From NCBI GenBank assembly GCA_002839805.1, contig PGYT01000001.1, positions 64,770 through 128,769 on the forward strand: a stretch of 64,000 nt of DNA. Reading direction: 5' to 3'. Below, piece after piece: positions 1-64,000 of this stretch (the stretch's first letter is position 1; every line of letters starts with the position of its first letter). A model generated the notes under the pieces. It ran no database searches, was not told where the DNA came from, and saw nothing but the letters and a program-made list of their open reading frames with translations. This DNA is from Ignavibacteriae bacterium HGW-Ignavibacteriae-2 (GTDB lineage: Bacteria > Bacteroidota > Ignavibacteria > Ignavibacteriales > Melioribacteraceae). The translations under genes and the position numbers were made by a program.

Positions 1-1
1 A

Positions 2-1000
2 ATTAATGTTGTACGACATTTGTTGAATAAAGGGCACGATGTTGTATCGATTGATTTAATAGAGTTTGATTACTCAGATGTTAAAAATAAAATTAAAATA
101 ATAACCGGTGATATCCGAAATGTAAACGTTGTGAACAATTGCATGAAAGGGATTGAAATAGTAATTCACACAGCGGCAGCTTTGCCTTTGTACAGCGCCG
201 AAGAAATATACACTACCGATGTTAATGGCACACGCAACCTTTTGGAGGCTGCAGAAAAAAATAATGTAAAAAGATTTATACATATTTCATCTACTGCAGT
301 TTATGGAATTCCGGATCATCACCCAATTTATGAAAACGATAAACTTGACGGAGTTGGACCTTATGGAATTGCTAAAATTGAAGCTGAAAATGAATGCCTG
401 AAATTCAGAGAAAAAGGAATGTGTGTTCCAATATTACGACCCAAATCTTTTATTGGTCCCGAACGTTTGGGTGTTTTCGCTCTGTTTTACGATTGGGCGC
501 AAACTGGTCATAATTTTCCTATGATTGGAAAAGGTGATAATAGATATCAATTATTGGATGTAGAAGATTTATGCGACTCAATTTATAGTTGTATACATTT
601 AGATGAATCGGTCGTGAATGACACTTTCAATATTGGAGCAAAAGAATTTTCCACAATGCGTCAAGACTATCAGGCTGTTCTTGATAAAGCCGGTTTCGGA
701 AAAAAAATAATTGGATTGCCTGAAAAACCGATAATACTTACACTGAGATTTTTGGAACTCCTTAAATTATCTCCTCTATACAAATGGGTTTACGAAACTG
801 CGTCTAAGGATTCTTTTGTTTCCATTGAAAAAGCCGAAAAATTTCTCGACTTCAAACCCAAATATTCCAATAAAGACGCATTGGTTCGCAATTACGAATG
901 GTATATTGAAAATTTAAGTTCATTTAAAAACCAAAGTGGGATTTCACATCGAGTTCCCTGGAAACAAGGAATACTGAGTCTTGCAAAGTGGTTCTTTTAA
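2..1000 (+). CDS. NAD-dependent epimerase/dehydratase, 5' end cut by window edge
   Basis: Extended short-chain dehydrogenase/reductase of the sugar-nucleotide epimerase type, probably acting on a nucleotide-activated sugar in the cytoplasm. The reading frame is open back to base 2, where it encodes [15 protein letters not shown]. In this family that segment directly follows the N-terminal GxxGxxG NAD loop, so the true start lies left of the window and the TTG at base 20 is not a start. Visible marks are the IHTAA strand after the first half of the Rossmann fold, the STAVYG active-site serine/threonine region and the catalytic YGIAK (YxxxK). Only about 10-20 residues should be missing. Substrate cannot be told from sequence. 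There is no close downstream partner; about 320 bases without a gene follow. Confidence 0.85.
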
Positions 1001-1278
1001 CAATCAGTTTGAGTTTTTCGCTCTCATATTTTGGATTGTTGATTGGTGTTTTTTGAGGGAAATATTTTTACGATTTTGGAATCCGTTGGAAATACCCAGC
1101 TTCAGATTTTTTTTATTGTAGTTTTCTCATAACAATCCAAATCGATTAAAAGAATTACAACAACTATTGCTTAATAAATCAACTTATTACTTATTTGTTT
1201 CTACTATTATCCGTAAAATTGTATCTTACTTTAATTCATCTCTCTAATAATTCTTTATGATTTAGCATATTTAAAGTA

Positions 1279-1286
1279 TATTTTTG
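1279..1286 (+). promoter_or_regulatory. Putative Bacteroidetes-type -7 element
   Basis: TATTTTTG fits the TAnnTTTG -7 element known for Bacteroidetes primary sigma factor. It lies 36 bases before the start codon at 1323. No clear TTTG -33 box was found at the usual spacing, so this is tentative. Confidence 0.3.
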
Positions 1287-1300
1287 CACTCGAAATTTTA

Positions 1301-1318
1301 AAGGAGTAAAAAAGGAGT
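1301..1318 (+). promoter_or_regulatory. Tandemly duplicated ribosome-binding site
   Basis: Two copies of an AAGGAGTAAAA unit lie head to tail before the ATG at 1323. The second GGAG is 5 bases from the start codon and is the usable Shine-Dalgarno site; the first is 15 bases away. It looks like a local duplication. Confidence 0.5.
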
Positions 1319-1322
1319 AAAA

Positions 1323-2366
1323 ATGGCAAATAAAAAAGATTATTTAAAAGACGTTGTGAAGCATATAGACATCAAAGAACACAATGTGGTTAGTCTTGTT
1401 GATTCTATGAAACATATGGCTTTTTCTGCACGCGACTTAAACAGAGCCGCGCAAATTTACGATATGATGCTCAACGACAAAGAATGCGCAGTTATTTTAA
1501 CTTTGGCTGGAAGCCTTTTTAGCGCCGGACTAAAAAAAGTTGTATACGATTTAATTTCCAACAATATGGTTGACGCAATTGTTTCGACTGGAGCTATAAT
1601 GGTGGACCAAGATTTTTTTGAAGCTCTCGGTTTTAAACATTACATCGGAAGTCCATTTGTGGATGATAATGAAATGCGCGATTTGCATATAGACAGAATA
1701 TATGACACATTTATTGATGAAGATGAATTAAGAATTTGTGACGACACAACCGCCGAAATTTTTGATAACCTTGAACCTCGCCCTTATTCATCAAGGGAAT
1801 TATTATATGAATTCGGAAGATATCTTGAAAATAATGGCGGACCAAAAGTAGACGATAGTGTTATTTATGCGGCTTATAAGAACAATATTCCCATTTTTGT
1901 TCCAGCATTTTCAGATTGCTCAGCTGGCTTCGGCATTGTAATGCATCAACACAAAAATCCTGAGAAACATCTTTCTTTCGATTCAGGTAAAGATTTTTTG
2001 GAGTTGACACAAATTAAAATGCATGCTGGTGAAACAGGGATTTTTATGATAGGCGGAGGCGTTCCGAAAAACTTTACTCAAGATATTGTTGTTGCTGCCG
2101 AAATATTACAGGAAGATGCTTCAATGCACAAATATGCTATACAAATTACAGTTGCTGATGACAGAGACGGAGCACTTTCCGGCTCAACATTAAAAGAAGC
2201 CAGTTCTTGGGGTAAGGTAGAAACAACTTTCGAACAAATGGTTTATTCGGAAGCGACAATTGCAATGCCTTTGGTTGCTGGTTATGCTTATCATAAAGGT
2301 GCCTGGAAAAACAGAAATAAAAATGAATTTCAGAAACTATTTTTGAAAGAAAAAGCAGAAGCTTAG
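1323..2366 (+). CDS. Deoxyhypusine synthase family protein
   Basis: 347-residue member of the deoxyhypusine synthase family (PF01916). The eukaryal and archaeal enzyme uses NAD to move the aminobutyl group of spermidine onto a lysine of eIF5A. The diagnostic C-terminal segment EASSWGKV is present; its lysine (residue 298) is the one that forms the enzyme-imine intermediate. The early motifs LTLAGSLFSAGLKK and DAIVSTGA also fit. Bacteria have no eIF5A, so bacterial homologues are thought to work on small polyamines, for example in homospermidine or spermidine formation; which reaction applies here is not visible. The start is supported by GGAG 5 bases upstream, and a strong hairpin follows, so it is probably transcribed alone. 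Confidence 0.85.
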   Translation: MANKKDYLKDVVKHIDIKEHNVVSLVDSMKHMAFSARDLNRAAQIYDMMLNDKECAVILTLAGSLFSAGLKKVVYDLISNNMVDAIVSTGAIMVDQDFFEALGFKHYIGSPFVDDNEMRDLHIDRIYDTFIDEDELRICDDTTAEIFDNLEPRPYSSRELLYEFGRYLENNGGPKVDDSVIYAAYKNNIPIFVPAFSDCSAGFGIVMHQHKNPEKHLSFDSGKDFLELTQIKMHAGETGIFMIGGGVPKNFTQDIVVAAEILQEDASMHKYAIQITVADDRDGALSGSTLKEASSWGKVETTFEQMVYSEATIAMPLVAGYAYHKGAWKNRNKNEFQKLFLKEKAEA

Positions 2367-2383
2367 TTTTTCCTATTAATATT

Positions 2384-2420
2384 TATAATAAACGCGGTTA
2401 GCTTAACCGCGTTTATTATA
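2384..2420 (+). terminator. Rho-independent terminator
   Basis: Perfect 17-bp stem (2384-2400 with 2404-2420) with the GC-rich core AACGCGGTTA and a 3-base loop, 17 bases after the stop of the deoxyhypusine-synthase homologue. The U-rich base of the stem on both strands could make it work in either direction. Confidence 0.85.
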
Positions 2421-2552
2421 TCAAAAAATCCTTCCTTATTAAATCGGTAATAAAGTTTAACAAACTATTAATTCTGAAGATGTTTTTTAATGATGATTTA
2501 TGAACTTATAATCATTTAGCAATGTTCAAATAAAAAAATTAAAAAGGTTCTA

Positions 2553-3608
2553 ATGGATTCATATTATACTTTAGAAGTTATTGATATCAATAAAGACTAT
2601 GATGATACGTTATGTTTAACTTTATTAGAAAAAAATAATAAATTTAAATCTTTCCACGCGGGTCAATTTTTAACTCTTTTGATTGATGTGCAAGGAGAAG
2701 AAGTTAGACGAAGCTTTTCAATATCCTCCTCCCCAGAAGAACTTCCAAAAATTATGCTGGCTATTAAAAAAGTGAACGATGGCGTGATTTCCGGACATTT
2801 ATTCAATAAAATTGCTGTAGGAGATACCTTAAAGGTTCTTCCTCCTTTGGGTAATTTTACTGTAACCACCTCTCCCGAAAACGAAAGACATATTGTAATG
2901 TTTGGTGCGGGCAGCGGAATTACTCCTTTATTTTCCCAGTTGAAATCTATTTTAAACAATGAACCAAACAGTAAGGTTACCTTACTCTACGGCAATAGAA
3001 CTGAATCATCAGTAATATATAAGAAAGAACTTGATGATTTACAGAACATTTACAACTCGAGGTTCATTATAAAACACCACCTTACACAGCCTCACGAAGG
3101 CTGGGATGGGTTTGAAGGTAGAATAACTAAGAAAACTGTAGTCAATTTCTTATTGAGCACACCTGATGCTGTAGGAACTGCTGTGGAATATTATTTGTGT
3201 GGTCCGGACGAAATGATGCAATCTGTTATCTCAGCTATAACTGAACAAGGTGTGAGTACAAAAAAAATTCATCGCGAGGCATACAATACTTCGGTTGTGG
3301 AAAAAGACGAGTCAATTGAAATAATCCAGCGCGAAGTTACAATAATTTTTAAAGGGGATGAATTCAAAATATTAGTTGAGCCGGGTAAAACCATTTTGCA
3401 AACAGCATTAGATGCTGGAATTAAATTGCCCAATTCTTGTCAGTTCGGTTCTTGCGCAACGTGTAAGGCCAAACTTCTTTCTGGCAGACTTCAATTGATT
3501 GATCAAACAGCATTGACAGAAGAAGAACTGGAAAATGGATTTTGTTTGACCTGCGTTGGACACCCTGCGTCGGATAACGTTGTAATTCTATACGAAGATC
3601 AATTTTAA
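2553..3608 (+). CDS. PaaE/ferredoxin reductase-like FAD-NAD-2Fe-2S oxidoreductase
   Basis: 351-residue three-domain electron-transfer flavoprotein, like the reductase component of phenylacetyl-CoA epoxidase and other oxygenase reductases. In order: an FAD domain with RRSFSISSSPEE (about residues 50-62), a NAD(P) domain with GAGSGITPLFSQ and YLCGPDEMM, and a C-terminal plant-type [2Fe-2S] domain with Cys 296, 301, 304 and 334 (C-x4-C-x2-C-x29-C). It should pass electrons from NAD(P)H through FAD to the 2Fe-2S centre and then to an unknown partner. No oxygenase or paa gene lies beside it, so the partner must be elsewhere. It stands alone between two hairpins. The name paaE would overstate what is visible. 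Confidence 0.85.
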   Translation: MDSYYTLEVIDINKDYDDTLCLTLLEKNNKFKSFHAGQFLTLLIDVQGEEVRRSFSISSSPEELPKIMLAIKKVNDGVISGHLFNKIAVGDTLKVLPPLGNFTVTTSPENERHIVMFGAGSGITPLFSQLKSILNNEPNSKVTLLYGNRTESSVIYKKELDDLQNIYNSRFIIKHHLTQPHEGWDGFEGRITKKTVVNFLLSTPDAVGTAVEYYLCGPDEMMQSVISAITEQGVSTKKIHREAYNTSVVEKDESIEIIQREVTIIFKGDEFKILVEPGKTILQTALDAGIKLPNSCQFGSCATCKAKLLSGRLQLIDQTALTEEELENGFCLTCVGHPASDNVVILYEDQF

Positions 3609-3613
3609 AAAAA

Positions 3614-3652
3614 GAAGGCTACTATCAACTAAATCACGAGATAATAGCCTTC
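3614..3652 (-). terminator. Terminator at the end of the redox/two-component operon
   Basis: A 13-bp stem with one mismatch (GAAGGCTACTATC at 3614-3626 with GATAATAGCCTTC at 3640-3652). Read on the minus strand it is followed by a run of seven T (complement of 3607-3613), the classic form for stopping transcription of the leftward operon that ends at 3679. It may also help to end the rightward gene at 3608. Confidence 0.75.
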
Positions 3653-3678
3653 AAATTTAAATTCTTACTTAATTTTCT

Positions 3679-4833
3679 CTATTTGCCAAAATAAAAACTA
3701 GCAAGTGATTCCGCCTGCGCTTCAGGTAAATTTTGAAGAATATCTTTATAAATTCTTTCTTTTTCGGTCACTTTAATATTCAGTTCGGTTATAGCTTTGT
3801 GTGTAATTCCATCAATTTCATGTTGGAAAAATGAAACCGCGGCACGTCCAATTTTTAATTCTTTTAGCTCCGAATCCAATTTTTCCGAGTCTAACTCACA
3901 AATCCAGTTTTTAGAATAAGTTGTTAAATCCAATAATTCTAAATTTTCTATTAGGGACTTATTCGTTTTTATCACTTTACCAGACACGGGTGAATAGAAA
4001 TTATATTTACGATTCCCTTGTTTTATGCTGAATAAACTTTGACCCGCATAAACTTCCATACCTAAGTTAGGGTACTCGATACCATCTATTCTGCCGATTA
4101 TTTTTTTTGCGAAATCATCAATTCCAACCTTTACATTGCCCGGCTGTTCCACACTTGTCCAAACATGACCTTTCGAAATAAAAACTCCGCCAGGAATAGC
4201 GAAGTCACATACTTCTTCCTGTTCATTCTCTTTTAAATGAGTAATATGCACAGAAGGTTTAAGAGCCAAATCAATTTTATGTTTTCGTTTAATCAGGAAC
4301 TCTTTTGTGTTTTTGAGCAGTTCGTCTTCAGTAAATGGTTTTTCCAGATAATCCATAGCGCCATACTTCATACACTCCACTGCCGAACTTACACTGGCGT
4401 ATCCAGTAATTATTATTACATCAATATCAGGTCTAATATTTTTAACCGCCTTACAAACTTCTTCACCGCTCATCTCCGGCATTTTTAAGTCTGTAAAAAC
4501 AAAATCATAATGATTTTTTTGAATTAGTCCTAAAGCTTCCTGCCCTTTTTCAACAGTATCTATTGAATATCCGTCTATTACAAGAATTTTTCTGAAACTA
4601 TCCAGTATTATTTCCTCGTCATCCACGCAAAGTATTTTAGCTTTGGCATTTTGTACTTCCACACGCTTAAGAGTTTTTGCTTCATTACTGAAATCGAACG
4701 AGAGACTTTCTTGCAAAACAGCTTCTCGCTCCCTTTTTATTTTTTTTTCTCTGGCATTTTTAATTAATGTTCTTATCGCCAGATCGGCAATTATAAATAA
4801 TGCCAAGAGCACTACTAGAATTAGGAATGTCAT
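3679..4833 (-). CDS. Membrane-anchored response regulator with GcvH-like domain
   Basis: 384 residues. One transmembrane helix (about 2-24) and a basic juxtamembrane segment are followed by a receiver domain (about 65-185) with acidic pair D71-D72, phospho-acceptor D115 (in FTDLKMPE) and K165 (in LEKPF). A domain closely matching glycine cleavage H protein (about 219-313) comes next: VKVGIDDFAKKIIG, then YSPVSGKVIKTN. In true GcvH the lipoyl lysine sits six residues before that Y; here it is asparagine (N274), so lipoylation at the usual site is not expected. There is no DNA-binding domain. Last gene of the operon, 25 bases after its paralogue, with an excellent GGAGGAAAT site. I infer an output through protein contact at the membrane. 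The function is not described to my knowledge. Confidence 0.85.
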   Translation of the reverse strand: MTFLILVVLLALFIIADLAIRTLIKNAREKKIKREREAVLQESLSFDFSNEAKTLKRVEVQNAKAKILCVDDEEIILDSFRKILVIDGYSIDTVEKGQEALGLIQKNHYDFVFTDLKMPEMSGEEVCKAVKNIRPDIDVIIITGYASVSSAVECMKYGAMDYLEKPFTEDELLKNTKEFLIKRKHKIDLALKPSVHITHLKENEQEEVCDFAIPGGVFISKGHVWTSVEQPGNVKVGIDDFAKKIIGRIDGIEYPNLGMEVYAGQSLFSIKQGNRKYNFYSPVSGKVIKTNKSLIENLELLDLTTYSKNWICELDSEKLDSELKELKIGRAAVSFFQHEIDGITHKAITELNIKVTEKERIYKDILQNLPEAQAESLASFYFGK

Positions 4834-4858
4834 ATTTCCTCCGAATTGTTTTTAAACT

Positions 4859-5665
4859 TTAATATCTATCGGAACTGCACGAAACTAAATTTTTTTTATC
4901 GTTTAGCAAACTGTCGGGTAGTATTAACGCAAGCCAACCGTCAAAGTAAGGATCTTTTTCAATTAGATTTATATTAATATCAATTTTTTCATTACACAAA
5001 ATTATTTTTCCGGAAATTGGAGCAAAAACTTTATGAAGGTAGCCGAATTCATCTGTTATTTGCATAAATTCTTGTCCTTGTAAAATAGAGCTACCTACAG
5101 GCGGCATACTTACTTTTTCAATCTGACCAATAGTTTTAAGGTACAAGTCTAAAATTCCGCATTTGTACAAACCTTCTTTTTCGGGATTTACCCATGTTGA
5201 AAAACCAAATCTTAAATAATTGGCAGGACAAGGCGTAAAGTGATGCATTAGCTGAGAATCAGAATTAGAACATTTCTTTAGATTTTTAATAATTTCAGAA
5301 AATTTCATCCCTCTCGAAATACAGCTTTCCAATTCTTCAAAAGTAAAAGGTTTGGATAGATAATCAATTGCCCCATGTGTTAGAGCTTTAATAGCATTAT
5401 CAATTGTGGAATAACCTGTAGTAATTATTATCGGTATATTTAATGCGTTTTTTTCCAGATATTCAAGTATTTGAAATCCATTAATATCAGGAAGCATCAC
5501 ATCGCAAATTATTAATTTGTACTTTCCTTTAATAATTTTTTCGAGACCTAATTTCCCAAATGTAACATAATCAACTGAATAATTATCTATTGAGGCAACT
5601 TTTAAAATAGAATCTATAATTACCTGTTCATCATCTATTACAAGTATATCAAATTTATTTGGCAT
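4859..5665 (-). CDS. Soluble response regulator with GcvH-like domain
   Basis: 268 residues without a membrane segment. The receiver domain (about 5-122) has D11-D12, phospho-acceptor D55 (in IICDVMLPD) and K105 (in LSKPF). A GcvH-like domain (about 150-250) follows, with STWVNPEKEGLYKCGILDLY, FAPISGKI and the typical closing DPYFDGWL. The position of the lipoyl lysine is occupied by glycine (G209, six residues before the F of FAPISG), so this domain also looks unable to carry lipoate. It lies 9 bases downstream of the kinase gene and 25 bases upstream of the membrane-anchored paralogue, so the pair probably receives phosphate from that kinase. No DNA-binding domain. Two cysteines (131, 146) precede the GcvH-like part; their role is unknown. 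Confidence 0.85.
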   Translation of the reverse strand: MPNKFDILVIDDEQVIIDSILKVASIDNYSVDYVTFGKLGLEKIIKGKYKLIICDVMLPDINGFQILEYLEKNALNIPIIITTGYSTIDNAIKALTHGAIDYLSKPFTFEELESCISRGMKFSEIIKNLKKCSNSDSQLMHHFTPCPANYLRFGFSTWVNPEKEGLYKCGILDLYLKTIGQIEKVSMPPVGSSILQGQEFMQITDEFGYLHKVFAPISGKIILCNEKIDININLIEKDPYFDGWLALILPDSLLNDKKNLVSCSSDRY

Positions 5666-5674
5666 ATTTTTCTT

Positions 5675-7549
5675 CTAGTTAATAACTACAGGAAATTTTA
5701 TTTTAAAAGTTGTCCCGATTCCAACTTTACTTTCAACATTAATTCTGCCATTATGGTTATCCACTATGCCCCAAACGACAGATAATCCTAAACCAGTTCC
5801 TTTTTGACCTTTAGTTGAGAAAAAAGGATCAAAAATTCTTTCGAGAGTTTCATTCGAGATACCTTCACCGTTATCTTCTATTTTTATTTGCAAATAATCA
5901 CTTTTCCCTTTTTCATCAATGTACTCCCATTTTTGCCATGTTCCGCCAAATTTTGAACAACCGATTAATTCGCCTTTTTCAGGAATCGTAAGTTTAAAAT
6001 AACTCGAGCCACATTCAGGACAATGAGAATCATTGACCATAAGAGAAATGTCACAAGTCGGACAACTTAACTCGAATGGTTTATCTTTAATCAGTGGTAT
6101 TCCGTAATGATGCCTGTGCAATCCGTAGATCGGATCCAAATGAATATAACCCTCATTCTGCTTGTACTTCGCTTTCACTTTAATTGATGGCAATCCCTCA
6201 ATCTTGTGTTCTTCATCCATAAGATTATGAGAATTAGGGCATACTGCTTTTTTAATCTGAACAATTCCTTTAGGAGAAAGACTAACAACTTCAGTTTTAA
6301 TTTTAATGATTCCATTTTGCTCTCTCAAAGAATCTAACGCATTAACAATTAAATTTATAAAGACTTGCTGTATTTGATTTGGATCAACAACTATTTCAGG
6401 CAATTCTTTATCATAAAGCAATTCAACTTTTGCGTTTTTTATTTTTATTTCATTCAGAACAATATTTAATGCCCTATCTATAACTACATTTACATCGGTT
6501 TTAATCCTTTTTGGAACAGACTGACGGGCAAAGTCGAGAAGTTGTTTAACTATTTCGCGGCTGCGTTTTGTTTCCCTTACAATCACATTTAAATCGGATT
6601 CCAATTCAGGGTTACCCTTGGCTCGTTTCAATAAATAACTGCTGTAAGTTAGCACCCCTGTAAGCGGATTGTTTATTTCGTGAGCTACTCCCGCAGCCAA
6701 CTGACCTAAAGATGCCATTTTATCGGATTGAAATAATTGCATTTTCATTTCAGAAAGATTCTTTGTCATTCTATCGAAAGAGTTGGAAAGAACACCCAGT
6801 TCGTCTTTTGATGTAGAACTGATTCTGTAATTCAGATTACCTACGGCCAATTTGTTAGTTGCCTCAACAATTTTTTTAACCGGTTTATCTACCCACCTGT
6901 TAATAAAAAAAGCGATAATAAGTCCCAGTGAAATTATTGAAACGAGAGCCAGTATTACAATAAGCAGTTCGCTTTTAGCTAATTGATAATCTACGTTTCT
7001 AAGATCAACTGTAATATCTAAAAGGCCTAATATTGATTGGTCCTCGGAATGTGCGTGACATTCAGCTGTATAACATGACCATTCATTATATATAGGATTA
7101 ATTACACCAATTACTCTCGTTGAGTCCGGATGCAATCTAAAAATTCTTGTTTTATCGTTTATTTTTAGTGTTGTTACCGGTTTAGTATTTGAATGGCACA
7201 CAATACAGTTTTCGGATGTTTGGCTTAATTTTACGCCAACCGAATTTTTATCACTCGAATAAATTACTTCGCCGGCTTTATTAAAGATTTTTATTTCTTT
7301 AATGTTGGGTTCTTCCGCAATTTTTTCGATTATGCTTATAATATGTTCTCTTCGATTTACAAGCATCTCATCGTGTGTACTTTTTTTAACTGTCTCACTC
7401 AACTGATTGGCGTGACGTTGAACCTCTTCAATTAACACGTCACGTTGTGATGTTAAACTGATAAAAGCGAACACACCAATAATAATTACTGCAGTAAAAC
7501 TCACAAGCAGTATTAATTTTGTGCTTAGTCTTTTAAATATCATTTTCAC
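5675..7549 (-). CDS. Haem-binding sensor histidine kinase with zinc-ribbon insert
   Basis: 624-residue membrane kinase. TM1 is about 11-32 and TM2 about 194-216, enclosing an extracytoplasmic sensor with one classical haem c site (CIVCH, 115-119) and one CX4CH site (C159-C164-H165, CYTAECH), the spacing known from tetrahaem c3 and Hmc cytochromes. Then HAMP (217-270), HisKA with AHEINNP (phospho-acceptor H290), N box FINLIVNALDSL (398-409), G boxes DNGEG (559) and GTGLGLS. Between N and G boxes, where family members usually have a short lid-free loop, lies an insert of about 125 residues (425-551) with CPTC, CPEC and two further cysteines, a probable zinc ribbon. Translation may start at GTG 7549 or at ATG 7543; neither has a good Shine-Dalgarno site. 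It sits directly after the 13-haem cytochrome gene. Confidence 0.85.
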   Translation of the reverse strand: MKMIFKRLSTKLILLVSFTAVIIIGVFAFISLTSQRDVLIEEVQRHANQLSETVKKSTHDEMLVNRREHIISIIEKIAEEPNIKEIKIFNKAGEVIYSSDKNSVGVKLSQTSENCIVCHSNTKPVTTLKINDKTRIFRLHPDSTRVIGVINPIYNEWSCYTAECHAHSEDQSILGLLDITVDLRNVDYQLAKSELLIVILALVSIISLGLIIAFFINRWVDKPVKKIVEATNKLAVGNLNYRISSTSKDELGVLSNSFDRMTKNLSEMKMQLFQSDKMASLGQLAAGVAHEINNPLTGVLTYSSYLLKRAKGNPELESDLNVIVRETKRSREIVKQLLDFARQSVPKRIKTDVNVVIDRALNIVLNEIKIKNAKVELLYDKELPEIVVDPNQIQQVFINLIVNALDSLREQNGIIKIKTEVVSLSPKGIVQIKKAVCPNSHNLMDEEHKIEGLPSIKVKAKYKQNEGYIHLDPIYGLHRHHYGIPLIKDKPFELSCPTCDISLMVNDSHCPECGSSYFKLTIPEKGELIGCSKFGGTWQKWEYIDEKGKSDYLQIKIEDNGEGISNETLERIFDPFFSTKGQKGTGLGLSVVWGIVDNHNGRINVESKVGIGTTFKIKFPVVIN

Positions 7550-7562
7550 TATTCATTCGCCA

Positions 7563-8675
7563 TTATTTAATTTTCTTCCCCGGTAAATTAGCTGGAAACG
7601 ATTTATCGTCATGACAATTTTCACACGTTGGTTTCTGATAGTTCGCATTTGTATGACAATCGCTACAATCTATTTCGGCATGAATTTCATCAAGTACCAG
7701 TTTAGCTTTCCTATGATCAAAAGTACCAGCTTTAAATTCTTGATGGCAATTGGAACAAGTTCCCTTTAAGCCTGTAAATGATTTCGGCTTTTTATGACAG
7801 TCTCTGCATTTCAATGCTGCGTGAAATTTGGAAATGTCAAAACCAGTTTTAATTTTATGATTAAATCCTTCCGTCACTTTTTCCATGTGGCAATTGTTGC
7901 AATTTTTAGCCGTGTCGTGACAACTTGAACATAACTGATGTTTTTGATTTAACGTTTTATTCTGTTTCTTAATAATTTTTTCTTTTGCGTGGCACTTAAC
8001 GCAACTTTCGTCCTTATGACAATCTTTACACTCAAGTGAAAACAAATTTGTATGATCGTTATGGTAGAATGTTACAAATTTATTTTTGCCGCTCTTTGCA
8101 TTATAAACAACTTTGTTCGGAGCAATTACTTCAGGATGAATTCTGTCTTTCTTAGGTACTGTTTTGGTGATTTTATTTTTGCCCGAATCACTATTTTTTG
8201 CATGACAGTACGTACATCCTTTGTCATCGCTCCACAATTTGTGGCAATCGATACATTGTCTGTGGTAAGCTCCGTTCAGATCAGGTTTTCTTAAATCGGC
8301 TCTTTGTCTGTTTACATCATGACATTCTTTACACGCCACTACTCTTCCAGGAGGATTATAATGATGACACATACTGCATCCTCCGCCCATTTGGGACATT
8401 TCAGAGTGTGCTCTATGTGAAAAAATTACAGGAGAATAAAGGTCCTTTTCCTTTTTAAGTATGTCTATTTTTATTTCCAGTGGTCCTTCAGACGGTGAAT
8501 GATGGACTGTAATCATTGTATGGCGGGGACAGTCTTTGATACAAGGTTCATTTTTTGTCGGATTTTCACATGAGTGACAAAATGAACAATCAACTTTTAT
8601 ATCCGAATGTTTTTGCTGAGAATATAATGCCGTGCTAAATAAAATTATAGATAAATAAAATAATATTTTCTTCAT
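7563..8675 (-). CDS. Thirteen-haem periplasmic cytochrome c
   Basis: About 370 residues with a signal peptide (KKILFYLSIILFSTALYS) and 13 CxxCH haem c motifs, first CSFCH and last CENCH, spread over the whole chain with many extra histidines as distal ligands, as in class III (c3/HmcA-like) cytochromes. It should be the periplasmic electron entry or exit module of the neighbouring membrane complex. The N-terminus also has a non-haem cysteine group (C-x7-C-x3-C) after the first haem. ATG 8675 overlaps the stop of the membrane-subunit gene as TGATG, with AAGGAAG 6 bases upstream; a GTG one codon earlier is the alternative. The tight overlap with nrfD-like and the kinase genes marks one transcript. 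Electron donor or acceptor is not known. Confidence 0.9.
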   Translation of the reverse strand: MKKILFYLSIILFSTALYSQQKHSDIKVDCSFCHSCENPTKNEPCIKDCPRHTMITVHHSPSEGPLEIKIDILKKEKDLYSPVIFSHRAHSEMSQMGGGCSMCHHYNPPGRVVACKECHDVNRQRADLRKPDLNGAYHRQCIDCHKLWSDDKGCTYCHAKNSDSGKNKITKTVPKKDRIHPEVIAPNKVVYNAKSGKNKFVTFYHNDHTNLFSLECKDCHKDESCVKCHAKEKIIKKQNKTLNQKHQLCSSCHDTAKNCNNCHMEKVTEGFNHKIKTGFDISKFHAALKCRDCHKKPKSFTGLKGTCSNCHQEFKAGTFDHRKAKLVLDEIHAEIDCSDCHTNANYQKPTCENCHDDKSFPANLPGKKIK

Positions 8676-9916
8676 CACTTGCTTCCTTGAATTGAGTATT
8701 TGGTTTTAAATACTCCCGCTTTTTCAGGAATACTAATAATTGGGAAATACTTAACAATAAGTCTGTACATAAGAACTTCTATGCATACAAATCCGAGAGT
8801 TACTGATATTTCCCCAATCGAAGGGAAATATGAGGTGGTTGCATATGGTGGATTGTAAGCAACAATAAAATTATTCAAACGATTTAATACTACTCCCAAA
8901 ATTACGAGCATCGATGCAATAAATATTCCTAGAGGTGATTCCCTAACAACTTTTGAGAAGAAGAGACGCATCGGGAGTATGATGCCGAAAATAATTTCAA
9001 TGGAAAACATTACACTTTCTGTACTAAGCACCATCAAATATACAAACGCTTCTCTTATAAGAATGTCAATAACTTTGAACGCCAGGTATATACCTAACAT
9101 TGGACCTATATATGATCCTAATTTGCTTAGTACGTGCATTTCAGGTTTTAATTTGAACGATCTTGAGGCAATTAACGATTCCATTATTACCATAGGGAAA
9201 CCCACACAAATTGCTGAAATCAAAAACAATAAAGGTAATATTGGTGTCTGCCAAAGTGGATGCATTTTCGGTCCTGCAATTACCATCAAAGTGCCAAGTG
9301 AAGATTGATGCAAACAAGATAGTACTACACCTGCGATGATAAAAATAAACATGGTTTTATCGAGACCTCTGTCTAGCATCCTCAATAATTTGTCTACTGG
9401 CGAATTTAGCTTTGCAAGCATCCCTTTAAAACGGACATTTCCAATAAATTTTTTCGTTACAATCGGCAGAAATTCTATGTAGAGTACCGAGACATAAATC
9501 ATAACACAAATACCAACCTCAAATAGAACACTATTACCATTCCAAAAAATCAGGGGATGCCAAATAGAGTACCATCGCCCCAAATCTATTGCAACACTTA
9601 ATGCCACAAAAGTATAGCCAAGGAGAGCTGTTAGCAGTGCCGGTCTTATAACAACTTCATATTCTTCTCTGTGCATAATATGGCCAAGCGCGGCAGTGGT
9701 AAAACCTCCGGCGGCTAAAGCAACTCCGGCTGCAACATCAATTCCGATCCATATTCCCCACGGATGTTGATTATCAAGATTAGTTATAGCACCTACTCCG
9801 AAAATTAATCTTAATGCAAGAAATATTAATCCGTTTAAGGCAATAAGAGAAACTAACATTACACCGGGTGTGAAATATTTTTTAGTCATTTGGGAGGGAT
9901 TCATCAACATTTCCAT
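8675..9916 (-). CDS. NrfD/PsrC/HybB-type quinone-interacting membrane subunit
   Basis: About 413-residue polytopic membrane protein with roughly ten hydrophobic segments, of the NrfD family (polysulfide reductase membrane subunit, HybB, HmcC). These proteins exchange electrons with the quinone pool and are held to the membrane face by a four-cluster ferredoxin subunit. The early segment HPWGIWIGIDVAAGVALAAGG is typical of the HybB/Hmc branch. I place the start at ATG 9916, where GGAGGAG (9924-9930) stands 7 bases upstream; a longer frame to 9940 would overlap the preceding gene by 23 bases and lacks such a site. The stop overlaps the cytochrome start. With its neighbours it forms a ferredoxin-NrfD-multihaem module as in Hmc/Tmc-like complexes. 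Confidence 0.9.
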   Translation of the reverse strand: MEMLMNPSQMTKKYFTPGVMLVSLIALNGLIFLALRLIFGVGAITNLDNQHPWGIWIGIDVAAGVALAAGGFTTAALGHIMHREEYEVVIRPALLTALLGYTFVALSVAIDLGRWYSIWHPLIFWNGNSVLFEVGICVMIYVSVLYIEFLPIVTKKFIGNVRFKGMLAKLNSPVDKLLRMLDRGLDKTMFIFIIAGVVLSCLHQSSLGTLMVIAGPKMHPLWQTPILPLLFLISAICVGFPMVIMESLIASRSFKLKPEMHVLSKLGSYIGPMLGIYLAFKVIDILIREAFVYLMVLSTESVMFSIEIIFGIILPMRLFFSKVVRESPLGIFIASMLVILGVVLNRLNNFIVAYNPPYATTSYFPSIGEISVTLGFVCIEVLMYRLIVKYFPIISIPEKAGVFKTKYSIQGSK

Positions 9917-9917
9917 A

Positions 9918-10823
9918 TTAATTCTCCTCCTTCTTGTCACGGTTCTTAGAAATCCACATTACTCCGCCTAACAAGGCATAAAGAGCCACTGGGGGAACAA
10001 AATATGAGAAAATACCATGCTGAATGGATTCGGATACTCCTGGTGCCGATTTATCGCCAAGTGTAGGGAAATCCAGATTCTTGAAATCTACACCAGCCAT
10101 ATACATCCAGGAAGTTCCACCAACCTCAGTTTCTCCCAATATATGGTTGTTATATCTTTCCGGATAATTTTTAATTTTTTCCTGTGCAACCTGCACTAAA
10201 TCTTCTCTTCTGCCATAAGTAATTGCTTCAACCGGACAAATTTCAATGCAAGCTGGCAGTTTGCCTTCTGCAGTTCTATCGAAACAAAAATCACATTTAC
10301 GTATTTCAGGCTCCAATGCTTTATGATAATCGAATGAAGGTATTTGAAACGGACAAGCGACCATACAATATCGGCAGCCTATACATTTGCTTTCGTCCCA
10401 TACAACAGAACCGTTTTCTTTTTTAGAGAAAGCCCCCACAATACATGCTGAAACGCATGCGGGCTGATCACAATGCATACATTGAACTTTAACATTTATC
10501 GGAGATCCGGTTTTATCATTCTGGTATTTATTGACTACCGTTAGCGCAGAATAATCCGGACGTCTTTTATTATCAAAAACAGATTCATTTTCATAATCAT
10601 CAATTGATCCGGAGGGCATATCGTGTGCATTTTTGCATGCCCATTCGCACTTTCTGCATCCTATACAAACTGTTGTGTCCACTAACACGCCCATCCTGTC
10701 CTTAGACAAAATATTTTCCGGGCTCGCTTTTGTTATAGAAGGAGTAATTCCCGCAACGCCTATTGTTGAAATTCCAATGGCTGAAAGTGATTTCAGAAAA
10801 TCTCTTCTGCCTTGTGTTGCCAT
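9918..10823 (-). CDS. Tat-exported four-cluster ferredoxin subunit (HybA/HmcB-like)
   Basis: 301 residues. The N-terminal twin-arginine signal RRDFLKS places it outside the membrane. Sixteen cysteines in four groups (CIGCRKCEWAC, CMHCDQPACVSAC, CIGCRYCMVAC, CDFC...CIEIC) should hold four [4Fe-4S] clusters. A C-terminal hydrophobic helix (about 272-292) anchors it to the membrane, as in HybA and HmcB. It should shuttle electrons between the NrfD-type subunit and the multihaem cytochrome. First gene of the leftward operon; its stop lies one base from the start of the membrane subunit. A molybdopterin catalytic subunit, which would make this a PsrABC or Nrf-type reductase, is absent, so a pure electron conduit (Hmc-like) is the better reading. 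Confidence 0.9.
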   Translation of the reverse strand: MATQGRRDFLKSLSAIGISTIGVAGITPSITKASPENILSKDRMGVLVDTTVCIGCRKCEWACKNAHDMPSGSIDDYENESVFDNKRRPDYSALTVVNKYQNDKTGSPINVKVQCMHCDQPACVSACIVGAFSKKENGSVVWDESKCIGCRYCMVACPFQIPSFDYHKALEPEIRKCDFCFDRTAEGKLPACIEICPVEAITYGRREDLVQVAQEKIKNYPERYNNHILGETEVGGTSWMYMAGVDFKNLDFPTLGDKSAPGVSESIQHGIFSYFVPPVALYALLGGVMWISKNRDKKEEN

Positions 10824-11447
10824 TTTTTATTCTCCTGTATCTTTCATTAAGATTAAATTAGAATTCCGATAATTTGATCAACCAAATGCGTATAAGAGGT
10901 TTCATTATCCCTTTATCTTTTTATCTTGGAACATAAGGTTCTTTTATCTTATTTTTAACTTAAGAAATTCTTGTACTTAAATCAATCATTGCAGTCAGGA
11001 ATTGTTGAGTAAATGCATAAAATATTGCAGAAAATATAAGATAGAATATAACCGTTTGGTTATAATTTAATTTAAAGTTTTTAGTTTTCTTCTTAAATGC
11101 AATTTCTTTAAAAGTTGCATATACATAGGGGTGTTCGCCAATTATAATTGATTTATTTATCAAATACTCAATTTCATTTTGCCGTATTAATCCCCTAAAT
11201 ATTGCAGAGAAAATTTAGCGGGACCTAGTTAAAGAATTTTTGTGGGGGCAATAGGTAGGTTTTTACATAATTACTTTTATGTTTGATATTCATTATGACG
11301 CCGGATATTAAGATATTTTGGTATAATAATAGAATATTGCATTAAATTTTGTTATTAAACAAATAATAAGACTAGTGAGATAATATAAAAACCAAATTAA
11401 GATCAACCAATGTGTTACCTTAGCCGTTATTCTCAGTTTTAACTATT
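10824..11447. other. Intergenic stretch upstream of the redox operon
   Basis: AT-rich, 624 bases, no convincing gene. A 67-codon frame with a TTG start (10960-11163, minus strand) encodes one hydrophobic helix but has no ribosome-binding site and no recognisable family. The promoter of the leftward operon should lie here, but I could not pick out a clear consensus. Confidence 0.4.
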
Positions 11448-12836
11448 TTATTTAATCAAAGACATTTTTTTTGAACTAAAAAATTCGCCCGTTTGTAATC
11501 TGTAAAAATATGTTCCGCTTGAAAGGTTTGCACCGTTAAAAATCACTTCGTAATATCCCGGTGATTTAATTTCGTTTACGAGCGTTGTAATTTCCTTTCC
11601 CAGAATATCATAAACACCAAGGGTTACATACCCAGTCTTAGATATTTCGTATTTAATAATTGATTTTGGATTAAACGGATTGGGATAATTCTGATGTAAA
11701 ACAAAACTATCAGGAATCTTTATATCTACATTACCAGCAATCAGTTTGGTTTGAATGGTCATTGCCGGATCACCCAATAAAGTAAACCTTTTCGAATACT
11801 CGTCAGTAAGTTTCTGCTGAACATTTAACAGGTGATCTCCAATCCTCCCAAAATTATTTGTTCTAATCTGTTTATAAAATTCCGAAATAAACCCATACCC
11901 CGAAGAGGCATAATTTAATCCTGAAGAGCCAATACTTGCGACGGCACCTTTATCTTTGCCGAAAATCAATCCCTCAGCAATTGTGGAATCGTTTTGTTGG
12001 TCGAATAAATAATCACAAGAAATACTGGTTGTAATAAAAGGAAAATTCTCGTTTGTAAGGTTCTCTATATCATAAATATCAAACAAATTACCATTAGACC
12101 ACTGGTAATAGCTTCCATGTCCTAAATAATTGACGAACATTGTCCCAACATTTAACGCATTTATAAATTTATCTTTCACATTAACGAATACCGTATCCTC
12201 GAAAGCAGAGTGTTTATTAATCTTCCAATTACTGCCGTTAAAATCCTCAATTAAATTATCCGCCATATTATTAAATACTGCTCCTTCATTCTTGCTCCAA
12301 TCCGCAAGCAGCACTAAATCCTGAGGATAAACGTTTTTGTTTCTCTCGAATAATTTAATTTTTTCTGTTACAATATTGGCTTCGTTAATATTATTTATTG
12401 GGATCCTACCTATTGCTATATCCGGAATAATATCATTCTCATATTTATTTATGGCGTAATAGCTATCCACTGAAACAGAATCCACCAAAGTGGGAAAAAT
12501 TGAAGCTATTCGGATGGAGGGAATAAACTCGATGTCTCCCGCCAACAATATATATTTTGGTTTAGGGTCATGCCAATTTGTAAGCGCGTAACTTATAAAA
12601 TCTCTAATGGATTCCGACGATTTAACCGAAGGAAATTCTGACTCGATATCTTTAAGCAATATAGTGTAAACTTTAAATCCTTCCGATTCTCTAATTTCCC
12701 TTAACTGATCAAAAGCATGCTCGAATTGTTCAACGGTAATTACAATATAATCAGATTGATTTAACGAATTTTTTAATTGTGAAAATGACTGCGAAGAAAT
12801 AAATAAAAAAACAAATAAGAATATAAATAGTCTCAT
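11448..12836 (-). CDS. Gingipain-like C25 peptidase with T9SS sorting domain
   Basis: About 462 residues. Signal peptide (LFIFLFVFLFISSQSFS), then a caspase-like C25 peptidase fold: ILLAGDIEFIPSI, DIAIGRIP, the catalytic His in NYLGHGSYY (H242 in the longer numbering) and the catalytic Cys in TTSISCDYLF (C276). The last 80 residues are the type A sorting domain of the type IX secretion system, beginning NYPNPFNPKSI and ending KKMSLIK, so the enzyme should be secreted or surface-anchored. Compared with gingipains the chain is short, having the peptidase core but no adhesin domains. Start at ATG 12836 with GGAG 5 bases upstream; a GTG two codons earlier is too close to that site. Target proteins are unknown. 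Confidence 0.85.
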   Translation of the reverse strand: MRLFIFLFVFLFISSQSFSQLKNSLNQSDYIVITVEQFEHAFDQLREIRESEGFKVYTILLKDIESEFPSVKSSESIRDFISYALTNWHDPKPKYILLAGDIEFIPSIRIASIFPTLVDSVSVDSYYAINKYENDIIPDIAIGRIPINNINEANIVTEKIKLFERNKNVYPQDLVLLADWSKNEGAVFNNMADNLIEDFNGSNWKINKHSAFEDTVFVNVKDKFINALNVGTMFVNYLGHGSYYQWSNGNLFDIYDIENLTNENFPFITTSISCDYLFDQQNDSTIAEGLIFGKDKGAVASIGSSGLNYASSGYGFISEFYKQIRTNNFGRIGDHLLNVQQKLTDEYSKRFTLLGDPAMTIQTKLIAGNVDIKIPDSFVLHQNYPNPFNPKSIIKYEISKTGYVTLGVYDILGKEITTLVNEIKSPGYYEVIFNGANLSSGTYFYRLQTGEFFSSKKMSLIK

Positions 12837-12956
12837 CGCCACTCCATTACAATGATTGATTATAACGATAAATAAGATAATATTTACAGACTTTCAGAAA
12901 AGGTCCAAAATCGAGAACTATTCCTTTTCCATTAAAATATTATGCGGAGATTATTA

Positions 12957-13514
12957 TCATGTTTTCCATTTAATGTTACAGCCTATACTAGGCGTCTGAT
13001 TAGGATTTACAGGTTTGCTTGAAATAAGACTATCCAATGCATCCTTAATGTCTTTGCCTGTTACAGGTTTATCATTATTAGGACGTGAATCGTCGAACTG
13101 GCCCCTATAAACAAGTTTCATATTTTTATCGAAAATATAAAAATCAGGAGTACATGCCGCATCATAAGCTCGAGCTATATCTTGCGATTCATCAAATAAG
13201 TATGGAAAAGGATATCCAACCTCAATCGCCAATTCCTTCATTTTAGCCGGCGAATCTTCAGGGTAATTATTTATATCGTTAGAACTTATCCCTATAAAAG
13301 AGATTCCTTTACTTATATATTCATTAGCAGTTTTCGAAAGTTCCATGTTTATATGTTTTACGTATGGACAATGATTACAAATAAACATTATTACTGTAGC
13401 TACATCCGACTTTAATTCACTAAGGGATTTATTTACATCTGTAATTGTATCGAGTAAATTAAATTCAGGAGCGGTTGTTCCTAATGGCACCATGTTAGAA
13501 TTTGTTGAAGACAT
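12957..13514 (-). CDS. Thioredoxin-like / peroxiredoxin-like protein
   Basis: 185 residues of the AhpC/TSA-redoxin superfamily, PRX-like-1 type. The chain opens PLGTTAPEFNLLD, has the redox site CNHCPYVKH (C46 and C49), continues FIGISSND and CTPDFYIFD with the cis-proline after the thiol region, and closes YRGQFDD, all typical of this group. No signal peptide, so it should act in the cytoplasm as a thiol reductase or peroxidase. It lies in a leftward run of redox-linked genes (DUF3365 haem protein, DUF169, this gene, then the peptidase), 37 bases from the DUF169 gene, and may share a transcript with it. Substrate unknown. Confidence 0.85.
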   Translation of the reverse strand: MSSTNSNMVPLGTTAPEFNLLDTITDVNKSLSELKSDVATVIMFICNHCPYVKHINMELSKTANEYISKGISFIGISSNDINNYPEDSPAKMKELAIEVGYPFPYLFDESQDIARAYDAACTPDFYIFDKNMKLVYRGQFDDSRPNNDKPVTGKDIKDALDSLISSKPVNPNQTPSIGCNIKWKT

Positions 13515-13551
13515 TTACTTCCTTTCTATTTTTTCTAATTTCATCAATTAA

Positions 13552-14304
13552 TTACGATGAAGCTATTCGTTTCTGTATTTTGGACCAACTTTCGGTAATT
13601 AAAAAACTCTCAGGGATATTTGCAACCATCTTAATAAATTTTTTATAAGGTATGGCAAAACTCAAATAATTATTTTTAATAAATGGTCTTGCGGAAATAT
13701 CAAAAACTCCCAATACAGCTCTCGGATTATCTTTTAAAGACTGCATATAAGGTGCATAAACAATTGACGAACAACCTGATGAAAACGGAGAGACTACACC
13801 ATTCGGGTCAACTTCATCAAAGTTTGCAAGAGTAAATAATCCTGATAGTACATCCGGCGCGGCGAAAAATATAATAGCTATGGGTTCTTCGTTTTCATCG
13901 AGAGAATCAAATCTTTTAAATACTAAATATTTACCAGGCGCTTGAACAGGTAATTGATGTTTCATCGCCTGATCAACTATCTCAGGAGTTTTTTTATACC
14001 TCTCACCCTCCAACTCACCTTCAATTCCGCAGGATAAAAAATAATTAAAATTTTCTCTTACAGTTTGTTTAAAACCGAAATACCTTTTCGCCCCGGCGCA
14101 GTTTGTTGAATCAACATCAAAATAAACGTTAAATCCCCGTGGGACCTTAAATAAATCGGAAATTATGCAATGACTGCTTTTTGGTTTCGGAATGTTTTTT
14201 ACTACTTCTTCATCATCGGTATAATAAAAAGCTATCGGTAATTCAGCACCTGGAAAATAAGTTTCCCAGTATTTCAAAAATTCTGTTTTTAATTTTTTAT
14301 CCAT
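13552..14304 (-). CDS. DUF169 family protein
   Basis: About 250 residues of the DUF169 family (PF02596), which has no established function. Visible family marks are the early cysteine segments (SSHCIISD, STNCAGAKRYFGF, YFLSCGIEGE), FFAAPDVLSGLF, and the small-residue/cysteine turn FSSGCSSIVYAPY. DUF169 proteins occur mainly in anaerobes and are often found near redox genes, as here. Start: ATG 14304; a TTG at 14319 would place the start one base from the upstream stop, and neither has a well-spaced Shine-Dalgarno site, so translation is probably coupled to the preceding gene. No signal peptide; cytoplasmic. Confidence 0.75.
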   Translation of the reverse strand: MDKKLKTEFLKYWETYFPGAELPIAFYYTDDEEVVKNIPKPKSSHCIISDLFKVPRGFNVYFDVDSTNCAGAKRYFGFKQTVRENFNYFLSCGIEGELEGERYKKTPEIVDQAMKHQLPVQAPGKYLVFKRFDSLDENEEPIAIIFFAAPDVLSGLFTLANFDEVDPNGVVSPFSSGCSSIVYAPYMQSLKDNPRAVLGVFDISARPFIKNNYLSFAIPYKKFIKMVANIPESFLITESWSKIQKRIASS

Positions 14305-14319
14305 TCCCTCAATTTCCAA

Positions 14320-14916
14320 TTATTTGTTTAAAAACGTTATTTTAATAACACCACGAAAATCTCCAACTTCATAACCAGTCGCCTTATCATTAGGATAAAG
14401 CTGTTTTAATTTTGATTTTAATTCCGCCTCAATATTCTCCTCTTTGCCATGACACGCTGTGCATAATCCGCCGATTTTTAATGGTTGATAGTAATTAATA
14501 AATGTGCTGTCATGCAGAGCAATTTTTTGCAACAAATTTTTAGGAGGATTTTCCCATTTTTGTTCAAAATATTTTAAGGCCTCTAATTCCAGTTCGTCCG
14601 GTGCATTTTTAGGATTTCTGAATTTTTCAGTCACTCTTTTAATATTCACAATTGTTTTGTTGGATTCAACTAGTTCTAAAGTTAGAGGAATCGCTTTTAA
14701 ATTGCATACTCCAATTGCGTTTATTACTCCTTCTTCTTTTATAGCCCGCATTAATTCGGCCTTTAAATTGTTTGTTAATTTACCGGACACTACTCCGCCT
14801 AATAATTCGTATTTTGCAATTTCATCTGAAGTTGGTTTCAAAATAATTATTGATTGTTGTGATAAAATTAGTGTTGAAGTTAATAGCATTAACCAAAGCA
14901 TTATTTTTATTCTCAT
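14320..14916 (-). CDS. DUF3365 exported haem protein
   Basis: About 198 residues: signal peptide (MLWLMLLTSTLILS), a DUF3365/Tll0287-like domain, and one c-type haem site near the C-terminus (CTACHGKEE). This domain is known as a periplasmic haem-binding sensor module that is often fused to kinases; here it stands alone, so a role as a small redox or ligand-binding carrier is possible. ATG 14916 has AGGAGGG 7 bases upstream and begins the signal peptide, so I prefer it to the longer frame that opens at 14970. Probably the first gene of the leftward run with the DUF169 gene. Confidence 0.8.
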   Translation of the reverse strand: MRIKIMLWLMLLTSTLILSQQSIIILKPTSDEIAKYELLGGVVSGKLTNNLKAELMRAIKEEGVINAIGVCNLKAIPLTLELVESNKTIVNIKRVTEKFRNPKNAPDELELEALKYFEQKWENPPKNLLQKIALHDSTFINYYQPLKIGGLCTACHGKEENIEAELKSKLKQLYPNDKATGYEVGDFRGVIKITFLNK

Positions 14917-15116
14917 CTGGAAACCCTCCTTTTGAGTTTGTATTCTGTTTAAAATTTCAACAAAATGCATTTAATTACAATTTAACTTACTCCTAAAGCA
15001 ACTTCAACAGAGAATTTTCAGCACTTTAACAAATACTTAATTATCACCATTTCTTCTCAGTTAATATTTTTATAGCTTTACACCCAATTTATTTTAGACT
15101 AATAATCCTATAATTT

Positions 15117-17147
15117 ATGCATGACTTAAGCAAACTACGCAATAACATCAACAAAGTTGATGAAGAAATAATAAAACTGCTTTCTGAAAGAAGAAAACTA
15201 AGCAAAGAAGTTATTAAAGCTAAGGACGAAAGCGATAAGCCTATTCGCGACCAAAACCGTGAAACTGAGCTTCTAAAAAAAATTATAAAATACGGAAAGG
15301 AAAAAGGTATTGACGCACATTTTCTTACCAAAGTATTTTATGAGATTATTGAAGACTCGGTGAGAATTCAGATGAGTGAAGTTCAAGATCTAACCGGTCA
15401 GCAGTTAAACGGACGTGATGTAATTACGGTTGCAATTCAGGGAATTGAAGGAGCCTACAGTTTTTTAGCGGCAAATAAATTTTTTGCACATTCAGGAAAA
15501 GATCTGGAGTTTGTAAAAAAGAAAAGGTTTGAAGAAGTTGTTACAGCCGTTGAAAAGGGAGAGGCCGACTATGCTTTTCTTCCCATTGAAAATACAACTT
15601 CAGGCGGAATAAATGAAGTATACGACTTAATGTTAAATACCTCGCTATCCATTGTAGGTGAAGAGACATTCCGGGTTAAACACTGCCTTGCTGCACTAGA
15701 AAATATTTCAATAAATAAGATAAAAAAGATTTACGCGCATTATCAAGCTGCCGCACAGTGTAGTAATTTTATTGAATCATTGCCAAATGTTAGGATCGAA
15801 TATTTCGCTGATACAGCTATGTCAGTTGAAAAAATTAAAGAGGAGGGCAACCCAGAATTTGCAGCAATAGCTAGTGAAGAAGCTGCGAACTTATTTGGTG
15901 TCCATATTTTAAAAACCGATATAGCAAACCAATCCGAAAACTATACTAGATTTTTAGCGGCTGCTAGAAAAGCTATAGATGTTGATCCCCGCATACCTTG
16001 TAAAACGTCTTTAGTTATGGCTACCGCACATGTTCCAGGTTCATTAGTTGATGCTTTAAATGTGTTTAGAAAATTCAATGTTAATATTACAAAACTGGAA
16101 TCACGTCCAATACTTGGCAATCCATGGGAAGAGATGTTTTATCTCGATTTTGAGGGAAATATAAAAGACGAAACAATTCAACACCTTATAGATGATCTTG
16201 GTGTTTATACACGTTTCTTCAAAATTTTAGGTAGTTATGCATCACAGGAAGTTTTAAAAACAAAACTTGAAGCGTTTGCAGTTACCGAGGAAGCACCATC
16301 TTCAGAAGTAAAAAAAGAAGTTAAAGTTGAAAAGAAAATAAAATCCAAAAAGTCTGCCAGTTATAAGCTTGCAAGCAGAGATTATAAAAGCGAAGATACC
16401 ATCATTAAAGTTCGTGATGTTGAAATTGGCGGTGCCAACTTTGTTGTAATGGCGGGTCCATGTTCCATTGAATCGGAATCGCAAATACTTAGCTGTGCTG
16501 CTGAAGCGCGTGAACACGGCGCTCAGATTTTACGAGGCGGTTGCTTCAAACCTCGCACATCACCATACAGTTTTCAAGGGCTGGGTTATGAAGGTTTGGA
16601 GATGATGGAGCGCGCGGGGAAACGTTACGATTTACCAATAATAACTGAAGTGCTCGCGCCCGATCAGGTAATTGAAGTGGCTAAACATTCTGATCTGATT
16701 CAAATAGGTGCCAGAAATATGCAGAATTTTTCGCTTCTTAAGGAAGTTGGTAAAATTCACCGCCCGGTTCTTCTAAAACGTGGCATGATGTCCTCCCTAG
16801 ATGAATTATTGAATGCGGCAGAATATATTCTTTCTTATGGCAATCGTCAGGTTATTTTATGCGAACGCGGAATACGAACTTTTGAAACAGCTACACGAAA
16901 TACACTAGATTTGAGCGCAGTACCCGTATTAAAAGAACTTACACATTTACCAATTATTGTTGATCCTTCACACGCTTTGGGTGAAAGGGACAAAGTAATA
17001 CCAATGGCTAAAGCCTCTAAAATTGTTGGTGCGCACGGCATTATTGTGGAATTCCACCCAGAACCGGAAAAGGCGCTCAGCGATGGGCCACAGGCATTAT
17101 ATTATCATCAGTTTGAAGAAATGATGAGAGATCTGAAAAAATTATAA
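15117..17147 (+). CDS. Chorismate mutase - prephenate dehydratase - ACT - DAHP synthase fusion
   Basis: 676-residue cytoplasmic enzyme joining the first step of the shikimate pathway to the phenylalanine branch. Order: AroQ-type chorismate mutase (about 1-88; [20 protein letters not shown]), prephenate dehydratase (about 103-285; GIEGAYSF, catalytic NYTRF at 275-279), ACT regulatory domain (about 295-375; ESRP at 328-331, the phenylalanine-binding motif), a Lys/Glu-rich linker (about 388-418), and a type I-beta DAHP synthase (about 428-676; [37 protein letters not shown]). All catalytic motifs I know for the parts are intact. CM-PDT (PheA) and CM-DAHPS pairs are well known; the four-domain chain suggests that phenylalanine at the ACT domain, or prephenate at the mutase, controls carbon entry. 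No strong ribosome-binding site before ATG 15117. Confidence 0.92.
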
Positions 17148-17230
17148 TTGAATAATTTTTTTTTGACTCGGGACTGCTGCCCTCATAAGATAATTACGAA
17201 TAATGTGATTATTAATAAATATTCGATTAT

Positions 17231-17262
17231 TAATTTGCCCTATTTGAAATTAGGGCAAATTA
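17231..17262. terminator. Bidirectional terminator
   Basis: A 12-bp stem (TAATTTGCCCTA at 17231-17242 with TAGGGCAAATTA at 17251-17262) and 8-base loop between the convergent aromatic-fusion gene and the small barrel gene. T-rich bases follow on the plus side. It ends two bases before the stop codon of the leftward gene, so it mainly serves the rightward one. Confidence 0.75.
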
Positions 17263-17264
17263 TT

Positions 17265-17813
17265 TTATAAATAGTACAAAGCTTTGAATGATATAATATA
17301 ATAACTTGCGTTCGTAGATGTAAACGTTAATGCCGCGTCTCCAGCAATTCCGATCTTAAATCCTTCTCTGTTATTATCTCTTAAATCCCAGCCCAACAAT
17401 ACAGAAAATGTAATCCCGTAATCCCATTTATTTATATCGCTGAACGTTCTGTCATTTAATAAAACTATACCTATCAATTGTTCTGTAAACATTCTTCCAT
17501 TAAGCGGTTGATTTAAAACAGCATTTAACGAAAAACATTGGACAAACGGATAATATTTTCCAGCACTGTTTTCGGGTAAAAAATAATTCACTTTTCTTGC
17601 AATAACATAAGATGATCTGATACCTATTTCGGTACCCAGAACATTATCGATTCCAATAATTATTGTACCGGACAAACTTGTTTGCGACGGTGAATTACTT
17701 TTGATATTTCCTGTACCAAGCCCGGCCCCAAAATAATAATTATCCCGCTGAGCAAACAATAAAATTGGCATTGTTAGAACAGCAGCCAAAATATAACTCG
17801 ATTTTAATTTCAT
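17265..17813 (-). CDS. Probable small outer-membrane beta-barrel protein
   Basis: 182 residues with a signal peptide (ILAAVLTMPILLFA, cut before QRDN). The mature part is made of alternating strands rich in Gly, Tyr and Ser (YYFGAGLGTGNIKS, TIIIGIDNVLGTEIGI, FKALYYL) and ends in an aromatic-containing strand, the pattern of an eight-stranded OmpX/OpcA-like barrel. No named family recognised, and the role is unknown. It stands alone, with a broken YciI-like gene upstream on the same strand. Confidence 0.6.
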   Translation of the reverse strand: MKLKSSYILAAVLTMPILLFAQRDNYYFGAGLGTGNIKSNSPSQTSLSGTIIIGIDNVLGTEIGIRSSYVIARKVNYFLPENSAGKYYPFVQCFSLNAVLNQPLNGRMFTEQLIGIVLLNDRTFSDINKWDYGITFSVLLGWDLRDNNREGFKIGIAGDAALTFTSTNASYYIISFKALYYL

Positions 17814-17990
17814 AAACCTTATGTGAAATCTTAAAAAGATTAAAGAAATAATTTAATCATTGGAATATTGATTTGGATTTTCTTCTGAATCCAAAATAAC
17901 AATAAAATACTTCAAATTTTATTTCTAATTAAAACCTTGTGTTTGTTCTTTATTTTTCATTTCTGCAGTTATACTTTTTTTGTTCGTCCA

Positions 17991-18332
17991 CTATTGGCAT
18001 GCCTCGTATATCAATCGGCCGGAACTTACAGCCGAATCGTTATCCCACAGTTGATTTGTTTCTTCAATTGATTCGGTATTCAGTATAAATATCCCGACGC
18101 GTAATCCATCACTAAATGAACTGGTTAATACAATTTTTTTCCAGAGCCATAGCCAAAGTATTATTAATATTCCTCATTTGTATTTCGGCTATTTTTGAAA
18201 AAATATGATCAAAAATTGTTTTTTTTTATAAAACAAAAAAATACTGCTAATGTTGAACTCATATTCGTCCGGTGACTAAGCGCACAAATAAGATGATATG
18301 GTTAACAAAACAATGAATATTTTTAAGATCAT
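17991..18332 (-). pseudogene. Broken YciI-like secreted protein gene
   Basis: A decayed gene of about 113 codons. From ATG 18330-18332 the frame gives a signal peptide MILKIFIVLLTISSYLCA, then TAG at 18276-18278 exactly where a Gln is expected after the signal, then SPDEYEFNISSIFLFYKKK. A T9 run (18219-18227 on the plus strand) breaks the frame, which resumes as FSKIAEIQMRNINN TLAMALEK. A T7 run (18134-18140) shifts it back, and it ends VGIFILNTESIEE, NDSAVSSGRLIYEACQ, stop at 17991-17993. The last parts match the YciI family pattern (GxxRGIFIF..SIEEA...DPAVKAGRL). One nonsense mutation plus two opposite single-base indels in homopolymers show that it no longer encodes the protein. Confidence 0.85.
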
Positions 18333-18470
18333 TTAATATATTCCAAAATTAAGTTTAAGTTAATTGTTTATTATAATTAGAAATTTTTTAATATGTAAGG
18401 GTAACTAAGTCTTCAAGTTTAGTATTTTACAATATTGTTTTTGTTAAAATTTGGAAATAGACCAAAAGAG

Positions 18471-20294
18471 ATGTTAAAGATATTTGTTTTTATATCATTA
18501 TTTTTTTGTGGAATTGTATCTGCCCAAAAAGACAGCCTTTGGGTAGAGTTTAATTATTCTGCTGATGCCAATCATAAGGTTTATTTGACGGGAAGTTTTA
18601 ACGATTGGAATTCGAAATCCCATAAATTGTACTACAATAAAAACCGCTGGACAATTAGCGTTAAACTAGCTGCGGGATACTACTACTATAAGTTTATAGA
18701 TAACAACAGATGGATTCCAGATCCTAAAAATAAGAATCGGGTCAGTGACGGAGGTTCGAGTTTCAACTCGATTATTAAGGTAGGTGAGCCAGAAAGACCT
18801 TCAAGGCAAAAAAACTCAAAACGTTTGAATAAAAGCCGACTTCCTGAGCCAATTTTAGAGGATAATCCAAAGTGGGTTGATCTTTATTATAAAACCTGGG
18901 AGATCGCGTGGTCTAAAATCAGATACGGGACGGATGAAAACGGATTCGTTGAAAAGTATATTGACGAAGGATATAATGATCTGATTTACCAATGGGATAC
19001 AATTTTTATGGCCGCATTTGCCATATATGGAAAAAGAATTTTTCCGGCTATGGAGTCTTTGGATAATTTTTATAATAAACAAAGACCTGACGGTTACATC
19101 CAAAGTGTTTATTCCGAAGTTACTGGAAAACAAGTAGCCGAGCCATCTTTTGATGAACCGGTTATAAACCCCCCACTATTTGCATGGATAGAACTGAAAT
19201 ACTATCAGATGACTAACGATAAGTCAAGGTTGAAACGAGTTTTACCAAAATTGATAAAATATTTTAATTGGATAGAAAGACACAACAAAAGTATAATTGC
19301 TAAAGGAATATATTTTACAACTTCATTAGGTAGTGGAATGGACAATATTCCACGCGAAGGAGTGGGTAAGGGCGGCTGGGTCGATTTTTCGAGCCAGCAG
19401 GCATTAGCTGCAAAGTGTATACATGAAATCGCGGAAATATTGGGAGAAAAAGAAGAGTCCATTCGTTTTAGTAAACGTTTCACAGAAATAGAGAAACTTA
19501 TTAATTTGTATTGCTGGGATTACGATACTGGATTTTACCGCGACTACCGTGCGGATGGAACATTGAGTGCAACAACTTATATAGGAGCTTTTTGGACTCT
19601 GCTTTCAGAAGTATGTGAAAATGATAATTTTATTAATCTGCGTGATTATTTAACAAATCCGGAGGAGTTTTGGAGACCAAATGTTGTACCTTCACTTTCA
19701 GCTTCGGATCAGGACTATGACACAAAAGGATATTATTGGCGTGGAAGCGTTTGGTCGGCTACAAACTATATGGTTGTTAAAGGATTGGAAAAATATGGCG
19801 ACTATCAGCTCGCGCATCGTATTGCACACAACCATATTGAAAATATAGCAAGGGTTTATTATCAGTTTGTACCGGATGAAGAAAAAATTGCTTTTGAAGA
19901 ACGTTTCGGCGACGGTTATAAAACAATATGGGAATGTTATAATCCTGAAAAACCGCGTCCCGCAACACGCTGGGATAATACGTTTTATTCGCGTCAGGAT
20001 TTTGTCGGGTCTTCAGGATTGGGCCCTATAGCAATGTTAATCGAAAATATAATCGGCATTGACTTACGTGCCGATAAGAATTTGATTCGCTGGCAGATAT
20101 CGCGTGAAGATAAACATGGTGTAAATAATTTGCAATTCGGAAAACAGATTGTCAATTTGGTGGTGAAACCAAAAAACGAATTACTCTCTTTCGAAATATT
20201 CTGCACAAAAGCTTTCGATCTTGAAATTGTTTGGAATGACAATCTTTACACAAGAAGAATAAATCCCGGTATTAATATTTTTAATATAAAATAA
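18471..20294 (+). CDS. Exported glycoside hydrolase with N-terminal CBM48-like domain
   Basis: About 607 residues: signal peptide (IFVFISLFFCGIVSA), then a glycogen/starch-binding CBM48 or AMPK-beta-like domain (roughly residues 20-105: VYLTGSFNDWN, AAGYYYYKFI, WIPDPKN), then an (alpha/alpha)6 hydrolase of the trehalase/MGH1-like clan (GH37/GH63 relatives): YQWDTIFMA, RPDGYIQ, GSGMDNIPR, WRGSVWSATNYMV, ATRWDNTFYS. The Asp of GSGMDN and the acidic residues near the end are the expected catalytic positions, but I cannot fix them without alignment. The likely substrate is an alpha-linked glucan or oligosaccharide in the periplasm or outside. ATG 18471 begins the signal peptide, so I prefer it to a TTG at 18435. 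A hairpin follows at once. Confidence 0.8.
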   Translation: MLKIFVFISLFFCGIVSAQKDSLWVEFNYSADANHKVYLTGSFNDWNSKSHKLYYNKNRWTISVKLAAGYYYYKFIDNNRWIPDPKNKNRVSDGGSSFNSIIKVGEPERPSRQKNSKRLNKSRLPEPILEDNPKWVDLYYKTWEIAWSKIRYGTDENGFVEKYIDEGYNDLIYQWDTIFMAAFAIYGKRIFPAMESLDNFYNKQRPDGYIQSVYSEVTGKQVAEPSFDEPVINPPLFAWIELKYYQMTNDKSRLKRVLPKLIKYFNWIERHNKSIIAKGIYFTTSLGSGMDNIPREGVGKGGWVDFSSQQALAAKCIHEIAEILGEKEESIRFSKRFTEIEKLINLYCWDYDTGFYRDYRADGTLSATTYIGAFWTLLSEVCENDNFINLRDYLTNPEEFWRPNVVPSLSASDQDYDTKGYYWRGSVWSATNYMVVKGLEKYGDYQLAHRIAHNHIENIARVYYQFVPDEEKIAFEERFGDGYKTIWECYNPEKPRPATRWDNTFYSRQDFVGSSGLGPIAMLIENIIGIDLRADKNLIRWQISREDKHGVNNLQFGKQIVNLVVKPKNELLSFEIFCTKAFDLEIVWNDNLYTRRINPGINIFNIK

Positions 20295-20325
20295 TCCAAG
20301 TCTTTTTATAAAACTTGGATTATTT
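20289..20325 (+). terminator. Rho-independent terminator
   Basis: Perfect 13-bp stem (AAATAATCCAAGT at 20289-20301 with ACTTGGATTATTT at 20313-20325) that overlaps the stop codon of the glycoside hydrolase gene. U-rich on both outer sides, so it may also end leftward transcription past 20364. Confidence 0.75.
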
Positions 20326-20363
20326 AGGATGCTCTTTAGTTTGTTAATTAATGCAACATTATA

Positions 20364-20999
20364 TTACCAATAAAACCTTACTCCGAATCGAGTCATAACG
20401 CCTGTCATATCAAATACGCGTTCAAATCTGTGAGCGACATGCCCATAATTGTCCTCTACTTCGTATGTCCAGCTCGGCTGACTATTATGATATGTCATTT
20501 CCACAAACACATCGGACCTGCGGCCGATTTCATATAATAAACCAAAACCGATACGCCAACTAAAATCAAATGCACTTTCGAATTCATCATTACTAGGATT
20601 ATCAAAATTGTTGTAGAAAATAAGAAGCATTTCGGCACCTATGCCCCCCGTGGCATAGGCACTTACTCTGGGCGACATTGGGAAATAACCCGACATCGTA
20701 AACAGCAAAGGGATGCTGTGTAAATTTGTTTCAGCACGAACCTCGTTTATTGTACCGCTTGGACCAAAATAAAAATCGAATTTTTCCACAAGGGTTTTAT
20801 CAAGATAATTTTTGTGGAACCAATCTATGCTCCAACCTATCTTGAAATTTTTATCCACAAATTTTCCACCCTCATAACCGATAATAAATCCCCCATCGGT
20901 TGCAGAAGGCGAAAAATGTCCCAATTTAATTTCACCAGTATTCCTTTGCGCTGATAAAATTAATGGGGCAATCAATAAAAAAAGAATAATATTTTTCAT
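20364..20999 (-). CDS. Probable outer-membrane beta-barrel protein
   Basis: 211 residues: signal peptide (NIILFLLIAPLILSA, then QRNTGE), Gly/aromatic-rich alternating strands (GGFIIGYEGGKFV, YATGGIGAEMLL, WRIGFGLLYEIGRR), and a C-terminal strand ending FGVRFYW, the terminal aromatic residue typical of barrels assembled by BamA. Closest general match is the OmpA-like/opacity porin superfamily fold; no specific family was recognised. Single gene, with about 290 bases of gene-free AT-rich DNA upstream. Confidence 0.65.
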   Translation of the reverse strand: MKNIILFLLIAPLILSAQRNTGEIKLGHFSPSATDGGFIIGYEGGKFVDKNFKIGWSIDWFHKNYLDKTLVEKFDFYFGPSGTINEVRAETNLHSIPLLFTMSGYFPMSPRVSAYATGGIGAEMLLIFYNNFDNPSNDEFESAFDFSWRIGFGLLYEIGRRSDVFVEMTYHNSQPSWTYEVEDNYGHVAHRFERVFDMTGVMTRFGVRFYW

Positions 21000-21287
21000 A
21001 TCCCACTCTCTTTTGTCAAATGAATGTTAAAATATAAGACAAGATAAGTGCCAATTTTTTATTGCGATTTTATGGTAATAAGGAGCTTAATAAATAATTA
21101 TGTACATCATTTTATACACAAAGGAATACTTTCGTGTACACTAATTTTTATTTTTACAGGGTTTTAACAATTTGTGAGATTATTTTTGTTGATTGTTTTT
21201 AGATAGAAGTTAAAAGATAATATTTATAAAAAACACACAACTAAATGGTGAAGAACCCAAGTAATTGCGAAATTATTATTTATGAAA

Positions 21288-22076
21288 TTAAACAACTCCG
21301 GTGAACAAGCCAGCCGCTAAAATTAAAAGCATTACAGCCACAGTAATCTGAATTCCTTTTAGAGTAATTTTATCGAGCAATTGTTTTCCGATAAATGCAC
21401 CCAAAAACGCAGCGATTATTCCTACAATAATTAAATCATAAATACCTTTGTTCTGCATTAGAGAAATATCTTTCGTAAAGAATGTAAAGCCATAAACAAT
21501 TAGTCGCGAGATATCTATTACAACTGCCGAAGTTACCATAGTACCAATTAGAGCATTTTTATTCATACCTGTTCTTACTAAAAACGCAGTCCGTAAGGCG
21601 CCCTGATGACCAGATATACCGCCAAAAAATCCCGAAAGTAATCCACCTAATGGAATTAATTTATCCTTAACTTGAAAATTTTTTAATGATGGGATTAGTT
21701 CGAATAGTGAGAAAACAACCATTAATATGGCAATAATAATTTTTACCGGAGTAATAAAAAATTCTTTTCCCCATAGCGAATAACTTGCTAAGTAATTAAG
21801 ATTCGAAATAAATGACAACAAATAAGCTCCAACAGCAGCCGCAATAGCCGCGGGCAAAGCAAACTGAAGTACAATTTTCATTTCCGCGTACTTGCCCATT
21901 AAAATAATTTTAAAAATATTATTGGCAAGGTGAACAATTGCGGTGGCGGCAACGGCAACTTCAACCGGGAAAAACAACGCAAAGACGGGCATTAATAACG
22001 TGCCTAAACCAAAACCCGAAAAGAAAGTCAATCCGGAAACAAACAACGCAACAGAAGCTATAACAATATATTCCAA
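21288..22076 (-). CDS. TSUP family permease (sulfite/anion exporter TauE/SafE type)
   Basis: 262-residue membrane protein with about eight helices. The N-terminal half opens GFGLGTLLMPVFALFFPVEVAVAATAIVHL-like and the second half has GGLLSGFFGGISGHQGALRTAFL, the paired repeats of the TSUP family, whose known members move sulfite, sulfoacetate or other small organosulfur anions. The start is TTG 22076, three bases after the stop of the response-regulator gene; the first helix begins at once, and the next methionine lies inside the membrane part, so the non-ATG start is well supported and suggests translational coupling. The operon with a kinase and regulator implies that its substrate or a linked stress is sensed. 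Confidence 0.85.
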   Translation of the reverse strand: MEYIVIASVALFVSGLTFFSGFGLGTLLMPVFALFFPVEVAVAATAIVHLANNIFKIILMGKYAEMKIVLQFALPAAIAAAVGAYLLSFISNLNYLASYSLWGKEFFITPVKIIIAILMVVFSLFELIPSLKNFQVKDKLIPLGGLLSGFFGGISGHQGALRTAFLVRTGMNKNALIGTMVTSAVVIDISRLIVYGFTFFTKDISLMQNKGIYDLIIVGIIAAFLGAFIGKQLLDKITLKGIQITVAVMLLILAAGLFTGVV

Positions 22077-22079
22077 ATT

Positions 22080-22766
22080 TTATCCGATAAGTTTGTATCC
22101 GATACCGTGAACAGTTAAAATTATTTTCGGATGATTCTGATCGTCTTCAATTTTCTGCCGAAGTTTTAAAATAAAATTATCTATTGTGCGGGTAGTTGTA
22201 AATACATCCTGTCCCCAAATCTCTTTAAGGAGGTCGTCCCTGCTTACTGTTTTATTTTTCATCAAGAATAAATATTTAAGAACATCAAATTCTTTAAGAG
22301 TCATTTGAACTGAGTTATCACCATCAAAGGCATTGTAAGTCGTAAAATTGATTTTTAATTTTCCAATTTGTACAATGTCCTTAACATTTGACTGATCCGA
22401 AATCTCGCTTCTGCGCAGAACAGCTTTAATACGCGCAATTAGTTCCCTTAAACTAAAAGGTTTTGTAACGTAATCGTCAGCACCAAGCTCCAAACCGAGT
22501 ACCTTGTCGATCTCTTCGCCTTTAGCAGTAAGCAGAATAATTGGAGTTTTATTTCCATTCTTACGCACATTTTTACAGACATCGAAACCTGATAATTTTG
22601 GCAGCATTACATCAAGTAATACCAGATCGAAATTACTTTCCAAAATTTTCTTCAGACCTGATTCACCGTTGTCTGCAAAATCGATTTCGTAACCTTCAAA
22701 TTCAAGATTGTCCGCTAAACCCATTCTCATTGTTGGTTCGTCTTCTACTATTAAAATTTTGGTCAT
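22080..22766 (-). CDS. OmpR/PhoB-family response regulator
   Basis: 228 residues. The receiver domain has E8-D9 acidic residues, phospho-acceptor D52 (in LLDVMLPK) and K102 (in VTKPFS). A winged-helix DNA-binding domain (about 130-228) follows, with TLKEFDVLKYLFL and TRTIDNFILKLRQKIE. A DNA-binding transcription regulator, unlike the two GcvH-type regulators earlier in the window. It has GAGGA before ATG 22766, lies 26 bases after its cognate kinase gene and 3 bases before the TSUP permease, so it probably controls this operon and others. Confidence 0.93.
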   Translation of the reverse strand: MTKILIVEDEPTMRMGLADNLEFEGYEIDFADNGESGLKKILESNFDLVLLDVMLPKLSGFDVCKNVRKNGNKTPIILLTAKGEEIDKVLGLELGADDYVTKPFSLRELIARIKAVLRRSEISDQSNVKDIVQIGKLKINFTTYNAFDGDNSVQMTLKEFDVLKYLFLMKNKTVSRDDLLKEIWGQDVFTTTRTIDNFILKLRQKIEDDQNHPKIILTVHGIGYKLIG

Positions 22767-22792
22767 AGAATCCTCAAATTTTAGTATGCGTC

Positions 22793-24349
22793 TTAAGTGA
22801 AGATAAGAGTAAAAGTACTACCCTCTCCCGGGATACTGTACAATTTTATTTTTCCATTATGAGAGTCAATTATTTGTTTTACAATTGACAAACCCATACC
22901 TGTACCCTTTGTATTGTGCACTAAACCGTTGGAAACTCTATAAAACTTATCAAAAATTTTCTTCTGATCAGCCTCCGCGATTCCGGTTCCATAATCTTTT
23001 ACGGAAATATAATTTTTAATTCCATCCGACCCGGTAGAAATTTCTATAAGTTTTTTTTCACCGCTGTATTTTACTGCGTTATCTACTATGTTTATAATAG
23101 CTTCCGAAATAGCTTCCTTATCAATATTTACTTTTAATTTTGCCGGATGCAGCGAAATTTTACATTCAAAGCCCTGGTTTTTCAGATGAAAATTATAAGT
23201 AGCCATTACATTTTCTACTATCTCATTCAGATCGGTTGATTCAAATTTGTATTCTCTCTTACCCGCTTCCATTTTTGAAAAATTAAGAATTGTATTTACA
23301 ATTCGGCTGAGACGATTGGTTTCCTGGCTTATGATTTTGTAGTATTCCTGTTTCTTCTGTTCAGTGGGCACTCGATTTAACTCTAGAGTCTCAGCAAACA
23401 TGCTTATCAGTGATAATGGCGTTCTCAGCTCGTGCGAAACATTTGACACAAAGTCCGAACGAATCTGGGCGAATTGAATTTCTTTTTTTATACTCCTATA
23501 TACAAGAATAACACCTGCAACAAGTACGAGTGTTATTAATATTATCAAAATTAAATTTGTTACGGTTCTTTGGGCAACTAAACCATCGATAGTTCTGCCC
23601 TTTAAGGAAATAGCTATTTTATAATTCGGCAGCAGCCATAATTGACCTTCGCGCTGAAAGTTTTCTTCCTCATTTGGAAAGTTAGAATACACTCTTTCGT
23701 TATTTATAGAGTTGTAGCATGATATAATAATATTATCGCGGGATATTTCCTGTATTTTTGGCGCCAACACTTCGGTTACAAATAATGCCGGATCAATAAC
23801 TACTCCACTTAATTTGTAGTTAAGAAAATTAGTATTGGGAATAAAGGCAAGAACCGTATTCTGACCGGCTGTTACACTGGGGAGAGACTCAATTTTTTTG
23901 TACCCTGTTTGCCGATAAGCGAACAATCTTTCAATTTTTGTTTTATTTTCGTTTAGTATACTTGAAATCTCCGCCGAGTTTTGAACTGAAGTAAAACTTC
24001 CATTTTTATTCTGAAAAACAATATTCATGCTTAACAAACTATCTGCTATAAAAAGCCTGTAGATTGAATTATTCTCCCGCATAAAATTTGTTGTTATTTC
24101 GGAAAGATTTTTAGGATTTGTTCCCGCTTTTAAAAGCATATTATTTATGCGAGTTGTCCAGCCCGATACATAATCTTCAGAATATTGATTAACTGAATAA
24201 ATTATTGATTCGAGCTGGTTTTTGTAAATTTCATCGATAATTTCTTCGTCGCTGTTTAACGAAGATACCTGGAAAAAAGTAAATAATATGAGTGGAATAA
24301 ATACAATAACACCTAAAATTAAAGCTATTCTTTTCAGAGATTCATTCAT
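22793..24349 (-). CDS. Membrane sensor histidine kinase
   Basis: 518 residues. TM1 (about 8-28), an extracytoplasmic domain of about 230 residues without a named fold, TM2 (about 264-284), HisKA with VSNVSHELRTPLS (phospho-acceptor His in SHELR), then HATPase with NIVDNAVKYSG, KDYGTGI and GTGMGLSIVKQI. There is no clear HAMP or PAS domain between TM2 and HisKA, as in PhoR-like and many Bacteroidota kinases. First gene of the kinase - regulator - TSUP operon. ATG 24349 has no good Shine-Dalgarno site, which is common in this phylum. The signal is unknown; given the permease it may be an anion or envelope stress. Confidence 0.92.
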   Translation of the reverse strand: MNESLKRIALILGVIVFIPLILFTFFQVSSLNSDEEIIDEIYKNQLESIIYSVNQYSEDYVSGWTTRINNMLLKAGTNPKNLSEITTNFMRENNSIYRLFIADSLLSMNIVFQNKNGSFTSVQNSAEISSILNENKTKIERLFAYRQTGYKKIESLPSVTAGQNTVLAFIPNTNFLNYKLSGVVIDPALFVTEVLAPKIQEISRDNIIISCYNSINNERVYSNFPNEEENFQREGQLWLLPNYKIAISLKGRTIDGLVAQRTVTNLILIILITLVLVAGVILVYRSIKKEIQFAQIRSDFVSNVSHELRTPLSLISMFAETLELNRVPTEQKKQEYYKIISQETNRLSRIVNTILNFSKMEAGKREYKFESTDLNEIVENVMATYNFHLKNQGFECKISLHPAKLKVNIDKEAISEAIINIVDNAVKYSGEKKLIEISTGSDGIKNYISVKDYGTGIAEADQKKIFDKFYRVSNGLVHNTKGTGMGLSIVKQIIDSHNGKIKLYSIPGEGSTFTLIFT

Positions 24350-24468
24350 GGTGATTCAATATTTAGTGATGCGTTAAATTATTAAAATTCATAAACATAT
24401 AGAATTGATAAATATCAAATGATATTAGGCAAGTTAAAAATTCTTTTTGTAAAATGTGGGGCGTTAAA

Positions 24469-25011
24469 TTAAAAAGCTGAAAGTTGAACGACCTCCAGAC
24501 ACTCACCTGAAAGAACTATATTTTTGCTTTTTTCAACAACAACTTGTTTGTCATCTCGCAGTGCTATTAAATCATAATCGCTACATACAATTTTGTTGAT
24601 GTCTGCAACCATTAAAACTGTCTTGAATTCAAACATACGAATTTGTTTGTATAGCTCTTCATCGCAGCCCAGTTTAGCGCTAACTCTACCGAACCAATCA
24701 TTTCCTATATCCACTTTAACATAAAAGTATCCATTTTCTTGGTAGGTTTCTACAATTGAGGAATCTATTATTACTTTTCCCTTATTTAAAATTTCGGCTT
24801 GATACTCGGGTGTGAAGCATAATGCCGAATCCTGCACTTTTTCTGCTTTATGAGCATGCACCAATTCATATATTTTATCCAATTTTTGGGAGTATAAATA
24901 TTTTTCCGGACGTGTTTCATTAAAAATATTTGTTATCTGCAGAGCTGATAAGAAGATATAAAAAAGATAAAAAGCTATTAAAATTTTTAATATTTGTAAA
25001 ATTTTTTCCAT
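24469..25011 (-). CDS. Hypothetical membrane-anchored protein
   Basis: About 180 residues with one N-terminal hydrophobic helix (ILIAFYLFYIFLSAL) and a soluble part of mixed strands, probably outside the membrane. I recognise no family. Three cysteines lie in the soluble part (ALCFTPEY, AKLGCDEEL, KIVCSDYD) with a fourth near the end (SGECLEV), enough for disulfides. ATG 25011 is preferred to a TTG one codon earlier. It is 119 bases upstream of the sensor kinase gene on the same strand, so it may or may not be co-transcribed. Codon use is like its neighbours. Confidence 0.6.
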   Translation of the reverse strand: MEKILQILKILIAFYLFYIFLSALQITNIFNETRPEKYLYSQKLDKIYELVHAHKAEKVQDSALCFTPEYQAEILNKGKVIIDSSIVETYQENGYFYVKVDIGNDWFGRVSAKLGCDEELYKQIRMFEFKTVLMVADINKIVCSDYDLIALRDDKQVVVEKSKNIVLSGECLEVVQLSAF

Positions 25012-25259
25012 CAACGCATTTCTTTTATATTTTTTTGTACAAATTATATACTATTTATTTCTCTTTCAATAGTTTTATAAACTTCAAATTATTGATTAAA
25101 ATTATCGGATGTAATAAACTGATTTTGTTTCAGACAATTAATTTCAAAATTTTTATAATTAATCACTATTTTAGCAATCGATTCACACTTTAATTTATTT
25201 AATGAAATTATCTTTTAATCGAAATCACATTAATATCTCTAATAATAATAGGAGAAGTA

Positions 25260-28200
25260 ATGAAATTTTTTAGAATAACTTTGCTTATTTTTTTATTTGC
25301 ATTGTTTAATTCAGTATTTGCATCTGTAAAAGACGATACTTCAAAAGACAAATTAAATTCAAATACATTCGCAGGATTAAAATTTCGCAGCATCGGCCCT
25401 GCTTGGAATTCAGGACGAATAGCAGATTTTGCAGTTAATCCTAAAGATTTCAGCGAATACTATGTGGCTACTGCCAGCGGACATTTATGGAAGACTTCAA
25501 ATTCTGGAGTAACCTGGTCCGCAATCGCGGATTCACTTCCCTACTCATTGGCATGTGTTGTGCTCGATCCGAACAATCCTTTTGTGGTTTGGGTAGGAAG
25601 TGGTGAAAACAATCATCAGCGCGCATTGGGTTATGGTAACGGTGTTTATAAATCGACAGATGGCGGCAGTTCCTGGAATAATATGGGTCTTAAAGATTCA
25701 AGACAGATCGGTGGAATTGTAATAGATCCTCGTAACTCCGATGTTGTTTATGTTGCTGCTGAAGGCTCGGCTTGGGGACCAGGTGGTGAGAGAGGTTTGT
25801 ATAAAACAACCGACGGCGGTAAAACCTGGAATAGAGTATTATATGTAAGTGAAAATACGGGTATAAATAATATTGTACTGGATCCTAAAGATCCTAACGT
25901 TTTGTATGCTACTTCCGAACAAAGAAGAAGACATCATTACACAAAAATTGGGGGCGGACCAGAATCAGCGGTTTATAAATCAACGGATTCTGGTGCCAGC
26001 TGGAATAAAATAATGTCGGGCTTACCGAGTGTTGATATCGGCGGTATGGGAATTGCCGTCTCACCTGTGAACACAGACGTTGTGTATTTAATTATTGAAG
26101 CGGCTGAAAACAAAAGTGGATTTTTCAGATCTGTAAACAGAGGAGCTTCCTGGGAAAAAATGAGCGACTATAGTGCCAGCGGTCAATATTACAACGAAAT
26201 TTATTGTGATCCGATTAATGTTGATAAAGTCTATTCTACTGAAACTGTAACGCAGGTAACAATAGATGGCGGCAAAACATGGAATACTCTGGGTAATAAA
26301 GACCGTCATGTTGATGATCACGCTCTATGGATTAATCCTAACGATACAAAAAATTTATTGATTGGGGGTGACGGTGGTATATACGAGACATTTGATGCCG
26401 GCGCAAACTGGCAATTTAAACCAAACCTTCCCGTAACCCAATTTTATAGGGTTACCACAGACAACGACCTGCCTTTCTATAATATTTATGGCGGTACGCA
26501 GGATAATCAAAGTATGGGAGGTCCTTCACGTACTCTAAATTCCGATGGCATCGTTAATAACGATTGGAAGATGACAGTGGGAGGTGATGGATTTTTTCAA
26601 GCGGTGGATCCAACCGATCCGAATATTGTTTACAGTGAATGGCAGTATGGTAACATTATCCGATACGACAAAAAAAGTGGCGAAAGTATTACGATTCGTC
26701 CGGAACCGCTGAAAGGTCAAAAAACTTTTAAGTGGTACTGGGATACTCCTTTTATTATTAGTCCACATTCCAATACTAGATTGTATATAGCGGCGGAAAA
26801 AGTTTTTAGAAGCGACGACAGAGGCGACAGCTGGCAACAGATCAGTGATGATCTTACAACGAAAACAGACCGCAATTCATTCAAAGTTATGGATAAATAC
26901 TGGAGTACTGACGCGGTTTCAAAAGATGTTTCAACTTCACAATTCGGATTAATAGTTTCTTTGGATGAATCAAAAATTAAAGAGAATTTAATTTATGTAG
27001 GTACAGACGATGGTTTAATTCAGGTTACAGAGGATGCAAAAAATTGGCGCAAATTGACAAATTTTACAAATGTGCCTGAGTTTACATTGGTAAGTGACAT
27101 ATGTGCATCGCGTTTTAATGAAAATGTGGTTTACGCCACATTTAACAATCATAAACGTGATGACTTTAATCCTTATGTTCTAAAAAGCGAAGATAAAGGA
27201 AAAACATGGAAATCCATTTCCGGAAATCTACCAAAGAATGGTCCTGTTAGTACAATTATCGAAGATCCTGTAAACGCGAATCTATTATTTGTTGGAACAG
27301 AATGGGGTATTTATTTCACCATAGACGGCGGACAAAAATGGATCCAATTAAAATCGGGAATTCCAACCGTAAAAGTGCCCGATATTGCTATTCAGGAAAG
27401 AGAAAACGACTTGGTTGTTGCAACTTTTGGAAGAGGATTTTACTTAATAGACGATTATTCTCCATTGCGCGATGTTAATAAAGAAATGCTAGAAAATGAT
27501 GCGTTCATTTTTCCTATTAAAGATGCACTAATGTTTAATGAAGCCAGGGGTAAATATGGACAAGGCGCATCTTATTATAAAGCCCCCAATCCCGAAATTG
27601 GCGCTGTGTTTACCTATTATATTAAAGAAGTGCCTAAAACTTTAAAATCAATTAGGAAAGAGAAGGAAAAAGAATTATTCAAAAAAGGGGAACCAATAAC
27701 TCAACCGAGCTATGAGGAAATAAAAAAAGAAGAGGATGAAATTGATCCGTATTTGATATTTTCTATTAAAGATGAATCCGGAGCTGAAATTAAAAAATTA
27801 TTCGTATCGGCCGGCAGTGGTGTTAAACGTGTTGTTTGGGATTTGAGACTCGATCATTTTAATCCTTTACAAGCGCCCAAGGACAAATTTAATCCCACAA
27901 ATAAAACAAATTCAAGTTTATTAGCATTACCCGGAAAGTATTCAGTTTCACTTTCCATGGTAGTTAGAGATGAAGTAAAACAACTTGCTGGGCCAACTTT
28001 TTTTAATGCCATTCCCTTAAATAACACAACTCTCCCGGCTGAAAACAGAGCTGAACAGGTTGCCGACAATAAGAAATTTTTGGAACTTGCAAAAAAAGTT
28101 GTCGGCGCAAGAGCGCAGACAAACTTGATCGCAAAAACGCTCGAAGATATTAAACAAACTGTTAGTTTAACATCGGGTACTCCTTTAGAGTTATTTAATA

Positions 28201-28520
28201 AAGTTAAAAAAGTTTCTGATGAGGTTGCCGATATTTTATTTAAGTTCGAAGGCCAACCGGCAAAAGCAAGCAATGAAGAAATTCCACCGGCACAAATGCC
28301 ACTGAACTGGAGAATTAATGAAATGGTTTATCCTACTTGGAGCTCAACATCAAACATAACAAAAAATCAGATAATTGCGTATGATATATTGAGCGAAGAA
28401 CTGCCTGAAATATTAAACGCTTTAAGGAGGATAACTAATACAGATTTAAAAGATATTGAAAAGGAACTTGAAAATTTGGGAGCGACCTGGACGCCTGGTA
28501 GAATCCCTGAAATAAATTAG
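25260..28520 (+). CDS. Large exported BNR/Asp-box (sortilin-like) repeat protein
   Basis: 1086 residues with a signal peptide (LLIFLFALFNSVFA). Residues about 35-740 carry ten or so Asp-box motifs (S/T-x-D-x-G-x-x-W: STDGGSSW, TTDGGKTW, STDSGASW, TIDGGKTW, SEDKGKTW, TIDGGQKW), which form a VPS10/sortilin-like ten-bladed propeller. The region after about 800 holds a strand-rich domain and a helical end with no catalytic motif that I know. This 'glycosyl hydrolase, BNR repeat' type is abundant in Bacteroidota; enzymatic activity has not been shown for the group as far as I know. GGAGAAG precedes ATG 25260. There is no T9SS sorting domain, so it is probably periplasmic or held by another route. 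Transcribed alone; a hairpin follows. Confidence 0.85.
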   Translation: MKFFRITLLIFLFALFNSVFASVKDDTSKDKLNSNTFAGLKFRSIGPAWNSGRIADFAVNPKDFSEYYVATASGHLWKTSNSGVTWSAIADSLPYSLACVVLDPNNPFVVWVGSGENNHQRALGYGNGVYKSTDGGSSWNNMGLKDSRQIGGIVIDPRNSDVVYVAAEGSAWGPGGERGLYKTTDGGKTWNRVLYVSENTGINNIVLDPKDPNVLYATSEQRRRHHYTKIGGGPESAVYKSTDSGASWNKIMSGLPSVDIGGMGIAVSPVNTDVVYLIIEAAENKSGFFRSVNRGASWEKMSDYSASGQYYNEIYCDPINVDKVYSTETVTQVTIDGGKTWNTLGNKDRHVDDHALWINPNDTKNLLIGGDGGIYETFDAGANWQFKPNLPVTQFYRVTTDNDLPFYNIYGGTQDNQSMGGPSRTLNSDGIVNNDWKMTVGGDGFFQAVDPTDPNIVYSEWQYGNIIRYDKKSGESITIRPEPLKGQKTFKWYWDTPFIISPHSNTRLYIAAEKVFRSDDRGDSWQQISDDLTTKTDRNSFKVMDKYWSTDAVSKDVSTSQFGLIVSLDESKIKENLIYVGTDDGLIQVTEDAKNWRKLTNFTNVPEFTLVSDICASRFNENVVYATFNNHKRDDFNPYVLKSEDKGKTWKSISGNLPKNGPVSTIIEDPVNANLLFVGTEWGIYFTIDGGQKWIQLKSGIPTVKVPDIAIQERENDLVVATFGRGFYLIDDYSPLRDVNKEMLENDAFIFPIKDALMFNEARGKYGQGASYYKAPNPEIGAVFTYYIKEVPKTLKSIRKEKEKELFKKGEPITQPSYEEIKKEEDEIDPYLIFSIKDESGAEIKKLFVSAGSGVKRVVWDLRLDHFNPLQAPKDKFNPTNKTNSSLLALPGKYSVSLSMVVRDEVKQLAGPTFFNAIPLNNTTLPAENRAEQVADNKKFLELAKKVVGARAQTNLIAKTLEDIKQTVSLTSGTPLELFNKVKKVSDEVADILFKFEGQPAKASNEEIPPAQMPLNWRINEMVYPTWSSTSNITKNQIIAYDILSEELPEILNALRRITNTDLKDIEKELENLGATWTPGRIPEIN

Positions 28521-28550
28521 CACTGTTACTTTGTAACAAATATTTTTAAA

Positions 28551-28605
28551 TGAAGCCGACAACTAAATTGAAGTCGGCATCATTTTAGTTTATTTTTTTT
28601 TATTA
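28551..28605 (+). terminator. Rho-independent terminator
   Basis: Stem TGAAGCCGAC (28551-28560) with GTCGGCATCA (28573-28582), nine pairs and one A-A mismatch, followed by TTTTAG and a run of nine T. Ends the Asp-box protein gene. Confidence 0.75.
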
Positions 28606-28707
28606 TAAGACCTGCTATATTTTACTTTCATAACAATTAGATGTAATTAATTTAATTTCCCTAATAAGTACAATTATCTTAACAATGCATGAAAAATTTT
28701 AAATTTA

Positions 28708-29169
28708 CTATTTTTTCCTTTTAATATGTTTTTCATAAACTGCAATCCATTGTTGCGGGCTAATTTTTGTGCATAATTCTCCAATCAACTCAAATGGAAT
28801 CTGATCTATTTTTTTAAATCGTATACAACTTTTACCCATATCCAGCTTTGTTTTTGAAATCTTCTTATAATCTGCTGTAAACCATTCCAGCAATTTTTTA
28901 TCCGAATAAATTCCCATATGATATACTGCGATAAAATTTTTCTGAGATGCGATGTTCATAAATGGTAAAGGTAGTTTGGGATTACAGTGATAACCTTCGG
29001 GATAAATGGAATGAGGAACAACATAACCGAGCATCCCGTAATTTATTTCTTCGGCAAAACCTTCTGGCAGATTTTTTAAAACAGTTTCCCTTAGTTTAAT
29101 TACAACTTGTTTTCTTTCAACTGGAAGTGAATTTATATATTCCTCGGGTGTTGCGGCATTAGATATCAT
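28708..29169 (-). CDS. DUF1801 family protein
   Basis: About 153 residues of the DUF1801/YdhG family (PF08818): opening TPEEYINSLP, EEINYGMLGYVVP, FIAVYHMGIY, and FKKIDQIPFELIGEL near the end. Cytoplasmic small alpha/beta protein with an iron-chaperone-like fold; function not established. ATG 29169 is preferred because AAAGGA stands 6 bases before it; the longer frame begins with a weak start at 29187. Stands alone in AT-rich flanks. Confidence 0.8.
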   Translation of the reverse strand: MISNAATPEEYINSLPVERKQVVIKLRETVLKNLPEGFAEEINYGMLGYVVPHSIYPEGYHCNPKLPLPFMNIASQKNFIAVYHMGIYSDKKLLEWFTADYKKISKTKLDMGKSCIRFKKIDQIPFELIGELCTKISPQQWIAVYEKHIKRKK

Positions 29170-29539
29170 AATTAGTCCTTTTACCAAATTAAGAAATTTT
29201 AAAATATCAATTCATATTCTGTCTTTCAATAAAACTTACTTAGAATATTTTTATAACATCCCTCTGATTTACATGAATGATTATTAATAAGATAAATTTT
29301 CTTATGATTAAATTTGAATTGATAAATTTAATTTTGTAATTGCCGCACTTAACTGTTAAACTTATAGAGCCAACTAATCTTTTTAATGGTATGTTATTAA
29401 GTTTTAAGTAATGGTTAATTTGATAGACATAGTAATGCCGATTCTGTGTTTATTCGTACATTTAATTTTATATGAATTATAATTCTGTATTTTGAGTAAA
29501 AGAATTATGAGAATATCTATAATTATTGATTTTTAAGAA
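29170..29539. other. Intergenic stretch between divergent genes
   Basis: 370 bases of AT-rich DNA between the leftward DUF1801 gene and the rightward sensor kinase gene. Promoters of both must be here. I see no gene, no hairpin of note and no clear consensus promoter. Confidence 0.4.
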
Positions 29540-31861
29540 ATGCATAATCTCAGTTTACTTATAATTATTTTGTTTTTATTCAATTGCCATTTTCAGGCGC
29601 AGACGGAAAAAACTAAATATGTGTATGGAGGGGATAAAAATTTTTCCCCTTATGAATATCTTAACGAAGAGGGAGAACCAGAGGGTTTTAATATAGATGT
29701 TATAAAAGCTATCGCTGCCGAAATGCAGATAGAAGTGGAGTTTAAACTTGGGCATTGGTCTCAGATTAGAGAAGAACTTGAACGAACAAATAAAATTGAT
29801 ATCTCTGATATGTTTTATTCGAGTATTCGCGATTCCCTTGTAGATTTTTCAATACCATTCACAATAGCTTACGATGAAATTTTTATAAGAAAAAACACCA
29901 AAGATATAAATTCGCTGGAAGATTTATACAAGAAAAAAGCAATTGTTCAAAACATGTCTTTTGTATATGATAAACTTAAAAAAAATTATCCTTCAATAGA
30001 TCTAATAACTGTTGAGAGTGAACCCGAAGCTCTTCAATTGCTCTCCAGCGGAATAGGCGATTGCGCAATACTATCCCAAACGGTAACACGTAATATTTTC
30101 CAAGTTAAAAACTACCCTAATATTATAAGGGCCGGTTCTCCTATATTTCCGAAAGAATATGCATTTGTTGTTAAAGACGGAAACTCCGAATTATTAAGAA
30201 TAATTAATAATGGACTCGTAAGGTTAAAAGACAAAAAAATTCTGGATGAAATCGAGGACAATTGGTTTGGGCAAAAAGAAGAAGAATATAAGAGTATTAA
30301 AACCTTTGTGACTTATTTGATTTATCTGCTTATATTTTTGTTGCTTATAACTAGTGTGATAATTGGGTGGAATAGAAGCCTAAAAAAACAGGTGCTTCTA
30401 AAAACCGCTTCACTATTAGATGCTCATAAAAATTTTTCCGATACTTTGGAAAACATGAATGAAGGTTTTTATTTGGTAAATAAAAACTGGACAATAATAA
30501 ATATTAACGAACATGCGGCAATTTTATTAAATAAAAATTCCAATGAAGTATTGAATAAAAATTTATGGGAAGAATTTCCTCATTTAAAAGCTCACCTATA
30601 TTTAGCTTATATTAAATCTTTCGAAATGCAAAAAATTTCTCATATAGAGTTCTTTTTTGAGCCTTTGGAAAGGTGGTATGAAAACCGCATAATACCATCT
30701 GAGAATGGCCTGGCAGTATTTTTCAGGGATATTACAGAAAAGAAAAAAGCTGATGAAATAATAAAAGAATCTGAATCAAATCTAAAATCTTTGATTGAAA
30801 ATAGCACTGAGGCTATTTGGGCCATTGATAGTGAATACAAGTTCATAATTTATAATAATATTCTCGAAAAAAGATTTTACGAATTCTTCGAAAATCCAAT
30901 TTCAAAAGGAATGAGTGCTATTAATTTCAAACGAGTTGAGCAAAATGAATTTTGGAAAAACAAATATGATATGGCCCTTTCAGGTAAAAAGCTTTCTTTC
31001 GAAATAAATATTAGAAACCATAATGATCTTAAATATTACGAAGTATATCTTAATCCTATAATAATCGATAAAGTTGTTAAAGGAGTTTCTGTATTCAGAA
31101 TTGATATTACTGAGAGCAAAAAGCGTGAAATACAGCTTACTGAAGCAAAAGAGAAGGCGGAAAAATCCGATAAATTAAAAACAGAGTTTTTAGCTCAAAT
31201 ATCACATGAGATAAGAACACCCATAAATAATATTTTAAATTATACAGGACTACTGAGCGATAAATATTCAGGTAAACAAGACGATGATACACAGCTTATT
31301 TTTGAAAGTGTTGCCTCGTCCAGTAAGAGGATTATGAGAACAATAGATATGATTCTAAATATGTCAGAAATTCAACTCGGAGCTTACAATTCTATTATTA
31401 AAAAAATCGACTTAATTGATGACGTAATAAAACCGATTATGAACGAGTACAATTATAATGCTATCGATAAAAATATTGATCTCACATTTTCGTCCGCTTA
31501 CGACAAAATGTTTGTAAATGGGGATCAATATAGTCTTTTACAAATATTTTCAAATCTTATTGATAATGCAATAAAATATACGAAAGAGGGAAATGTATCC
31601 GTAGATGCCTCATTAAATTATGATAACGAAATAGTAATTACAATAACTGACACCGGAATTGGAATTTCCGATGAATTCTTACCGAATATATTTGAACCCT
31701 TCAGACAGGAAGAACAAGGATATACGAGAAGTTATGAAGGAAACGGAGTAGGCTTGGCCTTAGTTAAAAAGTATTGCGAAATTAACAATGCCATAATAGA
31801 AGTAAAAAGCTCTAAACTAGAGGGTACCACTTTTACTCTTTATTTTGAACTTGTTAAATAA
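29540..31861 (+). CDS. Sensor kinase with periplasmic amino-acid-binding-type domain (BvgS-like input)
   Basis: 773 residues. Signal peptide (1-20), a family-3 solute-binding-protein domain (about 25-245; YGGDKNFSPYEYLNEEG, GFNIDVIKAIA, VDFSIPFTIAYDEIFI), TM (256-277), two PAS domains (about 290-405 and 410-535, the first ending FFRDITEKKKA and the second FRIDITESKKRE), HisKA with LAQISHEIRTPINN, and HATPase with NLIDNAIKYTKEG, DTGIGIS and NGVGLALVKKY. There is no receiver domain at the C-terminus, so it needs a separate regulator, which is not next to it. The input domain predicts sensing of a small polar ligand such as an amino acid, or a purely structural Venus-flytrap signal as in BvgS. 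Stands alone. Confidence 0.9.
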   Translation: MHNLSLLIIILFLFNCHFQAQTEKTKYVYGGDKNFSPYEYLNEEGEPEGFNIDVIKAIAAEMQIEVEFKLGHWSQIREELERTNKIDISDMFYSSIRDSLVDFSIPFTIAYDEIFIRKNTKDINSLEDLYKKKAIVQNMSFVYDKLKKNYPSIDLITVESEPEALQLLSSGIGDCAILSQTVTRNIFQVKNYPNIIRAGSPIFPKEYAFVVKDGNSELLRIINNGLVRLKDKKILDEIEDNWFGQKEEEYKSIKTFVTYLIYLLIFLLLITSVIIGWNRSLKKQVLLKTASLLDAHKNFSDTLENMNEGFYLVNKNWTIININEHAAILLNKNSNEVLNKNLWEEFPHLKAHLYLAYIKSFEMQKISHIEFFFEPLERWYENRIIPSENGLAVFFRDITEKKKADEIIKESESNLKSLIENSTEAIWAIDSEYKFIIYNNILEKRFYEFFENPISKGMSAINFKRVEQNEFWKNKYDMALSGKKLSFEINIRNHNDLKYYEVYLNPIIIDKVVKGVSVFRIDITESKKREIQLTEAKEKAEKSDKLKTEFLAQISHEIRTPINNILNYTGLLSDKYSGKQDDDTQLIFESVASSSKRIMRTIDMILNMSEIQLGAYNSIIKKIDLIDDVIKPIMNEYNYNAIDKNIDLTFSSAYDKMFVNGDQYSLLQIFSNLIDNAIKYTKEGNVSVDASLNYDNEIVITITDTGIGISDEFLPNIFEPFRQEEQGYTRSYEGNGVGLALVKKYCEINNAIIEVKSSKLEGTTFTLYFELVK

Positions 31862-32078
31862 CCGTTTAGCTGTGTAAAGGAAAGACTCCCCTTATTAATA
31901 ATTTGTTAAATAATGTATGGGGTATTTTGTTCTATTATTTTTGATTTCCTATAAACAATTTATTTAATCGCTCCCCAGCTTATTTAATTCAAAATTTTTA
32001 AAACCAGAAACCACTTTCAAATTTTTGATAAATAATGTAATAGAGTAAGATTTTTGTGCTTCGCCATTTACCTTTCTA

Positions 32079-32618
32079 TCAGTTCATAAATTTATTTGTC
32101 GATTTATACATGATAATACTTGAATCAGTATTAAAATTTTCATTTTCAACTTCATCTACAAATTGCATTTTTTTTAATTTAGATATCGTTGTTGACGTAA
32201 GTTCATCAAAATCAATTTCTATCTGCATATCCGATTTATCTTCCATTTTAATCTTATACAATTGCATAGACTGGATATAATTACAGATTATTTCATTAAT
32301 TGATTCAAGTATTGCTCTATATATAGAATAAGAATTATCTTTTGAAATCTTCTTTCGTTTATGCTTTAATTCTTTTCTATAAAAATCCAGGCTTAATCCT
32401 ATAATAATCAATACCAGCGCACCAATAATTCCTATAATTCCATAGTTTGGATTGTTTACTAATTGGTCCAAAATTTTATTGAATATTTGTGGATACAACA
32501 CAACAATAGAAATTAGAAGAACTACTGAAATAGCAACTGATATTATTGTGTATTTCAACGATTTCATATTAATAATTAGGGTATGAAAAATATTACTATA
32601 AATATTATTTTTTTTCAT
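32079..32618 (-). CDS. Hypothetical two-helix membrane protein
   Basis: About 179 residues with two hydrophobic helices (IISVAISVVLLISIVVLY and YGIIGIIGALVLIIIGLSL), then a basic KHKRKK stretch and a mostly helical cytoplasmic tail rich in acidic residues. No family recognised. ATG 32618 has AAGGGG 7 bases upstream, so I prefer it to the longer frame that starts at 32645. Base composition is very AT-rich, like the gene-poor stretch to its right. Lies convergent to the sensor kinase gene. Confidence 0.6.
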   Translation of the reverse strand: MKKNNIYSNIFHTLIINMKSLKYTIISVAISVVLLISIVVLYPQIFNKILDQLVNNPNYGIIGIIGALVLIIIGLSLDFYRKELKHKRKKISKDNSYSIYRAILESINEIICNYIQSMQLYKIKMEDKSDMQIEIDFDELTSTTISKLKKMQFVDEVENENFNTDSSIIMYKSTNKFMN

Positions 32619-33014
32619 AATTAGTCCCCTTAATTTACATTTCAAATTTTCTTATAAATTTACACCGATTTAAAATATAATATATATTAATCTTCCAGAA
32701 ATTTTATTAGTATAACTACCTATGTAAAAAATTCATCTATGAATTTGAAAGCTGAATTTATAATGCGGTTTACAGAAATAGAGTTAAAAAATATTTTATT
32801 ATCCAACTTATGATCTTTTTAAATATCTAATCCTGCAATTTATAGGCTAATTTCAGTAAAATCATCGTCGTTTTACACTATTCATTATAGCGGTTGTTTT
32901 AAATTTATTTTCAAATAAATTATTTATGAATTGGTTCAGTTAATACAAGCATGTAATACTAAATAACATTTTTATAGTTAAAAATTATTTACTTAAAATT
33001 TGTGACACTAATTA

Positions 33015-33239
33015 TCAATTCGAGCAGTTTTTATCAGGATTTTTAGCAAGACAAGTCATGTAAAAATATTCAGGTATAATTCTTTTATTTCCAGTATATG
33101 GTTTGTTAAATTTAATTTTCTCAATCGCTTTTAGCGTTACAACTATGGCAGGAATCTGTAATTTAAATTGTTTTAGAATTTCCGACTTATTTTTTATTCT
33201 CTTATAATATTGGTACTCAGTATATGAGTAATAAAATTT
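33015..33239 (-). pseudogene. Possible gene remnant, open frame without start
   Basis: A 74-codon minus-strand frame, open from a TAA at 33240-33242 to TGA at 33015-33017, with no ATG near its left end. Segments such as LKQFKLQIPAIVVTLKAIEK and NKRIIPEYFYMTCLAKNP look protein-like, with two cysteines near the end, but match no family that I recognise. In DNA this AT-rich an open frame of this length by chance is unlikely though possible. Most simply it is the 3' end of a decayed gene. Confidence 0.35.
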
Positions 33240-33524
33240 TTAATGCTAGATTCCGACAATTTGTCATTTTATTCTGATATATGAATTTTATTTTTATGTT
33301 TCAATTACTTCATCAAAGTATACAAATGCATTTTTCCCGAGTAGTTTCTAAAGATTTAATTGATTCAAGTAAAAAACTACTAATTATAGTATATAAGTAT
33401 AATTGCTGGGCCGTGTTTACTAATTTTTTGATTTGATGGCTGTGCTTAATCATTTAATAAAAATGATTCGAAATTAAAAATAAATTCAAATTATCTTTGT
33501 TCAACTAATTTTAATCGAATTACT

Positions 33525-33532
33525 TATATTTG
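33525..33532 (+). promoter_or_regulatory. Putative Bacteroidetes-type -7 element
   Basis: TATATTTG fits TAnnTTTG and lies 28 bases before the start codon of the RsbW-like gene. A TTTG at 33496-33499 lies 25 bases further upstream, slightly beyond the usual spacing for the -33 box. Confidence 0.4.
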
Positions 33533-33560
33533 GACTACATCGGAACACATTCAAAGTAAA

Positions 33561-33974
33561 ATGAAGCAAAAGTACAGAATCGAAAGTAAATATTCTGATA
33601 TCACAGATTTTCTGGGCAATCTGCGTTCAAATGGTCTCTATAATAAAATTTGTGATAAAGTTAGAGGCGAGATTGAAATCTGCTTAGTTGAGGCTTTAAA
33701 TAATGTCGTTCGTCATTCATATAAAGAAAAAGAAGACAACGTGATTGATTTGGAACTGACATCCACCAATGATTCGTTTGAGATAATAATTACGGAATAT
33801 GGTCTGGCTCGTCCTAAATTGAGCAAACCTGAACTTAATTTTGATCCTGAAGATATTGAAAACCTGCCCGAAGGAGGTATGGGTTTATTTCTTATTGATC
33901 AAATTATGGATTTTACAGAATATAATTCAGTAAATGGCACCAACAGGTTTAAAATGATAAAAAATTTGAGTTGA
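33561..33974 (+). CDS. RsbW/SpoIIAB-like ATP-binding anti-sigma-type kinase
   Basis: 137 residues, a GHKL ATPase domain alone: N box EICLVEALNNVVRHSY (about 40-54) and G box PEGGMGLFLIDQIMD (about 100-115), with the ITEYG strand between. This is the size and layout of RsbW/SpoIIAB serine kinases, which bind a sigma factor or another partner and are released by an anti-anti-sigma (STAS) protein. A SpoIIE-type phosphatase, the natural opponent in such partner-switching circuits, lies 1.6 kb to the right (35616-36707, opposite strand). No STAS protein or sigma factor is in the window. Cytoplasmic. Confidence 0.85.
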   Translation: MKQKYRIESKYSDITDFLGNLRSNGLYNKICDKVRGEIEICLVEALNNVVRHSYKEKEDNVIDLELTSTNDSFEIIITEYGLARPKLSKPELNFDPEDIENLPEGGMGLFLIDQIMDFTEYNSVNGTNRFKMIKNLS

Positions 33975-34064
33975 TTATTTTATTAAACTTTTTCCTTTTT
34001 CCGCTGTCTAACACATGTCGTTTTTGCTACATCATTCTTTATTAAATTTATATCTTGGAAATTC

Positions 34065-35609
34065 ATGAAATTTAGGATTATTACAATTATTTTGCTTTTA
34101 TTTTCAAGCTTTATTGTCGCTCAGGATTCAACAAAAAGTCAGGCATTCAAAAATAACAGGGCGAACAATATTTACCCTCTCATTAAACCCAAAGCGCCTA
34201 CTTACCCTCTAATGGCAGGATATATTCTTCAGAAATACGCAAGTGAAGAAGATCCTCTTGCTCAGCATGAATTAGGATTGCGACATCTATTAGGAAACGG
34301 TTTTGCTAAAGACACAGTAAAAGCGGTTTATTGGATAAAAAAAGCTGTCGATAAAAACCTTACGGCAGCAAAATATAATTATGCGATAATGTTGGACAAT
34401 GGAATCGGCGTGCCCTGGAATCCATTTGAAGCGTTTACTAATGTAAAGTATGCCGCAGAAAATGGTATGCCTGAAGCACAGTTTTTTTACGGTGTTTTTT
34501 TTACCGACAATTTGGTGATAAATCGAAATTATAATGAAGCATTTAAATGGTTTAGTAAAGCCGCTGAGTTAAAATATCAGCCCGCCATAGACGCGAAAAA
34601 AAGGATGGAAGAAAGTGGTCTTATTGTTTTATCGAACGATGAAACGTCAACTGGTATAGCAGTTGCAAAAATTGATTCTTCTGTTGTCGGCAGTTCTGCA
34701 ATATTTAATCCTGATTTTGAACTCAATTTTTTCGATTTCGAAAATACTGATAATCCGAAAGAGGAAAATTTAAAAAAAATTTATGAGAAAAATTTCGATG
34801 AATTAAAAACCAGCCTTGGACTAAATTCATCGGTATCTGCCTCGGCTCTGAAAGATTCATCCGGCCAAGCTTTGGTAGAATTTGCAGCCGAAATGGGCAG
34901 TCCCGAAGGTTTGTTAATATTGGCTAAAGATTATGAAAAAGGGATAACCAAAAAGGCAAATTCTACTTTGGCTATGGAAAATTATATTAAAGCATACCGA
35001 CTGGGGGCTATGAAGGCCGTTGAATATATTTTTAAGATTATCAGAACTAATAATTTTTTCGTTAAACTTAAGAAAGAGACAGATAAAAATAATACTGACG
35101 CAATGTTTGCCTGGGCGGCTCTAACAGCTTTGGGTTTCGATTACCAATTAACTGCGGAGCAGGCGCTGAGTTTGCTTACAAAAGCAGCCCAAAAAAATCA
35201 TATCAATTCCTTGCTTGAACTTGGACTTTGTTATTACAATGGCACTCTTGTAAATAAAAACAAAGATAAAGCTTATGAGTTTTGGAATAAAGCAGCCGCT
35301 TTAGGAAGCTCAGAGGCCAAGGTAAGATTAGCACTTTCAAACTTAATGGAGAAAAATGAAAATTCTGATTATAACTCGGACATTCATAATCTTAAGGAAG
35401 CTTTAGAACAAGGTTCAGTTTTGGCCCAAACAGCTTTAGGTTATTGCTATGAAAACGGTTTAGGAGTTAACAAGGAAAAAGCGCAGGCAGCAAAACTTTA
35501 TAGAAGTGCGGCTAACCGGGGCAGTGAGGCTGCTTATAATTCCTTAAAAAGAATTTATAACCAATTGAGACCCAATGACGAAGAGTTCATTATTTACGAT
35601 ATGAAGTAA
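34065..35609 (+). CDS. Exported Sel1-repeat protein
   Basis: 514 residues with a signal peptide (IITIILLLFSSFIVA). Sel1-like repeats, each about 36 residues with A-x-x-x-L/Y-x-x-G, occur in two groups: about 60-185 (HELGLRHLLGNGFAKD, YNYAIMLDNGIGVP, FYGVFFTDNLVI) and about 270-500 (ALLELGLCYYNGTL-like, AQTALGYCYENGLGV). A loop of low similarity (about 190-250) separates them. Such helical solenoids mediate protein contacts in the periplasm. It lies 91 bases downstream of the RsbW-like gene and may be co-transcribed with it. Specific role unknown. Confidence 0.8.
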   Translation: MKFRIITIILLLFSSFIVAQDSTKSQAFKNNRANNIYPLIKPKAPTYPLMAGYILQKYASEEDPLAQHELGLRHLLGNGFAKDTVKAVYWIKKAVDKNLTAAKYNYAIMLDNGIGVPWNPFEAFTNVKYAAENGMPEAQFFYGVFFTDNLVINRNYNEAFKWFSKAAELKYQPAIDAKKRMEESGLIVLSNDETSTGIAVAKIDSSVVGSSAIFNPDFELNFFDFENTDNPKEENLKKIYEKNFDELKTSLGLNSSVSASALKDSSGQALVEFAAEMGSPEGLLILAKDYEKGITKKANSTLAMENYIKAYRLGAMKAVEYIFKIIRTNNFFVKLKKETDKNNTDAMFAWAALTALGFDYQLTAEQALSLLTKAAQKNHINSLLELGLCYYNGTLVNKNKDKAYEFWNKAAALGSSEAKVRLALSNLMEKNENSDYNSDIHNLKEALEQGSVLAQTALGYCYENGLGVNKEKAQAAKLYRSAANRGSEAAYNSLKRIYNQLRPNDEEFIIYDMK

Positions 35610-35615
35610 TTTCAG

Positions 35616-36707
35616 TTATTTTACTTTTAGTATAATTAAAGTTGAGTCATCATGCAGACTGGCGTCTCCCCTGTAATACACTAAATGTTTATGTACGATC
35701 TGTTTTAATTCCAAAGCTGATTTATCTGCGTTTTCAGTTATAACTTTTTTTAATCTTTGCAAACCGAATTGAACTTTATATTGATTCATAGTTTCGGTTA
35801 TACCATCAGTATACATAATTATTAAATCGTTTTTTGCCGGTGTAAACTCCTCAATTGCCAACGTTTTTTCAAATAGCCCCTTGTCATTCAATCCGATTCC
35901 TATACCTTTGGGATTTATTTCCGAAAAAGTTTTGTTTTCTGAATTATATAAAAGGATAGGATTATGTCCTGCGCTGCTAATTTGTATTTTGCCGTCGTTA
36001 GTAAGTTTTGCCAATTGTATAGTTAAAAAATATTCCTTACGTAATTTCTGTGAAAAATAATTTTTCAGGTTTATTAATATTTCAAGAATGTCATTATGGT
36101 TTTTTACAAGGAATTGGGTTATAGCCTGTACCCTCACCATATATAATGCCGCCGCCATTCCTTTACCTGAAATATCGCCTATCACAATATAATTTTCATT
36201 ATTGTCGTTATTGCTTTTAAGAAAATCAAAATAGTCTCCGCCAACCTCTTTGGCAGATTCGTATAGCGTTGCTATCTCGAATCCTTCAATATCAGGCGGT
36301 TCGTTGGGCATTAAATTATTTTGAATTTTTCGGGCCAAACTCATTTCGTCTTTAACAGTTAGTTTATCAGCGAGTTCAAAAGCCAAAAGGAAATTGATAA
36401 TAAGGAATGAGAGGATTAAATAACTGCCTGTATCGTTCATATAACCGACAATAAAGATAAGCAATGCAGCAATGTAAAATATCCGTCGGGCAGCCGTCAT
36501 TTTTAGTAAAAAAGCGTTAAAAAGACTGCGAATAAAAATTAAACTTCTTGTAAAACGATCTTTGTTAGGATCAACTTTTGGCATTTCATTTTTATAAAAT
36601 TCATATACTTCAGCGGATTCTTTTTTAATTAATCTTTCAATCTCATCCATCGTAAGATCGCTTGTATACAAATCGAATATTCTTTTAATAGGGTTTGAAT
36701 TAGGCAA
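35616..36707 (-). CDS. SpoIIE-type PP2C phosphatase, membrane-bound
   Basis: 363 residues. N-terminal helical cytoplasmic part (1-70), two close transmembrane helices (about 74-112), then an SpoIIE/RsbU PP2C phosphatase domain (about 125-360). Its metal-binding motifs are VGGDYFDF (D158), IGDISGKGMAAAL (D178), MYTDGITE and DDSTLIIL. It should dephosphorylate an anti-anti-sigma or other STAS partner and so oppose the RsbW-like kinase nearby. No GAF or PAS input domain is fused, so the membrane part or the N-terminal region is the likely sensor. Convergent with the Sel1 gene, with only 6 bases between the stops and no hairpin. Confidence 0.9.
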   Translation of the reverse strand: MPNSNPIKRIFDLYTSDLTMDEIERLIKKESAEVYEFYKNEMPKVDPNKDRFTRSLIFIRSLFNAFLLKMTAARRIFYIAALLIFIVGYMNDTGSYLILSFLIINFLLAFELADKLTVKDEMSLARKIQNNLMPNEPPDIEGFEIATLYESAKEVGGDYFDFLKSNNDNNENYIVIGDISGKGMAAALYMVRVQAITQFLVKNHNDILEILINLKNYFSQKLRKEYFLTIQLAKLTNDGKIQISSAGHNPILLYNSENKTFSEINPKGIGIGLNDKGLFEKTLAIEEFTPAKNDLIIMYTDGITETMNQYKVQFGLQRLKKVITENADKSALELKQIVHKHLVYYRGDASLHDDSTLIILKVK

Positions 36708-36909
36708 GTATTTTCCGGAATTGTTATTTAATTATTTCAACTGTTTTTTATTAAAAACCATAGAATTAGACGAATAAAAGATACTTATGTTTCTTTAATT
36801 ATTTTACAAAATTATTAATCCTATCCACCCAATTTTAAAAGTTCATTGATAATAAAAATAAAACCACTTAAATTCGACATAAGAATCCAATTTTCAGTCA
36901 GGAGTTAAT

Positions 36910-38367
36910 ATGAAAAACTTAGCATTTATTTTGTTAGTAATTATATTATCCTCTTACTCACAATATTCTCAAGTAGTGAGCGGTGAAACTCAGGAGTGTC
37001 TTGATTGTCATAGTTCGGTAACACCAGGCATTGTAGGGGATTGGCAGAGAAGTTTGCATTCAAAATCGACCATATATGAGGCCTTGAATAAAAATGAATT
37101 GGAGCGGCGGATTTCAATTGACACTTCGAGTGAGCTTGCGAGTTCTCAATCAACCATAGGCTGCTTCGAATGTCACTCCTTAAATACAATAGATCATAAG
37201 GACTCCTTCGAACATTTTGGCTATCAGATTAATGTTGTCGTTTCGCCTAATGATTGCAGAAAATGTCATCCCGTTGAAGTGGATGAATACAAAGTCAGCA
37301 AAAAAGCGAATGCTCACGACAATCTTTCAAAAAACAAGTTATTTACAACTCTTGTTAATACTATAACTTCCAACAAAACATACCAAAACGAAGAACTTAT
37401 TTTCCACGGACAGAATGATTTGGCATCCGGCGAGACCTGCTATGCTTGTCATGGAACTGTTATAGGAGTTAAAGGACTAACAAAAATTGAAACAGATTTT
37501 GGAGAAATTGAAGTTCCCGAATTAACAAATTGGCCGAATCAGGGAGTGGGAAGAATTAATCCGGACGGCAGCAATGGAGCCTGCACATCATGTCACCCTC
37601 GTCATTCTTTTTCATTGGAGGTTGCAAGAAAACCTTATACTTGCGCACAGTGTCATCTGGAACCGGATGTACCGGCATACAATGTTTACAAAGAGAGTAA
37701 GCATGGAAATATTTTTAGTTCAATAGAGAAAGAAATGAATTTTACTGCAGTACCTTGGAAAGTTGGCAAGGATATCACCGTTCCAACATGCGCCACTTGC
37801 CATAATTCTCTTTTAGTAAATAACGATGGGAACATAATAGCGGAAAGAACCCACGATTTCGGATCCAGATTATGGGTGAGAATTTTTGGACTGCCTTATT
37901 CTCATCCGCAACCAAAATCTGGAAAAACATACGAGATAAAAAACTCCGACGGATTACAATTGCCTGTTAATTTTATTGGCGAATTGTCAACTGATTATTT
38001 ATTAGACAAATTTGATCAAGCCGATAGAATGGACAAAATTACTTCGGTTTGCAAAACATGCCATGGCACAAGTTGGACTGAAAAACAAATTGCCAAAATT
38101 GAAAAAGTAAATGCCGACGCAGATGCGATGGTCCTTGCTTCAACAAAAATATTAGTGGAGGGGTGGAATAATGGCGTCGCGAACAATAACAATCCGTTCG
38201 ATGAAAATCTTGAATTTTTGTGGCAATCACAATGGCTATTTTATGCAAATTCAATCCGCTATTCGACCGCAATGATGGGACCTGATTATGCCGGATTTAA
38301 GAATGGTTGGTTTAATATGACACATAATTTACAGAAAATGAAGGAGCTGATAAAGAAGGAACAATAA
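36910..38367 (+). CDS. Octahaem hydroxylamine-oxidoreductase-like cytochrome c
   Basis: 485 residues with a signal peptide (AFILLVIILSSYS) and eight CxxCH motifs: CLDCH (30-34), CFECH, CRKCH, CYACH, CTSCH, CAQCH, CATCH, CKTCH. The middle segment CTSCHPRHSFSLEVARKP, then CAQCHLEPDVPAYNVYKESKHG, is the signature of the HAO-like octahaem family; a C-terminal MGPDYAGFKNGW follows. No CxxCK site, so it is not the NrfA/ONR type. Family members oxidise hydroxylamine or hydrazine, or in other lineages reduce nitrite; the decisive cross-linking tyrosine cannot be assigned without alignment. AGGAG stands 5 bases before ATG 36910. The Ccm haem-attachment genes start 188 bases downstream. Periplasmic. 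Confidence 0.88.
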   Translation: MKNLAFILLVIILSSYSQYSQVVSGETQECLDCHSSVTPGIVGDWQRSLHSKSTIYEALNKNELERRISIDTSSELASSQSTIGCFECHSLNTIDHKDSFEHFGYQINVVVSPNDCRKCHPVEVDEYKVSKKANAHDNLSKNKLFTTLVNTITSNKTYQNEELIFHGQNDLASGETCYACHGTVIGVKGLTKIETDFGEIEVPELTNWPNQGVGRINPDGSNGACTSCHPRHSFSLEVARKPYTCAQCHLEPDVPAYNVYKESKHGNIFSSIEKEMNFTAVPWKVGKDITVPTCATCHNSLLVNNDGNIIAERTHDFGSRLWVRIFGLPYSHPQPKSGKTYEIKNSDGLQLPVNFIGELSTDYLLDKFDQADRMDKITSVCKTCHGTSWTEKQIAKIEKVNADADAMVLASTKILVEGWNNGVANNNNPFDENLEFLWQSQWLFYANSIRYSTAMMGPDYAGFKNGWFNMTHNLQKMKELIKKEQ

Positions 38368-38554
38368 AACACAATATCGGTATAAATTCAATATTAATAA
38401 AAATAGCTAAATATTAGCATTACTTAGAAAGTGTGGATTTCTTGATAATAAGTCATTATGTCATTATATTATTTTATTCGATAAATCTTCTCTTTTTATC
38501 TTTATTTACCTATTTTTACCGAATTGTTTTAGATATAGAGAAAGTTGAAAATAC

Positions 38555-39262
38555 ATGAAATCAATATTGATAAAATTGCTTCTTTTTGCACTAATGTGCT
38601 TTGTTATAGTCGCCGGTATTTCTTTTCCAATAGTAGATAATCCGCAAGCCTGGAACGAATTTCCTTTGATACCTGGTTTGGGGCAGCTGGCAAAAATTAT
38701 ATTCTTCCATGTACCTACTGCCTGGTTGGCTGTATTAGCTTTTTTAATGGCAATGATTTATGGCATTCGCTACCTAAAAAACCATAATTTAGATGATGAC
38801 GCTAGATCTAATTCAGCTTTACAGCTAGGTTTTGTGTTTAGCATTTTAGCAACGGTTACTGGTTCTGTTTGGGCCAAATTTACATGGGGCGCTTTCTGGC
38901 ATTGGGATCCGCGTGAAACAAGTATATTTATACTATTACTTATTTACGGATCACTTTTCGCACTGCGTTCCGCAGTGGAAAACGAAGAGAAACGTGCAAA
39001 TCTTTCCGCGGTTTATTCAATATTAGCATTTCTTACAGTTCCGTTTTTTGTTTTTATTATGCCCAGAATTATGACGGGTCTGCATCCCGGATCTGCTAAT
39101 GATGATAACTTGGGTCCCGTTGTTGATTTTAAGATGAACAGTAATATGCAATTAGTTTTTTATATATCTTTATTTACTTTTACCATTCTCTATTTCTGGA
39201 TGTGGAAGATAAATTACAAATCGTTAATTATTCGCGACAAACTTAATAAACAGTTAATCTGA
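38555..39262 (+). CDS. ccmC: Cytochrome c biogenesis haem-export protein CcmC
   Basis: 235-residue membrane protein with six helices. The haem-handling tryptophan-rich motif WGAFWHWDPRETS and the flanking histidines FFHVPTAW and ITGLHPG-like (MTGLHPGSAN) are those of CcmC. It presents haem to CcmE at the outer face of the membrane. First of four ccm genes in order C, D, E, F. It ends 8 bases before the tiny ccmD-like gene. Confidence 0.93.
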   Translation: MKSILIKLLLFALMCFVIVAGISFPIVDNPQAWNEFPLIPGLGQLAKIIFFHVPTAWLAVLAFLMAMIYGIRYLKNHNLDDDARSNSALQLGFVFSILATVTGSVWAKFTWGAFWHWDPRETSIFILLLIYGSLFALRSAVENEEKRANLSAVYSILAFLTVPFFVFIMPRIMTGLHPGSANDDNLGPVVDFKMNSNMQLVFYISLFTFTILYFWMWKINYKSLIIRDKLNKQLI

Positions 39263-39270
39263 GGTAAACA

Positions 39271-39417
39271 TTGGAAGGATTGATCGGCTTTTTAGAATCT
39301 AATTCTATATATATTGTTCTGGCCATAGTGCTTATTGTATGGATAGGAATTTTTACTTTTTTATTTAATACTGACAAAAGATTAAAAAACATTGAAGAAG
39401 AAATAAAGGCAAAGTGA
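39271..39417 (+). CDS. ccmD: CcmD-like small membrane protein
   Basis: 48 codons, TTG start, with GAGG 6 bases upstream. It encodes EGLIGFLESNSIYIVLAIVL, then a hydrophobic helix and a charged tail ending NIEEEIKAK. A single helix with a short cytoplasmic charged tail, in this exact place between ccmC and ccmE, is the form of CcmD, which helps release haem-loaded CcmE. The stop lies 4 bases before ccmE. Too short for most gene finders. The identity rests on size, topology and position rather than on strong sequence motifs. Confidence 0.8.
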   Translation: MEGLIGFLESNSIYIVLAIVLIVWIGIFTFLFNTDKRLKNIEEEIKAK

Positions 39418-39421
39418 CATT

Positions 39422-39811
39422 ATGAATAACAAATATATATTCGGCGGCATTATAATAGTAGTTTTCTTCGGCATTATGGGATATCTTTTCACACAAACCA
39501 ATGTTGGCTACGAAGAGGACTTCGCAAAAATAAAACATTCCAGCAAAACCATTAAAGCTACTGGAAGCTGGGTGAAAGAAAAGAGCTACCAAATGGACAA
39601 CGAACAGAATATGTTCACCTTCTTTATGAAAGATTTCAATGGAACGGAATTGAAGGTAATGTATAAAGGCGCAATTCCAAATAACTTTGAATCTTCCACG
39701 AGTGTTGTTGTAACAGGAAAATACACCAACGGCGTATTTAGGGCATCGGATATATTGACTAAATGTCCTTCGAAATACGAATCTCAATACGAACAGCAGG
39801 CAAAATCATAA
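39422..39811 (+). CDS. ccmE: Haem chaperone CcmE, Cys-type
   Basis: 129 residues: N-terminal membrane anchor (about 5-23), then an OB-fold domain (about 40-112) with IKATGSWV, MKDFNGTELKVMYKG and VVTGKY. The haem-binding motif is CPSKY (C115, Y119), that is CxxxY in place of the HxxxY of proteobacterial CcmE. The Cys variant is known from archaea and some sulfate reducers and is thought to bind haem through the thiol. The protein carries haem from CcmC to CcmF. Tightly packed between ccmD-like and ccmF. Confidence 0.92.
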   Translation: MNNKYIFGGIIIVVFFGIMGYLFTQTNVGYEEDFAKIKHSSKTIKATGSWVKEKSYQMDNEQNMFTFFMKDFNGTELKVMYKGAIPNNFESSTSVVVTGKYTNGVFRASDILTKCPSKYESQYEQQAKS

Positions 39812-39832
39812 CTTCGCCCAAAGGAGAAAAAA

Positions 39833-42283
39833 ATGATAGGTAATATATTACTTACACTTGCCTTGCTGGCGAGTGTATTCACGGTAATTATGTATTTCCT
39901 AACCTATAAAGGTTATGGAAATACATTAAAGTTAGCGCGCATCGGTTATCACTCAATGGCTATATCTGTAATAGCCGCTTCGGCTATGTTGATGAATGCT
40001 ATTTTAACACATCAGTATCAGTATAAATATGTTTTCAACTACAGTAACGGCGACCTCCCTACCGGTTTATTAATGTCAACTTTTTACGCTGGTCAGGAAG
40101 GCAGTTTTCTGCTCTGGATATTATTTTCGGCCATTGTTGGACTTATTTTGCTGGAGTACACATCTAAGCGGGATGACCTTGAACCTCGCGTAATGATGAT
40201 TTTTTCTCTCGCAATAGGTTTCCTTTTAATGATGATCGCACCCGGTTTAAAGAGTCCATTTACTTTTATTTGGACCGAACCCCAATACATTGAAGCCGCG
40301 AAATTCAGCACACTTTACATTCAGGTGGCTGCTTCTGGTCAGTTAATAAACGCGGTTCCTTTTCTGCAAAATTTCTTATTTACCGATCCTGGTACAAATC
40401 AATCGTTAATTCAGGTGAATCAAGATTTGGTTGCTGCTTTAAACGCGAACGGAATTGCATTTAATAATTTTCTTATACAAGGCAAAGGACTTAATCCTCT
40501 CTTACAAAATTTCTGGATGCAGATACATCCTCCTATGCTGTTCATAGGATTTTCCATGTCGACTGTTCCATTCGCCTTCGCTTTTGCAGCTCTGCTTAAA
40601 AATGAATATAAAGATTGGGTGAAACAATCACTCCCTTGGGTTCTTTCAGGAATGATGATTTTAGGACTCGCAATTATGTTAGGCGGTTACTGGGCTTATG
40701 GAGTTCTTGGCTGGGGTGGTTACTGGGGATGGGATCCAGTGGAAAATTCCAGTCTCGTACCATGGATAATTGGAGTTGCGTCTATTCATACTCTGCTTGT
40801 ACAGAAAAAAACTCAAGATACAGGCGGGGCAGGCAGATATGTTAAAACGAACTTAATTCTGGCCATTATGACTTATGTGCTAGTAATATACAGCACATTT
40901 TTAACACGTAGTGGAATTTTGGGAGACGCTTCCGTACACTCTTTTGTTGATCCCGGAATGATGGTTTATCTGTTTCTCGTGATGTTTATTTCAACGTTTA
41001 CGATATTAGGATTTGGCGCCATTGCATTCAGATGGAAATATCTTGAAAAAACTTTTACTTCCGAAGATCATGTTATGAGCCGCGAATTAGCTCTATTTAC
41101 GGGTTCTGTTGCACTTATAGCTTCGGCGATTATTGTACTCGCCGGTACTTCAGCCCCAATATTCGGCAGTTCGGTGGACCTATCATTTTATAATGAATTG
41201 AATCTGCCTATCGCAATAATAATAGGATTGTTAAACGGTTTTAGTCTGATACTAAAATGGAAATCGAATGACAATAAGGACATTCTTAAGAATTCGAAAT
41301 TGTCGCTTGGAATTTCCTTGATAGCAACAATCGCAATAGTTCTACTCGGCAGTGTTTATAATATAATGCTTATCTTACTTACTTTTTCGAGCGCATTCGC
41401 ACTTGCTGTAAATATTGAAATTGCCATTAAAGTATTTAAAACTAAAAAATTGAGTCTTGGCGCTTATATTGCCCATGCGGGTATTGCATTCTTCTTGTTA
41501 GGTGTAATTGCAACAGGCGGATTTACATCCGATGAGCAAGCTCAGTTAGTAAAAGGGGAAACTAAAACTGTTTTGGGATACGATCTTACATTTCAGGGTT
41601 ATACTCCAACACCGGACGGTAAATATAAATTTAATATAGCGGTTACATCAGGTAATTCGTCATCTGTTATAGCTCCGGTTATGTACGTCGCAGAATTTAA
41701 CAACAGCTTAATGCGCGAACCTGATATCTGGAATAAATTGACACAAGATTTTTATGTTTCGCCACTCTCTTATGATGACGGTAGAGCTGCTGAAAGTAAT
41801 TCTTCCACCGCGTCAGGACAGCAATTTTTAGTTAAAAAGGGGGAAACTATTCAATATGCCGGTAAAAGAATTACATTCGAAAGCTTTAACTTTCCGTCCG
41901 ATGCCATGGCCTCAATGCAGGATGGAAAAGACTTCTTTATTGGAGCCAAAATTAAAGTTGAGGCTTTAGGAAAAGTGTTTGAGGTTGAACCCAAATTAAT
42001 TTCAAGTAATGGTGAACGGTCTTACGAAAATGCCGAAGTATCTGAAATAGATTTAAAAATTAACCTCACCAATCTTGACGCCAGCGGATCTATTAATATT
42101 GTACTGAGTTCTTTATCGGAAAATGTCAATAGCGCAGATACTGGAAGTAAGATGCCTAAGGAAGTATTATCTATAGAAGCAAGCGTTAAACCTTTTATAA
42201 ATCTTGTTTGGGCAGGAGTTCTTATTATGGTCCTCGGTTTTATAATTTCTGTTGTAAAAAGAACAAAAGAGTCAAAATCCTAA
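39833..42283 (+). CDS. ccmF: Cytochrome c haem lyase subunit CcmF
   Basis: 816-residue polytopic membrane protein. Family marks: the tryptophan-rich WGGYWGWDPVENSSLVPW (about 294-311), the IHPPMLFIG segment (231-239) and several conserved histidines, with a large periplasmic domain near the C-terminus (about 590-785). It attaches haem from CcmE to apocytochromes. Between the early helices and IHPPM there is a longer loop than usual (about 145-220). AAGGAG stands 6 bases before ATG 39833. Last gene of the ccm run; a strong terminator follows. CcmA, CcmB, CcmG and CcmH must be elsewhere if they are present. Confidence 0.93.
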   Translation: MIGNILLTLALLASVFTVIMYFLTYKGYGNTLKLARIGYHSMAISVIAASAMLMNAILTHQYQYKYVFNYSNGDLPTGLLMSTFYAGQEGSFLLWILFSAIVGLILLEYTSKRDDLEPRVMMIFSLAIGFLLMMIAPGLKSPFTFIWTEPQYIEAAKFSTLYIQVAASGQLINAVPFLQNFLFTDPGTNQSLIQVNQDLVAALNANGIAFNNFLIQGKGLNPLLQNFWMQIHPPMLFIGFSMSTVPFAFAFAALLKNEYKDWVKQSLPWVLSGMMILGLAIMLGGYWAYGVLGWGGYWGWDPVENSSLVPWIIGVASIHTLLVQKKTQDTGGAGRYVKTNLILAIMTYVLVIYSTFLTRSGILGDASVHSFVDPGMMVYLFLVMFISTFTILGFGAIAFRWKYLEKTFTSEDHVMSRELALFTGSVALIASAIIVLAGTSAPIFGSSVDLSFYNELNLPIAIIIGLLNGFSLILKWKSNDNKDILKNSKLSLGISLIATIAIVLLGSVYNIMLILLTFSSAFALAVNIEIAIKVFKTKKLSLGAYIAHAGIAFFLLGVIATGGFTSDEQAQLVKGETKTVLGYDLTFQGYTPTPDGKYKFNIAVTSGNSSSVIAPVMYVAEFNNSLMREPDIWNKLTQDFYVSPLSYDDGRAAESNSSTASGQQFLVKKGETIQYAGKRITFESFNFPSDAMASMQDGKDFFIGAKIKVEALGKVFEVEPKLISSNGERSYENAEVSEIDLKINLTNLDASGSINIVLSSLSENVNSADTGSKMPKEVLSIEASVKPFINLVWAGVLIMVLGFIISVVKRTKESKS

Positions 42284-42311
42284 TAATATTATATACTAGA
42301 TTTTTAAAACT

Positions 42312-42347
42312 AAAAGCCGTTTATTTAATTAAACGGCTTTTTTTTAT
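42312..42347 (+). terminator. Strong rho-independent terminator
   Basis: Perfect 12-bp stem AAAAGCCGTTTA (42312-42323) with TAAACGGCTTTT (42330-42341), 6-base loop, then a T run. Ends the HAO/ccm transcript. Confidence 0.9.
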
Positions 42348-42445
42348 AAATGAACTTTCTTCCCCTCTTTTTTTGTTTTGCATATATATACTTTACTCCT
42401 CTTCTATTCTGAATAACAAATAACCAAACTAAATACGGGGACATT

Positions 42446-43150
42446 ATGAAAAAACTTTTTCCATATTTATTTATGACGATGTTAATATTCTCTTTTTCTA
42501 TTTTAATTAGCCGGAGTTTCCGAGTTACACAGTTGCCAAATGGCAACGTAGGCAGTTGTGCAAATTGCCACATAAACGAAGGCGGCGGCGGAACTCGCAA
42601 TACATTTGGGAAAACTGTTGAATCTTCTTTTCTCTCTTCACCTGGCAGTTCCGGCAACGTTGTATGGGGTCCGGATTTAGCGGCTATTGATTCAGACGGC
42701 GACGGATTTACAAACGGTGAAGAACTGCAGGATCCTAATGGAACTTGGATACAAGGACAACCTGCTCCTGGCAACGCAAATTTAGTTACCAATCCGGGAA
42801 ACGCCAACAGTAAACCGGATCCAACTTCAGTTTTTGAAAACAGTGTAATTCCGGGTCAATTTGTTCTATTAAATAATTACCCAAATCCGTTTAACCCATC
42901 TACAAATATTATTTTCAATATAGCAGAGGTCAGTAGAGTTAAAATAGAAATTTATAATTTACTCGGACAAAATGTAAAAGTACTTGTGAATAAAATTTTT
43001 GCTCCCGGGACATTCACTGAAACCTGGTCCGCCTTAGATAATTCGGGAAATAAAGTTAATTCCGGGATATATATTTACAGAATGACCGCAGTTACCGAAC
43101 TTACTGGAAAAATATTTTCGGATTCAAAAAGAATGGTATTAGTTAAATAA
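42446..43150 (+). CDS. Secreted haem c protein with calcium loop and T9SS sorting domain
   Basis: 234 residues. Signal peptide/anchor (about 5-24), one haem c site SCANCH (C38, C41, H42), a dockerin-like calcium loop DSDGDGFTNGEE (82-93), and a type A type IX sorting domain (about 140-234) beginning NNYPNPFNPSTN and ending SKRMVLVK. The haem plus calcium-loop pair resembles small extracellular cytochrome modules; together with the sorting domain it predicts a haem protein placed on the cell surface or released. GGGGA lies 5 bases before ATG 42446. It follows the ccm genes directly, but after a terminator, so it has its own promoter. Confidence 0.8.
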   Translation: MKKLFPYLFMTMLIFSFSILISRSFRVTQLPNGNVGSCANCHINEGGGGTRNTFGKTVESSFLSSPGSSGNVVWGPDLAAIDSDGDGFTNGEELQDPNGTWIQGQPAPGNANLVTNPGNANSKPDPTSVFENSVIPGQFVLLNNYPNPFNPSTNIIFNIAEVSRVKIEIYNLLGQNVKVLVNKIFAPGTFTETWSALDNSGNKVNSGIYIYRMTAVTELTGKIFSDSKRMVLVK

Positions 43151-43155
43151 ACAAA

Positions 43156-43194
43156 AGCTGACACCAAAATTGTATACCAACTTTTGTGTCAGCT
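43156..43194 (+). terminator. Rho-independent terminator
   Basis: Stem AGCTGACAC (43156-43164) with GTGTCAGCT (43186-43194), lengthened by an AAAA/TTTT stretch after a one-base bulge, then TATTTTAT. Ends the haem/T9SS gene. Confidence 0.75.
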
Positions 43195-43487
43195 ATTTTA
43201 TCTTAGCTATATGTTTTTCTAGAACCAAAATTGATTATCAATCAATTTTAATATAAGCCTCTGTATAATTTGTAACGGTAAAACCATCCCGGCTAATCTA
43301 CATTGTCTGTTTCTTTTTACCTTTGGCAGGATTCAATACATGATCTATCATATCATCAACGATTTAATTTTGCATAAAATGATAAATAAATGCGGTTTAT
43401 AAATACTATTATTTTTTAAGCCAGTCTAAATTTTGTATTTTTGCTCTATAATATTTCATCTGAAAATAAAACCTAACGGAGATAATC
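43195..43487. other. Intergenic stretch before the aminopeptidase gene
   Basis: Holds a 10-bp perfect inverted repeat (AAAATTGATT at 43227-43236 with AATCAATTTT at 43240-43249) and, on the minus strand, a weak protein-like frame broken by two stops (43238-43375). A possible promoter for the next gene lies at its right end. Nothing firm was found. Confidence 0.35.
43436..43443 (+). promoter_or_regulatory. Putative Bacteroidetes-type -7 element
   Basis: TATTTTTG fits TAnnTTTG, 44 bases before the start codon of the Xaa-Pro aminopeptidase gene. No well-placed -33 box. Confidence 0.3.
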
Positions 43488-44876
43488 ATGTTTACTCCTG
43501 CGACATATATTCAAAGAAGAGATCATTTAAAAAAATTAGTCGGATCCGGAATAATTTTTTTCCCGGGTAATAACGAAAGTCCTAGAAATTATCCAGCAGA
43601 AGTATATAAATTCCGCCAGGATAGTTCTTTTTTATATTACTTCGGATTGGACTTTCCAGGAATAGCCGGTTTAATTGATATTGATAACAATGAAGATATT
43701 TTATTTGGCAACGATCGCGATCTGGATGATGTTGTATGGATGGGTCCCGACGATTCCATGAAAGATAAAGCTAAAGCTGTTGGGGTTGAAAAAACTTACG
43801 AATTCGGCCAGTTAAAAAATCATTTAAATAAAGCTAAATCTTCAGGAAGAGTAATTCATTTTCTTCCTCAGTACAAACATGATTTATTATTTTTATTTGA
43901 AGATTTATTCGGAATCCACCATTCAAAAGTTAAGGAAAACGTTTCCGAACTTTTGATTAAATCAGTAATTAAACAAAGATCAATAAAATCTGATGATGAA
44001 ATAGCTCAAATGGAACAAGCTCTGGATATTAGTCTTAAAATGAATTTGCTCGCAATGAGATTCACAAATCCAGGTGTTAAAGAAAAAGAAGTTTATGGAG
44101 CAGTGGAAGGTATGGCTCTGGCTATGGGAAATGGAACTTCATTTCCTATAATTTTTTCCGTTCATGGAGAAACTTTGCACAATCCTTTTCATGAGAATTT
44201 GATGCAAGACGGACAAATAGCATTGCTCGATTCCGGAGCTGAATCAGAATTACATTATGCAAGCGACATTACTAGAGTATTCCCTGTTAACGGAAAATTT
44301 TCTGAAATTCAACGCGATATCTATAATGTTGTGTTAAATTCCCAGCTTGGAGCAATTAATATGATTAGACCCGGCGTATCCTTCCGGGATGTTCATTTAA
44401 CCTCAGCAAAAATTATTGCAGACGGATTAAAAACAGTGGGTATAATGAAAGGCAATGTTGACGATGCGGTCGCAAACGGTGCTCATGCTCTGTTTTTCCC
44501 GCATGGATTGGGACACATGATTGGTCTTGACGTACATGATATGGAGGGATTGGGTGAAAATTTCGTTGGTTATGACGACGATATTAAACGAAGTGACCAA
44601 TTCGGACTGGCCTATCTGAGATTTGGAAAAAAAATGATGCCAGGTTATACGTTAACTATTGAGCCCGGAATATATTTTATACCTCAGTTAATTAAAAATT
44701 GGCGAGAAAAGAATAAACACTCAGACTATATAAATTACGATAAGCTAGATGGTTTTTTGAGTTTTGGTGGGATTAGAATTGAAGACGACATATTGGTAAC
44801 TGAAGATTCATTTAAAATACTGGGACAGCCGATACCCAAAACTGTTGAAGAAGTTGAAGAAACTTGTAATTCATAA
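43488..44876 (+). CDS. Xaa-Pro aminopeptidase (M24B)
   Basis: 462 residues: N-terminal AMP_N domain (about 1-130; FPGNNESPRNYP, DSSFLYYFGLDFP) and a pita-bread M24 metallopeptidase domain (about 165-450). The dinuclear-metal ligands are visible: Asp in LLDSGAESE, Asp in ASDITRVFP, His in PHGLGHMIG, Glu in TIEPGIYF and Glu in RIEDDILV. It removes N-terminal residues before proline in the cytoplasm. The length and the N-terminal domain match PepP. GGAG stands 6 bases before ATG 43488; a hairpin follows the gene. Confidence 0.92.
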   Translation: MFTPATYIQRRDHLKKLVGSGIIFFPGNNESPRNYPAEVYKFRQDSSFLYYFGLDFPGIAGLIDIDNNEDILFGNDRDLDDVVWMGPDDSMKDKAKAVGVEKTYEFGQLKNHLNKAKSSGRVIHFLPQYKHDLLFLFEDLFGIHHSKVKENVSELLIKSVIKQRSIKSDDEIAQMEQALDISLKMNLLAMRFTNPGVKEKEVYGAVEGMALAMGNGTSFPIIFSVHGETLHNPFHENLMQDGQIALLDSGAESELHYASDITRVFPVNGKFSEIQRDIYNVVLNSQLGAINMIRPGVSFRDVHLTSAKIIADGLKTVGIMKGNVDDAVANGAHALFFPHGLGHMIGLDVHDMEGLGENFVGYDDDIKRSDQFGLAYLRFGKKMMPGYTLTIEPGIYFIPQLIKNWREKNKHSDYINYDKLDGFLSFGGIRIEDDILVTEDSFKILGQPIPKTVEEVEETCNS

Positions 44877-44888
44877 AATTCATTAATC

Positions 44889-44929
44889 AAAAGCATCACA
44901 ATCTTTGCTTTGTTAAGGTGGGTGCTTTT
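44889..44929 (+). terminator. Probable terminator
   Basis: AAAAGCATC (44889-44897) pairs with GGTGCTTTT (44921-44929), nine pairs counting one G-U, followed by AAATTTCTC. It lies 20 bases before the next gene, so it may act as an attenuating stop between the two genes. Confidence 0.5.
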
Positions 44930-44949
44930 AAATTTCTCAAATTCATAAT

Positions 44950-47793
44950 ATGCGCACATCGAACTTCAATAGTTTCCATAATACTATTAAAAAAATTATT
45001 CCTTCCGATCGAATTATCACAGATCCGTTACGAACACTAGCCTATGGCAGCGACGCAAGTTTTTACAGATTAATTCCTAAAATTGTTATTAAAGCTGAAA
45101 CTGAAACAGAAATTATTCAACTAAATGTAGCTGCTTCAAAGTATAATATACCTATCACTTACCGCGCCGCGGGCACTAGTTTATCCGGGCAGGCAATATC
45201 AGACTCCGTTTTGGTAATGATAGGATCGGCGTGGGGAGCTATTAAAATTAATGAGGATATTAGCAATATAAGTCTGCAGCCAGGGGTTATCGGTGCCAGG
45301 GCAAATCTTGAGCTTAAAATGTACGGGAAAAAAATTGGACCTGATCCCGCTTCAATTAATTCGGCTATGATTGGAGGTATTGCCGCAAATAATGCCAGCG
45401 GAATGTGCTGCGGTACCGCGCAGAACAGTTATAATACTTTGGCTGGAATGAAAATTGTTTTCGCGAATGGAGAGAGATTGGACACAGGCGATTCGGAAAG
45501 TATCAGGAATTTTAAGAACAACAATAGATTGCTCTTTGATTCTTTAGTAAACCTTTCTACGAATCTTAAATCCAATACCGCTTTATCAGAAAGAATTACA
45601 GCCAAATACAAAATGAAAAACACAACTGGCTATAGTTTGAACGCGCTGGTTGATTTTACAGACCCGATTGATATTATACAACATTTAATGATTGGTTCGG
45701 AAGGAACACTCGGTTTTATCTCTGAAATTACTTACAAAACGGTTCACGATTCATCAAATAAAGCATCCTCATTAATGATATTTAACGATTTGAGTGATGC
45801 CTGTTCAGCAACTCCAATATTACGTAAATGTCCAGTGGACGCCGTTGAAATAATGGATAGAGCCTCTTTACGTTCTGTGGAAGATAAAGCCGGAATGCCC
45901 ACTTATCTTAAATCGCTCAAAGATTCCGCAACTGCGCTTCTAATTGAAACTTCAGCTGATTCGAAATTGGATTTAAATAAGAATATAGAAATTATTAAGA
46001 ATTCACTTCAGAACTATAAGTTTTTAATTAAACCGGAATTTACTGATATAAGGACTGAATACGAAAAGCTCTGGAAAATACGAAAAGGTTTGTTCCCTTC
46101 GGTTGGTGCAATGCGTAAATCAGGAACAACTGTAATTATTGAAGATGTTTGTTTTCCAATTGCGAAATTGGCCGACGCCGCTATAGACCTTCAATTATTG
46201 TTTAATAAATATCACTATTACGAAGCCATAATTTTCGGACATTCACTCGAAGGTAATTTGCACTTTGTATTCAGTCAGGATTTTAATTCCGAGTCCGAAG
46301 TAAAACGTTACAGCAGTTTTATGAACGAAATTACAAGGCTTGTTGTAGATAAATACGACGGGTCGTTAAAAGCCGAACATGGAACAGGCCGTAATATGGC
46401 CCCCTTTGTTGAAGACGAATGGGGATCAGAAGCTTATAAATTGATGAAGGAAATAAAGAAAATATTTGATCCTCAAGGGATATTGAATCCTGGAGTAATT
46501 TTAAATGAAGACCCAACCATTCATTTAAAGAATCTTAAACCTTTGCCTTCCGCAAACCCTATTATTGATAAATGTATTGAATGTGGTTTCTGTGAAATAA
46601 ACTGTCCATCTAAAGATTTAACATTAACTCCTCGCCAAAGGATAATTGCCTGGCGCGAAATTCAACGTTTAAAAAAGACGGGCACCGGCATAAATCAAGC
46701 AAACAAGCTTGTGGATCTTTTTAATTATTTTGGAAATGAAACCTGCGCAACAGATGGTCTGTGTTCTACAAGCTGCCCCGTGAATATAGATACAGGCAAA
46801 TTAATTAAAGAATTACGAGCTGATAAAATATCTCCTACAGCAAATTCTATTGCCAATTTTATTGCCAACAATATGGAGTTTATTACAGCATCGGGGAGAT
46901 ATGCACTTAACTTTGTCAGTTTTTTTCATGCTATTCTTGGAGATAGAATTCTCTCCTTAATTTCGGGTTTTTTAAGATCCGCAAGTTTCAATTTAATTCC
47001 GAGGTGGACAAAGTATTTACCCAAAGGCGCTTCAAAAATAAAAACGAATATCGTATTAAACACAAACAAATGTAAAGTAGTTTACTTCCCAAGCTGTATT
47101 ACACGTACCATGGGTCCAGCGAAAGATTATAAATCAAATGAATCAGTGCCGACTGTTACAGCCAAACTATTAGAAAAAGCAGGATATGCAGTCATATATC
47201 CTGGTAATATTAACAATCTATGCTGTGGAATGGCTTTTAACAGCAAGGGATTCGTTAAACAAGGGAAAGATAAAGCGGATGAATTATTGAACCAGTTAAT
47301 AGAAGACTCGAATAATGGCGAATATCCTGTTTTATTTGATATGGGTCCTTGTTTACAAAGAATGAGAATTTATATTGAGGAAAATGACAGCTTAAAAGAA
47401 AAAGTTAAAATTTATGATCAGGTTGAGTTTATAAACGACTTTTTGTTGGATAAACTTACATTTACTAAACAGAAAGAACCTGTTTCAATTCATATTACCT
47501 GCAGCGGTACAAAGTTGGGCTTAGATGATAAATTCCGCAACATTGCAGAAGCTTGTTCGGAAAAGGTAATATTTCCTAAAGATGTGGGATGCTGTGGTTT
47601 TGCAGGGGATCGTGGATTTAGCTACCCCGAACTTAACGCTTCGGCACTTAAGAACTTGAAAAATGGAATCCCTGAAGATTGTAAACAGGGGTACTCAAAC
47701 AGCAGGACTTGTGAGATCGGTTTATCTGAACATAGTGGAATAAATTATCAATCAATAGTATATTTGGTGGACAAAGTAACTTCGGCAAAATAA
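44950..47793 (+). CDS. FAD/Fe-S D-2-hydroxyacid (D-lactate) dehydrogenase type fusion
   Basis: 947 residues of the GlcD/Dld-like 'FAD-binding and (Fe-S)-binding' type (YdiJ/Dld-II relatives). In order: PCMH FAD domain (about 35-270; ITYRAAGTSLSGQA, GGIAANNASGMCCG, GSEGTLGFISEI), FAD-linked oxidase C-terminal domain with HSLEGNLHF and EHGTGRNMAPF, a two-cluster ferredoxin domain (CIECGFCEINC, then C-x5-C-x3-C in CATDGLCSTSC), and two CCG Cys-rich domains (CCGMAFN and CCGFAGDRGF). It oxidises a D-2-hydroxyacid, probably D-lactate, and passes electrons through FAD and Fe-S to a quinone or cytochrome. Two-part enzymes are often separate GlcD and GlcF; here both are in one chain. ATG 44950 has no clear Shine-Dalgarno site. 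Confidence 0.88.
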   Translation: MRTSNFNSFHNTIKKIIPSDRIITDPLRTLAYGSDASFYRLIPKIVIKAETETEIIQLNVAASKYNIPITYRAAGTSLSGQAISDSVLVMIGSAWGAIKINEDISNISLQPGVIGARANLELKMYGKKIGPDPASINSAMIGGIAANNASGMCCGTAQNSYNTLAGMKIVFANGERLDTGDSESIRNFKNNNRLLFDSLVNLSTNLKSNTALSERITAKYKMKNTTGYSLNALVDFTDPIDIIQHLMIGSEGTLGFISEITYKTVHDSSNKASSLMIFNDLSDACSATPILRKCPVDAVEIMDRASLRSVEDKAGMPTYLKSLKDSATALLIETSADSKLDLNKNIEIIKNSLQNYKFLIKPEFTDIRTEYEKLWKIRKGLFPSVGAMRKSGTTVIIEDVCFPIAKLADAAIDLQLLFNKYHYYEAIIFGHSLEGNLHFVFSQDFNSESEVKRYSSFMNEITRLVVDKYDGSLKAEHGTGRNMAPFVEDEWGSEAYKLMKEIKKIFDPQGILNPGVILNEDPTIHLKNLKPLPSANPIIDKCIECGFCEINCPSKDLTLTPRQRIIAWREIQRLKKTGTGINQANKLVDLFNYFGNETCATDGLCSTSCPVNIDTGKLIKELRADKISPTANSIANFIANNMEFITASGRYALNFVSFFHAILGDRILSLISGFLRSASFNLIPRWTKYLPKGASKIKTNIVLNTNKCKVVYFPSCITRTMGPAKDYKSNESVPTVTAKLLEKAGYAVIYPGNINNLCCGMAFNSKGFVKQGKDKADELLNQLIEDSNNGEYPVLFDMGPCLQRMRIYIEENDSLKEKVKIYDQVEFINDFLLDKLTFTKQKEPVSIHITCSGTKLGLDDKFRNIAEACSEKVIFPKDVGCCGFAGDRGFSYPELNASALKNLKNGIPEDCKQGYSNSRTCEIGLSEHSGINYQSIVYLVDKVTSAK

Positions 47794-47808
47794 TTTCTTG
47801 GAATTGAG

Positions 47809-48285
47809 CTATTTCTGAATGTTATTAATATCACTAAGTATTAAATTTAATTTTGAGAATAAATAGTCTTCCTGCCCGAGTAAATCTCGCAAAGTAAGTT
47901 TGCCGATAACACCATCAACTGCCTGTTGAATTACTTTCCATAAAGATCTTACTGAACAATCCACAGTGTGTGTGCATATTTGGGCTGAGCCCGAATGATT
48001 CATACAAAATTCGTCGTCAAAGAGTCTTCCACCTAAAACATCAAGAACTTCTACAATTTTAATTTCTTCAGGTGATTTGGATAATGTATATCCACCTGCA
48101 AAACCTCGTTCACTATCTAGTATACCTCCTAAACGTAAAACTCTTAATAGTTTAGCCACATTATGCTGCGATATTTTTTCTTCTTTACTTATCTGAAGTA
48201 TTGTAGGCACTTCTCCAGAATCGTAATATTTTCCTATACGGATTAAACAGCGTATCCCGTATTCTTCTTGGGCGCTAAATTTCAT
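47809..48285 (-). CDS. Rrf2-family Fe-S transcription regulator
   Basis: 158 residues. N-terminal winged helix (about 1-70) with the Rrf2 opening MKFSAQEEYGIRCL and the recognition part SQHNVAKLLRVLRLGGIL...GGY, then a three-cysteine cluster site (C94, C104, C110 in CMNHSGSAQICTHTVDC) as in IscR, SufR and NsrR. It should sense Fe-S status and control the SUF operon. It is placed at the 3' end of that operon rather than first, about 100 bases after the bacilliredoxin-like gene, so it may have its own promoter. Convergent to the lactate-dehydrogenase-type gene, 15 bases away. Confidence 0.9.
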   Translation of the reverse strand: MKFSAQEEYGIRCLIRIGKYYDSGEVPTILQISKEEKISQHNVAKLLRVLRLGGILDSERGFAGGYTLSKSPEEIKIVEVLDVLGGRLFDDEFCMNHSGSAQICTHTVDCSVRSLWKVIQQAVDGVIGKLTLRDLLGQEDYLFSKLNLILSDINNIQK

Positions 48286-48384
48286 TCTTTCTTTCTATAA
48301 TTGAGTTACATTTTGAAGATTAAGATAAAGACAAAGACTAAAATCAATATCTACAATCTCTGCCTTTATTTTAATCCAAATCTA

Positions 48385-48921
48385 TTAAGCCTCGTTCAAA
48401 GGAATTTTAGATCCGCATTCAATCGCATGAACAAGTTTTTTATATTTTTCTTCTGAAATGGAAGGACCTTTCTTTTTAGTATAAGTGTCAAAAGCCTGTA
48501 TAAGATCGCCGGCAATTTCATCGGGATATCTTCCTTCTATATGGTGGCGGGGCATCATAAATAGAACTTCGCCATTTTTTATAATAGCAATTGATGGAGA
48601 TGAAGGCGGATATTGGCTTAAATAAGTTTGTCTGAAATGAGCCGCTGCATCTCTATCCTGCCCGGCAAATATAGTTGTTATTCTATCAGGAATAACCTCA
48701 TGCTGTACTGCCTGTGTTACGCCTGGTCTGGCGCTGCCGGCTGCACATCCGCAAACAGAATTGATCATAACCAAAACTGTTTCGTCATTTTTCGTTGAAA
48801 GAACTTCATCAACTTTTTCAGGTGTTGTAAGTTCCTCGAATCCGCAATAAGTCAATTCATCACGCATAGGCTGAACTGCTTCCGGATCGTAAATTGGTGG
48901 TTGCTGCTGTATATTAAACAT
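48385..48921 (-). CDS. Bacilliredoxin-like (BrxA/BrxB, YphP/YqiW) protein
   Basis: 178 residues of the BrxA/BrxB family (DUF1094): opening YDPEAVQPMRDELTYCGFEEL, redox site SVCGCAAGSARPG (C57-G-C59), FAGQDRDAAAHFR and YPPSSPSIAI. In Firmicutes these thiol-disulfide proteins remove bacillithiol from proteins. Here the extra C26 and a longer C-terminal tail (about 145-178, with C169) go beyond the usual 145 residues. Encoded 26 bases after the SufT-like gene, which suggests a thiol role linked to Fe-S assembly or repair. Confidence 0.85.
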   Translation of the reverse strand: MFNIQQQPPIYDPEAVQPMRDELTYCGFEELTTPEKVDEVLSTKNDETVLVMINSVCGCAAGSARPGVTQAVQHEVIPDRITTIFAGQDRDAAAHFRQTYLSQYPPSSPSIAIIKNGEVLFMMPRHHIEGRYPDEIAGDLIQAFDTYTKKKGPSISEEKYKKLVHAIECGSKIPLNEA

Positions 48922-48947
48922 TTCTGTTTCCTTTCGGTTATTTTATA

Positions 48948-49262
48948 TTATAAAAAGCCTAATTCTAATTTCGCTTCTTCTGTCATTCTATCTTTATCCC
49001 ACGGCGGATCCCAGACTAAATCGACTACTACATCTTTAACACCTTTTACTCTTTGCGCTTTTTCCTTTACTTCCGGTGGCAGGCTTCCAGCCACAGGACA
49101 AGCAGGTGATGTTAAAGTCATTTTTATATAAACATTTAATTCATCATCAATTTTTATTTCATATATCAATCCTAATTCCCACACATCAACTGGAATTTCC
49201 GGGTCAAAAACAGTTTTTAATTTCTGTATAATTTGTTGTTCAATAAGACCTTTATCAATCAT
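48948..49262 (-). CDS. sufT: SufT-like (MIP18/DUF59) Fe-S assembly factor
   Basis: 104 residues: VFDPEIPVDVWELGLIYEI, then LTSPACPVAGSLPPEV, and the C-terminal WDPPWDKDRMTEEAKLELG. These are the marks of the MIP18/SufT family, which helps mature Fe-S proteins. The conserved reactive cysteine is C55 in PACP. It lies 12 bases after sufS and 26 before the bacilliredoxin-like gene. Cytoplasmic. Confidence 0.88.
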   Translation of the reverse strand: MIDKGLIEQQIIQKLKTVFDPEIPVDVWELGLIYEIKIDDELNVYIKMTLTSPACPVAGSLPPEVKEKAQRVKGVKDVVVDLVWDPPWDKDRMTEEAKLELGFL

Positions 49263-49274
49263 TATTTTCTCTGA

Positions 49275-50549
49275 TTACTTAAACATTGTAATAACTTTAT
49301 GCAGCCCAACGACTAACTTATCGACCTCTTCAAAAGTATTATAAAAAGAAAACGACGCGCGCGCAGTAGCTGGCAGGTTAAAACGCTGCATTATAGGTTG
49401 TGTACAGTGATGGCCGGTTCTAATAGCAATGCCGTCTGTGTCAATTATTGTTCCTATATCATAGGGATGAATGTCTTCAATGATAAATGAAACAACGGAT
49501 GATTTCTTTTTTGCGGTTCCAATTATTCTTAACCCGGGAATCAATTGGAGTTGTTGTGTAGCATATTGAAGTAAAGCATCCTCGTGATTCATCAGATCCT
49601 TAAAATCAAATGAACGAAGATAATCGATTGCCGTACCAAGCCCTATACCCCCAGCAATATTAGGAGTTCCCGCTTCAAATTTATTAGGGAGATCATCAAA
49701 AGTTGTTTCTTCAAATGTTACTTTCCTTATCATATCTCCTCCGCCCTGATATGGCGGTAGTTTTTCCAATAAAGATGTTTTGCCGTATAAAACTCCAATT
49801 CCTGTTGGACCATACATTTTGTGTCCCGAAAACACATAAAAGTCGCAATTAAGTTCCTGAACATCAACGGGTTTGTGCTGAATTGCCTGCGCTCCGTCAA
49901 TTAAAACAGGCACACCCTTTTCATGAGCAATTTTAATAATCTCCTTTACTGGATTAATAGTACCTAATGAGTTCGATGTATGGACAACCGAAACTAGTTT
50001 GGTTTTATTACTCAATAGTTTCTTGAATTCTTCCATTATAATATCGCCGTGGTCATCAATTGGAATTACTCTCAGCTTGGCCCCGTTTCTTTCGCACATC
50101 ATTTGCCACGGTACAATATTGGCGTGATGTTCCATATGCGATATTAATATCTCATCACCTTCCGAAAACATTTTAGCTCGGCACATTGTATTTGCAATGA
50201 GGTTAATGGCTTCAGTTGCGCCTCGTACAAAAATAATTTCGGAAACACTCATTGCGTTAATAAATTCTTTTACTTTTAGTCGAGCTTGTTCATACGATTC
50301 AGTAGCCACCTCGCTCAGGAAGTGCAAACCGCGATGTATATTAGCGTTTTCAAATGTATAGTAATAGGCTGTCGCGTCAATAACCGATTGAGGCTTTTGA
50401 GTTGTTGCCGCGTTATCAAGATATACTAATTGTTTACCGTTTACGGTTCTCTTAAGAATTGGGAATTCATTTCTTATTTCATCTATATTGAATGTCCTGT
50501 ATTCTTTTTTAGCCTTTCGGCTTTTTTCTGTAATAGTAACATTTTCCAT
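49275..50549 (-). CDS. sufS: SufS-type cysteine desulfurase
   Basis: 424-residue pyridoxal-phosphate enzyme. K244 in [10 protein letters not shown] binds PLP, and the active-site persulfide cysteine is C382 in TGHHCTQP, the group II (SufS) form. Other marks: [33 protein letters not shown]. It takes sulfur from cysteine for the SUF cluster scaffold. The start overlaps the sufD stop by one base as TAATG. No SufE or SufU gene is present in the operon, so the sulfur acceptor is not visible here. Confidence 0.95.
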
Positions 50550-51886
50550 TAAATTTCAACTCTATGAAGATGTTCAAAAATCAAATGATTTATTTGTTCT
50601 CGCAATTCTTCTATTTTTAAAGTTTCCACAACATCGCTTACGAAAGCTCTTATTAAAATTGATTTAGCAAGATCGGCTGGAATTCCACGTGAACGAATAT
50701 AAAAATATGCGGTATCATCAAGATGACCAACTGTAGCGCCATGCGAACATTTTACGTCATCTGCATAAATTTCCAACTGCGGTTTAGTGTCTATTTTAGC
50801 CTCTTTGGATAAGAGCACGGTTTTATTCGATTGATAAGCATTAGTTTTTTGTGCGTCTTTCCTTACCATTATTTTACCGTTGAATACACCTCGCGAGCTA
50901 TCATCTAAAATACCTTTATAAATTTCGTTGCTTTCGCAATTAGGTTTAGCGTGATCCATGTAAGTATGATTATCGATGTGTTGGTCTTTGCTGCCGAGAT
51001 AAAGTCCGTAATAATGAGTTTCTATAAACTCATCGTCGAGTTTTGTATTTATATCGTTTCTTACAAGCCTGCCGCCAAATGAAATGTTATAATGACTAAA
51101 AACACTTTTTTTATTTTGGTAGGTTTCAACTCGTTCAATATGAAAAGCTTTCATCGATTCATTCTGAATTTTGTACAAATCCACAACACTGCTCTCATCG
51201 GCGAATACTTCTGTAGTAATATTACTGAAATAAGGATTTTCCGAAACGGCTTGATAATTAGCAATTATGCTTACTTGCGAATTTTTTCCTGCAACAATTA
51301 AATTACGCGGTGAACTAAGAACAGTATTTTCATTATTCCCATTAAGGTACAAAGCCTGTATTGGTTTTTCCAATATCTTCCCTTCGGATAATATTACCAC
51401 AAGTCCATCCGTTGTAAAAGCGGTATTTAATGCATCAAAGGCGTTATTGGTTTTGGAAAAAGCCCTAACATGTTTTTCAATTAATTCAGGCTTCGTTTTA
51501 AGCACATTATTAAAACTATCTACAACAATTCCTTCAGGTAATTCAGCGATGTTAGAAAGATTCGAATCATAAACTCCATTTACAAAAACGAGCAAGTAAC
51601 TATCGAATCCTTTAAATATTTTTGAATCTACTGCAGTGGAATCCACAATGCTGTGATTTATTAAATTTGCCGGAATAAAATTATTTTTTAATAATGGCGA
51701 TACATTTGTGTATTTCCACTCCTCATCTTTAGAAGTAGGGAAATTAATTTTTCCCAATTGGTCTATCGCGTCATTTCTCAGCTCAGTAAAAAATGTTTTT
51801 GTTTGTCCGTTTAATTTGGATTTAAACTCTTCAAAACCATTCAGGTACCATTCTTTAGCCGAATCTATTTCTTTTTTTATTGCCAT
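50549..51886 (-). CDS. sufD: Fe-S assembly protein SufD
   Basis: 445 residues, right-handed parallel beta-helix family of SufB/SufD. N-terminal [17 protein letters not shown], the core strands [21 protein letters not shown]-type region and [20 protein letters not shown], then [11 protein letters not shown], the conserved segment with the Cys and His used in assembly. Forms the SufBCD complex with the neighbouring products. GGGAGAAAATT before ATG 51886, 10 bases after sufC. Confidence 0.94.
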
Positions 51887-51896
51887 AATTTTCTCC

Positions 51897-52661
51897 CTAT
51901 ACCGCCGCTTCTTCGGGTTGTTCTTTAATTATCCAATCGTAACCTTTTTCTTCCAATTCAAGAGCTAATTCTTTTCCACCCGATTTAATAATTTTCCCCT
52001 GATATAAAACGTGCACAAAATCGGGGACAATGTAATTCAATAACCTTTGATAATGTGTTACTAGAATTACGGCTTTATCTTCGGCTCTAAATTCATTTAC
52101 GCCCATCGATACAATTTTAAGTGCGTCAATATCAAGCCCAGAATCCGTTTCATCCAGCAATGCTAATCTTGGGTTTAGCATAAGCAATTGTAAAATTTCA
52201 TTTCTCTTTTTTTCACCGCCTGAAAATCCGGAATTTACCGAACGGTTTAACAGTGCGTCTTTCATACCCAGCATATCAGATTTTTCCCTCATTAACGCTA
52301 AAAAATCTTTCGATGTTATTTCAGACTCCCCTTTATATTTTTTTATCTCATTTATGGCTGTTTTAAGAAAAGTAGAATTAGATACTCCGGGAATTTCAAT
52401 CGGATATTGAAAGGCAAGAAACAACCCTTCGCGCGCTCTGTCTTCCGGTGCCATATCTAATAAATCTTTTCCTTCAAAATCCACATGTCCACCGGTTACC
52501 GTGTAGGTTTCCTGACCTGCCAGTACATTTGCTAATGTACTTTTTCCAGATCCATTAGGACCCATAATCGCGTGGACTTCGCCCGCGTTCACTTCAAGAT
52601 TCAAGCCTTTTAGAATTTCTTTACCATCAATTTCGGCTTTTAAGTCTTTTATCTTAATCAT
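51897..52661 (-). CDS. sufC: SUF ATPase SufC
   Basis: 254-residue ABC-type ATPase: Walker A GPNGSGKST, Q loop LAFQYPIEIPG, signature FSGGEKKRNEIL, Walker B LALLDETDSGLD, and switch His in VTHYQRL, all intact. Energises the SufBCD scaffold. It lies 52 bases after sufB and 10 before sufD. Confidence 0.96.
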   Translation of the reverse strand: MIKIKDLKAEIDGKEILKGLNLEVNAGEVHAIMGPNGSGKSTLANVLAGQETYTVTGGHVDFEGKDLLDMAPEDRAREGLFLAFQYPIEIPGVSNSTFLKTAINEIKKYKGESEITSKDFLALMREKSDMLGMKDALLNRSVNSGFSGGEKKRNEILQLLMLNPRLALLDETDSGLDIDALKIVSMGVNEFRAEDKAVILVTHYQRLLNYIVPDFVHVLYQGKIIKSGGKELALELEEKGYDWIIKEQPEEAAV

Positions 52662-52713
52662 TGTGCTTCCTTTATTATTTTCATTTTAATTTCTTTTCAA
52701 TATTTTATTTGAA

Positions 52714-54159
52714 CTACCCGACACTTCCCTCTAAACTGATCGCAAGTAATTTTTGCGCTTCTACCGCAAATTCCATAGGAAGTTCGTTAAAAACCTCTTT
52801 ACAAAAACCATTAACAATCATATTAATCGCGTCTTCGGTAGATATACCCCTTTGATTCAAATAAAATATCTGATCCTCTCCAACTTTTGATGTTGTTGCC
52901 TCATGTTCAACCTGGGCGGTATCATTATCTATTTCTATATATGGGAATGTATGCGCACCGCATGTATCACTCATAAGCATTGAATCGCATTGTGAAAAGT
53001 TACGGGCGCCGTCTGCGTTTTTCATCACTTTTACTAATCCTCTATAAGAGTTATCACTTCTTCCTGCGGAAATACCTTTTGAAATGATTGTGCTTTTGGT
53101 GTTTTTGCCGATGTGAATCATTTTTGATCCGGTATCTGCCTGCTGAAAATTATTTGTAACGGCTACAGAATAAAATTCGCCAATAGAATTATCCCCCTGC
53201 AGAATACAACTAGGATATTTCCAGGTTATAGAGGAACCAGTTTCAACTTGAGTCCATGATATTTTTGAATTTTTCCCTCTGCACGCACCTCGTTTTGTAA
53301 CAAAGTTGTAAATCCCACCTTTGCCGTTTTTATCTCCCGGATACCAGTTTTGTACAGTTGAATATTTTATTTCAGCGTTATCCAGAGCAACTAATTCCAC
53401 TACTGCGGCATGCAGTTGATTTTCGTCACGCATTGGAGCCGTGCATCCTTCCAAATAACTCACATAACTCGAATCCTCGGCAATAATTAAAGTACGTTCA
53501 AACTGACCTGTATCACTGGCGTTTATCCTAAAATAGGTAGAAAGTTCCATTGGACAACGAACACCCTTTGGAATATATACAAAGGAACCGTCGCTAAATA
53601 CAGCAGCGTTTAATGACGCGTAATAATTATCCGTGTATGGCACTACAGATCCGAGATATTTTTTTATTAGTTCAGGATGATTTTTAATAGCATCGGATAT
53701 TGAACAAAAAATAACGCCTTTTTCAGCGAGTGTTTCTTTAAATGTAGTGGCAACAGAAACCGAATCGAATACAGCATCAACAGCAACGCCTGATAATCTT
53801 TTTTGCTCATCAAGTGGAATGCCTAATTTTTCAAAAGTTTTCAACAATTCGGGATCAACTTCATCAATACTTTCAAGTTGCGGTTTTTTCTTAGGAGCTG
53901 AATAATAACGTATATCCTGAAAATCAATTTCGGGATAGTTTACTTTTGACCATTTTGGTTCTTCCATTTTAAGCCAATGCCTAAAAGCTTTCAAACGCCA
54001 TTCGGTCATCCAATCGGGTTCATTTTTTTTATTAGATATAAATCTTACAATTTCTTCATTTAATCCCTTTGGGGCTTCATCAGCCTCAATGTCGGTTATA
54101 AATCCCCATTTATATTCGGACTGAGTTAAATCCTCAACAACCTTCATATCTTCACTCAT
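52714..54159 (-). CDS. sufB: Fe-S scaffold SufB
   Basis: 481 residues, the SufB branch of the beta-helix family: [82 protein letters not shown] and [20 protein letters not shown]. First gene of the operon; GAGGA stands 7 bases before ATG 54159. A single SufB with SufC and SufD is the standard set. Confidence 0.96.
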
Positions 54160-54186
54160 TTACATATCCTCATAATTTTTATACTA

Positions 54187-54217
54187 CAACCTATTCAATC
54201 TGGAAAAAAAAGTCAAG
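54187..54217 (-). promoter_or_regulatory. Possible suf operon promoter
   Basis: Minus-strand reading: CTTGAC (54212-54217), 20 bases, TAGGTTG (54187-54193), near the TTTG-N19-21-TAnnTTTG form of Bacteroidetes promoters, 28 bases before the sufB start. A T8 tract lies in the spacer. The match is imperfect, and a Rrf2 operator was not recognised. Confidence 0.3.
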
Positions 54218-54345
54218 ATTGATTTTCACATTAAAAACGCTAATTAATGACTAAAAGTTTCCAAAAAGGGAATTTTATTAATTTGATGAAACTATTTTTG
54301 ATAAAATTGGGCGGGAATATCAATTGAGGAATAAAATTTTAAATA

Positions 54346-55083
54346 TTATCCCCTTTGTCTCGATATTTCATACATAATTATACCGGCTGCAACGGATACG
54401 TTTAAGGATTGAATTTTCCCTTTCATAGGAATATTTACAAGAAAATCACAATTCTCGGCTGTTAATCTTTTTATTCCTTTTTCTTCATTCGAAAGAATAA
54501 GAGCCAGGGGTGATTTATAATCAACTGAAGTGTATAGCTGAGAATCTTCAAGAGTGGACCCCACTACCCAAAATCCGTTTTGTTTCAACGTTTTAATAGT
54601 ATTGGATACGTTGGCTGTTTGATGAATCATTAAATGACTGGTTGCCCCGGCTGAAGTTTTTTCTACAGTTTCGTTTACTGGCGCACTGTTGTGTTTGGTA
54701 ATTATAACTCCGTCTACACCAGCGGCTTCGGCAGTGCGTAATATTGCTCCAAGATTATGAGTATCCTGTATCTGTTCCAGTATTAGCAATAAAGGGAATT
54801 GTTTTGATTTGCATTTACGTAAAATTTCTTCGAGTGAAAAAAAATTCAATTCAGATAATAGTGCTACTATTCCCTGGTGTATTTTTCCTTTAGAAAACGA
54901 TTCAATTTTTTGATGAGGGACTTCAGCGAAGGAAATTTTCTTTTTTTTCGCTTCTGATTTTATTTCCTGTATTACTTCCCCTTTTTGTCCCGGACCAAAA
55001 TAAATTTTAATGATTCCCGCATCCGATTTTAACGCTTCCAATACAGGTTTTCTTCCGATAATTATATTCTGTTTATTTTCCAT
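54346..55083 (-). CDS. rlmB: SpoU/TrmH-family 23S rRNA 2'-O-methyltransferase (RlmB-like)
   Basis: 245 residues. N-terminal L30e-like substrate-binding part (about 1-80; GRKPVLEALKS) and a SPOUT domain with deep-knot motifs ILEQIQDTHNLGAILRTAEAAG, LILSNEEKGI and SLNVSVAAGIIMYE. RlmB methylates a guanosine 2'-O in 23S rRNA; the family includes close relatives that act on tRNA, so the site is inferred from the L30e-like start and length. Stands alone, about 190 bases from the suf operon. Confidence 0.88.
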   Translation of the reverse strand: MENKQNIIIGRKPVLEALKSDAGIIKIYFGPGQKGEVIQEIKSEAKKKKISFAEVPHQKIESFSKGKIHQGIVALLSELNFFSLEEILRKCKSKQFPLLLILEQIQDTHNLGAILRTAEAAGVDGVIITKHNSAPVNETVEKTSAGATSHLMIHQTANVSNTIKTLKQNGFWVVGSTLEDSQLYTSVDYKSPLALILSNEEKGIKRLTAENCDFLVNIPMKGKIQSLNVSVAAGIIMYEISRQRG

Positions 55084-55203
55084 TTAATAATCCAGGGTTA
55101 TTATTCTGTTTTTAACATCTAACCATTACAAATAATTATTTACCAATTCGTTTGATCACTACAGTTACAATTCAGCAGGGCAAATATGGAAAAGTTTTAA
55201 TAG

Positions 55204-55716
55204 TTAATCGGCAAAAGTGAAATGTTCCTCTGCGACTTCGAACTTGCAGAAGAGTCTGTTGTTTTTCTTCTTTGGTTTAAATTCTTCAATAAGTACAATT
55301 TCTTTTTTGAAAGGATTTATTTTAAATCGAGCTGAGTTAATTGCCCCGTCCTGTTTAACAATGTTTACAATATATTCGCCAACCAGGTCTTCATAAGACA
55401 AATCAGTAATAGCGGGCTGCACTTCAGGAACCATGTTTGCCCGTGCTTCCAAGCCCATCAGTACAAAGAAAAATTCATATTTATTTTTAATGGACTCTAC
55501 CGAAACCTCATAAGCAAAACTTGTGAATTCGGCTATTGTTTCAAGCCTGAAGACACAAAGCTGTTTTTTTGACAACTTATCGTAGTGATAAAAAGAGCGA
55601 CAAATATATTCCAGCTTATCGGGTTTTTTGTCGGGTACAGCGTCAATTGCCGAAAGTGCTTTCTTTTTTCTGGTTTTCGGAATTTTGGGCAACTCTTTTG
55701 GATTTTTGAGAGGCAT
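55204..55716 (-). CDS. Hypothetical protein
   Basis: 170 residues, no signal peptide. A basic, Pro/Lys-rich N-terminus (LKNPKELPKIPKTRKKK) is followed by a compact alpha/beta part with helix and strand alternation (FAYEVSVESIKNKYEFFFVL, SYEDLVGEYIVNIV) and ends KKKNNRLFCKFEVAEEHFTF. No family recognised. It is 2 bases downstream of hisS and so probably co-transcribed and coupled with it, perhaps as an RNA- or translation-linked factor, which is only a guess from position and charge. Confidence 0.6.
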   Translation of the reverse strand: MPLKNPKELPKIPKTRKKKALSAIDAVPDKKPDKLEYICRSFYHYDKLSKKQLCVFRLETIAEFTSFAYEVSVESIKNKYEFFFVLMGLEARANMVPEVQPAITDLSYEDLVGEYIVNIVKQDGAINSARFKINPFKKEIVLIEEFKPKKKNNRLFCKFEVAEEHFTFAD

Positions 55717-55718
55717 AA

Positions 55719-56978
55719 TCAGCCTTTAATTTTTTTGATAATACCGTCAAGTTGGCTAATTTTAATTATTTCCTGATCTCCTGTGTCCATATCTTTTAAA
55801 ACTACTTCACCATTTTCGTATTCATCACCGCCTACAAATAAAGCTTTACGCGTGTTGAGCCTATTTGCTTCCCGCATTTGAGCTTTAACGCTCCTATTCA
55901 AATAATCCAGTTCAACAGAAATGCCAGCCCGTCTAAATTTAAGACCAATATTATAAGTCTCTTTTACGAGTTCTTTATTCAAGCGGATTAAATAAACATA
56001 AGGATTTTCATCATTAATACTCAAACAGTTTTCATTTTCACAAGCCAGTAAAATTCTTTCGATGCCGGCTGCAAACCCAACTCCCGGTATATTGCGGTCG
56101 CCAATATGATTTGCCAAAAGATCGTATCTACCCCCCCCGCATAAAGCGCTCTGGGATCCTACACTGTTGCTTATAATTTCAAATGTAGTATTTGTATAAT
56201 AATCGAGACCACGAACTAAACGAGGATCAACTTCAAATGGAACTTGAGCCAGAAGCAGAAGTTCCTTAACGCGTTCAAATTTTTCAAGACTATCATTGTC
56301 CAAGTGTTCCAACAATAAGGGCGCGTCTTCCATAATCTTCTGATCGGTTTCATCTTTACTATCGAATATCCTCAAAATATTTGTGTCTAATCTTTTTTTG
56401 CTTTCATCAGAAAGATGTACTGTTTTATCCGAAAGATATTTTTTTAACAATGTTTTATAATATTCTCTTGATTCAGGAATTCCGAGTGAATTTATTTTAA
56501 TATCCAGACTTTTAAGACCAAGTTTTTTTAAAACATCGTAAGCAAGTATAATCATTTCAGCGTCGAGTGAAGGTTCACTTGCTCCTAAAGCTTCGGCTCC
56601 AAATTGATGGAATTGACGGTATCTGCCCGCCTGCGGTCGTTCCTGACGGAACATTGGAGAAATATAATATAATTTATTCAGTTGCTGCTGTTTATCGAGT
56701 GAGTGCTCTAAAACCGATCGAACTACAGAAGCTGTCATTTCGGGTTTTAGCGTTAAACTTGTTTCACTGCGATCCATAAATGTATACATTTCTTTACTTA
56801 CAATATCTGTGGATTCACCAATACCACGCGAAAAAAGCGCGGTTTCTTCGAATATTGGAGTGCGTATTTCTTTATAATTAAATTCTTTCATCACTGAACG
56901 AACTAAATTTTCAAGATAATGCCATTTGTAAATCTCTATTGGTAAAGTATCCTTTGTGCCTGCAATTGTTTTTATCAT
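55719..56978 (-). CDS. hisS: Histidyl-tRNA synthetase
   Basis: 419-residue class II synthetase. Opening IAGTKDTLP, motif 2 FRQERPQAGRYRQFHQFGAEALG-type segment, histidine-specific motifs LVRGLDYYTNTTFE and LCGGGRYD, motif 3 GVGFAAGIERILL, and a C-terminal anticodon-binding domain (about 325-419). All catalytic parts are intact and the length is typical. It lies 17 bases downstream of the PTS IIA gene. Start MIKTIAG at ATG 56978. Confidence 0.96.
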   Translation of the reverse strand: MIKTIAGTKDTLPIEIYKWHYLENLVRSVMKEFNYKEIRTPIFEETALFSRGIGESTDIVSKEMYTFMDRSETSLTLKPEMTASVVRSVLEHSLDKQQQLNKLYYISPMFRQERPQAGRYRQFHQFGAEALGASEPSLDAEMIILAYDVLKKLGLKSLDIKINSLGIPESREYYKTLLKKYLSDKTVHLSDESKKRLDTNILRIFDSKDETDQKIMEDAPLLLEHLDNDSLEKFERVKELLLLAQVPFEVDPRLVRGLDYYTNTTFEIISNSVGSQSALCGGGRYDLLANHIGDRNIPGVGFAAGIERILLACENENCLSINDENPYVYLIRLNKELVKETYNIGLKFRRAGISVELDYLNRSVKAQMREANRLNTRKALFVGGDEYENGEVVLKDMDTGDQEIIKISQLDGIIKKIKG

Positions 56979-56995
56979 ATAGTTAAAAGAAAAAA

Positions 56996-57469
56996 CTAAT
57001 TTATTTCAAGAAAGTTTTTCTCTTCCTCCTCAAATATTGAATATATCTGTTCAGGAGTTTTAGCGTTCAATAAACTGTTCCTGAAGCTCTCTTTATTCAT
57101 AAGTCTAGAAACACGGCTAAGCATTTTTATATGTTGACTTACCGCATTTTGTTCGCCAACCAAAAGCAAAATCATATTAACGGGTTGATTGTCTAAAGCC
57201 TCAAACTCAATCGGTTCAGATAATTTACCGAATCCGGCTATCATTTCTGATACACCCGAAGTTTTTGCATGAGGAATAGCAAATCCATTCCCGACGCCAG
57301 TAGACATTATTTTTTCTCTCTCAAAAACAGACTCACGTAATTTTTCCAAATCATTTACACGCTCATCACCCTTGAACAGATCTATAAGTTGATTTATAAC
57401 GTCGTCTTTTTCAAGAGATTTAAATTCCATAATTATTTTGTCTTTTTGCAACACATCACATATTTTCAT
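56996..57469 (-). CDS. PTS EIIA-type (PtsN-like) domain protein
   Basis: 157 residues, a single fructose/mannitol-type EIIA domain: REKIMSTGVGNGFAIPHAKTSGV with the phosphorylatable His in IPHAK, LSEPIEFEALDNQPVNMILLLV, and ISRVSRLM-like (LSRVSRLMNKE). No EIIB or EIIC nearby, so it is more likely a regulatory PtsN than a sugar carrier. First gene of the leftward run with hisS and the hypothetical gene; the link to hisS is by spacing only. Confidence 0.87.
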   Translation of the reverse strand: MKICDVLQKDKIIMEFKSLEKDDVINQLIDLFKGDERVNDLEKLRESVFEREKIMSTGVGNGFAIPHAKTSGVSEMIAGFGKLSEPIEFEALDNQPVNMILLLVGEQNAVSQHIKMLSRVSRLMNKESFRNSLLNAKTPEQIYSIFEEEEKNFLEIN

Positions 57470-57639
57470 TTAATAACCATTTAGAAAATTAAAAACGAAT
57501 AGTAAACATAATGAAGCAGAGTTTGTTAATCAATTTTGGACGAGTAATTTAATTGTAAACAACCAAATTCCTTTTTTCTTGCCCGGCAAACAAGTATCGA
57601 GTAAGTTTGACTATTGATAAAATATTTGTTGGAGATAAA

Positions 57640-59340
57640 ATGGATATTCGCAACAAAACAGTTTTAGTATTAGGCGCCTGGGGCTTGGTGGGTAATGCAA
57701 TTACAAGAAAATTAATTGCTGAAAAACCGGCTAAAATTATAGTTACCTCTTTAAAAAAAGAGGAAGCATTGGATTACATTGAAAAGTTAAAAATTGATTA
57801 TCCTGATTTACCTGAAAATTATTTTGTCCCATGGTGGGGAAATATTTTTGTTAGAAATGAATTTAAGGATATGAACCGTTTCGATATTCTTAACGATCCG
57901 GTTAAACGAAGATTGCTGATGCATGATACTATGGAGGAATTAAACGACGATATTCTTCACAACTCCTCGATCTACAACTTACTGATTGAACATAAACCTG
58001 CAATTATTATCGACGCTATAAATTCGGCTACCGGAATCGCTTATCAGGATGTATATACAACTTTCCGTAATGTAAAACGCACCATTGAGAAAAATCCAAC
58101 CGTTGAAGCGTTAACAGAAGAAGCCGAAAAAATGATTTGCACACAATACATTCCACAAATAATCAGGCATATTCAAATACTATACGCGTCTATGAACGCT
58201 GTAGAAACGGAAATATATCTTAAAATTGGTACCAGCGGTACTGGCGGAATGGGCTTAAACATACCTTACACACACAGCGAAGAAAAACCTTCGCGAGTTC
58301 TGCTGAGCAAATCTTGTGTTGCAGGAGCACATACATTACTGCTATTCTTAATGGGAAGAACACCCGAAGCTGCGATAACTAAGGAGATTAAACCTACAGC
58401 GGCAATTGCTTGGAAAAAAATTGATTTCGGCGAAGTAAAAAAAGCTGGCAAATCGATTGATCTAGTGGATGTTAAACTGGATGACGCAGTTTTACTTGAA
58501 GATACATTAAAACTTTCACTTGAAAAACAATTGCCTTTTACAGGTGAAAAACTAAAATCCGTTTTTATTGATACAGGTGAAAATGGAACTTTCTCACGAG
58601 GGGAATTCGAAGCCATAACTTCTCAGGGACAAATGGAATACGTTACTCCGGAAGAGATTGCCGATGACGCTATATTCGAAATTTTAGGCGGTAACACCGG
58701 TCATGACATAATAAATGCTCTTGATAACGCAACTCTGGAACCTACATACCGTGCAGGATTCATGCAGCATTTCGCGATCGAAAGGTTAGCTGAACTTGAA
58801 AAAGAATTTGGAACAGATAGCGTAGCTTTCGAATTGTTAGGACCTCCACGGCTGTCCAAATTACTTCACGAACTTAATCTGCTGCGAAAAGTCGGTGGCG
58901 GAATGAAGGAAATAATTTCGGAATCAGCCGAAACACTTCAATCCAGAATAGTAGAATTACTTAACAAAAACGACAAACTTCGCAGTGAAATTATTTCAAT
59001 TGGAATTCCAATACTTTTACCCGATGGGAAATCTTTATTAAGAGCTAATATGATTAAAATTCCACCGTTCAGGGGAGAAAATGAACTTGAAATAGTACCC
59101 GGGAAAATTGATCTTTGGGCACACGACGGTTGGGTGGATTTGCGCCTTAAAAATATTGAAAAGTGGAAAAAAAGATTACAGGATATTATAGATGAGGCTG
59201 AAATGTATCCGGAGAGCGATACAAGCAGTTTGCATGTCAGAACAAAAAGATATTGGAACAATTTTGAATCCATTGAAATAGGAAAAGTTGTGAGCTGGCT
59301 CTTTATTCATGAAGAACGTGGTAAACGTGGAAAAGCATAA
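57640..59340 (+). CDS. Large Rossmann-fold (SDR-like) protein of unknown function
   Basis: About 566 residues. The N-terminus KTVLVLGAWGLVGNAITRKL is a dinucleotide-binding loop (GxWGLVG), and a second signature SGTGGMGLNIPYTHSEE with VLLSKSCVAGAHT follows at about 200-240. The first part therefore resembles an SDR or NAD(P)-dependent reductase. The C-terminal 300 residues match nothing I know. No signal peptide; cytoplasmic. ATG 57640 has TTGGAG 6-7 bases upstream, so I prefer it to a TTG at 57607. Stands alone with its own terminator. Reaction unknown. Confidence 0.75.
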   Translation: MDIRNKTVLVLGAWGLVGNAITRKLIAEKPAKIIVTSLKKEEALDYIEKLKIDYPDLPENYFVPWWGNIFVRNEFKDMNRFDILNDPVKRRLLMHDTMEELNDDILHNSSIYNLLIEHKPAIIIDAINSATGIAYQDVYTTFRNVKRTIEKNPTVEALTEEAEKMICTQYIPQIIRHIQILYASMNAVETEIYLKIGTSGTGGMGLNIPYTHSEEKPSRVLLSKSCVAGAHTLLLFLMGRTPEAAITKEIKPTAAIAWKKIDFGEVKKAGKSIDLVDVKLDDAVLLEDTLKLSLEKQLPFTGEKLKSVFIDTGENGTFSRGEFEAITSQGQMEYVTPEEIADDAIFEILGGNTGHDIINALDNATLEPTYRAGFMQHFAIERLAELEKEFGTDSVAFELLGPPRLSKLLHELNLLRKVGGGMKEIISESAETLQSRIVELLNKNDKLRSEIISIGIPILLPDGKSLLRANMIKIPPFRGENELEIVPGKIDLWAHDGWVDLRLKNIEKWKKRLQDIIDEAEMYPESDTSSLHVRTKRYWNNFESIEIGKVVSWLFIHEERGKRGKA

Positions 59341-59371
59341 ATAAAGTTCAATTTTTATTGGTAATAAAAAC

Positions 59372-59400
59372 AAAAACCCACGCAAAAAACGTGGGTTTTT
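59372..59400. terminator. Bidirectional rho-independent terminator
   Basis: Perfect 11-bp stem AAAAACCCACG (59372-59382) with CGTGGGTTTTT (59390-59400), 7-base loop, T run on both outer sides. Lies between convergent genes ending at 59340 and 59453. Confidence 0.9.
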
Positions 59401-59452
59401 TATTAAATACTACTATTTCTATTTTAGGAATTTTTACATCACTAACGTAAAA

Positions 59453-60691
59453 CTATTTTACAGCTGTAACTTTTTTAAGTATATCTTTTGCGGCCTCTTT
59501 ATGAACCATAAAAGAAAGCATTTTTAGTTTTACAAAATCTTCTGTATAAAAATAATAACCAACATCGTTGCCATTACGAGAGCTTGAGCCTGAATCTTTA
59601 ATCAAATACCAGTCCTTTCCATCTTTTTCAAGATAACCTAACAAATGTATCCCGTGGTCGTCACCTGTAGAGCCGTTGTTAATTCTATATTCTCGCGAAT
59701 ATTCATTAATATATTCAGAAGGTATATCAAATTCAGGAACAAAAGCGGCTTGAGCAATTCCGTCTATTCCCGGTTCTGAAACATCGCCACCAATACAAAT
59801 AGAATATCCGTTTCTAACTGAATTTTTAATTGTAGCAATAAATTCATCCAGCGGAATGTTTAAATAATCTTTGCTATGCCACCAATTATCAGGTACTTCA
59901 AATTCACAATACTTGTAATAAGGTTGTTTAATTGTAGACTGAAATTCAACGTAATCGTCGAAATTCAAATTAACATATTTATTAAAATATTCAGTTGGTG
60001 TATACCATTTTCCATCCACCTCAACTTTAGCAGGCGGAGCGCCGAAATAATGATCCATTATGGCTTTAATTGTTTCAACAACCAAGTTCTCATTCCAATC
60101 ATTATTCCTTTTTACGCCATCAAGATAACTACTCATTTCGGAGAATACTTTGGAGTGATCGTGGTACTGCTGACCATTGCCCAAACCTGTGTAAGAAATT
60201 TGAGGCACTATCCCATATTTTTTCCAAATCCGTTCAACTGCATTGCTTTCACTTCCATGATCGAATAATGAAGTTCCTCTGCTTTCGACAAATCCGCGCG
60301 CCTTTTCAACAAATTCCCAGTAAGCTGTGTATAATTCCGAAAGTTTTATTTTATTTCCATGAAGTCTGTAAACTTCTGATTCGAAATAGGATGTTCCGCT
60401 AAAAGCCCAACATGTACCAGTATTTCCTTGCGGATAATCCTTTGGATCGTTGTGCCAGTAATATTTAAACTCCTCTTTTGATTTTGGAATGTCAATACCG
60501 TCAAAATTTGCTTTATATTGTTTCTTTTCAGTTTTAGGTTTGTTCCAATATTTTTCCGAAGACTCTTCCACTTTCTTAAAAAATTCATTTTTGTACTCTA
60601 AATATGATGCTTGATCTTTCGGTTTGTTCTGAGCATAAACTGCTACCGTGGTAACAAGAAAAATGAAAGTTACTAATAATCTTTTTTTCAT
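59453..60691 (-). CDS. Exported papain-family (C1B, bleomycin-hydrolase/PepC-like) peptidase
   Basis: About 412 residues with a signal peptide (LLVTFIFLVTTVAVYA). Catalytic Cys in NTGTCWAFSGTSYFESE (about residue 94), with the Q of the oxyanion hole in PQGNTG just before it. Catalytic His in TGDDHGIHLLGY, and the third residue, normally Asn, appears as Asp in YLIKDSGSS, a small departure. The long insert between Cys and His parts fits the C1B group. Unlike the cytoplasmic PepC it is exported; it has no T9SS sorting domain. Start ATG 60691 with GAGGA upstream; the longer frame to 60724 would begin inside the likely promoter. Confidence 0.85.
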   Translation of the reverse strand: MKKRLLVTFIFLVTTVAVYAQNKPKDQASYLEYKNEFFKKVEESSEKYWNKPKTEKKQYKANFDGIDIPKSKEEFKYYWHNDPKDYPQGNTGTCWAFSGTSYFESEVYRLHGNKIKLSELYTAYWEFVEKARGFVESRGTSLFDHGSESNAVERIWKKYGIVPQISYTGLGNGQQYHDHSKVFSEMSSYLDGVKRNNDWNENLVVETIKAIMDHYFGAPPAKVEVDGKWYTPTEYFNKYVNLNFDDYVEFQSTIKQPYYKYCEFEVPDNWWHSKDYLNIPLDEFIATIKNSVRNGYSICIGGDVSEPGIDGIAQAAFVPEFDIPSEYINEYSREYRINNGSTGDDHGIHLLGYLEKDGKDWYLIKDSGSSSRNGNDVGYYFYTEDFVKLKMLSFMVHKEAAKDILKKVTAVK

Positions 60692-60721
60692 CGAAAATCC
60701 TCTGTATATAAATAAGTTAAA

Positions 60722-60729
60722 CAAAATTA
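60722..60729 (-). promoter_or_regulatory. Putative Bacteroidetes-type -7 element
   Basis: Minus-strand TAATTTTG fits TAnnTTTG and lies 30 bases before ATG 60691 of the C1 peptidase gene. It supports the shorter start of that gene. Confidence 0.4.
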
Positions 60730-60954
60730 AAAAATATGCGCTTTAAAATCTGTAACATGCACTTATTATTATGGTGACATTTTCCATACAGTTCTGTATA
60801 ATTCTCTTTACTATTTCGGGCGAAATAATTTCAAGAAAACGAAAATATTTCTTATCATTTTTCTGAATATCTAAAGTTACTGAGTTTTAATTGGTTAATT
60901 TTTTTGGACTAATACTTGTTTATCTATTAGATAACTGAGGAATTAGGGGGAAGA

Positions 60955-63486
60955 ATGGCACAAAAATTTATACTACTTTTACTATCATTTATCACTACAA
61001 TTACTTTTGCACAAACCGGTTTGAATTTTGATTCCTACAAACTTTTTTTGGAACAAAATAAGAACCTGACCTACTCTCATTTAACCACACAATATGATGC
61101 GGGTTATTTTAAATCGAATATTAATAACTCATGGGATTCTGCACTATATGCCGATTCGGTAGACACTAAGTATAAACTGACTGAGGATGAAAAGACTCTA
61201 ATTAAACAAAACGGATTTGTTGTTACTGAACGTTTGGCATTGCCCACACATAGTGCGCAATTACTGGATATATTTCACAAAGATTTGCCGGTGTTTATCT
61301 CCACAGATTTTATTTTACACGCGGTTCATAAATCGTATGATGATATTTTAAAAACAATTGAATTAAATTATCTTATTCCCAAATTTCAAAACTTGTTAAA
61401 ATCTTTGCACGATAAAATTCCCGAATTTGCAAATCGTTATACAATATATAAAGATGTTGAGGAAAGAATAAAAGATATAGACGCCTATATTACAGTCCCC
61501 TTGAAATTTTTCGACAACAGCGTAAGTCCCAATTATAAATCGAATGATAACTTTGTTAAAGATATGTACAATTATTCTTTGGATGCACAGTTTGTTTCTA
61601 CCCCTTTTTTCTCTGAAATAAAACGTCCAATTGATTTCAGTCAATTCAAACCTCGCGGACATTACGACGATCCCGACAATACAATTTTACCAAAATATTT
61701 TAGAGCGATGATCTGGATGGGGAAAATGGAGTTATATCTGATCGCTCCTAATTCGTTAAATCCCCCTTTGCCGGATGATGTCAAACGTCAGGCCGTTATG
61801 TCTGCATTGTTTGTGGAATTAATAAATTACGCTGACTTGAATGAGGAAGCAGCCGAGATAGAAAACGCCATAAAACTATTCGTTGGCGAGCAGGATAATG
61901 TTACACTGGCAAACTTAAAGGACGTGTTTGCTAAGGCTGAATTAACATCTTCTTCTGAATTACTTGACAGCGCCAAATTCGACTTATTCCAGCAAACATT
62001 AAAAAACCAACCTTACGCGGATCAGAAAATATTATCACAGGTTTTATTTGTTGATCCATTTAATACTGATCAGCTGAATCCGGCCTCTTCATTTTTACTG
62101 TTCGGACAAAGATTTGTAATTGATTCTTATATAACAGGCAGCGTTGTATATGATAAAATTATGTTCGAAGGAAATCCAATATTACGAATGCTGCCTTCTA
62201 CATTGGACATATTGTTCGCTCTTGGGAATGACGCTTCTGCTCAATTGTTAAAAACTGAATTGGATACTTACAAATATGCCGCAAATCTTTCAGCTTTAAG
62301 ATATCTAGTTAACCAGTATGAACCGGAATTCTGGAATTCAAGTATATACAACAACTGGCTTAACACTATAAGAACATTAAACCCGCCTTCAGATAGGACA
62401 TCGCTTCCACAGTTTATGCAAACCGCAGCGTGGTGGCAGCATAAAATGAATACACAACTCAGTTCATGGACTGAATTAAGACACGATAATTTATTATACG
62501 CGAAACAATCTTACACTGGCGGTATTACTTGCTCTTACCCGTATAGTTATGTAGAACCCAATAGGGAGTTTTTTAATAGTGTTAAAGCACTGGCTTTATC
62601 GGCATCTGAAAAATTAAAATCGATAAAATTTGATAACAGTAATTTGATTTATTATTTCGATAATCTTTATTCAATTTGTGATACACTTGGCAGCATAGCT
62701 CAAAAAGAATTGGATGGAACCCAATTTAGCGGAGATGAAATAAACTTTCTACAAAAAATGATTAGTGAGGAACAAGGCTGTGGAGTGACGTACAACGGCT
62801 GGCTGCCAAAATTATTTTATAGTAACTTCGAAGCTACATTGGAGAATTCTGATTATTTAACCGCAGACTACCACACTTCGCCTACTGATGAATTTGGCAA
62901 CCTTGTAGGTTGGGTTAAACACGCGGGAACAGGTCCGGTAGATTTAATTATTCTAAATGCAACATTGCCGGACGGCAAAAATGTGGCGTTTGTAGGATCC
63001 GTCAGCAGTTATCACGAATATACTACCACAAACTTTGAACGTTTGACCGATTCGGAGTGGAAGGAAGTTTATCTTACGCAATCATCCCGGCCAGATTGGG
63101 TAAATCTATATCTTGCCAATGATAACGGGGAAATAATGCCGCAGAACACTTCATTGATTACTGATGTAACAAAAGAAGGAACTGGCAATAAAATTCCAGA
63201 CAAATATTTAGTAGCTCAAAATTTTCCTAATCCCTTCAATCCGAGCACGGTAATCAGTTATAATATCCCGCAACACCTCAATAACAAAAAAGTTAAATTG
63301 AGTATCCATAGCATTACCGGCGAGCTGATATCTACATTAGTGAACACTGAACTTCCATCAGGCAATTATTTAACAAAATGGGACGGAAACAATTCAACCG
63401 GGCAAAAGGTTTCTAGCGGGATTTATTTTTATAATTTGATTGTTGGCAGCGAAACATTCATCGGCAAAATGAATCTTGTGAAATAA
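60955..63486 (+). CDS. DUF3160 secreted protein with T9SS sorting domain
   Basis: 843 residues: signal peptide (FILLLLSFITTITFA), a long DUF3160 (PF11369) region (about 75-720) with FISTDFILHAVHKSYDDIL, LYLIAPNSLNPPLP and WTELRHDNLLYAKQSYTGG, and a type A type IX sorting domain (about 745-843) that begins NFPNPFNPSTV and ends IGKMNLVK. So it should be surface-anchored or released. The biochemical function of DUF3160 is not known; the many aromatic residues around WTELRHD suggest a binding or enzyme site. GGGGGAAG stands before ATG 60955. Divergent from the exported peptidase gene. Confidence 0.85.
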   Translation: MAQKFILLLLSFITTITFAQTGLNFDSYKLFLEQNKNLTYSHLTTQYDAGYFKSNINNSWDSALYADSVDTKYKLTEDEKTLIKQNGFVVTERLALPTHSAQLLDIFHKDLPVFISTDFILHAVHKSYDDILKTIELNYLIPKFQNLLKSLHDKIPEFANRYTIYKDVEERIKDIDAYITVPLKFFDNSVSPNYKSNDNFVKDMYNYSLDAQFVSTPFFSEIKRPIDFSQFKPRGHYDDPDNTILPKYFRAMIWMGKMELYLIAPNSLNPPLPDDVKRQAVMSALFVELINYADLNEEAAEIENAIKLFVGEQDNVTLANLKDVFAKAELTSSSELLDSAKFDLFQQTLKNQPYADQKILSQVLFVDPFNTDQLNPASSFLLFGQRFVIDSYITGSVVYDKIMFEGNPILRMLPSTLDILFALGNDASAQLLKTELDTYKYAANLSALRYLVNQYEPEFWNSSIYNNWLNTIRTLNPPSDRTSLPQFMQTAAWWQHKMNTQLSSWTELRHDNLLYAKQSYTGGITCSYPYSYVEPNREFFNSVKALALSASEKLKSIKFDNSNLIYYFDNLYSICDTLGSIAQKELDGTQFSGDEINFLQKMISEEQGCGVTYNGWLPKLFYSNFEATLENSDYLTADYHTSPTDEFGNLVGWVKHAGTGPVDLIILNATLPDGKNVAFVGSVSSYHEYTTTNFERLTDSEWKEVYLTQSSRPDWVNLYLANDNGEIMPQNTSLITDVTKEGTGNKIPDKYLVAQNFPNPFNPSTVISYNIPQHLNNKKVKLSIHSITGELISTLVNTELPSGNYLTKWDGNNSTGQKVSSGIYFYNLIVGSETFIGKMNLVK

Positions 63487-63499
63487 ATAATTCCTCAGA

Positions 63500-63555
63500 A
63501 GGTATAAGAAATTAAATTTCTAATTCTGCCCTCGAGTGCCCGATTTCTTATACCT
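63500..63555. terminator. Long-looped inverted repeat between convergent genes
   Basis: Perfect 13-bp arms AGGTATAAGAAAT (63500-63512) and ATTTCTTATACCT (63543-63555) with a 30-base loop that itself contains a small GAAATTAAATTTC palindrome. Lies between stops at 63486 and 63569, so termination for both strands is the likely role, though it lacks a T run. Confidence 0.45.
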
Positions 63556-63568
63556 ACATCTAATCTTT

Positions 63569-64000
63569 CTAAGCCAAAGCATTTTCATGCCCGGAGTCTT
63601 TTACAAATAAGCATGATGATATTATAGTTTCGGGAGTTGAACGCATAAAATTAAAATTTATATTTTCTCCCAACCCAAAAATATTTATATCAGCTTTTGG
63701 AGCATTTTTGATAGCGTCATTAAATGGCCCCTTTAACACATGGAATTCGGTATATGAAGGTAATCGTGTTCTATCGCTCAATTTATTTAAAAATTTGTGA
63801 AGTCTTATCTCATCAGTTTTGTCATTTGCTACAGTAACTAAATTAATTTTTCCTCCCCAGTTCATTTGAAGCTGTAAAGCGATAAGAATCGCTAGATGCC
63901 AGTTGGGGCTTCTATCTCTAAGCCAAAGGTTAATATCTTTTTGCATTCCAAATGCCATTCTGGAATGTTGTCTGAGCAAAAGAAGCCCAAGTTGATTTCG
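63569..64000 (-). CDS. C-terminal end of SLC12-type (Na-K-Cl cotransporter/amino acid permease) transporter, cut by window edge
   Basis: The frame is open to base 64000, so the 5' part lies to the right of the window; only about 143 residues are visible. The segment LLLLRQHSRMAFGMQKDINL, then WLRDRSPNWHLAILIALQLQ, matches the soluble C-terminal domain of bacterial SLC12-type permeases, which follows twelve membrane helices. The end carries a USP-like alternating fold (INLVTVAND, ADINIFGLG, CLFVKDSGHENALA). Ion and substrate specificity cannot be judged from this part. Confidence 0.8.
   Translation of the reverse strand, partial: RNQLGLLLLRQHSRMAFGMQKDINLWLRDRSPNWHLAILIALQLQMNWGGKINLVTVANDKTDEIRLHKFLNKLSDRTRLPSYTEFHVLKGPFNDAIKNAPKADINIFGLGENINFNFMRSTPETIISSCLFVKDSGHENALA

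Follow-up and report, generated by a model that had tools for sequence, protein, structure and literature searches.

The window considered here, i.e. the whole stretch of 64,000 nucleotides analysed from Ignavibacteriae bacterium HGW-Ignavibacteriae-2, harbors an operon of six tightly spaced genes on the minus strand, whose order is conserved in relatives; all features of the window described below lie on this strand. The genes encode an Fe-S protein resembling HybA and HmcB (positions 9918..10823) with the twin-arginine signal RRDFLK, a HybB/HmcC-like membrane subunit of the NrfD family (8675..9940; PF03916, 72 bits), a cytochrome c with a signal peptide and 13 CxxCH motifs (7563..8678), a histidine kinase (5675..7549) and, as the last genes, two response regulators, RR2 (4859..5665) and RR1 (3679..4833). 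The HybB and HmcC models scored best for the NrfD subunit, yet below cut-off. Among the NCBIfam models, HmcB was the best and HmcC the second-best match for the complex, and all Hmc models stayed below the curated cut-offs (HmcB 336 bits with a cut-off of 420, HmcC 279/550, HmcA 47/400). The kinase possesses extracytoplasmic CxxCH and CX4CH motifs, which are probable c-type heme sites, as well as HAMP, HisKA and HATPase domains. A comparison of kinases furthermore delimited a zinc-ribbon-like insert of about 125 amino acids within its ATPase domain (5915..6277).

The open reading frames of both regulators were confirmed at the coordinates given in the preliminary description. RR1 (384 amino acids) consists of an N-terminal membrane helix, a receiver (PF00072, 106 bits) and a GcvH-like domain (residues 211-337, positions 3823..4203, from profile match and alignment), while RR2 (268 amino acids, receiver with 86 bits) is built of a receiver and a GcvH-like domain (residues 144-268, about 4862..5236, from the match to the H-protein structure 1htp) and has no membrane helix. 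This difference is kept among the relatives, as the N-terminal helix is present in 36 of 38 RR1 sequences and in none of 35 RR2 sequences. That both proteins end in such a domain, as described before, is borne out by PF01597 scores of 64 bits (RR1) and 56 bits (RR2) at a cut-off of 22. A DNA-binding domain occurs in neither protein. The residues of the receiver active site are D71, D72, D115, T143 and K165 in RR1, invariant in 25 sequences, and D11, D12, D55 and K105 in RR2, invariant in 26 sequences, with T83 kept in at least 90% of these. By their receivers both proteins are response regulators, and control by phosphorylation is plausible because the phosphorylation residues are retained.

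The preliminary description had stated that both domains have lost the lipoyl lysine, and this is indeed the case: neither contains an E-x-x-K site. In RR1 the lysine is replaced by N274 (codon 4012..4014), as follows from a gap-free alignment to the GcvH of the same genome (EAVKTV, L001; L numbers denote loci), and K276 is out of register, two residues past the lysine position, as had been proposed. The structure model of RR1 (pLDDT 82.6) places a hairpin turn at residues 273-274 between strands 266-272 and 275-280. For RR2, the replacing residue had been given as G209 and has to be corrected to G208 (codon 5042..5044), since residue 209 is a tyrosine; the hairpin of RR2 is longer by one residue, so that G208 was aligned with one inserted residue and its register is uncertain by one. 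Under any reading of this register, no conserved lysine was found at the hairpin in the 35 RR2 sequences. Likewise, the motif DPYFDGW, which had been ascribed to both domains, is present in RR2, but RR1 has TTYSKNW instead. Across homologues, the lysine column is occupied by lysine in only 7 of 142 relatives, and these are scattered (5/38 RR1, 0/35 RR2, 2/43 and 0/26 in two groups of relatives without a receiver), whereas the E-x-x-K site (EAVK) is kept in all 20 true GcvH controls from the same class. The domains of RR1 and RR2 are H-protein folds without the lipoyl lysine, and this loss is shared throughout the family. Chance can be excluded, because the same pair of genes recurs in 28 loci of other genomes wherever the contig permits.

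The fold itself was examined by modelling. In the model of RR2 (pLDDT 90.8) the second domain matched the H-protein 1htp with a Z score of 20.1 and an rmsd of 1.6 Å over 122 residues, at 25% identity. In the search with the whole RR1 model, receivers took up the entire list of matches, so that it is uninformative on the second domain; both models represent single proteins and do not bear on a complex. Fold and scaffold motifs (H..W, G.DDF, P..G and N) are shared with GcvH (PF01597, TIGR00527). Unlike GcvH, the domains of the window have neither the lipoyl lysine nor the E-x-x-K site, and with 61 bits (RR1) and 47 bits (RR2) they remain below the cut-off of 115.85 of the GcvH equivalog TIGR00527. 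The models not_gcvH (TIGR03077) and GcvH_rel_desulf (NF045810) also describe divergent relatives of the H-protein, but here the domains scored far below the cut-offs (18-40 versus 144-150 bits). The lipoate-binding protein LbpA of Hdr-like sulfur oxidation is similarly an H-protein homologue serving in a redox pathway, and most RR2 sequences resemble it by a cysteine near each end of the domain; however, the lysine is strictly conserved in LbpA (PMC6067878) and missing in RR1 and RR2. A receiver is not described for LbpA. Since the lipoyl lysine is missing, the domains are assigned here to neither GcvH nor LbpA. They belong to a wider family of lysine-less H-proteins, for which we use the name GcvH-prime.

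A scan of genome contigs revealed 28 loci with a relative of RR1, mostly from Ignavibacteria, Melioribacteraceae and other metagenome-assembled genomes of the Bacteroidota group. RR2 accompanies RR1 wherever the contig extends, in one locus at a distance of several genes (L020), and one contig begins inside RR1 (L030). The upstream genes of the operon recur in loci on sufficiently long contigs, and in almost all loci extending that far the gene directly preceding RR2 encodes the kinase. Among the best matches listed for 395 genomes sampled from the phylum, at least 26 loci carry the full-length form with receiver. In addition, RR1-type matches were obtained in about 14 of 40 genomes from the phylum of a Calditrichaceae locus and in 2 of 100 genomes from that of an Elusimicrobiales locus. 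One locus contains three receiver-fused GcvH-prime genes around a single set of Fe-S protein, NrfD and kinase genes (L082, 3450-11230). Genes with at least eight heme motifs were detected within 8 kb after the operon in 11 of 26 testable loci; large multiheme cytochromes follow it in L008, L009, L015, L019, L024, L025, L032 and L082, some of them similar to MtrC/MtrF or fused to cytochrome b561.

Beside the fused forms, relatives of GcvH-prime without a receiver are abundant in the same class. One type possesses an N-terminal membrane helix (40/43) and the other an N-terminal cysteine cluster (23/25). A C-terminal tail with a DGG motif is present in all 43 membrane-anchored and all 25 cysteine-rich members, and in none of the 38 RR1 and 35 RR2 sequences; the motif was also seen in L033 in a small protein of the membrane (6904-7164). 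The membrane anchor of the relative from L027 showed a weak likeness to HmcD (18.5 bits, E value 0.0014, cut-off 34), which was dropped, as neither RR1 of the window nor the other anchors tried gave a match. Genes of receiver-less members are found on either side of those for a HybA-like Fe-S protein and an NrfD/HybB subunit, and these are followed by a heme-type kinase and a sigma-54-type response regulator. Both kinds of modules occur in the genome of the window itself, which has four NrfD genes; they are located on contigs C5 and C46. Its second module (L033, 7198-14231) comprises a membrane-anchored GcvH-prime protein, the Fe-S protein, NrfD, a cysteine-rich GcvH-prime-like protein, a heme-type kinase, a sigma-54-type regulator and an archaemetzincin.

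The loci were chosen by their GcvH-like gene, independently of NrfD. Nevertheless, an NrfD gene occurs at a distance of up to 5.5 kb from 66 of 68 receiver-less members, for 65 of these on the same strand, and the two exceptions both come from the end region of a single contig (L072). For the receiver-fused members the number is 56 of 73; 15 of the other 17 are located on contigs which end too early, and two (L019) are 5.8-6.6 kb away from NrfD. These loci are related to one another, and the counts do not represent independent events. In the vicinity of the 20 true GcvH genes (windows of 11-18 kb), neither NrfD nor the Fe-S protein was found. As GcvH-prime genes nearly always adjoin genes of an NrfD complex, the data suggest that the domain docks on or controls an NrfD-type, quinone-linked membrane complex, although the proximity of genes is no proof of binding. 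This linkage, like the fusion to receivers or membrane helices, distinguishes GcvH-prime from GcvH. The Fe-S proteins of receiver-fused operons carry a Tat signal, and those of most receiver-less modules have none (e.g. L033, 7884-8645), which suggests opposite sides of the membrane in the two kinds of modules. A Tat-exported Fe-S protein and a 13-heme cytochrome go together with the receiver-fused operons.

In a tree of 142 domains, which is based on few columns and a midpoint root, RR1 forms one group (support 100/92) inside the membrane-anchored receiver-less members and RR2 a separate group (99/95); the cysteine-rich members constitute a third and true GcvH a fourth. A recent tandem duplication of RR1 and RR2 is ruled out by these separate, supported groups. 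The receivers of both proteins cluster with moderate support (91/88) against the few others sampled and may thus have a common ancestor. The term paralogous, which had been applied to the pair, is loose, as the GcvH-like domains fall into different, well-supported groups of the family. Because the RR1 domain nests in a receiver-less family, the receiver was probably added after the loss of the lysine, at least for RR1. For RR1, the tree supports that a module which was already lysine-less and associated with NrfD gained the receiver.

A further feature related to the fusion is the insert of the kinase, which has conserved cysteines and separates the N-box strand from the G1 box. All 30 kinases bearing the insert stem from receiver-fused operons, and the 32 other kinases of the set are devoid of it. 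One of the latter comes from a divergent locus in which receiver-fused members are nevertheless present (L079), so that the association is strong but not perfect. A Pfam search with the insert yielded no model above cut-off, and zinc ribbons were weak matches; the insert, as found within the HATPase domain in the window and in L005-L032, falls outside every curated family.

Taken together, RR1 and RR2 may represent a membrane-anchored docking module, controlled by phosphorylation, which acts on a respiratory complex and not on DNA. We prefer this reading tentatively, rating its chances somewhat below even. The two regulators would sit at the cytoplasmic end of a two-component system that specifically serves the respiratory complex of their own operon. 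The kinase would read the state of periplasmic electron carriers by means of its c-type heme motifs and phosphorylate both receivers. RR1 would be anchored in the membrane through its N-terminal helix, which RR2 lacks. According to the positive-inside rule, basic residues following a membrane helix face the cytoplasm, and such residues after the helix of RR1 indicate that its receiver and GcvH-prime domain are most probably cytoplasmic. There the domain, not being a lipoate carrier, would dock on the cytoplasmic face of the NrfD complex, and phosphorylation could shift the seating of the docked domains and so adjust how electrons pass between quinone and the 13-heme cytochrome. As neither regulator has a DNA-binding domain, the output would be post-translational. 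The previous proposal that a lipoate-carrier fold was reused as an output or binding module under the control of phosphorylation is in part upheld by the H-protein fold, the loss of the lysine and the intact receivers. It does not hold in the form given, since the lysine-less domain also occurs in proteins that have no receiver and whose family is linked to NrfD complexes. The preferred reading is weakened by the receiver-less modules, in which an ordinary sigma-54-type regulator is encoded after the kinase, so that GcvH-prime is not a two-component output there. A more far-reaching and rather doubtful idea is that this lipoate-free family is a dedicated partner of NrfD-type quinone complexes, that in one branch the fusion to receivers produced membrane-anchored regulators with direct phospho-control over a respiratory or extracellular electron transfer complex, and that the kinase insert co-evolved with them.

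The main rival reverses the direction of the signal, from the complex to the receiver. GcvH-prime would then be an input or assembly module, which informs receiver and kinase about how the NrfD complex is occupied or about its redox state, or tethers the kinase system to this complex, and would not itself regulate the electron flow. The receiver-less members flank the Fe-S and NrfD genes in pairs, like subunits, the fusions include neither a DNA-binding nor a catalytic output, and in the receiver-less modules the transcriptional output is left to the separate sigma-54-type regulator. However, no separate regulator adjoins the operon of the window, which leaves RR1 and RR2 as the receivers available to the kinase, and we regard this reversal as unlikely, albeit a serious alternative. 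Improbable is also a purely structural domain, i.e. a relic of an old gene fusion serving dimerisation or stability, with the regulators serving the kinase chiefly as phosphate sinks. The best-conserved residues do form the core of the H-protein fold, but pairing and gene order are kept across loci from Ignavibacteria, Calditrichota and Elusimicrobia, and the tight linkage to NrfD with and without a receiver argues for a specific task.

Two other possibilities concern a chemical group in place of the lipoyl lysine. The cysteines near both ends of the RR2 domain (C146 and C263 in the window) might serve as a redox switch or sulfur carrier, sensed or controlled by the receiver; both are present in 28 of 35 RR2 sequences and recall the two strictly conserved cysteines near the N- and C-terminus of LbpA, which are missing in GcvH (PMC6067878). 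Against this, the pair is missing from RR1, incomplete in four and absent in three RR2 sequences, and no Hdr-like sulfur genes are among the annotations of the operon, which makes such a function quite improbable. Modification of a neighbouring lysine by lipoate or another acyl group, for example at K276 of RR1, would be consistent with the occurrence of some lysine at most a few residues away from the tip, as seen in 24 of 42 membrane-anchored members and, for RR1, in 17 of 37 sequences. Its position is not conserved, lysine is mostly lacking there in RR2 and the cysteine-rich members, and the E-x-x-K site is absent, so that we consider this very improbable.

With regard to known systems, the Hmc and HybAB modules likewise combine an Fe-S protein with an NrfD subunit, and Hmc additionally includes a multiheme cytochrome. 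The hmc operon of Desulfovibrio also contains a response regulator gene, rrf1; to our knowledge, a GcvH-like domain is known neither in Hmc nor in Hyb. Response regulators with an output other than DNA binding resemble RR1 and RR2 in the intact receiver and the kinase gene alongside, but the module attached here is an H-protein domain. A literature search, with most subscription papers outside its reach, retrieved no published description of a fusion of receiver and H-protein, of the NrfD module or of the link to the archaemetzincin.

Automatic annotation would tend to label such domains as glycine cleavage H-protein, which is misleading. If the preferred interpretation is true, an H-protein family that lost its cofactor now serves respiratory membrane complexes as a component for protein docking, and an electron transfer complex would be the target of a two-component system that works without transcription. 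As multiheme genes trail the operon in 11 of the 26 testable loci, this could bear on the control of extracellular electron transfer in Ignavibacteria and their relatives.
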